Shown in pieces: positions 1 through 40,119 of a stretch of 40,119 nt of DNA. A program made the translations under genes and the position numbers. Below the pieces are notes generated by a model. That model saw only the letters and a program-made list of their open reading frames with translations. It did no database searches and had not been told where the DNA came from. Numbering within the stretch: the stretch's first letter is position 1; each line of letters begins with the position of its first letter. Source of the stretch: a virus; the IMG/VR virus record IMGVR_UViG_3300044644_000432, positions 1 through 40,119 of that record; one strand, 5' to 3'.

Positions 1-93
1 GGTAACATTGCATTAGCATCTACAGCAGTGGTTAATAAAGCTATTATTATGACATATGATGGTACTTCTAATAAATGGTATCCAAATGTTTAG
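1..93 (+). CDS. C-terminus of a phage structural (tail-type) protein, partial
   Basis: An open frame runs from the first base to a TAG at 91-93. The 30 visible residues end in MTYDGTSNKWYPNV. A short 'YDGT..KWY' ending is common in phage fibre, whisker and other virion appendage proteins, so a structural role is likely, but too little is visible to name the protein. The gene begins upstream of the window. The next start codon lies 24 bases downstream on the same strand, so it probably belongs to the same late transcript. Confidence 0.5.
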   Translation, partial: GNIALASTAVVNKAIIMTYDGTSNKWYPNV

Positions 94-116
94 TTTAATT
101 TTAAAAAGAGTACTAC

Positions 117-279
117 ATGGCTGACATGACAACAACACCAAACTTATTTGTAACACCACAATCTTCAAACAACGATATGTTTGGAATGGGTTCCTCCCAT
201 AGCGTACCCAATAGATAGCAATCAGTATGTCTGGGATGAAGAAACTATTTCATGGAAATTAGTAACCGATTTTGAATAA
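117..279 (+). pseudogene. Small tail-type protein split by a +1 frame change
   Basis: An ATG at 117 opens 33 codons ending in TAG at 216-218. The +1 frame overlaps it and continues to TAA at 277-279. That second frame encodes PPIAYPIDSNQYVWDEETIS followed by WKLVTDFE, a pattern (YP.D...YVWDE.T.SW.LV) that resembles short phage virion proteins. Skipping one G in the GGG run at 188-190 would join the two halves into one protein of about 53 residues. This could be a decayed gene, a base insertion or sequencing error, or a recoding event. No recognisable +1 recoding stop or slippery site is visible, so an indel is the simplest reading. Confidence 0.45.
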
Positions 280-370
280 ATAATAACGCAATTATATTGC
301 ACAGAATTGAGGGGTCTTCCCTCACGAACCGAGCTAGACGGTTTCTTTCTAGCAAAACCCGGGGTTTAAT
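280..370 (+). promoter_or_regulatory. Hairpin-rich leader before the lysis genes
   Basis: This 91-base gap has no ORF but several inverted repeats in a row. GCAAT/ATTGC at 288-300 has a 5-bp stem and a 3-nt loop. TGAGGG/CCCTCA at 308-324 has a 6-bp stem with a 5-nt loop, or 3 nt if a G-T pair forms. GCTAGA/TCTAGC at 333-353 has a 6-bp stem with a 9-nt loop. An AAACCC-G-GGGTTT palindrome at 355-367 lies just before the ATG at 371. There is no T-tract, so it does not look like an intrinsic terminator. It could be a structured 5' leader, an operator or a promoter region; the function is not shown by the sequence. Confidence 0.4.
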
Positions 371-502
371 ATGTCATTTTTAGACGATTTAAAAGATGCA
401 GTAGAAACAGTAGTAGAGGTAGCTGTACCTTTAGCACCTCACGATATCGTAGAAACAGTTGTTGATGTAACAATCGACACTATCGCGGATGCTGTATCAT
501 GA
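371..502 (+). CDS. Small acidic protein upstream of lysozyme, unknown
   Basis: This 43-residue ORF (MSFLDDLKDAVETVVEV...) is rich in Val, Ala, Asp and Glu with repeated amphipathic stretches (ETVVEVAVPLAP, ETVVDVTIDTIADAV). No clear transmembrane helix is present because acidic residues interrupt the hydrophobic runs. The stop at 500-502 overlaps the next ATG at 499 (ATGA), indicating translational coupling. Its place just before an endolysin makes a lysis accessory role conceivable, but I do not recognise the family and it is not a convincing holin. Confidence 0.5.
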   Translation: MSFLDDLKDAVETVVEVAVPLAPHDIVETVVDVTIDTIADAVS

Positions 503-657
503 AGAATACTTTAGATAAAGCATTTAAAGATGCAGGAAAAGCTATTAATCACACTGTACACGAAGCAGCAGATGTTGCAGAAAAAGTTGTGACTAATCCT
601 GATGTACAAGAAGTAGCAAAAGAAGTTGCTATTGGCGTTATTGTTGCAGCGGTATAA
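499..657 (+). CDS. Small amphipathic protein coupled to the lysozyme gene, unknown
   Basis: This 52-residue ORF starts inside the stop of the preceding gene (ATGA overlap at 499-502) and ends two bases before the lysozyme ATG. The N-terminal two thirds look like a charged amphipathic helix (KNTLDKAFKDAGKAIN, HEAADVAEKVV), and the last nine residues (AIGVIVAAV) are hydrophobic. It could associate weakly with membrane, but the hydrophobic tail is short for a full transmembrane helix. Position suggests a lysis-cassette member; the sequence does not prove it. Confidence 0.55.
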   Translation: MKNTLDKAFKDAGKAINHTVHEAADVAEKVVTNPDVQEVAKEVAIGVIVAAV

Positions 658-659
658 TT

Positions 660-1109
660 ATGGAACTTAGCGATAAAGGCGCAGAAGACTTAAAAGGTTC
701 TGAAGGGTTTAGATCGCAACCGTATCCAGATGGTGAGGGCGTCCCTACTATTGGCTTTGGTAGTACTTTCTATGAGAATGGTACTAGAGTCACATTAAAG
801 GACGCTCCCATTACTAAGGAGCGAGCGTTACAAATCTTCAAAGTTACCCTTAAGCAATACACAAGTGCAGTTGATAAAAACGTAACTGTACCGTTAACAC
901 AAAACGAATTTGATGCATTAGTAGAATTTACATATAATGTAGGTGTAGCCGCTTTTAAAGGTTCTACATTATTAAAGCTACTAAATGCAGGGGCGCCTAA
1001 AGATCGAGTGGCTGCTCAATTCCTTAGATGGAATAAAGATGAAGGTAAAGTCGTTCCAGGCTTAACCAATAGACGTAAACGTGAATCAAACAAATTTTTA
1101 GGAAAATAA
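660..1109 (+). CDS. GH24 lysozyme (endolysin)
   Basis: This 149-residue muramidase of the T4/lambdoid R family hydrolyses the MurNAc-GlcNAc bond of peptidoglycan at the end of infection. The catalytic signature E-x8-D-x5-T is complete: E15 (KGSEGF), D24 (YPDGEG) and T30 (VPTIGFG). The length is normal for a single-domain GH24 enzyme. No signal peptide or signal-anchor helix is present at the N-terminus, so it should stay in the cytoplasm until a holin opens the membrane. The C-terminal NRRKRESN motif is typical of the family. The start has only a weak ribosome site and sits two bases after the previous stop, suggesting coupled translation. No spanin pair is visible next to it. Confidence 0.95.
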   Translation: MELSDKGAEDLKGSEGFRSQPYPDGEGVPTIGFGSTFYENGTRVTLKDAPITKERALQIFKVTLKQYTSAVDKNVTVPLTQNEFDALVEFTYNVGVAAFKGSTLLKLLNAGAPKDRVAAQFLRWNKDEGKVVPGLTNRRKRESNKFLGK

Positions 1110-1110
1110 A

Positions 1111-1302
1111 ATGGCAGATCAAGAAATCCCTGTAGTACCAGTAGCGCCTAAATTAGCTATTAAAGCTTTTGAAGATGGCATTCCATCTAACTGGGTAATT
1201 TTAGAAACAGAACAAGAAGGTGTAATTACTGCTCGTAGTAATTTAACAAATGAAGTATTCGAAGGAACTATTGAAGATTTCAATAAACTTTTGAGAGGCT
1301 AA
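1111..1302 (+). CDS. Small phage protein of unknown function
   Basis: This 63-residue protein starts one base after the lysozyme stop and ends one base before the portal ATG, so it is part of a tightly packed operon. The N-terminus is Pro/Val-rich (IPVVPVAPK). The C-terminal 40 residues (SNWVILETEQEGVITARSN, then FEGTIEDFNKLLRG) have the pattern of a small beta-rich domain seen in short phage proteins near head genes. No membrane segment or catalytic motif is visible and I cannot assign a function. Confidence 0.75.
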   Translation: MADQEIPVVPVAPKLAIKAFEDGIPSNWVILETEQEGVITARSNLTNEVFEGTIEDFNKLLRG

Positions 1303-1303
1303 T

Positions 1304-2902
1304 ATGACATACGGCCCTGTCAAAACAGTTGCGGATCCTTGTCAAGCGTATGAGTATCTTAAACCTTCTTGGGATAAGGCACGTGCTGTGTGCAATGGGG
1401 AACGTACTGTAAAGGAACTTGATCAACATATCGATCTAATTAGGTTTAACAATCTACTAATTCCTTTCTCAACTACTATGAGCCAAGCTCAATATGATTT
1501 TTATAAATCAGAAGCAGAACTTCCAGGTATTACAGCGCAATTTGCTAAAATGCTTGTGGGCGGTTTATTAAGAAAAGCTCCTGAATTAACTTTACCTGAC
1601 AGTGTGCCTGATGACGCTAAAGATTGGCTTATTAACAATATTGGACGTGATGATTCTACTTTAATAGCATTTCTAGATGAACTTTTGTGGGAAGAGATTC
1701 AAACATCGCGTGCGTGGGTATTTGTAGATTATCCAAATGTTAGTAATGCAGATGCACTAGATAAAGAAGAGAGAGATATGATTAAACCATATCCTATCTT
1801 ACAAAAAGCTGAAACAATTGTAAACTGGGCTACTGAAACAAATATTTTTGGTAAAACTGTTCTTAAGCGTGTAATTGTAAAAGGCTATTCTGAAGATTAT
1901 TCTAACAATGAGTTTCATGCGTTAAGAGTGCCAACAGTTTGGGTGCATGAGTTAAACGAGGCTGGCAACTACCAAGTTAGAGTCTATCAAGGCACGACTA
2001 AGGATAATGGCGATCAGACATTAAAGTTAGGTGGTGTAGGTGAAAAAGCTAGTCAGCCGCTTCCATCAGGCTATTTTGAATTAATAGAAACGTATGATAA
2101 TATCTTAAATAATGGTGAGCCTCTAAAACATATTCCAGCGTGGCCTGTAAATGGGACGATAGAACCTATCATGCCTATATTGATGCCTATAGTTGATAAA
2201 GAAATTAGCCTATATAATAAAATTAGCAGACGTAATCATTTATTGTATGGGGCGGCAACTTATACTCCAGTTATTATGTCAGATATGTCTGATGAGCAAT
2301 TTGACGAAATCGTAGATGCTGGTTTAGGGTCTTGGATAAGATTACGCCAAGATGATAAAGCAGACGTCTTAAAAACTCCAACAGAAGCATTACAAGATAT
2401 GCAGAAAGCTATTGAAGCGTCTATTGACGAAATGGCTAAACTTGGTATCAGAATGCTTACAACTGAAAATGAACAATCAGGAGTTGCATTAGAAATTCGT
2501 AACGCAGCTCAAACAGCGCAATTAAGTGTATTAAGCACTAAAATTTCTAGCACACTAAAACAAGTAATATGCTTGATGATTAACTGGAGATACGGGTTAG
2601 ATATAGATTCTTGTGATATCGTATTTAATCTTTCAGCAGATTTTGACCCAGTGCCATTAGGTGCTGAATGGCTTAACGCTGTTACTCAATGGTATCAAGC
2701 CGGCTTATTGCCAAGAAGTGTTTGGCTTCAAATGTTAAAAGCTAATGATATTATAGATTCTGAGTATGATGATGAAACTGCACAACAAGAAGTTAACGCA
2801 GATCAGTTAATCATTCCTGCTGCTACTAAGTATAATGATCAATATGCTATGCAAACAGAAGCCGCAGCTGCCGGTGCTAAACCTAAACCTATTAAAGAAT
2901 AA
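1304..2902 (+). CDS. Portal protein, DUF4055 type
   Basis: This 532-residue protein resembles the DUF4055 group of phage portal proteins, which form a ring of about twelve subunits at one capsid vertex through which DNA is packaged and ejected and to which the neck binds. Supporting features are its length, its place between the lysis module and a MuF-type minor head gene, the N-terminal SWDKARAVCNGERTVK segment, and the central region with PAWPVNG, ISLYNKISRRNHLLYGAA and the long helical stretch from about residue 365 (ALQDMQKAIEASIDEMAKLG followed by TENEQSG) to an acidic C-terminal region. A terminase gene is not in the window and probably lies upstream of base 1. Confidence 0.85.
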   Translation: MTYGPVKTVADPCQAYEYLKPSWDKARAVCNGERTVKELDQHIDLIRFNNLLIPFSTTMSQAQYDFYKSEAELPGITAQFAKMLVGGLLRKAPELTLPDSVPDDAKDWLINNIGRDDSTLIAFLDELLWEEIQTSRAWVFVDYPNVSNADALDKEERDMIKPYPILQKAETIVNWATETNIFGKTVLKRVIVKGYSEDYSNNEFHALRVPTVWVHELNEAGNYQVRVYQGTTKDNGDQTLKLGGVGEKASQPLPSGYFELIETYDNILNNGEPLKHIPAWPVNGTIEPIMPILMPIVDKEISLYNKISRRNHLLYGAATYTPVIMSDMSDEQFDEIVDAGLGSWIRLRQDDKADVLKTPTEALQDMQKAIEASIDEMAKLGIRMLTTENEQSGVALEIRNAAQTAQLSVLSTKISSTLKQVICLMINWRYGLDIDSCDIVFNLSADFDPVPLGAEWLNAVTQWYQAGLLPRSVWLQMLKANDIIDSEYDDETAQQEVNADQLIIPAATKYNDQYAMQTEAAAAGAKPKPIKE

Positions 2903-2903
2903 T

Positions 2904-2910
2904 TAAGGAG
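2904..2910 (+). promoter_or_regulatory. Ribosome binding site fixing a GTG start
   Basis: TAAGGAG lies 8 bases before the GTG at 2919. This strong Shine-Dalgarno supports GTG as the real start of the minor head-RNA polymerase gene. Confidence 0.75.
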
Positions 2911-2918
2911 TTTAACGC

Positions 2919-5900
2919 GTGGCCATTAATAGTAATACACAAATTTATGATAAAACACTAGATCGTGCAGCAATGATCCGGCTATATGAACGAAGAGTTT
3001 CTGGTAAAGTTGATTTGGTAATTGATGGTCATGTTGTGAGACTAGATAAATTAATTAAAGATGCAGAACTTTCTGGACAAGGTTTTAGCAGATTTAAAGA
3101 AGCTGTTGATCAAGAATTAAGAAAGACATATAAGTCAATTAATAATTCTGTTCAAAAAGATTTATCATCTCTTGTTTCGGATCAACTTTCATACGCTTAT
3201 CAGAAAGTCGAAGTAGCAATGGGTAAAATATGGCGTACAGAAAGACCTAAGAATCGAATAGCAGAGGAAATTGTTCTAAAGAACCCATTAAATGAAAATG
3301 GAACAATGGAACAAGGCTGGTCAGGTATTGCTAAGAACGAAAGAATCAGATTAGAAGCAGTTATACGCAAGGGTATATCTGAAGGTAAAAGTGTAGATGA
3401 AATAGCTCTGCAAGTACGTGCAGGAAATGTACATAATATTACTCGTACACAGTCAAGAGGTCTGGTAATAACAGCTATCACAGCTGTATCCTCTCAGGCT
3501 GACCATGCAATTTATAAAGCAAATGAAAAAGCGTTACAAGGATGGCAATATGTTGCTGTCCTTGACGCACGTACTACACCATTATGTGCTCATAGAGATG
3601 GTGAGATTTATCCAATCAGTGATACAACTCATTTACCGCCAGCGCATTGGCATTGCAGATCTACTACTGTTCCTGTATTTAAATCATGGAAAGACATAGC
3701 AGATCTTGAAAGTGTAGCACAAGTAAGACGTAGAAACGTTGAGAACTTAACTGATGCTCAAAAAGCTTTTTATGACGGTAATACGCCTCTTAGAGAATCA
3801 TACAATGATTGGTTAATGCGACAACCACAAGATGTACAACTAAGACATCTTGGCGATTATAAGAAAGTTAACATGTTCCAAAGCGGACAGCTTACAGTTG
3901 ATCAGTTTACAAATCCTGAAGGTAATACTATTGGGATTAAAGAATTAAGACGTATGACTGATCCTACATATACATTGCCTAATGATACACAAAAGTTTGC
4001 TAATGCCAAGGCTAAATTAGATGCAATGCAGTTACCTATTATGTCTCCTGAAGATTTAATTGGTGATGCTAAATTAACTCAGACATTAAAAGATTATTAT
4101 CTCTTACAATCAGGAGAATTAGATGGTACTTTATCACTCACAAACTATCGCGGCGCCCTCATACACACCAAGAAAGCTGCCAAATCACGTGTGCTCAACA
4201 GTCTCCCAACCGAAAAACAACTCGTATTTAATCCAGTCACAGGGCGTTACGAAGATACCAGACTTTACCAACCGAACCCTTCTGTATTAAATAATAATTT
4301 AAGATTAACAGAACAATCCGATGTTTTAAAACCTAAAGATAAAGAATTCATTAAATCATTTAACAACTTACTTAGTGAGAAGATGAGTGTTAATGAACGT
4401 GCTGTTGTAGTAGATAACTTACGTATTTTATTTACTAGATTTAGAAATAACGGTGAACAGTGGAATAATTTTAAAGCTGTAGCACAGGGTCAAATTAAAT
4501 TTGATGTCATGAATGTTTCTGATGCTATTGAGACTCAGATACGTAGTGATACCAACGTATTGAAGAAACTAAAACAAGATAATTATATTGACCCAGTATT
4601 AGGCCCTACTCAATTACAAGACTTACATGATAATTTCATCGAGAATATTCGTGCTAAAAATTATTGGGAAGATAATATTGCTCCTAAGATAGCTAGAGAA
4701 TTGCGTAACACATTTGATTATAAAATTCCATTAGTGTTAAAGCGCTTGCCTAATGGTAAAGAGCGTTTAACTGAATCGGCATTACAACAATTCTATCTTA
4801 AATTTGCACATAGGTTGAGTATGGCAGACATGCCTGATAGAGATCAATTTGCTATTGCCTTAGGAAGAGATTTATATAATCTTGCTAATCTTAATGGCAC
4901 AAGACGTAAATGGTACGAAACAGGTATAAAACTTTTAGAAGCTAAGAATGTTAATAAATTCTTTGAAGTTGAAACATATGGTGTTCAAAAGCGAAGAATG
5001 AAAAGTAGACTTAGTGGAACTTTATTTGGGCCTTATTATGACACTCTGTCATATAATATAAGAGTTGTAGATCCTCGAGTACAAGAATATTCACAGCTCA
5101 CACGGAAAGTGGAGGTCGGCCTACGTGTTGGCGTAACAACAGAGAAGAACAAACTGGTTTTTCGCGAGGGTTATAAAACTTATTTTATTGACAGAGGTCT
5201 CCTAGGGTTAGAAGATACACGCATTCCTATTACATCAACACATAGCTTTGCTGACTTTCCCGAAGAATTTGTTGATAAGAATATGGCCAATGCATTAAAT
5301 TGGACATCTCAGTCTAAATATAAAATTGATAAGGACTTCTATGACTTTACACAGAAGATTTTATATTTTGAAGATGATAAAGGTAAGGCTAAATTCTATA
5401 ATGACCTAAATGAGTATAAACACTATATTTCCTCTAGAGGCGATGCATATGAGCGATTTAAATCTATGGATTGGCTTAGAAATAATGATTACGCTTTTAG
5501 TAATCATGCTTTTGTCGATCATCGGGCTAGGATCTATGATCGTGGCCTTATTAGTCCGCAATCAGGAGAATCATTTAGACCTTTCTTAAATACTGAAATT
5601 GAAAAAGTTCTTGGTGAAGATGGCTATAGGAACTTTAGAGATCAGATAGGCGCGTTCATGGGCGGCCTGAATGATGTATTTGAAGGTAGATATAATTCAT
5701 TATCATTTACAGGCAGACAAAAGATTGCTGATAAATTGTGGCCAGATATGGTAGATATTGGTAATAAAATGTTACGTGGTAAGCCAGGAGATATTCGCGC
5801 TATATTAGAATCCGATATGGTACAATTAGTTGAAGGCGAAGAGTTAGGTAAGTTCTTTAGGTTTGCTATGGAAGCTGCTAAGATAGATAATTATCTTAAA

Positions 5901-7556
5901 GCTGGCGGTTCTATGAATGAATACAAAACTGCTTTAGCACTTGAACAAGATGCTTCGTCATCTGGCGCTCAGATTATTGCTTTAACTACTAAAAATAAAC
6001 AGCTTGCATCGCTATCTAATGTTGTTCCTACAAATCAGAAAAGACGTCTATATGACGAAATTGCTGCAGCAACATTTAATGATCCACGATTTAAAGTATT
6101 AAATGAGAGATTAGGGCTCAATGAAAAAGATTTACGTAAAGCTGCAAAAGCTCAAAATATGGTTACGTTTTATGGTGCTGGAGAAAGAACTGGAATTCTT
6201 AATGTTGAAGGTAAACTTGCAAAAGTTCTTGGCAAACAAGAAAGCACATTAGTTGTTAAAGCTAGTGACAGAGATAAAGTATTAAATGAAATATCGGCTC
6301 GTGCAGCAAGATATGAGAAGTTTGATCCTGAAACAACTGCACAATTAAAACAATTAAGAGAAGATGTTAAAGATGTGTTTAATAAAGGGTTAGATCCTGG
6401 TGATGAGATTATGGAACAGTTATATTTCCTTGATCCAGCTACTAAAGACTTAGTAGAAAAGATGACACACACTTATGATATGGTTGTTACACCAAGAGAC
6501 TTCCAAGCTATTGCTAAATTAATGTCTGAACACTTAGGCGAACAAGTTCCTATTTTGAAAGACTTTACTAAATTCTTTGGCAGACTTGCTGAAGATTATT
6601 TGATGAAAGCAAAGCCTTCTCAAGCAGCATTAGATTGGAAATCAATAGGCACTACCACAGCTTTAGGCGTCCGTAAGAAAGGTTATGTCCTTCCTGACAG
6701 AATAAGTGAATTATTAGGATTAAAGGCAGGCGAAGCTTTATCAGAGAAATTCTTAAAACGATTTGATGGCTGGAAACCAGATGGAACATTAGCTGATTTA
6801 ATATATGGTGTAAAAGCGCCTGGCGATAGACAAACAGGCTTTAAGATATTTAAATTAGAACCTGTTGAAAAATTAAATATATCAAAAGGTTTTGAAATAT
6901 TCTATGCCAATAAACTTCCTAAGTCTTGGACAAATGTTCCATGGGTTAATTTTGATGGTAAAATTATTGAACAGAATTTTACTCAATCTTTCGAAGAGCG
7001 ATTAACTTATAAAGATAAAGACGGTAATTGGGTTAATAATCTGGTCCAAGTGCAACAAAAGACCGAAGCTACTTGGTGGGAACAAGTAGTAAATGCTGAT
7101 GGGAAAATAAATGATATCGCAGATGCCACAAAAGCACGCACAGCTTATGCAGTTAACGGAAACCACTCCAATGACGCAACATTGGTCAAAAATTTCCACT
7201 TATGGGGACGAGACAATAAGATTGCCACAAGCACCATTCACGATGCGTTTTTCGCCAATGCAGCCGATATGTTGGAGGCCCGGAAGGGTATAAGACAACT
7301 CTATGCTAATGTACTAGATAAGAATCCTGTTAAAGTTACATTAGATGAGATGTTAGCAAGAGGTTTCCCTAAAGAATTATATGATCAATATTTAAACGAA
7401 GCTATCGATAAAGGATTAATACCTGTCGCAGGTAAATCAGTTGTTGGTGGCAAAACATTAACCGAAAAAGACATCTTGACTAAAGAGGATGTTATGAGTG
7501 AAATTCCTGATCCAACTAAGTTTGATGATGATTGGGGTTTCTACGGAATAGGATAA
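2919..7556 (+). CDS. Minor head protein (MuF type) fused to a T7/N4-like RNA polymerase
   Basis: This 1545-residue two-part protein starts at GTG. Residues ~1-260 are a MuF/SPP1-gp7 minor head domain: TTPLCAHRDG with C223 and PPAHWHCRSTTVPV with H243-W-H-C246-R. Residues ~440-1545 look like a single-subunit DNA-dependent RNA polymerase. Visible elements are a helix N791-ALNWTSQSKYKID resembling the T7 'INIAQNTAWKIN' segment; D867-HRAR-IY (T7 DWRGRVY, R425); motif A EQDASSSGAQI with D1011 (T7 D537); motif B R1073-KAAK1077-AQNMVTFY1085-G1086 (T7 R627, K631, Y639, G640, identical spacing); motif C IHDAFF with H1441-D1442 (T7 D812). The polymerase part, about 1100 residues, is close in size to the N4 mini-vRNAP. 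It is inferred to be packaged in the head and ejected with DNA to transcribe early genes. The portal gene precedes it. Residues 260-440 are an unassigned linker. Confidence 0.9.
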   Translation: MAINSNTQIYDKTLDRAAMIRLYERRVSGKVDLVIDGHVVRLDKLIKDAELSGQGFSRFKEAVDQELRKTYKSINNSVQKDLSSLVSDQLSYAYQKVEVAMGKIWRTERPKNRIAEEIVLKNPLNENGTMEQGWSGIAKNERIRLEAVIRKGISEGKSVDEIALQVRAGNVHNITRTQSRGLVITAITAVSSQADHAIYKANEKALQGWQYVAVLDARTTPLCAHRDGEIYPISDTTHLPPAHWHCRSTTVPVFKSWKDIADLESVAQVRRRNVENLTDAQKAFYDGNTPLRESYNDWLMRQPQDVQLRHLGDYKKVNMFQSGQLTVDQFTNPEGNTIGIKELRRMTDPTYTLPNDTQKFANAKAKLDAMQLPIMSPEDLIGDAKLTQTLKDYYLLQSGELDGTLSLTNYRGALIHTKKAAKSRVLNSLPTEKQLVFNPVTGRYEDTRLYQPNPSVLNNNLRLTEQSDVLKPKDKEFIKSFNNLLSEKMSVNERAVVVDNLRILFTRFRNNGEQWNNFKAVAQGQIKFDVMNVSDAIETQIRSDTNVLKKLKQDNYIDPVLGPTQLQDLHDNFIENIRAKNYWEDNIAPKIARELRNTFDYKIPLVLKRLPNGKERLTESALQQFYLKFAHRLSMADMPDRDQFAIALGRDLYNLANLNGTRRKWYETGIKLLEAKNVNKFFEVETYGVQKRRMKSRLSGTLFGPYYDTLSYNIRVVDPRVQEYSQLTRKVEVGLRVGVTTEKNKLVFREGYKTYFIDRGLLGLEDTRIPITSTHSFADFPEEFVDKNMANALNWTSQSKYKIDKDFYDFTQKILYFEDDKGKAKFYNDLNEYKHYISSRGDAYERFKSMDWLRNNDYAFSNHAFVDHRARIYDRGLISPQSGESFRPFLNTEIEKVLGEDGYRNFRDQIGAFMGGLNDVFEGRYNSLSFTGRQKIADKLWPDMVDIGNKMLRGKPGDIRAILESDMVQLVEGEELGKFFRFAMEAAKIDNYLKAGGSMNEYKTALALEQDASSSGAQIIALTTKNKQLASLSNVVPTNQKRRLYDEIAAATFNDPRFKVLNERLGLNEKDLRKAAKAQNMVTFYGAGERTGILNVEGKLAKVLGKQESTLVVKASDRDKVLNEISARAARYEKFDPETTAQLKQLREDVKDVFNKGLDPGDEIMEQLYFLDPATKDLVEKMTHTYDMVVTPRDFQAIAKLMSEHLGEQVPILKDFTKFFGRLAEDYLMKAKPSQAALDWKSIGTTTALGVRKKGYVLPDRISELLGLKAGEALSEKFLKRFDGWKPDGTLADLIYGVKAPGDRQTGFKIFKLEPVEKLNISKGFEIFYANKLPKSWTNVPWVNFDGKIIEQNFTQSFEERLTYKDKDGNWVNNLVQVQQKTEATWWEQVVNADGKINDIADATKARTAYAVNGNHSNDATLVKNFHLWGRDNKIATSTIHDAFFANAADMLEARKGIRQLYANVLDKNPVKVTLDEMLARGFPKELYDQYLNEAIDKGLIPVAGKSVVGGKTLTEKDILTKEDVMSEIPDPTKFDDDWGFYGIG

Positions 7557-7560
7557 TTAT

Positions 7561-7695
7561 ATGTCAGCAGAAATTAAAAAGTGTTCATGTCAACACGCTA
7601 ATCAAGACAATCTCCACGGTAAACAAATGCGTGTAATGAATCCAGATCAAAAGAAAGGTTTTACATGCACAGTATGTGGAGCAAAGCACAAATGA
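7561..7695 (+). CDS. Zinc-ribbon miniprotein
   Basis: This 44-residue protein has two cysteine clusters that could hold one zinc ion: C8-S-C10 and C36-T-V-C39, the latter in the pattern FTCTVCGAKHK. The QH..QD.LHGK.MRV.NP core between them matches a short zinc-ribbon type often found in phage structural operons. Its partner is unknown. The stop overlaps the next ATG (ATGA at 7692-7695), so it is probably co-translated with the Tad2-like gene. It was too short for a usual ORF cutoff but the cysteine pattern and spacing make it convincing. Confidence 0.75.
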   Translation: MSAEIKKCSCQHANQDNLHGKQMRVMNPDQKKGFTCTVCGAKHK

Positions 7696-7913
7696 GATTT
7701 AGTCACGCATTAGATATGATCATCGCTGGCCAAAAGCTAGCTCGTAGCGGTTGGAATGGAAAAGATATGTATATCAAACTAGTCAAAGCGCATGACTTTG
7801 AATTTTCTGAATTGAATTCTCACTTTGTCATTAAAAATGTCAAAAACTCTTTTGATACATGGGTTCCTTCAGTCTCTGATTTATTAGCAGAAGATTGGGT
7901 TTTGGTTAGCTAG
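7692..7913 (+). CDS. tad2: Tad2-like anti-Thoeris protein (DUF2829)
   Basis: This 73-residue protein has the hallmarks of DUF2829: an N-terminal MRFSHALDMIIAGQKLAR helix, the R18-SGWNGKDM motif followed by YIKLV, and the C-terminal TWVPSVSDLLAEDW with W57, D63 and A66-E-D-W69. Characterised DUF2829 proteins (Tad2) bind and sequester the cyclic ADP-ribose-type signal made by Thoeris defence; some family members also bind other signalling nucleotides. I chose the ATG at 7692, which overlaps the preceding TGA and puts the family's usual N-terminus first; a TTG 27 bases upstream only adds residues read from the zinc-ribbon gene. Function is inferred from family resemblance; binding-site residues were not verified. 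Confidence 0.85.
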   Translation: MRFSHALDMIIAGQKLARSGWNGKDMYIKLVKAHDFEFSELNSHFVIKNVKNSFDTWVPSVSDLLAEDWVLVS

Positions 7914-7915
7914 AC

Positions 7916-7934
7916 CCCGTTAAATTAACCCTAA
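7916..7934 (+). repeat. Direct repeat copy 1, CCCGTTAAATTAACCCTAA
   Basis: This 19-nt sequence recurs exactly at 8031-8049 and, with one mismatch over its first 17 bases, at 39162-39178. Its core GTTAA-A-TTAAC is a short palindrome. All three copies lie in intergenic control regions, suggesting a protein or polymerase recognition site. Confidence 0.85.
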
Positions 7935-8011
7935 GTCGGTCCCCCCTATATTATAACCCTTTAGTTAATCAGTCTATCATATATTCTTAATAAATATACT
8001 AATAGATGTAT

Positions 8012-8021
8012 ATCTTAAGGG
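8012..8021 (+). promoter_or_regulatory. Candidate phage promoter motif ATCTTAAGGG
   Basis: A near-identical ATCTTAAAGGG occurs at 39243-39253, also just upstream of an operon on the same strand. The A/T run followed by GGG resembles the initiation end of some phage RNA polymerase promoters. This rests on two copies only. Confidence 0.25.
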
Positions 8022-8047
8022 TTAATAGAACCCGTTAAATTAACCCT
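8018..8047. repeat. Inverted repeat AGGGTTAAT / ATTAACCCT
   Basis: The 9-bp arms at 8018-8026 and 8039-8047 are perfect complements with 12 bases between. The right arm is inside direct repeat copy 2. It could be an operator or an extruded hairpin; it lacks a T-tract, so it is not an obvious terminator. Confidence 0.65.
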
Positions 8048-8049
8048 AA
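8031..8049 (+). repeat. Direct repeat copy 2, CCCGTTAAATTAACCCTAA
   Basis: It is identical over 19 bases to copy 1 at 7916-7934, 115 bases downstream in the same orientation. Unlike copies 1 and 3 it is not followed by a C-run. Confidence 0.85.
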
Positions 8050-8075
8050 ACATTAAAACAAAATATCCTATAGGG

Positions 8076-8088
8076 CAGATTGTATCTG
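8076..8088 (+). other. Short hairpin CAGAT-TGT-ATCTG
   Basis: A perfect 5-bp stem has a 3-nt loop, extendable by one G-T pair, 38 bases before the scaffold start codon. The geometry equals that known for N4 virion RNA polymerase promoters, but a hairpin of this size can occur by chance in AT-rich intergenic DNA. Confidence 0.35.
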
Positions 8089-8125
8089 TTCTATGTAACT
8101 GAGTTGTACTCAAAGGAAATTACCA

Positions 8126-8764
8126 ATGACCGAAAATGTCGAACAAGAAGAAACTAACAATCCTACTCCGCCTCCTGCTCCTTCCAATCCTCCTGTGGAT
8201 GATGTGGACTCGAAAATCCAGGAAGCTCTTAAACCTATTAAGTCCAAACTTGATAACGCTTATAAGGAACGTGACGACGCGTTAAAGAAAGCTGCAGAGT
8301 ACGAACAAAAAGAAAAAGAAGCTGAATTAAAAAGACTTCAAGAAGAAGGAAAACATAAAGAAGCTTATGAACTTCAGTTAGCGGAAGCTAATGCTAAGTT
8401 AGAAACGATAACAAAACGTAACATAGAACTTGCTAGGGACTTAGAAGTAAAATCTATTCTTAGTGGGTATACGTTTAGAAGCGATAAAGCAGCGGATATG
8501 GCATATATGGATGTGGCATCGCAACTTATACAAAATGAAAATGGAGTATGGGTGCATAAATCAGGAACTGATCTGAGAACCTTTATTAAACAATTTTCTG
8601 AAGACGATAATAATTCATTCTTATTCAAACCAAAAGTGTCGACAGGGGCAGGTCAAACAAGTTCAAGTGGCGCTTCACAAGATGATTCAAATAAATCACT
8701 ATTTCAATTATCACAAGATGAGGTGCTTAAACGTATTACGGAAGGCAAAATCCGTAGAAAATAA
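8126..8764 (+). CDS. Capsid scaffolding protein
   Basis: This 212-residue protein has the composition of a phage scaffold: a Pro/Asn-rich acidic N-terminus (NNPTPPPAPSNPPVDDVDSK), a long charged coiled coil at about residues 30-115 (KERDDALKKAAEYEQKEKEAE and so on), a more globular middle, and a basic C-terminal tail (KRITEGKIRRK) suited to binding the coat protein. It lies immediately upstream of the major capsid gene, the usual place. Scaffolds guide procapsid assembly and are then removed. AAAGGAAAT about 7 bases before the ATG supports the start. No protease domain is visible, so either a protease lies elsewhere or the scaffold leaves intact. Confidence 0.85.
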   Translation: MTENVEQEETNNPTPPPAPSNPPVDDVDSKIQEALKPIKSKLDNAYKERDDALKKAAEYEQKEKEAELKRLQEEGKHKEAYELQLAEANAKLETITKRNIELARDLEVKSILSGYTFRSDKAADMAYMDVASQLIQNENGVWVHKSGTDLRTFIKQFSEDDNNSFLFKPKVSTGAGQTSSSGASQDDSNKSLFQLSQDEVLKRITEGKIRRK

Positions 8765-8785
8765 TTACTTTAAGGAAAATAACAA

Positions 8786-10009
8786 ATGGGTGCTTCAGTT
8801 ACCACACTCCCTATTGGGCCTTCAGGCTTAACGAATAACTATGTATTACAAGAAGCGATTGGTGCCTATAGCGATGAAGCTTACACCAATGCAAAGAAAT
8901 TGTCTGGCACAGGCATTACTTCTTCTAATCCACAAATTGACACCAGCACAGAAACCTTTATTGGCCAAATGCGTTGGTTTAGACCATTGAATCCTACCAT
9001 TAACGTTGCGTCATTGACAGATGCTACTGATGGTACGAAAACAAACTATGATACTGACTACAGCACATATATTAAGACAGTCCGTACACACGGTGCTGAA
9101 AAAGTTAACATGCAACAAGTTGTTACACAACAAGATGGTTTAGCAAAAATTGGTCGTGACTTCGGTGAAACCCGCGCTCAAGACGAACACAATGCTATTC
9201 TTTCTGTGTTGAAAGGTGTAGGTGTTTCTGAACTATTAAATGGTGCTGCTACAGGCAGCGGTGCAACTGGGCTTGGTGGCCAAACTTTTGACAATGATCC
9301 AACTGATGAAAGATTTGGTTTCTATGTTGATTTAGGCTCAAACAAAGTTGTTACTGCAAATGGTGTTGCTCCTGGTGGCACCACAAACTATGCTTATCAA
9401 GGTGCTTCACGAGCTGAAGGTTTCTTGAATGCATTTGGTATGGCGTTTAAAGATTATGAACCAGAGTGGGCGTACTTAGTTGTATCCCCTGAAACTTTGG
9501 CTTCATTCCGTTCAGCTAACTTTGTTGATGAAACAACTATTGTTGATGGTAATGTTAATTTTAACACTATCTTTAATGGTAAATTCCGTTTGATCACTAC
9601 ACGTGCTTCACAATCATTATCTTCTGCTGAATTGAATAAAGTTAATGGTGGTGCTGGCATTGACGTAGTTGGTACTAAAACTTCTTTCATCGTATTGCCT
9701 GGTGCAATCGCTATGGAACAATTAGCTGTTCCTGATGCAACTGAAATCACACGCGATGGCAACAAATATAAAGGTGGTGGTACAACTTCTATCTGGAACC
9801 GTTGGGGTTATGTATTAGCACCTGCTGGTTACGATTGGAATGGTGCTAAAACCGCATTCCCATCTGATGCTGATTATATGGGTATTGTTGAAGGTGGCAC
9901 ATCTAAAGCACTTACAGCTGCGGCTGTTATTGCTAACGCTCGTGGCACATGGACACGTAAAACACAATCTGCATTATCATTAGGTATCTTACCTGTATTC
10001 CATTCTTAA
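8786..10009 (+). CDS. Major capsid protein
   Basis: This 407-residue protein is the shell subunit, expected to have the HK97 fold. Evidence is its place right after the scaffold gene, its length, a Gly/Thr/Asn-rich composition with few Cys, and typical segments such as TFIGQMRWFRPLNPTINVAS, KIGRDFGETRAQDEHNAIL and the C-terminal RWGYVLAPAGYDW. Codon use is richer in preferred GCT/GGT codons than in neighbouring genes, as expected for the most abundant virion protein. TAAGGAAAA upstream is a good ribosome site. No separate decoration protein is visible nearby. Confidence 0.9.
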   Translation: MGASVTTLPIGPSGLTNNYVLQEAIGAYSDEAYTNAKKLSGTGITSSNPQIDTSTETFIGQMRWFRPLNPTINVASLTDATDGTKTNYDTDYSTYIKTVRTHGAEKVNMQQVVTQQDGLAKIGRDFGETRAQDEHNAILSVLKGVGVSELLNGAATGSGATGLGGQTFDNDPTDERFGFYVDLGSNKVVTANGVAPGGTTNYAYQGASRAEGFLNAFGMAFKDYEPEWAYLVVSPETLASFRSANFVDETTIVDGNVNFNTIFNGKFRLITTRASQSLSSAELNKVNGGAGIDVVGTKTSFIVLPGAIAMEQLAVPDATEITRDGNKYKGGGTTSIWNRWGYVLAPAGYDWNGAKTAFPSDADYMGIVEGGTSKALTAAAVIANARGTWTRKTQSALSLGILPVFHS

Positions 10010-10019
10010 GGAGTAAGTT

Positions 10020-10502
10020 ATGGCACTAGTTAAAGGTGTTAATTCAAATGCTACCATAACTGAGGCCAATACTTATTTTGAGAACAGACTAGATGTAGCA
10101 GCATGGACTGAAGCTGCTGATACTCAGAAAGAACAAGCTCTGTGTACTGCTACATTTATGCTGGATGAAATGGATTGGATCGGAGTAGCTACAGATCCAA
10201 CTCAGTCACTTGCTCATCCCCGTAAAGACGGTGAATACTTTGATCCTAAACTTGGTATACTTGTTCCTTTAATTTCTACAGATGTTGACAAGAGAGTAGT
10301 TAAAGCTACTTATGAGATGGCTTATCATTTACTAAATAATGATGGGCTATTAGACAATACGGGTTTGATTAAAGACCTAGAACTTAGCGGCTTAAAACTT
10401 AGTGTTATCAGACCTGCGGATAAAATTCCAATGGTTGTAAAAACACTTGTCAAACCATTACTCCGGAATAGTGGTAAGCGAACATGGTGGAGGTCTAATT
10501 AA
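10020..10502 (+). CDS. Head-tail connector protein, 'DnaT-like' type
   Basis: This 160-residue protein matches the small phage proteins often labelled 'putative DnaT-like ssDNA-binding protein', with the N-terminal VNSNATITEANTYFENRL, an AWTEAA...KEQALCTATFMLDE helix pair, a conserved WxG-like turn (DWIGVATDP), LAHPR, and a C-terminal PLL segment. In many phages this gene directly follows the major capsid gene and the product acts as a head completion or connector subunit. The DnaT name reflects distant similarity and is not evidence of DNA binding. Strong TAAGGAG upstream; the stop overlaps the next ATG. Confidence 0.8.
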   Translation: MALVKGVNSNATITEANTYFENRLDVAAWTEAADTQKEQALCTATFMLDEMDWIGVATDPTQSLAHPRKDGEYFDPKLGILVPLISTDVDKRVVKATYEMAYHLLNNDGLLDNTGLIKDLELSGLKLSVIRPADKIPMVVKTLVKPLLRNSGKRTWWRSN

Positions 10503-10846
10503 TGGCTTATAATTCATTAATTGGTAATGCACTAAATAGAGCTTTTAATGCAGCAAAAGATTTAGCTGTTGAGGCGGTTTTTACAAAAACAACTTCTTCA
10601 GAATTTAATTTTGGAACTGGTGAAGTTAATGATACAACTATACCATCGATAACAACAAAAATAATAATTACAAAAACGTCTAAAACTCCAGAAGCAAAAA
10701 CGATGACTATTATGTTTAAAACAAAGGAAGTTGGACCGTTTTCTATGACTGATCATGTGTTTATTGCTGGTGATCGTTGGCATTTTGGAAATATGGTTGC
10801 ATCAAATAATCATATATCTATTGTCGAACTATTTCACGAGGTGTGA
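10502..10846 (+). CDS. Neck / head-closure protein candidate
   Basis: This 114-residue protein begins within the stop of the connector gene (TAATG). It is predicted to be beta-rich after an N-terminal helix, with a GDRWHFGNM segment near the C-terminus like the small beta-barrel head-closure proteins of siphoviruses (SPP1 gp16/lambda FII class). Size and position between a connector and a tail terminator candidate support that role, but sequence similarity alone is weak. A general small tail protein is the alternative. Confidence 0.65.
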   Translation: MAYNSLIGNALNRAFNAAKDLAVEAVFTKTTSSEFNFGTGEVNDTTIPSITTKIIITKTSKTPEAKTMTIMFKTKEVGPFSMTDHVFIAGDRWHFGNMVASNNHISIVELFHEV

Positions 10847-10848
10847 CC

Positions 10849-11259
10849 ATGGGAAAATATGAGTTATTAGAGAAAGACGTTTATTCAGTATTTAACTCTA
10901 TAGAGTGGAAAGCTGAGAATATTAAGACATTCCCGACAAATTTCGTAGTTATGAATACTACTAATGATGAATTTATACGCGTATCAGTGATACCTAGTGG
11001 AAAACCTATTAATAGATACTCATTAGCTGGAATTCTTATAATCGACATTTTTATAGCTGCAGGCTCTGGCACAAGACGTGCCATGATTATAGCAGACACC
11101 TTAGACAAGTATTTACTTGACCAATCTAAGAAAACAGGTACCGGAACGACTCAATTTGGTATTAGCAGTTTGGTGCATAATGGACCGGACAAGGCCTTGC
11201 CTATTATTCACAAAAGTACTTATACAATTGATTTTAACTTCTACGGAAGTTCTACTTAA
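10849..11259 (+). CDS. Tail terminator / tail completion protein
   Basis: This 136-residue protein has the size, position and pattern of tail terminator proteins (lambda U/SPP1 gp17.1 class, DUF4128-like), which cap the tail tube before joining to the head. It precedes the tail tube genes. Visible landmarks are FPTNFVVMNT, the GTRRAMIIADTLDKYLLDQ helix and a C-terminal TIDFNFYG strand. I chose the ATG at 10849 rather than the in-frame GTG at 10843 because GAGG at 10838-10841 has a 7-base spacing to the ATG but would almost touch the GTG. Confidence 0.75.
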   Translation: MGKYELLEKDVYSVFNSIEWKAENIKTFPTNFVVMNTTNDEFIRVSVIPSGKPINRYSLAGILIIDIFIAAGSGTRRAMIIADTLDKYLLDQSKKTGTGTTQFGISSLVHNGPDKALPIIHKSTYTIDFNFYGSST

Positions 11260-11276
11260 ATTTAAAGGGATTAAAA

Positions 11277-11816
11277 ATGGCAACTAATCATATTAGTTCA
11301 ATTAGTAGTGCAATGTTTACAAACCTTTGCATGACTACTGCAACTAAAGCAACTACAGATTTACCTACTGTAGATGGTAACACTACTGGTATTTTTAATA
11401 GCAGTGCTAACTTTGTTGAAATTCGTAATATTAAAGAATTTCCTGCAATTGGTACACCTGCAAACATTGTTAAAGTTCCAGAATATGGTTCAGAAACTTC
11501 TTTCCAAATTCAAGGCCAAGCTGATGCTCCACAAATGGAGATTACATTAAACTATGTGCCATCTGAATGGCAAGGCAACGTTTTGCTAGGCACTACTGCT
11601 AAAGTTGGTGGCAAAGGCTTATATATGTTCAGATTTGCTTTATTAGCAAAAGCACCTGGCGATTTACAAGAAGGTTTTGGCGGTGTTCAAAACTCTTGCT
11701 ATTACTTCTTAGGAAAACTAGAAGCATTAGAAGTAACTCCTAGTTTAACTGACGCAATGACAGCTAAATTGACTATTTCAGTACAATCGTCAATTAATGG
11801 CGCATTTTCAAACTAA
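11277..11816 (+). CDS. Major tail tube protein 1
   Basis: This 179-residue protein forms or contributes to the tail tube. It is paralogous to the next gene: both share a block around EIRNIKEFPAIGTPANIVKV (or IRHIKEFPTIGTPANIVKVP), then IQGQADAP.MEITLNY, and a C-terminal YYFLGK.EALEVTPSLTDA...TAKLTI.VQS. Position before the chaperone frameshift pair is standard for tube proteins. AAAGGGA precedes the ATG. The short N-terminal domain distinguishes it from the longer copy. Which of the two is the main tube protein is not shown by sequence. Confidence 0.8.
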   Translation: MATNHISSISSAMFTNLCMTTATKATTDLPTVDGNTTGIFNSSANFVEIRNIKEFPAIGTPANIVKVPEYGSETSFQIQGQADAPQMEITLNYVPSEWQGNVLLGTTAKVGGKGLYMFRFALLAKAPGDLQEGFGGVQNSCYYFLGKLEALEVTPSLTDAMTAKLTISVQSSINGAFSN

Positions 11817-11829
11817 GGAGTAATTAAAA

Positions 11830-12606
11830 ATGGCACATATTAAATCTTTAGGCGCTGCTCGTTTTGCAGACCTTTCTGTATCATTGTTGACTACAGCTAC
11901 TGCTGCAGAAACAGGTGGATCGGCTATCACATATGCTGGTTTAGAAACTGTTATTTCAAAGTTTGCTACTACTACTGCAGGTAGCGGTGTTAATGGCGCA
12001 AATAACGCTACACTGGGAACAGCTTTATCAGCTATCGGTGTAACTACTGGGAATAATGCTTTATTTTCATCTGAAGTGGCAGCAGACACACTAGTACCAG
12101 CTCTTGCAGCATCTACTAAATATGTTAGAATCAGACATATTAAGGAATTTCCAACAATTGGTACTCCAGCAAATATTGTTAAAGTACCTAATTATGGTAA
12201 GAAAAATTCTATCCAAATCCAAGGCCAAGCTGATGCGCCTACTATGGAAATTACACTTAACTATATTCCTGCATTGTGGGCTGATGGTAACGTATATGGT
12301 GGCAGTGACGCAGTTCCTCTTAAAACTTTTGCTAAAATTGGAGATGGTCGCGTTTATATCTTTAGATTCTCTCTATTAGACACTAAACCAGAAGGCTATG
12401 ATGCAGAAGCCGATTCAAGTGCTGATACAGACTCTATTGCTGGAGACGGTACAACTACACTAGGTGCGGTAGAAAACACAAGTTATTACTTCCTAGGTAA
12501 ATTTGAAGCATTAGAAGTAACGCCAAGTTTAACTGATGCAATTACAGCAAAATTAACTATTGCTGTACAATCAGAAGTATATGGCGCGTTTACTGTTAAC
12601 GCTTAA
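11830..12606 (+). CDS. Major tail tube protein 2 (longer paralogue)
   Basis: This 258-residue protein is a paralogue of the preceding gene, with the same IKEFP.IGTPANIVKVP, IQGQADAP.MEITLNY and YYFLGKFEALEVTPSLTDA blocks. Extra sequence accounts for the greater length: about 50-60 residues near the N-terminus (Ala/Gly/Thr-rich, residues ~20-80) and a 20-30 residue acidic loop (YDAEADSSADTDSIAGDGTT) before the C-terminal strands. Insertions like these could be surface decorations of a tube subunit. TAAGGAG before the ATG gives strong initiation. Likely roles are a second tube subunit mixed into the tube or a specialised ring at one end. Confidence 0.8.
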   Translation: MAHIKSLGAARFADLSVSLLTTATAAETGGSAITYAGLETVISKFATTTAGSGVNGANNATLGTALSAIGVTTGNNALFSSEVAADTLVPALAASTKYVRIRHIKEFPTIGTPANIVKVPNYGKKNSIQIQGQADAPTMEITLNYIPALWADGNVYGGSDAVPLKTFAKIGDGRVYIFRFSLLDTKPEGYDAEADSSADTDSIAGDGTTTLGAVENTSYYFLGKFEALEVTPSLTDAITAKLTIAVQSEVYGAFTVNA

Positions 12607-12686
12607 TAATACTTTCCTTTTTTGAGGAATGCGTAGCAACTGGCGCAATTAAAACACCAAAGTTGCACTTAATTAAAAGGATAATT

Positions 12687-12902
12687 ATGGCACAAGATAA
12701 ACCATTTAGCTTAGAATATGTGGTTGGCATAACCGTCAAACATATGTTAAAAAGCATAGATATTAGTATTAATAAAACATTCGAAAGAACTAAAGACAGC
12801 ACTTTGTCACCTGAAAAGAAGACAGAGGCTTTCGAAACACTCTCAATTTTACATCAAATGCGAGCACAACTAGATGAACGCAAAATTAATCAAGGTAAGT
12901 AA
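12687..12902 (+). CDS. Small tail-region protein, unknown
   Basis: This 71-residue, mostly helical protein (MAQDKPFSLEYVVGITVKHM...) lies between the tube genes and the tail chaperones. The ATG at 12687 has AAAAGGA just upstream; a TTG 24 bases earlier is in frame but has no ribosome site. The sequence has charged helices (SPEKKTEAFETLSILHQM, RAQLDERKINQGK) and no membrane segment. The 80 bases before it (12607-12686) hold only a GCAACT/AGTTGC inverted repeat at 12636-12641 and 12661-12666. Function not recognised. Confidence 0.65.
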   Translation: MAQDKPFSLEYVVGITVKHMLKSIDISINKTFERTKDSTLSPEKKTEAFETLSILHQMRAQLDERKINQGK

Positions 12903-12903
12903 C

Positions 12904-13227
12904 ATGTCAGAAGCAAAAGGTATTAAAGCACTTGTTGGTCAACGTATGACTAAAACAGTTAAATTCTTAGGCAGTGATGTTAAGATTTCTAAATTATCTG
13001 TTTCAGAAGTTTTAGAAATTCAAAACAAAGCTAAAGACGCTGAAAAAGATGAAAATGCAGGTTTAGAATTACTGAAATCAGTTGTTCGTTCAGCTGTTGA
13101 AGGTGGTACTGATCTTGACGATTCAGATTTTGATAGCTTCCCTATGGATGAGTTATCAAAACTTTCTAATGAAATTATGAAATATTCGGGTCTCGGTCAA
13201 GGTCAAGACGCGGGAAAGTCAGCTTAA
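12904..13227 (+). CDS. Tail assembly chaperone, G-like
   Basis: This 107-residue protein is the upstream member of a lambda G/GT-type chaperone pair, which coats the tape measure and recruits tube subunits. It lies between the tube and tape measure genes and has a conserved-looking KTVKFLGSDVKISKLSVSEVLEIQNKAKD core and an acidic DDSDFDSFPMDELSKLSNEIM region. The ATG at 12904 is preferred over an in-frame upstream ATG at 12874 inside the previous gene; AAGG at 12893-12896 supports it. The slippery heptamer GGGAAAG lies four codons before the stop. The zero-frame product should be the major one. Confidence 0.85.
   Translation: MSEAKGIKALVGQRMTKTVKFLGSDVKISKLSVSEVLEIQNKAKDAEKDENAGLELLKSVVRSAVEGGTDLDDSDFDSFPMDELSKLSNEIMKYSGLGQGQDAGKSA
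13212..13218 (+). promoter_or_regulatory. -1 ribosomal frameshift site GGGAAAG
   Basis: The heptamer reads G GGA AAG in the frame of the G-like gene and GGG AAA G after slipping back one base. It is the same sequence used in phage lambda G/GT. The zero-frame stop follows at 13225-13227, and the -1 frame is open from 13173 to 13571. Confidence 0.9.
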
Positions 13228-13571
13228 GTGCAGAAGAATTGCCAATATTTGAATTAGCTTTTCATCTCAAAATGCCAGTGTATAAAATCTACGAAGAAAT
13301 GACTTATGAAGAGTTATTAGGATGGTTTAGTTATTTAGAACAAAGACCAATAGAGTGGCGTGCAGACGATAGGGCAGCTAAATTAATTCAAGTACAAGGT
13401 GTTAAAGAAAAACCTTGGCAACTTTTTACTTCATTAGATGCTATTTACAATCCCAAATCTAACAGAGAAAAGGAAGAAGATGAATTTGATCCTAATAGTT
13501 TCAAACGTTCTGGATTCTTCCAACAATTAGCAAAAGCCTCTGGTGGCGAAAATTTATTTGGACTTAAATAA
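13218..13571 (+). CDS. Tail assembly chaperone T-like extension (made by -1 frameshift)
   Basis: This segment is the downstream half of the G-T fusion, read after slippage at GGGAAAG; the full fusion would be about 222 residues. Its core ELAFHLKMPVYKIYEEMTYE followed by ELLGWFSYLEQRPIEWRADD and AAKLIQVQG matches the phage minor tail T / DUF4035-like pattern. No good independent start exists: the first in-frame codon that could serve, TTG at 13239, lacks a ribosome site, which supports frameshift expression. The stop overlaps the next ATG (TAATG). Confidence 0.85.
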   Translation, partial: VSLSAEELPIFELAFHLKMPVYKIYEEMTYEELLGWFSYLEQRPIEWRADDRAAKLIQVQGVKEKPWQLFTSLDAIYNPKSNREKEEDEFDPNSFKRSGFFQQLAKASGGENLFGLK

Positions 13572-13864
13572 TGGCTGCTAAAATTACTATTAACTTATTA
13601 AAGGAATTTGATAAGTTGAAAGAGAATAAAAAAGATATAGAACTTGTTAAATTGGTATCAGCATTAAAAGCAGCAACACCAGTTGATACAGGTCGTGCAA
13701 GAGACGGATGGCATACTGAAAATGGTAAGATAATAAATAATGTAGAGTATATAGATGAATTAAACGCGGGGTCTAGTGCTCAAGCACCTTCTCACTTTAT
13801 AGAAAAAACATTATTATCATTTTCAGAGGTACAACCTAATGGTGTTATTGTAACGCCTGAATAA
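13571..13864 (+). CDS. HK97 gp10-like neck/tail protein
   Basis: This 97-residue protein has the signature of the HK97 gp10-like family: LKAATPVDTGRARDGW, then an I.NNVEYIDELNAGSSAQAPSHFIEKTL block. Such proteins are tail completion or head-tail joining factors. The family is normally encoded before the tail tube gene; here it sits after the chaperones. It starts inside the stop of the T-like frame and ends just before a strong terminator, making it the last gene of the head-tail operon segment. Confidence 0.8.
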   Translation: MAAKITINLLKEFDKLKENKKDIELVKLVSALKAATPVDTGRARDGWHTENGKIINNVEYIDELNAGSSAQAPSHFIEKTLLSFSEVQPNGVIVTPE

Positions 13865-13872
13865 ACAATATA

Positions 13873-13905
13873 CCCCAAAGAACGATTAATTCTTTGGGGT
13901 TTTTT
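13873..13905 (+). terminator. Intrinsic terminator before the tape measure gene
   Basis: CCCCAAAGAA at 13873-13882 pairs perfectly with TTCTTTGGGG at 13890-13899 around a 7-base loop and is followed by six T (13900-13905). This is a strong 10-bp terminator. The tape measure ribosome site AGGAG (13908-13912) follows immediately. Confidence 0.92.
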
Positions 13906-13919
13906 ATAGGAGTTTTACT

Positions 13920-16900
13920 ATGTCAGGCATTGTAATTGATGTCGAAGCAAGGGCAGAGAAGGCCCAGAGGGATCTAGAAGAAATTAATAGATCCCTAAAA
14001 GAATTAAGCAATAACGCAAATTCCCTTGGACAAAATCTAAAAACAGCTTTTGTAGGTCTTGGTTCTGCATTGTCAATCACGGCAGCATTTAATGGATTAA
14101 ACGAAATATCTTCTAAATTTCAAGGATTAGAAAATAGCATTGCGTTAGTGACGGGTAGAACACAAGACTTGGCACTAGCGCAAAGAGAACTTAAGAAAAT
14201 AGCTTTAGAAACATATGGGACATATCAAGATACCGCAACGCTATTTGGGGTACTTGGGAGATCTATGCGTAATTCTAATGAATCAATGAGTTCTTTGTTA
14301 GCTACGACTAAATCTTTACAAGAAGCCATAGCTATTTCAGGTTCATCTGCAGAAGCTACTACAGCAGCTATTGTACAATTAGGTCAAGGTCTCTCAGCAG
14401 GTGCGCTAAGAGGCGATGAGTTGCGCTCTGTGATGGAGCAAACACCACGAATTGCCATTGCTATTGCAGATAGTTTAAAAGTGTCTTTGGGCAATATGAG
14501 AAAATTAGCTGCAGAAGGATTTTTAACATCAAATGTTGTAATGCAAGCAATAAAAGATCAAGCCGGTGCTATTAGTAAGGAATTTAAACTAATAATCCCT
14601 TCTATGTCTAAAGCATTGGCAGCACTTAAAGAAAATATAGAAAATGTTCTAGATAGTTTTAATAGAGGTGCGGGACTATCTAGAGATATAGCAACGATAT
14701 TTCAAAATATGTCTAATAAGTTAAATAAGGCACAATTAGACGCAGAATTACTAGGTGCAAAATTTTCTTTATTAAAGGCAAATTTAATGTCATTTAATGC
14801 TACAGCATTAAATCCATTATACGCAGTACTGGCACTTTTCGGTGTAAAATTAGAATTACTATTTAATAAATTAGATATAACGAAGAATTTTATACGTATC
14901 TTTTCCAATGTTAAAATAACCGTTACATCTTTGGTGAGTCAGCTAGTTAGAGATTTGTATGCCAAAGGTGAATCACTTGAAAATATTTTTGGTGATAGAT
15001 CTTTTGGAAAAACATGGGAAGGGCGTTTTAATATATTTAAAGCTATCTTCTTAAATTCAATGGATAGTTTTTATACAGTCTTTGAAGTACGTGCAAGACG
15101 TCAAATGGCGGGGTTTACCCAATTTATTACGACATTGCAAGTAATAAGTAATAATGCAGTATTGATTATTATGAAGCATATGGCGGATACCTTCTATCAA
15201 GCTATTAGTGATATTTTTCATTTCGAAGGATTACGCAGCGTACTTATTGGAAATATAAAATTGCTAGTTGCAGATTCTATGTATCTACTAGGAGATCTGT
15301 CTAGCAAATTAGGCAAAATGCTTAAAATTAAATCTCCTTTAGATTTTATTTTTGGCGACACAAGATCTATAAGCCAAAAATTATCAAGTATTATTGGTGG
15401 CCTTTTACAACCATTTGGTAATATGATAAATGGTCTCGGTGATTATATTTTAACAAGCTCTGTTGGAACACTAAATAATTCTTTTAAACCTTTACAATGG
15501 TTTTTAAGTTTGTATTTACCAGATGCACTTGCAAAAAGTATTTTTAAAGGTTTAACGAATACTACTTTCACAGATAAGATAAATAAAGCTATAAGCGACA
15601 TGCTTAGCGGTATTGAATTTGTAAGCGTAAATCTAGCAGACATGCTGTTTAACACTAATAATATAAATTTACTATTAAATGCCCTAAATAATATAACTGA
15701 TGTAATAGAAACGTGGATAAACACCATTAAAGTTAATCTCCAAAATAGCAAAATAATGGAGGATTTTAATAAACTATTTGATGGCGTGTTGGTTCAAACA
15801 AATAAACTAGAGGCATCATTAGACGTTATTAAGAGTTTTGGTGTTGCAGTAATAAATGTATTCTTTAAAATTTATGATGCCGTAATTGGAAATTCTTGGT
15901 GGACAGACACGATTAGCGCTATTGTAGACTCTTCACAAGGTCTGTGGAATACAGCAGGCTCTGGGTTAAATAAATTTAGTGCATATACGATTGAATTATT
16001 TGCTAAAATGTTTTTCTTTGTCAAAGATTCTTTGAATTCAATCAATCAAATACAATTTGGTAAAGTATTTGAAGATTTTAATGAGACAATTTATAAATTA
16101 AGTCCCACATTAAGTAAGTTAGTTGGCTTTTTAGAACAGCTATCTAGCGATGTATTTTCTACAATCTTAACAGCATTTAATAGTAAAACATTAAATAACC
16201 CGTTTAGAGCTATTTTAAAAGATAATAATGGATATTTAACTGAATTAAAGAAAAATCTTGTTAGCTCAGTTAAAGTCATAGCATTGCAAATAGGAACATT
16301 GATGGCAGCTGTAATGGCAGCTACATTTGCTTTCTTAAGTCCAGCAGGGATGTTACGGAATATCTTTGCAGGGTTAGCCACTACAAAATTATTTTCATTT
16401 GGTATTGAAATTACTGATGTTTATTTTGATGCATCATTAGGCCAAAAGATAGGCGAATATTTAGGAAAATCTGTTGCAAGCTTCTTTGGTAAAACTAAAG
16501 GTTCTTTCTCAGATTTGATTTCAGAACTATTAGCAATGATTTCTTCATTTACTACTTCTTTTATTGAAAACCTACCTATAATTGGATGGATTGGTAAATT
16601 AATGACATCTATTGCTAGTTTAGTAGGTTTAAAAGGATTAGGCGGTCTAATAACAGCTGTCCTTTTCGGCCCGAAGATTTTAAGCATTATTAGCGAATTA
16701 GGATTCTTTTCAAAAAGTATTGATAGAATAGTAAGTAAATCCGGAAAAGTGAGAGAATTCTTTACTGGCACTTACTCACCTACCGGGAAAGGCAGAAATC
16801 CTACTACAGAATTTGTTTCAAGAACTTCTAAGGCATATTTTAACGATACTAATCGTGTTCAAAATATGGCTATGTTAGCAGGAATGGCTGACATGGCAGG

Positions 16901-19900
16901 CGCTTTTGATGGAATCTTTAGAGACAATCCAATAGGCCATTCTTATTTTGAAGGCGGTTTAATTGGGATGATGTTATTTGGAGAACAAAGTTTTAGTACA
17001 TTTGAAGCTAAAGTTTTAAATCCATTGAAAGATTATTTTAGCCGATTAGATTTAATAGGAAAAATAAGAACATCATTTAACGCAAATGGTGGTTTAAGAG
17101 GTCTCTGGGACACGACAATACCACGCTATTTGAGCACTGTTATGGAAGGCGCAAGAATGCGCTTATTGTCTGCATTTGATCCAGGTTCTATTTCAGGTGT
17201 TAAAACATCTTTCTTTGAAAGACTTTTATTTGCAGCACCAGCAGATCCAGCTACAAGAATTGGTAAAATGTTCATATCAATAGAAGACGCATGGAACAAA
17301 GGCACGACTAAAATAAAAGCTATTAAATGGATGGATAAAATATTTAACCCTAAAATGCTTGCAGGTATTGCAGGATTATCAGCTCTGTTAATTGGGGCAT
17401 TAGCGCATGCCGATACTGGCGCAACCAAAGGGCCAGAAAAATCATATAAAGAAAGCGCACAAGAAATGTTAAATAAGCCTTCTGAAATGGCGCAAAATGC
17501 TGTAAACACATTTGCTATTAATACTGATGCTTCTCTAACAAATGCGGAAATGATCTTAGGTTCAATTGCTACAATTGGTATTGCGGCAATGACTGTCTTA
17601 AAATCACCTGTAGGTAAAATAAAGAAATTAATAACAGAATTTGACAGAGTTGCATTTATGCGAGAAACTTTTGCTAATGCAATGAGCGCAGTAGGCAAAG
17701 GTTTCAGTCTGTTTACAAAAGTTTTATTCGAATTTGTAACAGCGCCTGTTTGGTTTGACCAGACTTTAACCGGAATGGCCATGTGGAAAAACAGAGGCCT
17801 TGTAATAGGTAAATGGCTTGGTTATACGCTAGGCTCTATTATGGCTAAAAACTTCATGGGATGGGGTCCAGTTATTGCTATTGGTGCTGCAGATGCGATG
17901 CTTAAGCTCGTAAAAACAACAGGCGCACAAGCAATAATTGAAAAAGTCATGCCAATCATTGCAGGTATAAATCCTCTTGCCGAAGCTAATCGTGCTAAGC
18001 TTTGGAAATATACTGACATGTACTCTACTGGCGAACTAGGAATGAAGGCACGCCCGTATATTCCAAGTCCGATGGCTCTTGCCAGAACAATGGCAGATGC
18101 AACAGGTGGTATTCTTAAGCCAATGCTTGATTACCGAGAAGGCCGTGGTTGGCAAACGTATAGCCCTTATGAAAGAGCTATGTCAGCGATGTCAAAACCA
18201 TCTCCTATGCGTCCAGATTATTTAGGATATGCCACATTTAAATCACCTACTGTTACAGAATTTCTAACAAGATCAAACCAAGCGGTTACAACTTTTGCCA
18301 ATCAATACAGAGATAACGCTATTAGTTCTAAAGTCCGTGTAGAAGCACTTAACCAATTTGCAAGTCTTTACACTTCAATGGTAACTACTACAAAAGCCTT
18401 AGTAAGAGTAGTTTCAGTTTTCAATGAGCTAGGAAAGAAATCTATTTTGCTTTCTAGAGCATTAATGATGATTTCTACATTCTTTCCGTTGATCACTCTT
18501 ATTGCAAATGCCAGAGATAGCAAAGATAAGTCTACACCTACATATATGGGAATGCGTGCTGACTACTTAGGAAATGCACCTATTCCATTTACAAATATGG
18601 ACGTGCCAATTATACCAATGATTATACCATTAATAATGGCGTATTTAGGTGTTAGAAAAGGTTTAATGCAAGTTACACATATGAATAATCTTGCTGAATT
18701 TGAAAAGACAATCTTGAATCCTTGGAAGCAAAGAGCTGAAACATACGCAGGTATGACATCTCAACAAAGATTGCAAAATATTGCAGCTGCTCCGGGTCCA
18801 ATGCCTATTGCTCCGACCTCTATTGAATCTTATCGTAATATGAAATATATTAGTGAGCTGGCAGCAACTTCAAGAATGACACAAGAAGAAATTGCAGCTC
18901 TCACAGGAACTTTAGCGCCCACTAAAGGATCTTATAGATATTCAGAGATGAGTAAAAGACCTTCTGTTTCACAAAGAGTTATTGATAACGAATGGCAGTC
19001 AATGAGCAAAGCTCAACGCAGAGCATATGTGCCAGTTCCGACAGCAGAATCTATTGCTGCAAGCCGCGCAGACAGAGCGCTATCTGGTCAGTCTCCGTAC
19101 GGAATTATCGGAAGATTCAGTGGTGCATTACCAACTATGCTTGGTTATACGTTAGCTGCAGGCGCAGGAGGTTTAGGTGCCGCTAAAATTGCTACATCCT
19201 TTGGTGCAAGTAATGAGACTGCAGGCATGGTAGGTGGTCTTGGAGCTATGGCCGGTATGTCTATTGCAGGTAGTGTTATTGATATTCTGAAAAATATCTT
19301 TAGAGCTATTGGTGAAAGATTAATAGGTAAAGTATTCTTATTTGGCTCAATAATAGTAATGGGTATTGATTACTTATTTAATGAAAATAGCACTTTAGCA
19401 AAATCCATTAAGAAAGTTTCAATGGCTATGCTTAATTGGGCTGGATTTAAAATAGAAAATACTGATGCTAAAACAGGATTAAAAGAAAGCTCTGCTAGAA
19501 TTGTTGCTCAATTAAATCAACCTCTGGAATACGATGCACGAACAATAGATAGAGAACGTTTGACAGGCCAATTAAAAGATCAATACGAAGAAAGTATTTC
19601 TAGAACTAATGAAGCTTCTAAAAAGTATATAGATGAAATAACTGCAAAAGGTATTGCATCAAGCGCGACAATTGCAGAAGTTACAGGGAATGCTAGAGAT
19701 CTAAATGCCATAGCAAAGAAAGCTGTAATTGCAAGTCAATCTAATGTTGAAGATTTGGTTGCGCAATTTACTGATCTTACATTTTTACCCGCGCCAACTA
19801 ATGCCGATTCACTTAAAATGTGGTCAGGTGATAAATTACAAAAAGCAGTTGATAAAATTCAAACACTTAATGGTGTATTACCGGGCAAGGGTACTGGAGA

Positions 19901-22900
19901 AATTACAGCAGCTTTAGAGTCATTAGTATATCCAACAACTTATTCTAAAACGGAAGAAGGTGGCTATCGGATGCCAGATTTTAGAGGAGCGGAAATAGGT
20001 TATCCTTTAAATGTCATGCGGGAGTTGAACAAGCCCTTGGCGCCTTATGAAGATATTAAGAAAAGAACTCAAGAATATACTGTAGAAAATTCTATCGAGC
20101 AATCTAAATGGTTATTTAGACGATTAATGGTGGGTTCTAAATTAGCATTAAGTTTGGGCAAAGCTGAATATACTGATCCTGGTATTCAAAACCAGATAGA
20201 TCAAACTTTACGTGTAACAGCCGAGCAAGTTAATCTTCTTAAGAAAAGACAAGTGTCTTTAAATTTAAATGCTAGGGATTTAACTGAAAAACAATACGGT
20301 GCTCAAAACATTAGTGATAAGTCTATGTATGAGCGCTCAGTAAGTTTTTGGGATTCCTTCAACCCATTGCGCACACCAGGTACTAAAACTGTTACTTATA
20401 AGTTAAAAGAAGGCTCTGGAACGCAAAAATTAGTTGATGATATTCAAAAGAATTTTGAAATTAGAGATCAATTAATTGCACAACAAATTCTTGCAATGGC
20501 GCAGAATAGAAAAGCTAAAGAATATCAAGCAAGTATTGGCAAGGATATTGTAAGTCCTCTTAAAACTGCGGGCATCGATGTAAAAGAAACAGATATCTTA
20601 GGGCGTACCGATGAAATTAAATCGTATACCAGCTCTATAACTGATTTATACGATACATTGCAATTTGCAAAAAATGATACTGAGCGTTCTAATATCTTTG
20701 TTAATATGTCAAATGCAGCAGCTAAGGCTAAAGCAATAATAGATGATACTGCAAATTCTTTATATGATTTAAGATTTGAAATTCGAGATAAATTTCAAAA
20801 AGCTAATTTATTTTCCGCAGATGCCTTAGGTAAAACGGATAATATTGCGGCTTTAAAAGATTTAGATAAAAACAGAGCTGATTTACTAAAACTCCGAGAA
20901 GAAGCAAATAGAGTAGTAAGAGAACCTGTTTTAAATCCTTTGTTAATGCCTAAATACACGGTTAGAAATCCTGGTTTAGATGTGCAAGAAACAATTACAA
21001 ATCCAGAATATCTAGCCAAGGAAAAAGAAAATACTGAGAAGCTAAGAAAATATAGAGCAGATGTTGCAAAACAAGAACGTGCAAATCAATTGCTACCTTA
21101 TCAAACGTATACGTTGAATAAGAAGGCTTTAGATACTATCTACTCTAATGTTGATTCTCGTAACTTTCAAATTGCACAATCGCTTACAGATTCTACTGTA
21201 ATGAGTTATAAAAATCTTGGAGAAGAGGCTTATACCTATTTACAATATCAGAAAGAATCATTAGCACAGGCTAGACAATTTGCTTTAGAAACTAAAAAGC
21301 CAGTAGCATACGTAGCCGAATTAGACGCAAAAATTGCTAAAACTAATGATAGCCTAACTGCATTCTCAAACAGTGCCGAATCATTACTTAGCAATATTGA
21401 AGGTCTTGGAGGCACAAATTTAGCAAACACCAGTACTACTGCACTAGAGAACGTACTTGCTCTCGCAATACAAATAAAAGGTGTAGAAGCAGATATTAAT
21501 AAGATTGATATAAATCATGTTGAAGATTACAAAGCACGTCTTGAAGAGTTATTTAGTAAACGCAAATCATTATTTAATGCCACAGTTGAAATTAAAAGCA
21601 CTACAATAAGCGGAAGTGAAAGAGAATCTGCTATTGCGCCTTTAGGTAACTCAGGAAGAGGGCTTTCAGCGACTACAAGAACGCTTGCAGCTAGCTTGAA
21701 TAATACTTTAAATATTATCAAATCTGGATTACAATATATTGAAGGTGATGAAGCATTCGTTAAAGAATACAATAGAATATTAGAATTAAATAGAGCATTG
21801 GAACGTGTCTCAGCAGCTACCCGTTCGTATTCTGATAATGTATCTTCAATGAACGAAACATTAGGCACTTCATTTAAAGTTGAAGATATATTTAATTTTA
21901 AATTAGACAGAATAATGAATGCAGCTAATACTTTGAAATTAAAGCTTTCAGAAGCTTTGGCTGATAGTGATATAAGCTTGGCTAGTGCGCTTTCAGAAGA
22001 TTTAAAGAATCTGACAAAACAAGCTTCTTTTATTTCTATGATTGTTGATGTTTCAGCTAAAATCAAAAATAGTTTGCAAACAGGTGTTACTGAAGGATTA
22101 GATTTAATTAAAAAGGTTTATTCTAATTTCAATCTATCTGAAAGAAATTTTGGCGCATTACCTAATACGCAACGCGCTGGGATGATAGCGGATACATCTA
22201 AAATAGATATGTTGAATAAAGCAATATCTGAAAATTTATTGTCTCAAGATATGGTTAGTGTAATTGGCAAATTAATGCCGGACAAGTCTAACTTAAACGA
22301 AGTCTTTAATAAAATAAATGAAATGTTCTTAGAAATGGGCATGAAAGATCTTAAAGGCCAAGTTGGAGAGCCTATGGACAAGTTGACAACAAGTGTCGAT
22401 TTGTTAAGAGGTAGTATTGACATCTTAAACAACACTATTTCAAAGCCTAATACGCAAATACCAAGCTCAACACCTAATGCGCAAACACCAAGTTCAACGC
22501 CTACTTCATATAAGAGTACAAATAATTTAGATAAAATATTTATCGATGTAGGTAAGGCATTGAATGTAGATCCAAATTGGATTAAAGCGCAATCGGATAT
22601 GGAGACTACACAGCAAACTAGTGGTATTTTTAAAAATGCTAATAATTTGTTTAATATCTCAGCTTCTGAAATATATCGTGGAAATAAATACCAATCTGGT
22701 AATGGTAGATTATGGCGTTCTTACAATTCACCAGAGGCTTCAGGTGAAGATTATGTGAAATTGATATCAGAAGGTAATTACGGTAAATACAAACCAGCAA
22801 TGGGTTCTAAAACAGCTGAAGAATATTTCACTAAATTACAAAAAGGTGGATACGCTGAGGAATCTTTTTATGTAGATTCAATGTTGAAAAAGCTTAGTGA

Positions 22901-25829
22901 CAAGTCTTTTAGACGAATCCCAGAATTACCGACACCTGCAGTTGAAACCCCTAGAAGTTATCAAGCCTACACATATCCAACTCCTCCTGACAAGGTTGGA
23001 ATAGGTGAAGTTGAGCCTATTGCTAGAACGCAAATGTATTCAGGAATTCTCTCTAAGTTTGCAACACCTGCGTATAGTATGTTTAATTCATTGTCAGGAT
23101 TAGATTTTGAAAAGAAAACGTCTAAATATCTTGATTACGAAAAATCTCTTGATGGTAAATCCAGGTATCCTGTTGAAAAATCTAAAACAGAATATATGCC
23201 TAAATGGGATGTTACAGCCAATACAATGATTAGCGATGTATTGAATAAACTGCCTCTTAAAGCGTTTCCTGACAAACCTATGGTAAAAATGGAACCCGCT
23301 GGTGAAGTCAAAAAATCTTTTGAAGAATACTATCCTTCAATATTAACTGATTTTGTCAATACTGCAAAAGAGTCGCTTATTACAAATAAACCTATTGCAT
23401 CTGAAAACATTAGTAAGTTTATTCCTGCCGAAAATCTTGCGCCTGCAATAAAGGCTTTAGGGGATTTAAATACAATTAATGAAAGCACCTTGAATAAAAG
23501 TGCTCAGAGTGTTTTGAATGACCCTACTTCTAGACAGCTATTGGATGATAGAGAGAAGTTTGGTTTATCAATCCAAGATATTGCAAAAACATCTACTACT
23601 TTACAAAATGATTTATTAACATTGTCAAATACGATATATGATGCTGATAACGAAATAACAAATAAGTTAAAGAAAGGCTTAGATGCAACTGATGATATTT
23701 ATAAAAGTGAACGTAATAAAGTAATTAGAGACAATTTAATTAAATCAAATGCTTTTAATTTCACTAAAAATACCAAAGGTCTTACTGCGGCTATATCTTT
23801 AAATGGGATTTCAGAGCAAAATGCCTTATATGCGACTGAAGCGGAAAAATTTAAATACAGCACTATTGCAAAAGCTGCTAGCGATACCTCAGAGAAGATT
23901 GCAGATGCAATAGTAAATAATTTACCCACGGATAAGTTAGTTGCTGCAAGGGATAAATATATAGATGCGTTAGATGATTTTAATTCGGACTTGGCAGAAA
24001 GAGCTGTAAATCTCGCAAGAGAGGCTGGTAAGATATTTGCCGCTAATACAACTAGCACAGTCAAAGATGCCTTTAAAGGTATGTTATTAGGCCAAACAGA
24101 TAATGACAAAACTCCTTTTCAAACGTTTACAGATAAACTTAAAACAGGTTTAAAAGATCAATTAGCGGAAATGTTTACTAATTCTATGATGAATTCATTA
24201 GAAATGGGTAAAGGCGGCAGTATCACTAAAATGCTTGAAAAGACAGGTAAATTAACTTCTGCTACATTTAGCGGAATGGGTACTGGTCTTAAGGATATTT
24301 TCACAGGTAATATGACATGGGATAAATTCACTGGCGGAATTAGTAGCTGGTGGGGTGATATGACTAAGGTTGATGATGTTGACAAAACACCTGAAGTAAG
24401 ATTCGACGAAGCTACGATTAGATTTGACGCTGCTGTAAATAGACTCATTGGCGGTATTGGCGGCACACCTATAGCAGACTCTGTAAAAGGTGTATTTGAT
24501 ATTAATACTGTAAATGCTAATGGCGTATCAAATGGTTATACTGCTGACGGTACTGATTTGGCATATCCTTTGACGGATATGGCATCTGCTGTAGATGTAA
24601 ACGCTCCTTCGGCTATTACTCAGGGCATCGCAGACACAAGCGGTTATGGTTCGACACCAGAGCTTACACCTCTTCCAGGTGCAGGAACAATGGGCGGTGC
24701 GGCTCCACTAGCGGATAAGATTGGTGGGTTACCGGATCAACAAGGCTTTTTAGATTCGATATCTGACTCATTCTCTAAATTCTTTAGTAAAGAAGGTACA
24801 GGTGGTTCTATATGGACTAGCTTTACTGACTTATTAGGTGGAAAAGATGGCAGTGGTGGTTTGTTTGGTGGTCTCAAAAATATGTGGGGATCTTTTGCAA
24901 CCGAAGGTGGTGCTGGCAGTGGCTTCTTAGGAATGCTCAGTGGAATAGGTAAATGGTTTGGGAGTATTGGCGGAGCTGCAACAGGTGGTCAAATAACTGG
25001 TGCAGGTACGGCTACATCCGACTCAATACCTACGATGTTGTCTAATGGAGAATTCATTGTAAATGCCAAAGCAACGGCAAAGAATCTTCCAATGTTGCAT
25101 GCAATCAATGGTGGAAAAGTACAACATCATTTCTTAGGATCATTATTAAGCTCAGCCAGTTCATTAATGAGTATTGGCTCTTCTGTAGCTACTATGGCAG
25201 CGGGTCCAGCACCAGCCGCAGGCGGTATTGGGGCAGCTGGTGGAATGGGGATGTTGTCTCAATTCTTTGGCATGTTTGGTAATCTATTTAAAAGTGATGG
25301 GCCTTTTGGCAAATTGTTTGGTAATGTAGGGAGCGGATTTAGTGATCTGTTTAAAAATCTTTGGGGTGGTGAAGCTAATCCTTTAGGCGCAGCAGGCGGA
25401 GCAGCACTGAATAATATGTTCTCAAGCAAAGATTTAGGATTTTCTTTTGCCGCAGGTGGTCAAGTAAGTGGGCCTGGGACTGGTACGTCTGACTCTATTC
25501 CAGCTATGCTTTCACATGGTGAATTTGTCATTAATGCTGCAGCTACTGCAAGACATAGAGACTTATTACACCAGATCAATAGTGGTAGAGTACCAACTTT
25601 TGCTACAGGCGGTATTGTAGACGCTGCTGCGCCAATAATGACAAAGCCAATCTCTGGAAATACAAAGCTAGCATCTACATCTGGTGCTATGAATAAAAAT
25701 CAACAAGTAATTAATTTAAATATAACGGGCGACATTTCGCGACAAACTAAGCAAGAAATCTATAAGATGATGCCTAGCATCGCTGATGGCGTCAATTCGC
25801 AAAATAAAGAAAAAGGATATAGAAGATAA
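13920..25829 (+). CDS. Giant tape measure protein with embedded wall hydrolase domain
   Basis: This 3969-residue protein sets tail length. Residues ~45-210 are a classical tape measure domain (LRGDELRSVMEQTPRIAIAI is its best-known part). The middle is a long alternation of helices and hydrophobic stretches, some able to span a membrane (around nt 16275-16390 and 17355-17410). Residues ~2868-2995 resemble a FlgJ/glucosaminidase-type peptidoglycan hydrolase: WIKAQSDMETTQQ with E2895 as candidate catalytic acid, NNLFNIS, W.SYNSPEASGEDYVKLI and KGGYAEESFY. The C-terminus has two copies of GGQ(I/V)xGxGTxTSDSIPxML followed by S.GEF(I/V)(V/I)NA (near residues 3690 and 3845), typical of tape measures. 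At about 1.5 angstrom per residue the tail would be near 0.6 micrometre. ATG follows AGGAG with good spacing. Confidence 0.95.
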   Translation: MSGIVIDVEARAEKAQRDLEEINRSLKELSNNANSLGQNLKTAFVGLGSALSITAAFNGLNEISSKFQGLENSIALVTGRTQDLALAQRELKKIALETYGTYQDTATLFGVLGRSMRNSNESMSSLLATTKSLQEAIAISGSSAEATTAAIVQLGQGLSAGALRGDELRSVMEQTPRIAIAIADSLKVSLGNMRKLAAEGFLTSNVVMQAIKDQAGAISKEFKLIIPSMSKALAALKENIENVLDSFNRGAGLSRDIATIFQNMSNKLNKAQLDAELLGAKFSLLKANLMSFNATALNPLYAVLALFGVKLELLFNKLDITKNFIRIFSNVKITVTSLVSQLVRDLYAKGESLENIFGDRSFGKTWEGRFNIFKAIFLNSMDSFYTVFEVRARRQMAGFTQFITTLQVISNNAVLIIMKHMADTFYQAISDIFHFEGLRSVLIGNIKLLVADSMYLLGDLSSKLGKMLKIKSPLDFIFGDTRSISQKLSSIIGGLLQPFGNMINGLGDYILTSSVGTLNNSFKPLQWFLSLYLPDALAKSIFKGLTNTTFTDKINKAISDMLSGIEFVSVNLADMLFNTNNINLLLNALNNITDVIETWINTIKVNLQNSKIMEDFNKLFDGVLVQTNKLEASLDVIKSFGVAVINVFFKIYDAVIGNSWWTDTISAIVDSSQGLWNTAGSGLNKFSAYTIELFAKMFFFVKDSLNSINQIQFGKVFEDFNETIYKLSPTLSKLVGFLEQLSSDVFSTILTAFNSKTLNNPFRAILKDNNGYLTELKKNLVSSVKVIALQIGTLMAAVMAATFAFLSPAGMLRNIFAGLATTKLFSFGIEITDVYFDASLGQKIGEYLGKSVASFFGKTKGSFSDLISELLAMISSFTTSFIENLPIIGWIGKLMTSIASLVGLKGLGGLITAVLFGPKILSIISELGFFSKSIDRIVSKSGKVREFFTGTYSPTGKGRNPTTEFVSRTSKAYFNDTNRVQNMAMLAGMADMAGAFDGIFRDNPIGHSYFEGGLIGMMLFGEQSFSTFEAKVLNPLKDYFSRLDLIGKIRTSFNANGGLRGLWDTTIPRYLSTVMEGARMRLLSAFDPGSISGVKTSFFERLLFAAPADPATRIGKMFISIEDAWNKGTTKIKAIKWMDKIFNPKMLAGIAGLSALLIGALAHADTGATKGPEKSYKESAQEMLNKPSEMAQNAVNTFAINTDASLTNAEMILGSIATIGIAAMTVLKSPVGKIKKLITEFDRVAFMRETFANAMSAVGKGFSLFTKVLFEFVTAPVWFDQTLTGMAMWKNRGLVIGKWLGYTLGSIMAKNFMGWGPVIAIGAADAMLKLVKTTGAQAIIEKVMPIIAGINPLAEANRAKLWKYTDMYSTGELGMKARPYIPSPMALARTMADATGGILKPMLDYREGRGWQTYSPYERAMSAMSKPSPMRPDYLGYATFKSPTVTEFLTRSNQAVTTFANQYRDNAISSKVRVEALNQFASLYTSMVTTTKALVRVVSVFNELGKKSILLSRALMMISTFFPLITLIANARDSKDKSTPTYMGMRADYLGNAPIPFTNMDVPIIPMIIPLIMAYLGVRKGLMQVTHMNNLAEFEKTILNPWKQRAETYAGMTSQQRLQNIAAAPGPMPIAPTSIESYRNMKYISELAATSRMTQEEIAALTGTLAPTKGSYRYSEMSKRPSVSQRVIDNEWQSMSKAQRRAYVPVPTAESIAASRADRALSGQSPYGIIGRFSGALPTMLGYTLAAGAGGLGAAKIATSFGASNETAGMVGGLGAMAGMSIAGSVIDILKNIFRAIGERLIGKVFLFGSIIVMGIDYLFNENSTLAKSIKKVSMAMLNWAGFKIENTDAKTGLKESSARIVAQLNQPLEYDARTIDRERLTGQLKDQYEESISRTNEASKKYIDEITAKGIASSATIAEVTGNARDLNAIAKKAVIASQSNVEDLVAQFTDLTFLPAPTNADSLKMWSGDKLQKAVDKIQTLNGVLPGKGTGEITAALESLVYPTTYSKTEEGGYRMPDFRGAEIGYPLNVMRELNKPLAPYEDIKKRTQEYTVENSIEQSKWLFRRLMVGSKLALSLGKAEYTDPGIQNQIDQTLRVTAEQVNLLKKRQVSLNLNARDLTEKQYGAQNISDKSMYERSVSFWDSFNPLRTPGTKTVTYKLKEGSGTQKLVDDIQKNFEIRDQLIAQQILAMAQNRKAKEYQASIGKDIVSPLKTAGIDVKETDILGRTDEIKSYTSSITDLYDTLQFAKNDTERSNIFVNMSNAAAKAKAIIDDTANSLYDLRFEIRDKFQKANLFSADALGKTDNIAALKDLDKNRADLLKLREEANRVVREPVLNPLLMPKYTVRNPGLDVQETITNPEYLAKEKENTEKLRKYRADVAKQERANQLLPYQTYTLNKKALDTIYSNVDSRNFQIAQSLTDSTVMSYKNLGEEAYTYLQYQKESLAQARQFALETKKPVAYVAELDAKIAKTNDSLTAFSNSAESLLSNIEGLGGTNLANTSTTALENVLALAIQIKGVEADINKIDINHVEDYKARLEELFSKRKSLFNATVEIKSTTISGSERESAIAPLGNSGRGLSATTRTLAASLNNTLNIIKSGLQYIEGDEAFVKEYNRILELNRALERVSAATRSYSDNVSSMNETLGTSFKVEDIFNFKLDRIMNAANTLKLKLSEALADSDISLASALSEDLKNLTKQASFISMIVDVSAKIKNSLQTGVTEGLDLIKKVYSNFNLSERNFGALPNTQRAGMIADTSKIDMLNKAISENLLSQDMVSVIGKLMPDKSNLNEVFNKINEMFLEMGMKDLKGQVGEPMDKLTTSVDLLRGSIDILNNTISKPNTQIPSSTPNAQTPSSTPTSYKSTNNLDKIFIDVGKALNVDPNWIKAQSDMETTQQTSGIFKNANNLFNISASEIYRGNKYQSGNGRLWRSYNSPEASGEDYVKLISEGNYGKYKPAMGSKTAEEYFTKLQKGGYAEESFYVDSMLKKLSDKSFRRIPELPTPAVETPRSYQAYTYPTPPDKVGIGEVEPIARTQMYSGILSKFATPAYSMFNSLSGLDFEKKTSKYLDYEKSLDGKSRYPVEKSKTEYMPKWDVTANTMISDVLNKLPLKAFPDKPMVKMEPAGEVKKSFEEYYPSILTDFVNTAKESLITNKPIASENISKFIPAENLAPAIKALGDLNTINESTLNKSAQSVLNDPTSRQLLDDREKFGLSIQDIAKTSTTLQNDLLTLSNTIYDADNEITNKLKKGLDATDDIYKSERNKVIRDNLIKSNAFNFTKNTKGLTAAISLNGISEQNALYATEAEKFKYSTIAKAASDTSEKIADAIVNNLPTDKLVAARDKYIDALDDFNSDLAERAVNLAREAGKIFAANTTSTVKDAFKGMLLGQTDNDKTPFQTFTDKLKTGLKDQLAEMFTNSMMNSLEMGKGGSITKMLEKTGKLTSATFSGMGTGLKDIFTGNMTWDKFTGGISSWWGDMTKVDDVDKTPEVRFDEATIRFDAAVNRLIGGIGGTPIADSVKGVFDINTVNANGVSNGYTADGTDLAYPLTDMASAVDVNAPSAITQGIADTSGYGSTPELTPLPGAGTMGGAAPLADKIGGLPDQQGFLDSISDSFSKFFSKEGTGGSIWTSFTDLLGGKDGSGGLFGGLKNMWGSFATEGGAGSGFLGMLSGIGKWFGSIGGAATGGQITGAGTATSDSIPTMLSNGEFIVNAKATAKNLPMLHAINGGKVQHHFLGSLLSSASSLMSIGSSVATMAAGPAPAAGGIGAAGGMGMLSQFFGMFGNLFKSDGPFGKLFGNVGSGFSDLFKNLWGGEANPLGAAGGAALNNMFSSKDLGFSFAAGGQVSGPGTGTSDSIPAMLSHGEFVINAAATARHRDLLHQINSGRVPTFATGGIVDAAAPIMTKPISGNTKLASTSGAMNKNQQVINLNITGDISRQTKQEIYKMMPSIADGVNSQNKEKGYRR

Positions 25830-26455
25830 TGGCATACGGTATCTGGGAAAACGGTAAGTTGATTGCTAAGTTTGCTGCACCACTAACACTTAGAAGCAAT
25901 GTACCAATGTTTGTTTCAGATACCCTTTCATTAAGACGATTTACATATCAAAGAGCAGTGCAAAGATGGGAGTTAGACGCTAAGCTAGCTCCCCAGAGCA
26001 CTACTGCAAATGACTTAATGGTGAATCTAATAACAAAAGGGTATTCAGAAATACTTACAATCACAACACCTCAAAACGTAGGTGCTAAAGCAAATTTAAC
26101 AGCAATTGCAGATATTTACACTGCTGCAAATGCGGCAGTATTTAGTACACAAGTTACAATAGCAGCAACGCCTGATCAAAATGGGAGAGTAATTCCTAAA
26201 GGCACATTTATTAATTTCGGCAATGTTGGTAAAGTCTTTATGTTAACTTCTGATCTTGTTTTGAGTAGTACATCTACATCTGTTGCAAATATACATCCGC
26301 AACTTAGAACTGCGGTTACAGCAGCTACCCAAGTGAAATATAAAGATGATGTCTTAATGCGCGTTCGTTATGATACGGATGTTGTAAGAGGGATGGTGTA
26401 TGAAGATGGTATACTAATGGATAACGGTATTGTCAAATTTATAGAGGCGGTGTAA
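25829..26455 (+). CDS. Distal tail / minor tail protein
   Basis: This 208-residue protein begins in the stop of the tape measure gene (TAATG). The order tape measure, this gene, a hub-like gene, then J matches the lambda H-M-L-J arrangement, so it probably forms the ring at the distal end of the tube. The sequence is mostly beta (LTLRSNVPMFVSDTLSLRRF, QRWELDAKL, TFINFGNVGKVFML, VLMRVRYDTDVVRGM). No enzyme motif. The assignment is by position and fold type, not by strong family identity. Confidence 0.7.
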   Translation: MAYGIWENGKLIAKFAAPLTLRSNVPMFVSDTLSLRRFTYQRAVQRWELDAKLAPQSTTANDLMVNLITKGYSEILTITTPQNVGAKANLTAIADIYTAANAAVFSTQVTIAATPDQNGRVIPKGTFINFGNVGKVFMLTSDLVLSSTSTSVANIHPQLRTAVTAATQVKYKDDVLMRVRYDTDVVRGMVYEDGILMDNGIVKFIEAV

Positions 26456-27090
26456 TGATACAATTTAGTCAGAATATTAATTACTGCTTGAAACTGGATA
26501 CTATTGAAGCTTTTTATATGATAAAAGTAATTGAAGTGAATGGAACTTTATTGTATAATACTACTAGTTTTTATGCAGATATTCAATTAACAAAAACTGT
26601 TGGGAATAATGAAGTACCGTTAGCAGAGCACTTTTATAAATCTGACGGAACGTTAGTAAGTGTAGACCCTCCACAAGCTTCTACTAATGTTGATAGAGAG
26701 CAATATAAGATTGTATTTGCGGATCCTTTATTTACAAGAAAAGAAGATATTGCAAATAATCTTATTGGTTGCTTAATAGAATGTAGAGTAGGATTAGTGG
26801 ATAGAAGAACAGCAGCGGGATCTAACCTTGGCAAGCCCTTTCTGAATATAGATGACACTGTTGTAGCCTATAAAGGCCGTGTAGAATCTTTAGGAATGAC
26901 AGTAAAAGCAGGCGGCTTAGGTGAAAGATTAATTCAAATTACAGGTTCTAGTCCTATGCGCAATTTAGATATGAAGAAATCTACATATACTAGTAAAGAT
27001 AATATACGTAAAAATAATCCATCTGATACTTGTTGCGACACTATTTATGAAGGCGCAACAGCTATAACATTAAAATGGGGCAAAACATAA
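26455..27090 (+). CDS. Minor tail protein L-like (tail hub)
   Basis: This 211-residue protein starts within the stop of the preceding gene and ends in TAA shared with the next ATG (TAATG at 27088-27092). It occupies the lambda L position. The C-terminal part (SPMRNLDMKKSTYTSKDNIR, then NPSDTCCDTIYEGA) is the pattern of phage tail hub proteins; the CC pair recalls metal-binding cysteines of some L proteins, but the full cluster is not evident. Probable role: hub joining distal tail ring and tip protein. Confidence 0.7.
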   Translation: MIQFSQNINYCLKLDTIEAFYMIKVIEVNGTLLYNTTSFYADIQLTKTVGNNEVPLAEHFYKSDGTLVSVDPPQASTNVDREQYKIVFADPLFTRKEDIANNLIGCLIECRVGLVDRRTAAGSNLGKPFLNIDDTVVAYKGRVESLGMTVKAGGLGERLIQITGSSPMRNLDMKKSTYTSKDNIRKNNPSDTCCDTIYEGATAITLKWGKT

Positions 27091-30000
27091 TGGTAATAAC
27101 TACACAAGTTTTAACGGTAATTGCATTTCTAGCTACTGTAGCTCAAATGATTTGGCAATTGACTTCTGCAAAGAAACCGCCAACTCCTGACAATAGCGCT
27201 GCAGAAGCGCGTAAAGGGTATGAAATGGTAGTTGATGGCAAGCCAGACAGTCTACCTGTTGTTTACGGACGTGCTAAAGTAGGTGGAATAAGAGTCTTTA
27301 ATGACACTAGTAGCGAATTTCATATGGCTGGCCCTAATAGTAATAAGACATGGGCATCAGGCTCAGGAGCTGATTACGAGTTATACTCTCAGAATGTTCA
27401 AGCAAAAGAAATGACACCTGAGGGTACAGTCGATTTGACTAAAGTTGTAAGAGACCGTGACGGTGTTCCTTTGAAAAATGCCGATGGGTCTTACCAATAT
27501 ATAGTTGTTGACTACATCTATAGTAATGCTAGTGTTAATAATCTTAATCAATTAGATGTGAGCCACATTAAAGGGCATAGAAACCAATTCTTATTTTTCC
27601 AACAAGCGTTATGTGTTGGTGAAATTTATGATATTGTTGATGTAATTATTGATGATTCCAGATATATCGATGACCCTGCATTAGGCACTTATGGTTCAGT
27701 GCCTGCTTCAAATTTTTATACAGCAGATGAAGATCCTTCTAAAACTAGATGGGATGATAAGGACGCACCTCGTTCAGCGTTTAGAATTGACATGCATTAT
27801 AAAATTGCTCCAAATAATAGAGGTTTTAATTGCGCAGATGAAACAATAGCAAAAAATTTCCCGAATAGAGCGAAAGCCACTTTTACTGGATTAACTTATA
27901 TTTCTGCGGTATTCAGATTAGACAGAGACGATCCGCAATTCACTAGTGTTCCGACTTTACAATTTTTAGTTAAAGGGAAGTTAATTCATTATCTCACTCC
28001 GACTTATCAATTATCAACAGATAAAGTTTACAGTAATAATCCAGCTCTATGTCTATTGGATTATTTATTAAGTGCAGATTATGGCGCAGGGGTAGATTTT
28101 GATACAGAAGTTGATGCGCAAAGTTTTTATAAAGCCGCTACAGTTTGTTCAACTATTGTTCAGAAGAATGTAGCAGTCGGTGGAAAGATATGGAAACCGA
28201 CAGATAGATCATCTAGTGCAACTTCAAGAGACCTTGCGTTATATGAATGCAATATGATGATTGACACTAAGAAAAGTGTTAGAGATAATATTGAAGCAAT
28301 TTTAGCTACAATGGCTGATGCTAGACTTATTTGGGCAGGCGGTAAATATAAATTAAGCTTACAATATCCAAATTTCAGAGATGCTACAACTAACACATTT
28401 ACAAGCGCTGTTGGCGGTAATGAATGGATACAAGTAGCAACTACTATAACCGATAACGATTTGGTATTAGATCAAGATGTAGAAGTAACATGGCCTTCCG
28501 CTTCTGAACGTTTAAATCATTGCATTGTTAAATTCCATAACGAAGCTGAAGATTTTAAAGAAGACTCTGTAAGTTGGCCTTCAAAATTTGGATATGATAT
28601 CTTAAGAGGCGTTGGAGGCTTTAAATACCCTGAAGCTGATTTCAGTTGGAATGAAGATCATGCATATGGCCGATTCTTAAATAATTATGCTGTTTGGTCT
28701 GGAGACACTTCACCGACCACACTAGAATACATTATTATTATTAAGAAAGAAGATATAATTGCTGATTCAAGTGCTAATTTTACGTTAGAAATGGCAGTTG
28801 ACAGTGAGATGGACATTACTATCAAAAACTCAGACGGCACTATAAAACATTCGTATACATGTACAAAAGCTGAGACTGGTAAAAATACTAAGAAAATCGA
28901 ATCACTTTCTTTTGGCAGTCCGGTTGAAGATAAATGGTATAAAGTTATTATAAACGCTAGAAACGTAGATGGTTATAAGCCAAAAGACTATAATGATAAA
29001 GGTGTTGCTGTTAAATTGTATAAGAGTAATAGAGTATTTTGGACAACTAGAGATTTTGCGTATAGCTCAGTATATCGTGATGTTGCAACAAATAATAAAT
29101 ATTTAGAATATAAAGCAGAAGATAATCAGTTAGATCTAGAATTAGAGATCTTTGCTGATGGTATAACTGATAGGTACCATGCTTCAGCAAGAGCTGAGGA
29201 ACTTGTAAAAACTAGCAGATCATCTTATACTATAAAATTTAAATATGTATTAAGAGATATTTATTTAGAACCTGGCGACTTTATAAAAATTGAAAGTGAG
29301 ACTTTAAACCTATTAACAAGTGGAAATACATCTACTTATTTCCGTGTTAACAATGTTAAGATAGGCGAAGAGAGTACATGTGAAATTGTTGCTCAACATT
29401 TTAATTATGACCAGTTAGCATGGACTGAGAAAAACGATGAAGTAACTACTCCAAAGACACCTAATTTCGTAAGCAAATCCGGGCCTTCATGGGTATATTT
29501 TGACTTTGCAAAAAAGAGTTTAGAAAGTTCAAGTGGTACGCTTACATGGGCAGAAGTGACGGCTGCAAGTGTTAAATACTATATGATATATATGTATGAT
29601 CTTAATGGCGAAACAGTTTCTAGTGTGACATTGGCAAATACAAACTCCATCCCCGTGTTTAATGTAATTGGCCAATCGACAACTACTTCCTTCACATTAC
29701 CCAAGATAAGCGCAACAAATGTTATCTTTGCAGTACGTGCAGTATTTTCAAATGGTTCATTTTCAGATTGGGCGTATACTAGCCAAACTCAAGCGATTTT
29801 ATTAGTTCGAAGAATATACAATTTTCCTAATTTAATTGTTACAGGCGCATTACCAAACACTTTAAGCTGGACTGCTTGTAGTTTAAATATAGACGGTAAA
29901 TTTCTTAAAGAAATTCCAGCCGGTTCTATTGCAGCAACTCAATTCCCATTATATCTTTACTTAGATACAAGTAGTACTTCTAATATAATAAAGACTACAA

Positions 30001-33000
30001 ATACCCGTTCAGATTTATTAAATAATAAATTAATAGCAACTTATAATGGCGGTATTGATGTAGTATTGAGTACGGTGTCTGTGTTGCCTCCTGAAAATCT
30101 TAAAATTAATAATGTAGTAGGTACTTATTTTGAAGGTGAAGATGCAGAAATATCATGGGAATGTAGCGCAGAAACACTTAAAGATCCGTCTGGCCTTAAG
30201 GAATATTTAGTAAGAATTCTTAAAATGGATGGTACAGTAGTTCATTCTGTAGTTAAACCACCCTTGACGACAACTACTCGTGGGAATTCATTTAAAATAA
30301 ATGCAGAATTAAATAAAAAGATATTTGAATCATTCACACGGAAATTTAAAATAGAAATTTATGCAGTAGATGTTGAAGGTATTCATACTGATTCTGCATT
30401 AGAAGCAACAATAGAAAATAAGGCTCCGAGTAAATTTACATTGGAAACAGAAGGTTCTTATAAGTCTGTTTATTTAAAAGCGATTGATTCCTCTAGTGAT
30501 AGAGATATTATTGAGTATATCTTTAAACAATATGCCTCTGAAACAGCAACAAATCCAATTGCGACTAAGGCTGTTAAATCAAATTATCTTTATTATAGCG
30601 TATTACCGGATCAAAAATATTGGTATACAGTAACAGGTAGGGACATATTTGGCATTGGTGAAGAGAGTGAGAGAAGATTAGAGATTGCGGGTGGCACTAT
30701 TGCATACGCTATAAGCTTGACCTCAGACAAAAAATATATAATTTATAAAGCAGACGGTACCAAAGTAACAGCAAATGATAATATTGTATTTACAGCAAGA
30801 GTAAGTGATGCTACAATTTCTGATTTTTCATTTAAATTTTATGTAGACAATGTATTACAAGTAGGTAATGTCGTAGGCAATCTACTTACATATTCGCCAC
30901 CGGCGACATACGTAGGAAATCCTGTAAATGTGAGAGTAGAATTATATACGGTAGATAATCAGCTTGATATGATATCTACAGATTTCGTAATGGTGTACCA
31001 GCTTAAGCTAGGCGCTACTAATACACAATGTGTATTGGAAAATCCATATCAGATGCTTCCGGTAAATATAGATGGGACAGTGCAAATGAGTAATTCTGGC
31101 ACTAGTTTAGATGTATTTTACGGTGCTGAACAGCTCACATATAGCGCAACAGATGTCTCAAGTGCAGGTATTAGTAACAGTAGATATAGTGTAACAGCTG
31201 TAGCAACAAATATAAAATTAGGGACACCAGTAATCAATGTTTTACCTAATTTGAAAACCTGCTACACAAAAGATTACACAGGAATGGCACCCGATTATAT
31301 GACAGCAACTGTTATATTTACTGTCAAAATTAAAGATCCAGGAGGTGTTGTAACTACTCAGACTGTAACTCAAACCTTGTATAAAGATTTTGCGTCAGAT
31401 GAATCTGCAGATATAATAAAAGCAGCTAGAACAGCAGCATCTTTATTAACCTCAGATGCTTCGGCAATTCCTTCTCCTGTTTTTGCAGGTACTGCTATTA
31501 CGTATTCTACTGCAAAAACAATGGGTAAGTCTAATGGTACAATACATTGGACGTATCCTGGTGATGTTACAAAGATAAATGGCTTTGTAATCGCTTATTT
31601 CTCTAGTACTGCTACCTCGCAGGCTACACCTACTTATAAACAATTACATGAATTTACTAATGTATTTACAGTCGGGCCAAGCGTAAACTCATTCACTATT
31701 CCTGATTTAGGAACGGACGAATACACTTGTGCATTTATCTATGCATTCAGATATATCACTCTTTCTGTATTTAACACTTTAGAACAAGACGTTACATGTT
31801 ATTTAAATAAAACTATGTACCAAGCAGTATCTCCAATTGCAAGAAGTCACGCTAATGAGGCATTATCTAAGTCAACAGACAGATACGCAATTAATGTAGA
31901 TTTAAAATATGGTGATAAGGTCATATTAGCGTCTAAATTAACGAGTATTGGCGATGATTATGATAAGGGTAATAATGCCGTTGATACTGCACTAACTACA
32001 CCTGTTACTGATATGCTATTGAGTTACAGTAATTTACAACCTTCTGGTAATGTAGATATCCTATTGCAATTTGCGTATTCAGGCGCTTTAGCGGATATAG
32101 ACGGATTTGCAATATATGAAGCTACAAGTGCTACGGATGTAGCTATATCTGATATGACCGCCTCAAAAGTATTTTTAGATTCAAATGCAGTATATATTAC
32201 AAAAGAAGATCTTGATGAAACGCCTGCAGCATTTTATTATAAATTCATAGATGCACGACCTACAATGTTTAGAACGCATTTCATTGTACCTTATAGAACG
32301 GTTGGTTTAAAGGCTACACAAGATTCATTTAAGGTAAAAATGAAGACTGCCTTAAATACTACAGATAGTATTGCTGCAAATTATGTAACATCTGCGACAA
32401 AAGACGGGAATAAAATATGGGTATGCCTAGGGGCAGTAGCCAGAAGTCGCGCTAATGGTTCTTTATATCAACCAATGACTTACGCAGAATTTGATGGTTA
32501 TGTCCAAACTGCTGATGGGCTTGTGTCTATAAAACAAAAAATAGTTGATTTTAATAATGGGAATAAAGGTAGCGTAGCTGATATTACGACAGTAATTCCT
32601 TTGACGTCTAATGAAAACTTAACATTAGCTGGTAATATCTCTAATAAAACGGATGCTACAGCATCTTGGAGTTATCTATCTGCTGACGAAACAAAAATTG
32701 ACGGGTTTATTGTTTCATTATGGAAAACTAAGATAAATACGGATGGCGCAGGTGCAACTCCATTGCCAAATATGGATAAGCAATTAGCTGGCACTTTTGT
32801 CAGTCTGCTGCAGACTGAAAGGTCGTTTACATTTACTGACCTAGATCCTGCATACTACTACAATGTTGTTGTTATACCATATCGTATTCTGAGTGATACA
32901 ATTTATAATGCTCAGGCTAAAACAGATAAATCTGGAAGTCCTAGCGGAGGGTATTGGAAGGCTGGCTACCCATTTAAATATTCAGGTTATCGCAGATGTT

Positions 33001-33752
33001 CTAGTACTAATCTGAAATATACTAGAAGTGATACCGCATCTATTGCAGCGCCTCAAAATCCTAAGAAAGGCGATTATTGGTTAAATATAGACAATACACT
33101 TAATGCGTTACCTCAAAATGGAGCTTATCCATTTAGACAAGCAATGTATGACGGTACAAGTTGGTATACATTAACAGAAGCTGAAATAATTGCAAAAGAG
33201 TCGGCAGGATTTAAAAGAAAAGAGTACGCCAGTGCTACAGAGCCTCGTAACGAGATAGGCTTTATTTGGCGAAATACTTCATCAAGCGTTGTGTCGGGTG
33301 TGGCAGGTGGCGAATCCGTCACATGGGATGCTGCATCAAGTCTATGGGTGCCCTTGAGTGGTGGGCGAGTTATCTCTATGACGCTTGGAGCATGGGCGGG
33401 TGGTGCACAAAATATAAGTGTAAGCCCACTAGAAGGTAATTTCTTCTTTGAAGATACGGGCCCTACTTTAAGGCGTTTGTATATTGCAAGAGATGGCAAA
33501 TGGCAGGAGTTGCATGATCTTGCAAAAACAAGTAATAGTGCTACTACAGAATACGGTACTACTATACCTACTACAAGTTCACATCCTACATTAAAGAAAT
33601 ATTTATATTATGCTTTACCTAAAACTGGTAGTGTTTCAACTGTATTTAAATTTTATACACGCAAGACAACTTCGGATCCTTGGGTGACTGAAGCAACTAA
33701 CTTAACAAGTAAACGCTTGATTGAATCTTCAACAATTCCTAATAAGGTGTAA
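27090..33752 (+). CDS. J-like tail tip protein with N-terminal hydrophobic helix
   Basis: I place the start at the ATG 27090, overlapping the previous stop as the neighbouring genes do; an in-frame ATG at 27075 would add five residues. The 2220-residue protein has a hydrophobic helix at about residues 5-24 (VLTVIAFLATVAQMIW), then a J-type segment LPVVYGRAKVGGIRVF near residues 50-66. The first ~800 residues resemble the hub portion of J, including SARAEELVKTSR and a DFIKIESETLNL segment. Beyond that are repeated beta-sandwich stretches of fibronectin type III style, and the C-terminus has carbohydrate-module-like GDYWLNIDNT and GFIWRNTSSS patches. Lambda J is about half as long. It likely plugs the tail tip and contacts the host. 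Confidence 0.85.
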   Translation: MVITTQVLTVIAFLATVAQMIWQLTSAKKPPTPDNSAAEARKGYEMVVDGKPDSLPVVYGRAKVGGIRVFNDTSSEFHMAGPNSNKTWASGSGADYELYSQNVQAKEMTPEGTVDLTKVVRDRDGVPLKNADGSYQYIVVDYIYSNASVNNLNQLDVSHIKGHRNQFLFFQQALCVGEIYDIVDVIIDDSRYIDDPALGTYGSVPASNFYTADEDPSKTRWDDKDAPRSAFRIDMHYKIAPNNRGFNCADETIAKNFPNRAKATFTGLTYISAVFRLDRDDPQFTSVPTLQFLVKGKLIHYLTPTYQLSTDKVYSNNPALCLLDYLLSADYGAGVDFDTEVDAQSFYKAATVCSTIVQKNVAVGGKIWKPTDRSSSATSRDLALYECNMMIDTKKSVRDNIEAILATMADARLIWAGGKYKLSLQYPNFRDATTNTFTSAVGGNEWIQVATTITDNDLVLDQDVEVTWPSASERLNHCIVKFHNEAEDFKEDSVSWPSKFGYDILRGVGGFKYPEADFSWNEDHAYGRFLNNYAVWSGDTSPTTLEYIIIIKKEDIIADSSANFTLEMAVDSEMDITIKNSDGTIKHSYTCTKAETGKNTKKIESLSFGSPVEDKWYKVIINARNVDGYKPKDYNDKGVAVKLYKSNRVFWTTRDFAYSSVYRDVATNNKYLEYKAEDNQLDLELEIFADGITDRYHASARAEELVKTSRSSYTIKFKYVLRDIYLEPGDFIKIESETLNLLTSGNTSTYFRVNNVKIGEESTCEIVAQHFNYDQLAWTEKNDEVTTPKTPNFVSKSGPSWVYFDFAKKSLESSSGTLTWAEVTAASVKYYMIYMYDLNGETVSSVTLANTNSIPVFNVIGQSTTTSFTLPKISATNVIFAVRAVFSNGSFSDWAYTSQTQAILLVRRIYNFPNLIVTGALPNTLSWTACSLNIDGKFLKEIPAGSIAATQFPLYLYLDTSSTSNIIKTTNTRSDLLNNKLIATYNGGIDVVLSTVSVLPPENLKINNVVGTYFEGEDAEISWECSAETLKDPSGLKEYLVRILKMDGTVVHSVVKPPLTTTTRGNSFKINAELNKKIFESFTRKFKIEIYAVDVEGIHTDSALEATIENKAPSKFTLETEGSYKSVYLKAIDSSSDRDIIEYIFKQYASETATNPIATKAVKSNYLYYSVLPDQKYWYTVTGRDIFGIGEESERRLEIAGGTIAYAISLTSDKKYIIYKADGTKVTANDNIVFTARVSDATISDFSFKFYVDNVLQVGNVVGNLLTYSPPATYVGNPVNVRVELYTVDNQLDMISTDFVMVYQLKLGATNTQCVLENPYQMLPVNIDGTVQMSNSGTSLDVFYGAEQLTYSATDVSSAGISNSRYSVTAVATNIKLGTPVINVLPNLKTCYTKDYTGMAPDYMTATVIFTVKIKDPGGVVTTQTVTQTLYKDFASDESADIIKAARTAASLLTSDASAIPSPVFAGTAITYSTAKTMGKSNGTIHWTYPGDVTKINGFVIAYFSSTATSQATPTYKQLHEFTNVFTVGPSVNSFTIPDLGTDEYTCAFIYAFRYITLSVFNTLEQDVTCYLNKTMYQAVSPIARSHANEALSKSTDRYAINVDLKYGDKVILASKLTSIGDDYDKGNNAVDTALTTPVTDMLLSYSNLQPSGNVDILLQFAYSGALADIDGFAIYEATSATDVAISDMTASKVFLDSNAVYITKEDLDETPAAFYYKFIDARPTMFRTHFIVPYRTVGLKATQDSFKVKMKTALNTTDSIAANYVTSATKDGNKIWVCLGAVARSRANGSLYQPMTYAEFDGYVQTADGLVSIKQKIVDFNNGNKGSVADITTVIPLTSNENLTLAGNISNKTDATASWSYLSADETKIDGFIVSLWKTKINTDGAGATPLPNMDKQLAGTFVSLLQTERSFTFTDLDPAYYYNVVVIPYRILSDTIYNAQAKTDKSGSPSGGYWKAGYPFKYSGYRRCSSTNLKYTRSDTASIAAPQNPKKGDYWLNIDNTLNALPQNGAYPFRQAMYDGTSWYTLTEAEIIAKESAGFKRKEYASATEPRNEIGFIWRNTSSSVVSGVAGGESVTWDAASSLWVPLSGGRVISMTLGAWAGGAQNISVSPLEGNFFFEDTGPTLRRLYIARDGKWQELHDLAKTSNSATTEYGTTIPTTSSHPTLKKYLYYALPKTGSVSTVFKFYTRKTTSDPWVTEATNLTSKRLIESSTIPNKV

Positions 33753-33753
33753 C

Positions 33754-35886
33754 ATGACGGAATATATATCAGCTGGAGAGAGCTGGAAAAACACGGGAGC
33801 AGCTGTTACTGATCTGGGGGTTACTATTCCTGCTGGTGCAACTGCGTTATGGACAGGTAGTACTTGGATTGTTACAGATGCGCCTACCATTGTCAACACG
33901 GTTCCGCCAGCTAATCCTGCAGAAGGGCAACAATGGGTGGATTCAAGTGAAACACCTAATATATTAAAAGTTTATCATAAGTACCCTACGGAAGGCTGGG
34001 TAGAGATTTCTACTACGGTAAAGAAGGGTACTGATATTGGAGTAGACGATGGCGCAACTAAGAATAATTTCTCAGGCCCATGGACATTGGGTGCTACCTA
34101 TCAAAAGGGTGATATTGTAACAAACGCAAATGGTGACAGTTGGTCATGCAATATTACGCATTTAGCCGCTGCAATTAATGCACCACCCGGAGATGGATCT
34201 GTAATCGTAACCAATTCTTATTGGAAATTATTAGCTGCAAGAGGCGCAAAAGGTGATCCTTCGTATACGTGGATTAAATATGCAGATGACGCAACGGGGA
34301 CAAATATTTCTAGTACTCCTTTAACTTCTAGCTTATATGTTGGTATAGCTGCTAATAAAATAAGTTCTACAGCCTCATCATCATATTCAGATTATGTATG
34401 GAGTTTATTTAAAGGAGATAAAGGTGTAAAAGGCGATTCAAGCTATATGTGGATTAAATATGCAGATGACGCAAATGGCGCTGGATTGAGCGATAGCCCT
34501 ACTGATAAAAAATTTATAGGTATTGCTACAAATAAAACTACAGCTATCGAATCTACAACAGCTAGTGATTATACTTGGAGTCCACTAGGGACAAAAGGTG
34601 ATACCGGCGATTCTGCAGTTCGTGTGTATCGAGGAGCTGCGACAAACACTCAACCTGGACAACCTACTGGAAATTATAGCACTATTACGTCATCAGGAAC
34701 TGCAGTAGACACATGGTATCAATCGCCTGTTACAGTAAATGGTACTACAATTAAAATGCAATGGCAATGTGATGGAATTAATACAGCTGCTGGAGATACT
34801 ACATGGGGTACACCTTATTTAAGTTATCTTAAAGTAGATACCTTACAAGCCATCAGTACATATACAGGCTCATTGACGTCAGCTGCGGATACGGGCGAGC
34901 GGTTAACTATTAATGAAGTAATTGATTCAGTAGCAACAAATGAATTTAGATGTTATAGTGGAACAGCGCCTACTAAAGTAGTATTTAGTGGAGGAGATCG
35001 TTCCGTAGCATCTCAAATAGACGCAATTGTATACGCTGATGATAGTAGCGTTGCTGCTGTAAGTGGCAACACTAATTTGTTTGGCAGATGCTACCAAGCA
35101 TATGTTTTGAGACGTGCAAGCTATCCCACGGCTATCAAAAAATCAGGTCTTAGCTACCAGTCAATGTTCAGAGGCTCCGGTGCTTACAAAGATAGTGGAA
35201 GTACTAACACTACTAATGATATTTCAATGGAAATAGGCACATCTGGCTGGTTTACAAATGCTGGTACTGGCGTAGCTACAGAGGTTGTTAAACTATTTGC
35301 TGCTGGATATGTCACTCTTGATTATGAGGATGTTAATGTTATTCTTGGTTACAAGACCGGTTCAACTGTATATGGCGCTAAGATTAGCGTATCTACAGCA
35401 GCTGTATCTATACAGGTTGATTTAGCTACAACAACACATGCAGTAAACGCAACAGGTGCTAAGAGCTATTTCTCAAACAGTACTCAAGCTGTAACACTCT
35501 GTAATGGTACTGATGCTATCACATGCCTTGGAAACATAACCACTAATGGTAACGTCACAGCGTATGATGGCTCTGATAGAAGATGGAAACACAATATTGT
35601 TAAGATTGAAAACCCTTTAGAAAAGCTTAGTAAAATATCTGGATACACATTTACATGGAATCAAGATTACTACGATAAGCAGAATAAAGAACTTTTCAAG
35701 CAACATGATGTCGGTGTTATTGCACAAGAAATTCAAGAAGTGCTGCCGCAAGCTGTCCATGAAAAGGAGGATGGGTTCTTAGGGGTTGATTACCGCAAGG
35801 TAATTCCTTTGCTAATTGAAGTGGCAAAGACACAACAAGATCTTATTGATACTTTAACTAAACGAATAGAGGATTTAGAGAAATGA
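33754..35886 (+). CDS. Tail fibre with C-terminal S74 intramolecular chaperone
   Basis: This 710-residue fibre likely binds the host surface. Short collagen-like patches (GAKGDP, KGDKGVKGD, TKGDTGD) separate two ~60-residue repeats that start with SY(T/M)WIKYADDA at residues 170 and 230. The C-terminal ~104 residues are a peptidase S74 chaperone: S607-D-RRW-K612, GVIAQEIQEVLPQAV, LGVDYRKVIPLLIEV and a final coiled coil. In this family the chaperone helps the fibre trimerise and cuts itself off just before the serine. ATG at 33754 is chosen because AAGG lies seven bases upstream; an in-frame TTG at 33721 lies inside the J-like gene. Confidence 0.9.
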   Translation: MTEYISAGESWKNTGAAVTDLGVTIPAGATALWTGSTWIVTDAPTIVNTVPPANPAEGQQWVDSSETPNILKVYHKYPTEGWVEISTTVKKGTDIGVDDGATKNNFSGPWTLGATYQKGDIVTNANGDSWSCNITHLAAAINAPPGDGSVIVTNSYWKLLAARGAKGDPSYTWIKYADDATGTNISSTPLTSSLYVGIAANKISSTASSSYSDYVWSLFKGDKGVKGDSSYMWIKYADDANGAGLSDSPTDKKFIGIATNKTTAIESTTASDYTWSPLGTKGDTGDSAVRVYRGAATNTQPGQPTGNYSTITSSGTAVDTWYQSPVTVNGTTIKMQWQCDGINTAAGDTTWGTPYLSYLKVDTLQAISTYTGSLTSAADTGERLTINEVIDSVATNEFRCYSGTAPTKVVFSGGDRSVASQIDAIVYADDSSVAAVSGNTNLFGRCYQAYVLRRASYPTAIKKSGLSYQSMFRGSGAYKDSGSTNTTNDISMEIGTSGWFTNAGTGVATEVVKLFAAGYVTLDYEDVNVILGYKTGSTVYGAKISVSTAAVSIQVDLATTTHAVNATGAKSYFSNSTQAVTLCNGTDAITCLGNITTNGNVTAYDGSDRRWKHNIVKIENPLEKLSKISGYTFTWNQDYYDKQNKELFKQHDVGVIAQEIQEVLPQAVHEKEDGFLGVDYRKVIPLLIEVAKTQQDLIDTLTKRIEDLEK

Positions 35887-36077
35887 CGCTTGAAGAAGCA
35901 TTACAAATAAGAATGGATGAAGCTGCACAGGAGCGTATGCGAGAAATTCAAATCATGGTTGAGACGCACGCGCGTGATTCAATTACCGATCAAAATGGAA
36001 TAACAGCAGAAGCTGTTAAGGTGGCACTACATGGTATTAATCCCGAATCCGAGACGTGGCAAGCTTTCCGCCAGTGA
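35883..36077 (+). CDS. Small helical protein after the tail fibre
   Basis: This 64-residue protein is coupled to the fibre gene by an ATGA overlap at 35883-35886. It is helical and charged (LEEALQIRMDEAAQERMREI followed by QIMVETHARDS), without membrane segment. Its last 47 bases overlap the start of the next gene. Small proteins right after fibres often are fibre assembly factors or spacers, but nothing in the sequence proves it. Unrecognised. Confidence 0.65.
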   Translation: MTLEEALQIRMDEAAQERMREIQIMVETHARDSITDQNGITAEAVKVALHGINPESETWQAFRQ

Positions 36078-37068
36078 TGTAAATACTCAATTAGGCGTTG
36101 CAAGTAATACATTACTATCCTTTAATGGGGCAGCATTCAGAAATCTTGTAGGATTTTCTACTGGATGGCTGAGTATGTTTGATGCTTATGGTAGAGGAGG
36201 AGGCTCCACTGTTTCTTATACAGTAAGTGTCAATACTTCTCAACCTACAGCTATTACTGTGAGTGTTCCAGTATCAGCTGGGGCTGCTTCGTATTTCCAT
36301 ATATATTCTATTGCGTATACAGGTGATATAATAGGTACCGTTACAGGGGTATCTGAATATAATACTTCAGGCTCAGTAACATTTGCTGGTTTGACTAACG
36401 GTTCTAGACAAGTTGTAGTGGTAATAGTTTGTGCCACTGATGGTTCTATGACATACTCCACACAGATTATTACAGTAGGTTATGTGCCTACTGTACCTGG
36501 GGTGCCTAGTTTTGCGATAACTCCTACTATTGCAACAATCGGTGGTACGTTAACACCGGTAGCTTCACCCGTCACAGGTTTGCCAACTTACCAATCTGTA
36601 TCACTCTACAGGGACATGGGCAGTCTTACTTTTATAGACTCACGGACATCGTTATTGAACGTGCCTTGGGGTTGGGTATTTGATGCCTTGCCTAATAAAA
36701 AGTATTGGATCCTTGGATATGTAAGCAATACAGCTGGGAGTAATACCGCATCTACAACAGTATGGACACCCTCAGATACGATCACTACACCCCCAACTGC
36801 GATTGACACTATCTCCTTAAGCGGTACTCCAACAAATCGAACGATAAGTTGGACAGGCGCTGTAGGCGCGGCTCAAACTACTATTTTTATTTGGGAGTAT
36901 GTAGGTGCCCCTACATACTTCGGCACACAATACGTGTACACTGCTGTAGAAGGCAACTCTCTGAGTGGCATTACCAATATACCTACGGGGAAAAATATTT
37001 ATATTTCTCTTAGGGCAGAAAATTGGAAGAACTACGTAACAAAAACACTGAATACATACAATAATTAG
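36031..37068 (+). CDS. Virion structural protein with SASDVNTQLG motif
   Basis: This 345-residue protein starts with ATG at 36031, preceded by AAGGTGG (36018-36024), inside the previous gene in another frame. Residues ~11-55 have the pattern LSASDVNTQLGVAS..LLSFN.AAFRNLVG.STG.LSM.DAYGRGG, a motif widespread in phage structural proteins and often near the N-terminus of tail tip-associated factors. The remainder is Thr/Ser/Val-rich beta sandwich sequence similar in style to fibronectin type III or bacterial Ig-like domains, suiting adhesion. Its place after the fibre supports a tail tip or host contact role. Confidence 0.75.
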   Translation: MVLIPNPRRGKLSASDVNTQLGVASNTLLSFNGAAFRNLVGFSTGWLSMFDAYGRGGGSTVSYTVSVNTSQPTAITVSVPVSAGAASYFHIYSIAYTGDIIGTVTGVSEYNTSGSVTFAGLTNGSRQVVVVIVCATDGSMTYSTQIITVGYVPTVPGVPSFAITPTIATIGGTLTPVASPVTGLPTYQSVSLYRDMGSLTFIDSRTSLLNVPWGWVFDALPNKKYWILGYVSNTAGSNTASTTVWTPSDTITTPPTAIDTISLSGTPTNRTISWTGAVGAAQTTIFIWEYVGAPTYFGTQYVYTAVEGNSLSGITNIPTGKNIYISLRAENWKNYVTKTLNTYNN

Positions 37069-37076
37069 GTAATTAT

Positions 37077-38282
37077 ATGCAAATAGGTATAATGTTTAAA
37101 GAAGACACGCCATCAGATGTTAGATACAGTTTGCTAAATGCAATTCAAGGGCGAGAGGATGAAATATTCAGTGAAACAGTTGTTGTAGTGTCTACACCTA
37201 TGGAAAATTTTACTGAAGTAGAGGAAATTCTCTTAAATAGCCCTTACGTTATAAGGATAGAACAACCAACTCTCTATAAGAATGCCCTTGTATCAGTTGA
37301 TCCTGGTTACACAGCCAGCCAATGGCATTTAAAATCAACGACAACTGCGGGTATTGGAGCAGATGTAGCTTGGGCAAATGGAAACGTAGGTTCAGACTCA
37401 ATATATGTAGGTGTAATTGACAGCGGATGTTTTTTGCATCCGGATCTGATAAAGAATTTGGGACAAGTGCCTAATGAATCTTTAGTCAGCGGAACTGATG
37501 GAAATGGTAATGGGAAAAAGAATGATTATTACGGATGGAATTTTGCCTGTAATAATAATGTTACATTTGATAGCCCTAAGTCCGGAAGTTCTAGTCAATT
37601 GCACGGAACTTACTGTTCAGGAATTATTGGCGCAGATGGTGCTAATGGCACAGGTGTTGCGGGAGTTTGTTGGAATATTCGTATTATTCAAGCAAACGTA
37701 GTTAAGCCTTATGGTACGGGGTTTAATAGTTTTGATTGCGCACTGGCAATTCGATACTTCAAAGAATTAAAAACGCTTGGCGTTAATGTTGTAGCAGTTA
37801 ATCTGTCATATGAAGGCTCTTCAAATTCTTTTGTAGAAGAGGCAGCAATGTTTGACGCTCAAGATATTTTATTTGTAGCAGCAGCAGGAAATAGTGGTCA
37901 AGATGTTGAGGCCACACCAGCGTACCCTGGAAGTTGTGTGTCAGAGAACCTTATAAATGTTGGTTCAACAAACGCAGCAGGGGCAATGTCAACGTTTTCA
38001 AACTATGGATGGAAATCTGTAGACTTGTTTGCGCCTGGAGAAAACATTTATACAACAACTGGCTATCGATCGGACGCAGATATGGTTTCATCCTTCACAA
38101 CAGCGAGTGGCACATCGTTTTCCGCGCCTTGCGTTACTGGAGCTATAGCTTTGTATAAAGCTAAGTATCCCGCAGCAACTGCTGCTCAGATTAAAGAGGC
38201 TATTCTTGCCAACGTTACCAAAGTTCCTGCTTTAACGAGTATGTGTGTATCGGGTGGAATTTTAAATGTAAGGAATTTTTAA
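37077..38282 (+). CDS. Subtilisin-like serine protease (S8) with N-terminal propeptide
   Basis: This 401-residue enzyme has the complete subtilase triad: D115 in VGVIDSG, H176 in LHGTYCSGIIG, S347 in SGTSFSAPCVTG, and the oxyanion asparagine N272 in AAAGNSG. Residues ~1-72 look like an inhibitor I9-type propeptide/chaperone, so the protein probably matures by self-cleavage. No signal peptide is present. It lies between tail fibre genes and a holin-like gene, so it may be virion-bound and digest host surface proteins, process tail proteins, or act in lysis. Motifs make the family certain; the substrate is unknown. Confidence 0.95.
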   Translation: MQIGIMFKEDTPSDVRYSLLNAIQGREDEIFSETVVVVSTPMENFTEVEEILLNSPYVIRIEQPTLYKNALVSVDPGYTASQWHLKSTTTAGIGADVAWANGNVGSDSIYVGVIDSGCFLHPDLIKNLGQVPNESLVSGTDGNGNGKKNDYYGWNFACNNNVTFDSPKSGSSSQLHGTYCSGIIGADGANGTGVAGVCWNIRIIQANVVKPYGTGFNSFDCALAIRYFKELKTLGVNVVAVNLSYEGSSNSFVEEAAMFDAQDILFVAAAGNSGQDVEATPAYPGSCVSENLINVGSTNAAGAMSTFSNYGWKSVDLFAPGENIYTTTGYRSDADMVSSFTTASGTSFSAPCVTGAIALYKAKYPAATAAQIKEAILANVTKVPALTSMCVSGGILNVRNF

Positions 38283-38464
38283 TGAAATATTTATTTGCAC
38301 GATTAAAAGAACCATCTACTTGGTTTGGTATTATTTCCTCTACCTTGGCATCATTAAGTGCCTTTAAAATAGTCGAACTAACACCAGAACAAATGGACGG
38401 TATATTAGCGTTATCTGTTGCCATCTTAGGTGGCGGACATGTAACATCCAAGGATCCTGAATAA
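38282..38464 (+). CDS. Holin-like small membrane protein
   Basis: This 60-residue protein starts at ATG 38282, overlapping the protease stop (TAATG), with AAGGAAT upstream. Two hydrophobic segments at about residues 13-31 (TWFGIISSTLASLSAFKIV) and 38-52 (MDGILALSVAILGGG) are separated by ELTPEQ, with a basic N-terminus (KYLFARLKEPS). The pattern 'kEPSTW.G......LTPEQ.......I.GG' is common in short phage holin-type proteins. It could release the lysozyme coded near the left end of the window. A structural membrane role is less likely. Confidence 0.7.
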   Translation: MKYLFARLKEPSTWFGIISSTLASLSAFKIVELTPEQMDGILALSVAILGGGHVTSKDPE

Positions 38465-38472
38465 AGGGGAAC

Positions 38473-38498
38473 GGCCCTGACTTCGGTTGGGGCCTTTT
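38473..38498 (+). terminator. Terminator with UUCG tetraloop after the holin-like gene
   Basis: GGCCCTGAC (38473-38481) pairs with GTTGGGGCC (38486-38494), including two G-T pairs, around a C(TTCG)G tetraloop, followed by TTTT. It probably ends the late tail transcript. Confidence 0.88.
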
Positions 38499-38502
38499 AT
38501 AT

Positions 38503-38958
38503 ATGATTATACGAAGAATTACACATAACAGAGAATTAGATGATTGCGTCAAAATATATATGAAATTTGCGCAACCTGAATTAATCAGAGCAGATTATGA
38601 AACATCATTATATTCAATGAAACGCATAATAGCATTAAGAGGTTTTTTAAGAGTTGTTGAAGTAGGTGGAAAGATAAGAGCATGGCTACTTGCTGACGTT
38701 AGGAGAAATGAATGTATCAAAGATCCTGTACTGCAACAATGTTTCTTTGCTTCTGATTTAACAGGAACAAAAGCTGTCAAAGCTGTAATATTATTACATG
38801 AAGAACTTATTGAAGAAGCAAGACGAAGAAATATTAACTGTATCATATCAGGCGGAAGTAATGCTGACGAGAAAAACGTGTTTACCAGAATTCTCGAAAA
38901 ACAGGGCTGGAGTAGGATCGGATACGTAGCTACGTGGCATTTGGACGAGCATCCCTGA
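38503..38958 (+). CDS. GNAT-like acetyltransferase candidate
   Basis: This 151-residue protein resembles GNAT-fold acetyltransferases in its layout: an N-terminal strand (MIIRRITHN), helix ELDDCVKIYMKFAQPEL, strands RGFLRVVEVGGKIRAWLLADV, a helix and a C-terminal NVFTRILEKQGWSRIGYVATWHL ending like GNAT motif B. The acetyl-CoA loop (Q/RxxGxG/A) is not clear; DLTGTKAVKAVILLHEELIE sits where it should be. Similar proteins occur in phages but their substrate is unknown. The ATG follows the terminator T-run directly and has no Shine-Dalgarno, so translation may rely on a different start or a leaderless message. Confidence 0.55.
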   Translation: MIIRRITHNRELDDCVKIYMKFAQPELIRADYETSLYSMKRIIALRGFLRVVEVGGKIRAWLLADVRRNECIKDPVLQQCFFASDLTGTKAVKAVILLHEELIEEARRRNINCIISGGSNADEKNVFTRILEKQGWSRIGYVATWHLDEHP

Positions 38959-39160
38959 TGATGGCCATGCCAAAATTTTCCGCGACAAGAGGGGCAGTTT
39001 CTGCACGAATTTTGGTGGGCGTGAAATCTGGGCGTGTGTGTGGCGCGTGCGTGGTGGGCATCACTGAGGGATCAGCGTGCCAGCCGCGTGCCGTGTACCC
39101 CAGTTTCTGGTGCCAGAACGGGCGGTTCTGCGCCACTGCGTGCGAAACTTTTGACACTGA
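38959..39160. other. GC-rich island between operons
   Basis: About 200 bases average near 60% GC by hand count (38941-39150) while the rest of the window is AT-rich, with an abrupt change at the end of the preceding gene. Open frames exist on both strands: plus 38958-39206 (82 codons, ATG overlapping the previous TGA) and minus 39157-38930 (75 codons). Neither has a good ribosome site or recognisable domain, and their amino acid use (many Cys, Arg, Trp, His) looks non-coding. A bulged hairpin lies at 39109-39134. It may be an acquired element, a structured RNA or a packaging or origin site. Confidence 0.6.
39109..39134 (+). other. Bulged hairpin in the GC-rich island
   Basis: GGTG plus CAGAAC (with one bulged C at 39113) pairs with GTTCTG plus CGCC around a GGGCG loop, giving ten base pairs including one G-T. 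No T-run follows, so it is not a standard terminator. Confidence 0.5.
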
Positions 39161-39161
39161 A

Positions 39162-39205
39162 CCCGTTGAATTAACCCTTCAGACGTCCCCCTCAATTAAC
39201 CCCTA
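39162..39205 (+). repeat. Third copy of the CCCGTTRAATTAACCCT repeat plus a half copy
   Basis: CCCGTTGAATTAACCCT (39162-39178) differs by one base from the repeats at 7916 and 8031; as in copy 1, a C-run follows (39186-39191 region). A second partial unit, TCAATTAACCCCTA, lies at 39192-39205. The element marks the control region before the operon at 39320. Confidence 0.75.
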
Positions 39206-39242
39206 GGACGTAGTCCGTTATCTGTTATTCTTTAGTATTAAA

Positions 39243-39303
39243 ATCTTAAAGGGAATATGCGGAAATAATGGTATCTTATATGATAATCAATATCGATTAT
39301 TAT
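39243..39303 (+). promoter_or_regulatory. Candidate promoter region of the next operon
   Basis: ATCTTAAAGGG (39243-39253) echoes the motif at 8012-8021. An inverted repeat ATGATAATC/GATTATTAT (39280-39303, 9 bp with one G-T, 6-nt loop) stands just before the ribosome site TAAGGAG at 39307-39313. A consensus sigma-70 promoter is not evident, so a phage or activated promoter is possible. Confidence 0.35.
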
Positions 39304-39319
39304 AACTAAGGAGAATCCT

Positions 39320-39466
39320 ATGAGAAAAATAACAGGCGTTACAGAAACTACCTTCAGCAAACAAAGAGAGAAACAAGATTGGAATAAGAAAGTACTCGGC
39401 AAAGACAAGCCGCCCATTCCTTTTAGTTACTTTTTAGAAGCTGCTTTAAAAGGAGGTAAGAAATGA
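39320..39466 (+). CDS. Small basic protein, first gene of the next operon
   Basis: This 48-residue protein has a strong ribosome site (TAAGGAG, six bases before the ATG). It is basic with many Lys (TFSKQREKQDWNKKVLGKDK, then PPIPFSYFLEAALKGGKK). The stop overlaps the next ATG (ATGA at 39463-39466), and an AAAGGAGG inside its last codons serves the next gene. I do not recognise it. Small basic proteins opening an operon in phages are often early host-takeover factors, which is only a suggestion. Confidence 0.7.
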   Translation: MRKITGVTETTFSKQREKQDWNKKVLGKDKPPIPFSYFLEAALKGGKK

Positions 39467-39654
39467 GTACAATTAGAGGCGGTGCTTGTAAGGTGAGGGT
39501 GAGTGAAGTTACCTATACACCAAAAACCAAAATCGATGATCCTTCGTTTGAGAAAGATATCAAGTCACTTTCAGAGCGTGATTTCGATAAATTACTACTA
39601 TTGGTAAATAATAAACAACGCAGAATATTTAAAAAAGTTAGGGGAACAAAATGA
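39463..39654 (+). CDS. Small protein, unknown
   Basis: This 63-residue protein has an ATGA overlap at both ends. The N-terminal half is basic and strand-like (GGACKVRVSEVTYTPKTK), and the C-terminal half is helical (DPSFEKDIKSLSERDFDKLL, then VNNKQRRIFKKVRG). A strong ribosome site AAAGGAGG lies inside the previous gene. No known domain is evident. Confidence 0.7.
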   Translation: MSTIRGGACKVRVSEVTYTPKTKIDDPSFEKDIKSLSERDFDKLLLLVNNKQRRIFKKVRGTK

Positions 39655-39953
39655 AGGCTACAGTTATGTTTTTAATCAATAGAACTTTAGACAGTTCTAT
39701 TCATTCCCAAATTCCTTGGGATTTTGATACAGTAGATGCAGAGGAATACTTCAATTATTCAACACTGCTTGAAGGAGCAGATGCACGAATTAAGATTGGT
39801 GCAAACATTCAATATTCATGGAATGATGTTGAATGGAGTGGTGATAGGGTTGAATCCCTTGCATTAATCCTCGATTTAATCAACGAGGAAGATTACAAAT
39901 TATGTGTCTTATGTGAAGGGCACTTATTCCAGTCAGGATTACTGGTACTTTAA
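39651..39953 (+). CDS. Hypothetical early-region protein
   Basis: This 100-residue acidic protein is coupled to the preceding gene by an ATGA overlap at 39651-39654. It has a mixed alpha/beta look (MKATVMFLINRTLDSSIHSQ, DARIKIGANIQYSWNDVEWS, RVESLALILDLINEEDYKLC) and two Cys near the C-terminus (LCVLCEG) that do not form a full metal site. A strong terminator directly follows, making it the last gene of a three-gene unit. Function not recognised. Confidence 0.7.
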   Translation: MKATVMFLINRTLDSSIHSQIPWDFDTVDAEEYFNYSTLLEGADARIKIGANIQYSWNDVEWSGDRVESLALILDLINEEDYKLCVLCEGHLFQSGLLVL

Positions 39954-39958
39954 CAACA

Positions 39959-39984
39959 GGGATGTTCTTCGGAGCATCCCTTTT
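39959..39984 (+). terminator. Terminator with UUCG tetraloop closing the small-gene unit
   Basis: GGGATGTTC (39959-39967) pairs with GAGCATCCC (39972-39980), one G-T pair, around a C(TTCG)G tetraloop, followed by TTTTATTT. Confidence 0.9.
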
Positions 39985-40010
39985 ATTTGCATTCCAAGAG
40001 GAAATTTACA

Positions 40011-40119
40011 ATGAAAAAACTTAAAGCAATAAATAAATTAAATTCGTTCTGGGTAAGAGAGCGTCAAGATATTGGTGGTATTAAATACTTTAATTATGTG
40101 CATCCGGGAGCGGGAATTA
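40011..40119 (+). CDS. N-terminus of an unidentified protein, partial
   Basis: An ATG at 40011, preceded by AGAGGAAAT, opens a frame that stays open to the window end (36 codons: MKKLKAINKLNSFWVRERQD and on to NYVHPGAGI). It follows a terminator, so it may be read through or have its own promoter. Too short to identify. Confidence 0.55.
   Translation, partial: MKKLKAINKLNSFWVRERQDIGGIKYFNYVHPGAGI

Follow-up and report, generated by a model that had tools for sequence, protein, structure and literature searches.

Several Tad2 proteins of the PF11195 (DUF2829) family have been characterized structurally. ModTad2 from a Myroides odoratus prophage (88–89 aa; PDB 9eib, 8v3e) has His-ADPR (type II Thoeris) as its ligand, and Tad2 of phage SPO1 (gp34.65; PDB 8sme, 8smf, 8smg) has gcADPR (PMC13299392; the PDB titles agree). 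The gcADPR pocket of SPO1 Tad2 is formed by the β1–β2, β3–β4 and β4–α3 loops, strand β4 and helix α3, and the protein assembles into V-shaped dimers joined via α2 and β2 (review PMC12043709). These dimers make up a homotetramer. HgmTad2/AcrIIA7 (PDB 8kbi–8kbm) and SptTad2 (8wjd) are longer, 101–104 aa, and carry a cyclic-dinucleotide insertion; the binding of dinucleotides by Tad2 is attributed to this long β2–β5 segment (PMC12043709). In phage N4, the PF11195 domain of gp49 is fused to an N-terminal part. Its gene adjoins the virion RNA polymerase (vRNAP) gene and is convergent to it, shares its strand with the replication genes and directly follows the PF13876-like gp48.

The stretch of viral DNA analysed here, 40,119 nucleotides in all, is referred to as the window. 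It contains a short PF11195 gene that, like the one of N4, lies next to a polymerase gene. The features of this region and the states of the corresponding slot in related phages are listed in Table 1.

Table 1. Features around the Tad2-like gene of the window, and composition of the slot between the polymerase stop and the scaffold start in related loci
Feature	Position or loci	Strand	Details
Portal protein	1304..2902	+	phrog_145, 6.4e-60; same upstream gene run
MuF minor head protein fused to single-subunit RNA polymerase (MuF-RNAP), 1545 aa	2919..7556	+	PF04233, 2.1e-14; PF00940, 1.4e-10
44-aa Cys-rich (zinc-ribbon-like) ORF	7561..7695	+	No Pfam match; constant neighbour on the upstream side of the slot in the clade of the window
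Tad2-like (PF11195/DUF2829) gene, 73-aa product	7692..7913	+	Pfam, AlphaFold2, Foldseek
15-bp repeat CCGTTAAATTAACCC, copy 1	7917..7931	+	Directly 3' of the Tad2-like stop; promoter-like
15-bp repeat CCGTTAAATTAACCC, copy 2	8032..8046	+	Upstream of the scaffold gene
Hairpin 1 (CAGAT-TGT-ATCTG)	8076..8088	+	Scaffold gene leader; stem covaries between relatives
Hairpin 2 (TGAGT-TGT-ACTCA)	8100..8112	+	Just before the scaffold ribosome-binding site
Head scaffolding protein	8126..8764	+	phrog_206, 5.9e-9; downstream border of the slot
Major head protein	8786..10009	+	phrog_247, 1.7e-17
15-bp repeat CCGTTAAATTAACCC, one mismatch	39163–39177		
Slot: 44-aa ORF + Tad2-like allele A	Window, L002–L016		
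Slot: 44-aa ORF + Tad2-like allele B	L082–L084, L087, L088, L091, L092, L098, L136, L150		
Slot: 44-aa ORF + Tad2-like allele C	L085		
Slot: 44-aa ORF alone	L090, L099–L103, L108–L109		
Slot: extra HNH gene	L010, L085, L108		
Slot: extra PF13876 gene	L012–L016		
Slot: PF13876 + longer PF11195 protein	L135		
Slot: cassette absent	Most other (distant) relatives		

Family membership, predicted fold and pocket segments

The Tad2-like ORF encodes a protein of 73 aa, MRFSHALDMIIAGQKLARSGWNGKDMYIKLVKAHDFEFSELNSHFVIKNVKNSFDTWVPSVSDLLAEDWVLVS. Its match to PF11195 is far beyond chance (E = 1.4e-22); the score of 80.4 bits exceeds the curated 25-bit cut-off, and the profile is covered end to end (1–73 of 73), which places the protein in the family. 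The DUF2829 hallmarks claimed in the preliminary description are all present, namely R18, SGWNGKDM (residues 19–26) and LLAEDW (64–69). Comparison with the solved Tad2 proteins using phmmer gave E-values of 3.5e-12 for ModTad2, 2.6e-11 for SPO1 Tad2 and 4.4e-8 for AcrIIA7/HgmTad2. An alternative start at 7665, giving an 82-aa product, was rejected, as the methionine at 7692 is the shared alignment start of the allele A and allele B proteins.

An AlphaFold2 monomer model was calculated from an alignment of 55 sequences (the window and locus proteins) and reached a pLDDT of 92.8 and a pTM of 0.77. It comprises a helix (residues 3–11), strands 16–18, 27–31, 44–48 and 54–56, a helix (61–65) and a last strand (69–71). 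A structural comparison with Tad2 had been proposed in the preliminary description. In the Foldseek search of the PDB with this monomer model, all 24 hits at E ≤ 0.001 were Tad2/AcrIIA7 entries, the next hit having E = 1.6, and TM-scores normalized by query length reached 0.89, a value also reached with SPO1 Tad2. The model of the L083 allele, 51% identical to the window protein, shows the same order of elements (pLDDT 93.5). The Tad2 family and fold proposed earlier are thus borne out by the PF11195, phmmer and Foldseek matches: the product is a real and well-supported member of a family that is itself already known.

The protein has RxGWNGKxM and TWxPSVSDxLAEDW segments in common with ModTad2, and SGWNGK and WVPS..LAEDW with SPO1 Tad2. 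R18, G20, W21, N22, G23, W57, D63, D68 and W69 are invariant in the 55-sequence alignment. Together with K24 and S60, they are as in both SPO1 Tad2 and ModTad2, in a comparison made at the level of pocket segments. Of 21 conserved positions, one separates the window protein from SPO1 Tad2 and three separate it from ModTad2. By the reviewed description, the SGWNGK and WVPS-D-LAEDW pocket segments are kept, and the loss of ligand-binding residues, named earlier as a finding that would contradict a sponge, is not seen: in this segment-level comparison, residues are retained in most pocket-lining segments.

The window protein is nevertheless shorter than both proteins. It is without the middle segment of ModTad2, and its β2–β3 region falls about 12 residues short of that of SPO1 Tad2, which also has helix α2. 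No helix of four or more residues was found between strands 27–31 and 44–48 of the monomer model, where the window protein appears to be without helix α2, and its β3–β4 pocket loop may differ from that of SPO1 Tad2. These model-based features, along with the chromosomal genes of the same length described below, seem to weigh against the reading of the protein as a sponge.

The same region bears on the ligand class. A sponge of Tad2 fold could serve against another nucleotide signal instead of Thoeris, such as a CBASS dinucleotide or a cADPR isomer produced by a different TIR system, and the PDB entries with this fold do include complexes with 1',2'-cADPR, cGG, gcADPR and His-ADPR. We regard this as unlikely. 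HgmTad2 and SptTad2 have the family and fold in common with the window protein, but their long β2–β5 insertion is missing here, with only about 12 residues between β2 (27–31) and β3 (44–48), and SPO1 Tad2, likewise without it, does not bind 3'3'-cGAMP (PMC11722364). Other ADPR isomers would be compatible with the window protein.

An anti-CRISPR function is most improbable. AcrIIA7 also belongs to PF11195/DUF2829 (PMC6739104) and matches the window protein by sequence and fold, and database entries sometimes name PF11195 relatives 'anti-CRISPR'. However, homologues of AcrIIA7 accompany many CRISPR subtypes, with a single one found alongside II-A self-targeting (PMC6739104), and the AcrIIA7 entry has also been solved as HgmTad2 binding 1',2'-cADPR and cGG.

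Position in the family tree and chromosomal relatives

The phylogenetic tree of PF11195, built on 86 alignment columns, splits with 99/97 support into two sides. The window alleles lie on the ModTad2 side and SPO1 Tad2 lies on the other; the alleles of the window, L012, L083, L085 and L088 form one clade (starred, 97/82) within the former. Since the window alleles fall on the side of ModTad2, His-ADPR would be the likeliest ligand, ahead of gcADPR. Our confidence in this assignment is low because the inner forks of the ModTad2 side are weak.

The preliminary description treated PF11195 as a family that counters Thoeris. A sponge remains plausible and is the best explanation for the window protein, but the family is not purely anti-Thoeris. 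A 73–74-aa PF11195 gene also occurs in Sporosarcina, Lysinibacillus, Psychrobacillus and Bacillus niameyensis (L169–L181), where an SDR gene comes after it and a QueT gene stands next or nearly next (assigned by Pfam for the L171 pair and by sequence similarity for the remaining loci). This neighbourhood in Bacillota is apparently chromosomal and not of phage origin. The Sporosarcina and Lysinibacillus proteins resemble the window protein in length, in having no insertion and in identity (up to 44%), but four positions set the chromosomal forms apart: N22, K24, W57 and S60, common to the window protein, SPO1 Tad2 and ModTad2, are replaced by G or P, A, F and T, respectively. The PF11195 fold may therefore have other, cellular uses. 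Membership of PF11195 alone does not prove an anti-Thoeris function; given the chromosomal genes, it counts for less, and the residues at positions 22, 24, 57 and 60 count for more.

An accessory slot with exchanged and deleted alleles

The Tad2-like gene occupies an accessory slot between the MuF-RNAP gene and the scaffold and capsid genes; its ATG overlaps the TGA of the upstream 44-aa ORF (ATGA). A further 15 contigs (L002–L016) have the gene at this position, with 90–100% protein identity. The location in a head operon, taken previously as unusual for a counter-defence gene, is not exceptional. At other phage loci, 68 immediate neighbours of PF11195 genes gave about 16 matches to terminase, portal, major head, scaffold and other structural families (one neighbour can match more than one family), and N4 gp49 lies beside vRNAP.

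The product of the MuF-RNAP gene also matches PHROG head morphogenesis and RNA polymerase families. Its catalytic motifs are recognisable (DASSSGAQ at 1011, K1077..M1081..Y1085-G and HDA at 1441) by comparison with the motifs of T7 RNAP, and searching the PDB sequences with the polymerase portion returned no match. The gene is interrupted in several relatives (L003, L008, L088, L100, L113, L132), near residues 993, 1082–1112 and 1415, with introns or homing endonucleases as the probable cause. Where the gene is interrupted, EBPR siphovirus 1 carries an HNH gene; the window copy is uninterrupted. Genes of the PF13876 (gp49_66) type occur in 5 of 65 other phage loci, each time within 45 bp of the PF11195 ORF, and the two may constitute a conserved pair; such genes lie at L012:9497–9868, L135:8391–8717, L158:3381–3752 and L159:5318–5707. 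A subtilase gene (PF00082, 9.9e-39) was found among the tail-end genes of the window, at 37077–38282.

Relatives for the comparison of the slot were found via the major head protein, the interval being delimited by the MuF-RNAP stop and the scaffold start. The window and L083 are 91% identical in the scaffold and 92% in the major capsid protein (MCP), but only 54% in the Tad2-like gene (aligned codons). Conversely, the window and L012 are 90% identical in the Tad2-like gene and 70%, 70% and 75% identical in the 44-aa ORF, scaffold and MCP. Relatives thus include natural alleles only 51–54% identical next to neighbours of about 90% identity. The identity of the Tad2-like gene is uncoupled from that of its neighbours, which points to allele exchange between related phages. 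Close pairs within an allele have omega values of 0.02–0.14, indicative of purifying selection; within the allele of the window the values are 0.02–0.10. Diversifying selection was rejected; as no pair has omega above 0.36, exchange and not positive selection would explain the difference between alleles.

Clean deletions of the Tad2-like gene are present in L090 and L099–L103. The deletion allele looks like a loss because it retains a remnant of the end of allele B, TTCTTTACAGAGACCCCG. No second PF11195 copy was found in the 63–79-kb records behind L100, L101 and L103, which may be incomplete, and a compensating copy elsewhere in these genomes was rejected as an explanation. A linked NAD+-rescue gene as a general partner was rejected as well. 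PF04095 (nicotinamide/nicotinate phosphoribosyltransferase family) was found only in DSS3_VP1 and in the genome of L135 (G006:85131–85865), which has a PF11195 gene as well, and in none of the close relatives; the L135 phage may possibly combine NAD+ rescue with a sponge.

Constraint, exchange and occasional loss together are a better fit for an accessory counter-defence gene than for a structural one. The protein might instead have a non-defence role, either as a nucleotide-binding or regulatory protein for the head or RNA polymerase or as a leftover from a PF11195 protein of cellular metabolism. The chromosomal genes beside SDR and QueT in several Bacillota and the position in the head operon, adjoining a virion-type RNA polymerase, are in keeping with such a role. 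We nonetheless judge it decidedly unlikely: the chromosomal forms are changed at the four positions at which the window protein equals SPO1 Tad2 and ModTad2, and the gene is dispensable for the head and the polymerase, since related phages equipped with the same genes for both either do without it or have deleted it.

Expression and proposed function

The preliminary description suggested that a local promoter might allow early expression of the Tad2-like gene. No upstream promoter was found; sigma-70-like hits around the gene are at chance level, equal to the shuffled expectation, and the promoter-like phage repeats lie downstream of its stop codon. A local promoter is therefore not supported. 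The 15-bp repeat is present in 11 of 13 relative records, in 2–8 copies with at most one mismatch and on a single strand per record, and the reversed control pattern had no copies in these records. The carriers include L209, L210, L211, L008, L106–L152 and L212; the copies are mostly intergenic and often lie shortly upstream of gene starts. In relatives without the cassette, the repeat directly follows the polymerase stop codon. It is a candidate phage promoter element for a single-subunit RNA polymerase, and AATTAACCCT within it resembles the start of the T3 promoter. If the repeat is a promoter, the Tad2-like gene would be the final gene upstream of the promoter for scaffold and MCP. The relative with genome G001 carries a second gene for a single-subunit RNA polymerase, into which an HNH ORF is inserted, splitting it (L210:14080–17047, minus strand).

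The hairpins in the scaffold leader have invariant TGT loops, and 8 of 14 pairs show two-sided, pair-keeping changes among 13 relatives. No other closely spaced pair of TGT-loop hairpins was found in the window, and an Rfam search of the window gave no matches. The hairpins are possibly an RNA control element or a hairpin promoter. For the Tad2-like gene, the simpler reading would be that it is the last of the portal/MuF-RNAP run and is expressed at the time of structural genes.

Overall, the protein is probably a minimal anti-Thoeris sponge of the Tad2 type, with His-ADPR as its likeliest ligand, made with the portal/MuF-RNAP run from an exchanged allele; sponge activity as such is likely. 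In an infected cell, the TIR enzyme of the host's Thoeris system (ThsB) would make an ADP-ribose-derived signal, and the 73-aa protein, as an oligomer, would bind it in pockets formed by the SGWNGK (β1–β2) loop together with the WVPS-(D)xLxxDW segment, thereby keeping the Thoeris effector off. By tree position, the signal would be His-ADPR of type II Thoeris, less so gcADPR. Production would accompany that of the portal/MuF-RNAP run, adjoining the scaffold and capsid genes, and the allele could be swapped between related phages or lost. The basis of this explanation is the family, the fold, the kept pocket segments, the allele exchange, the purifying selection and the deletions observed here, from which we infer the ligand, oligomeric state, timing and anti-Thoeris effect.

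A variant of this explanation, which we consider quite unlikely, is that the proteins without α2 form a minimal Tad2 subfamily with another assembly and an ADPR-derived signal of its own, and that the recombining slot before the scaffold and capsid genes causes them to be made together with the capsid protein, a known trigger of Thoeris in staphylococci.

The evolutionary evidence is what is new here, and what most merits further attention is the exchange of alleles and the short form of the protein. If the proposed sponge function is true, Tad2 sponges extend to about 66–73 residues without the dimer helix, which would provide a test of the minimal sponge pocket. The alleles of 51–54% identity, the deletion alleles and the 90% identical allele in a distant backbone make up a set in which to ask whether the choice of allele tracks host TIR systems. 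In staphylococci, the major capsid protein sets off Thoeris (PMC12578639); a sponge produced at structural time, beside the capsid genes, would make sense and be well timed, a link that we infer.
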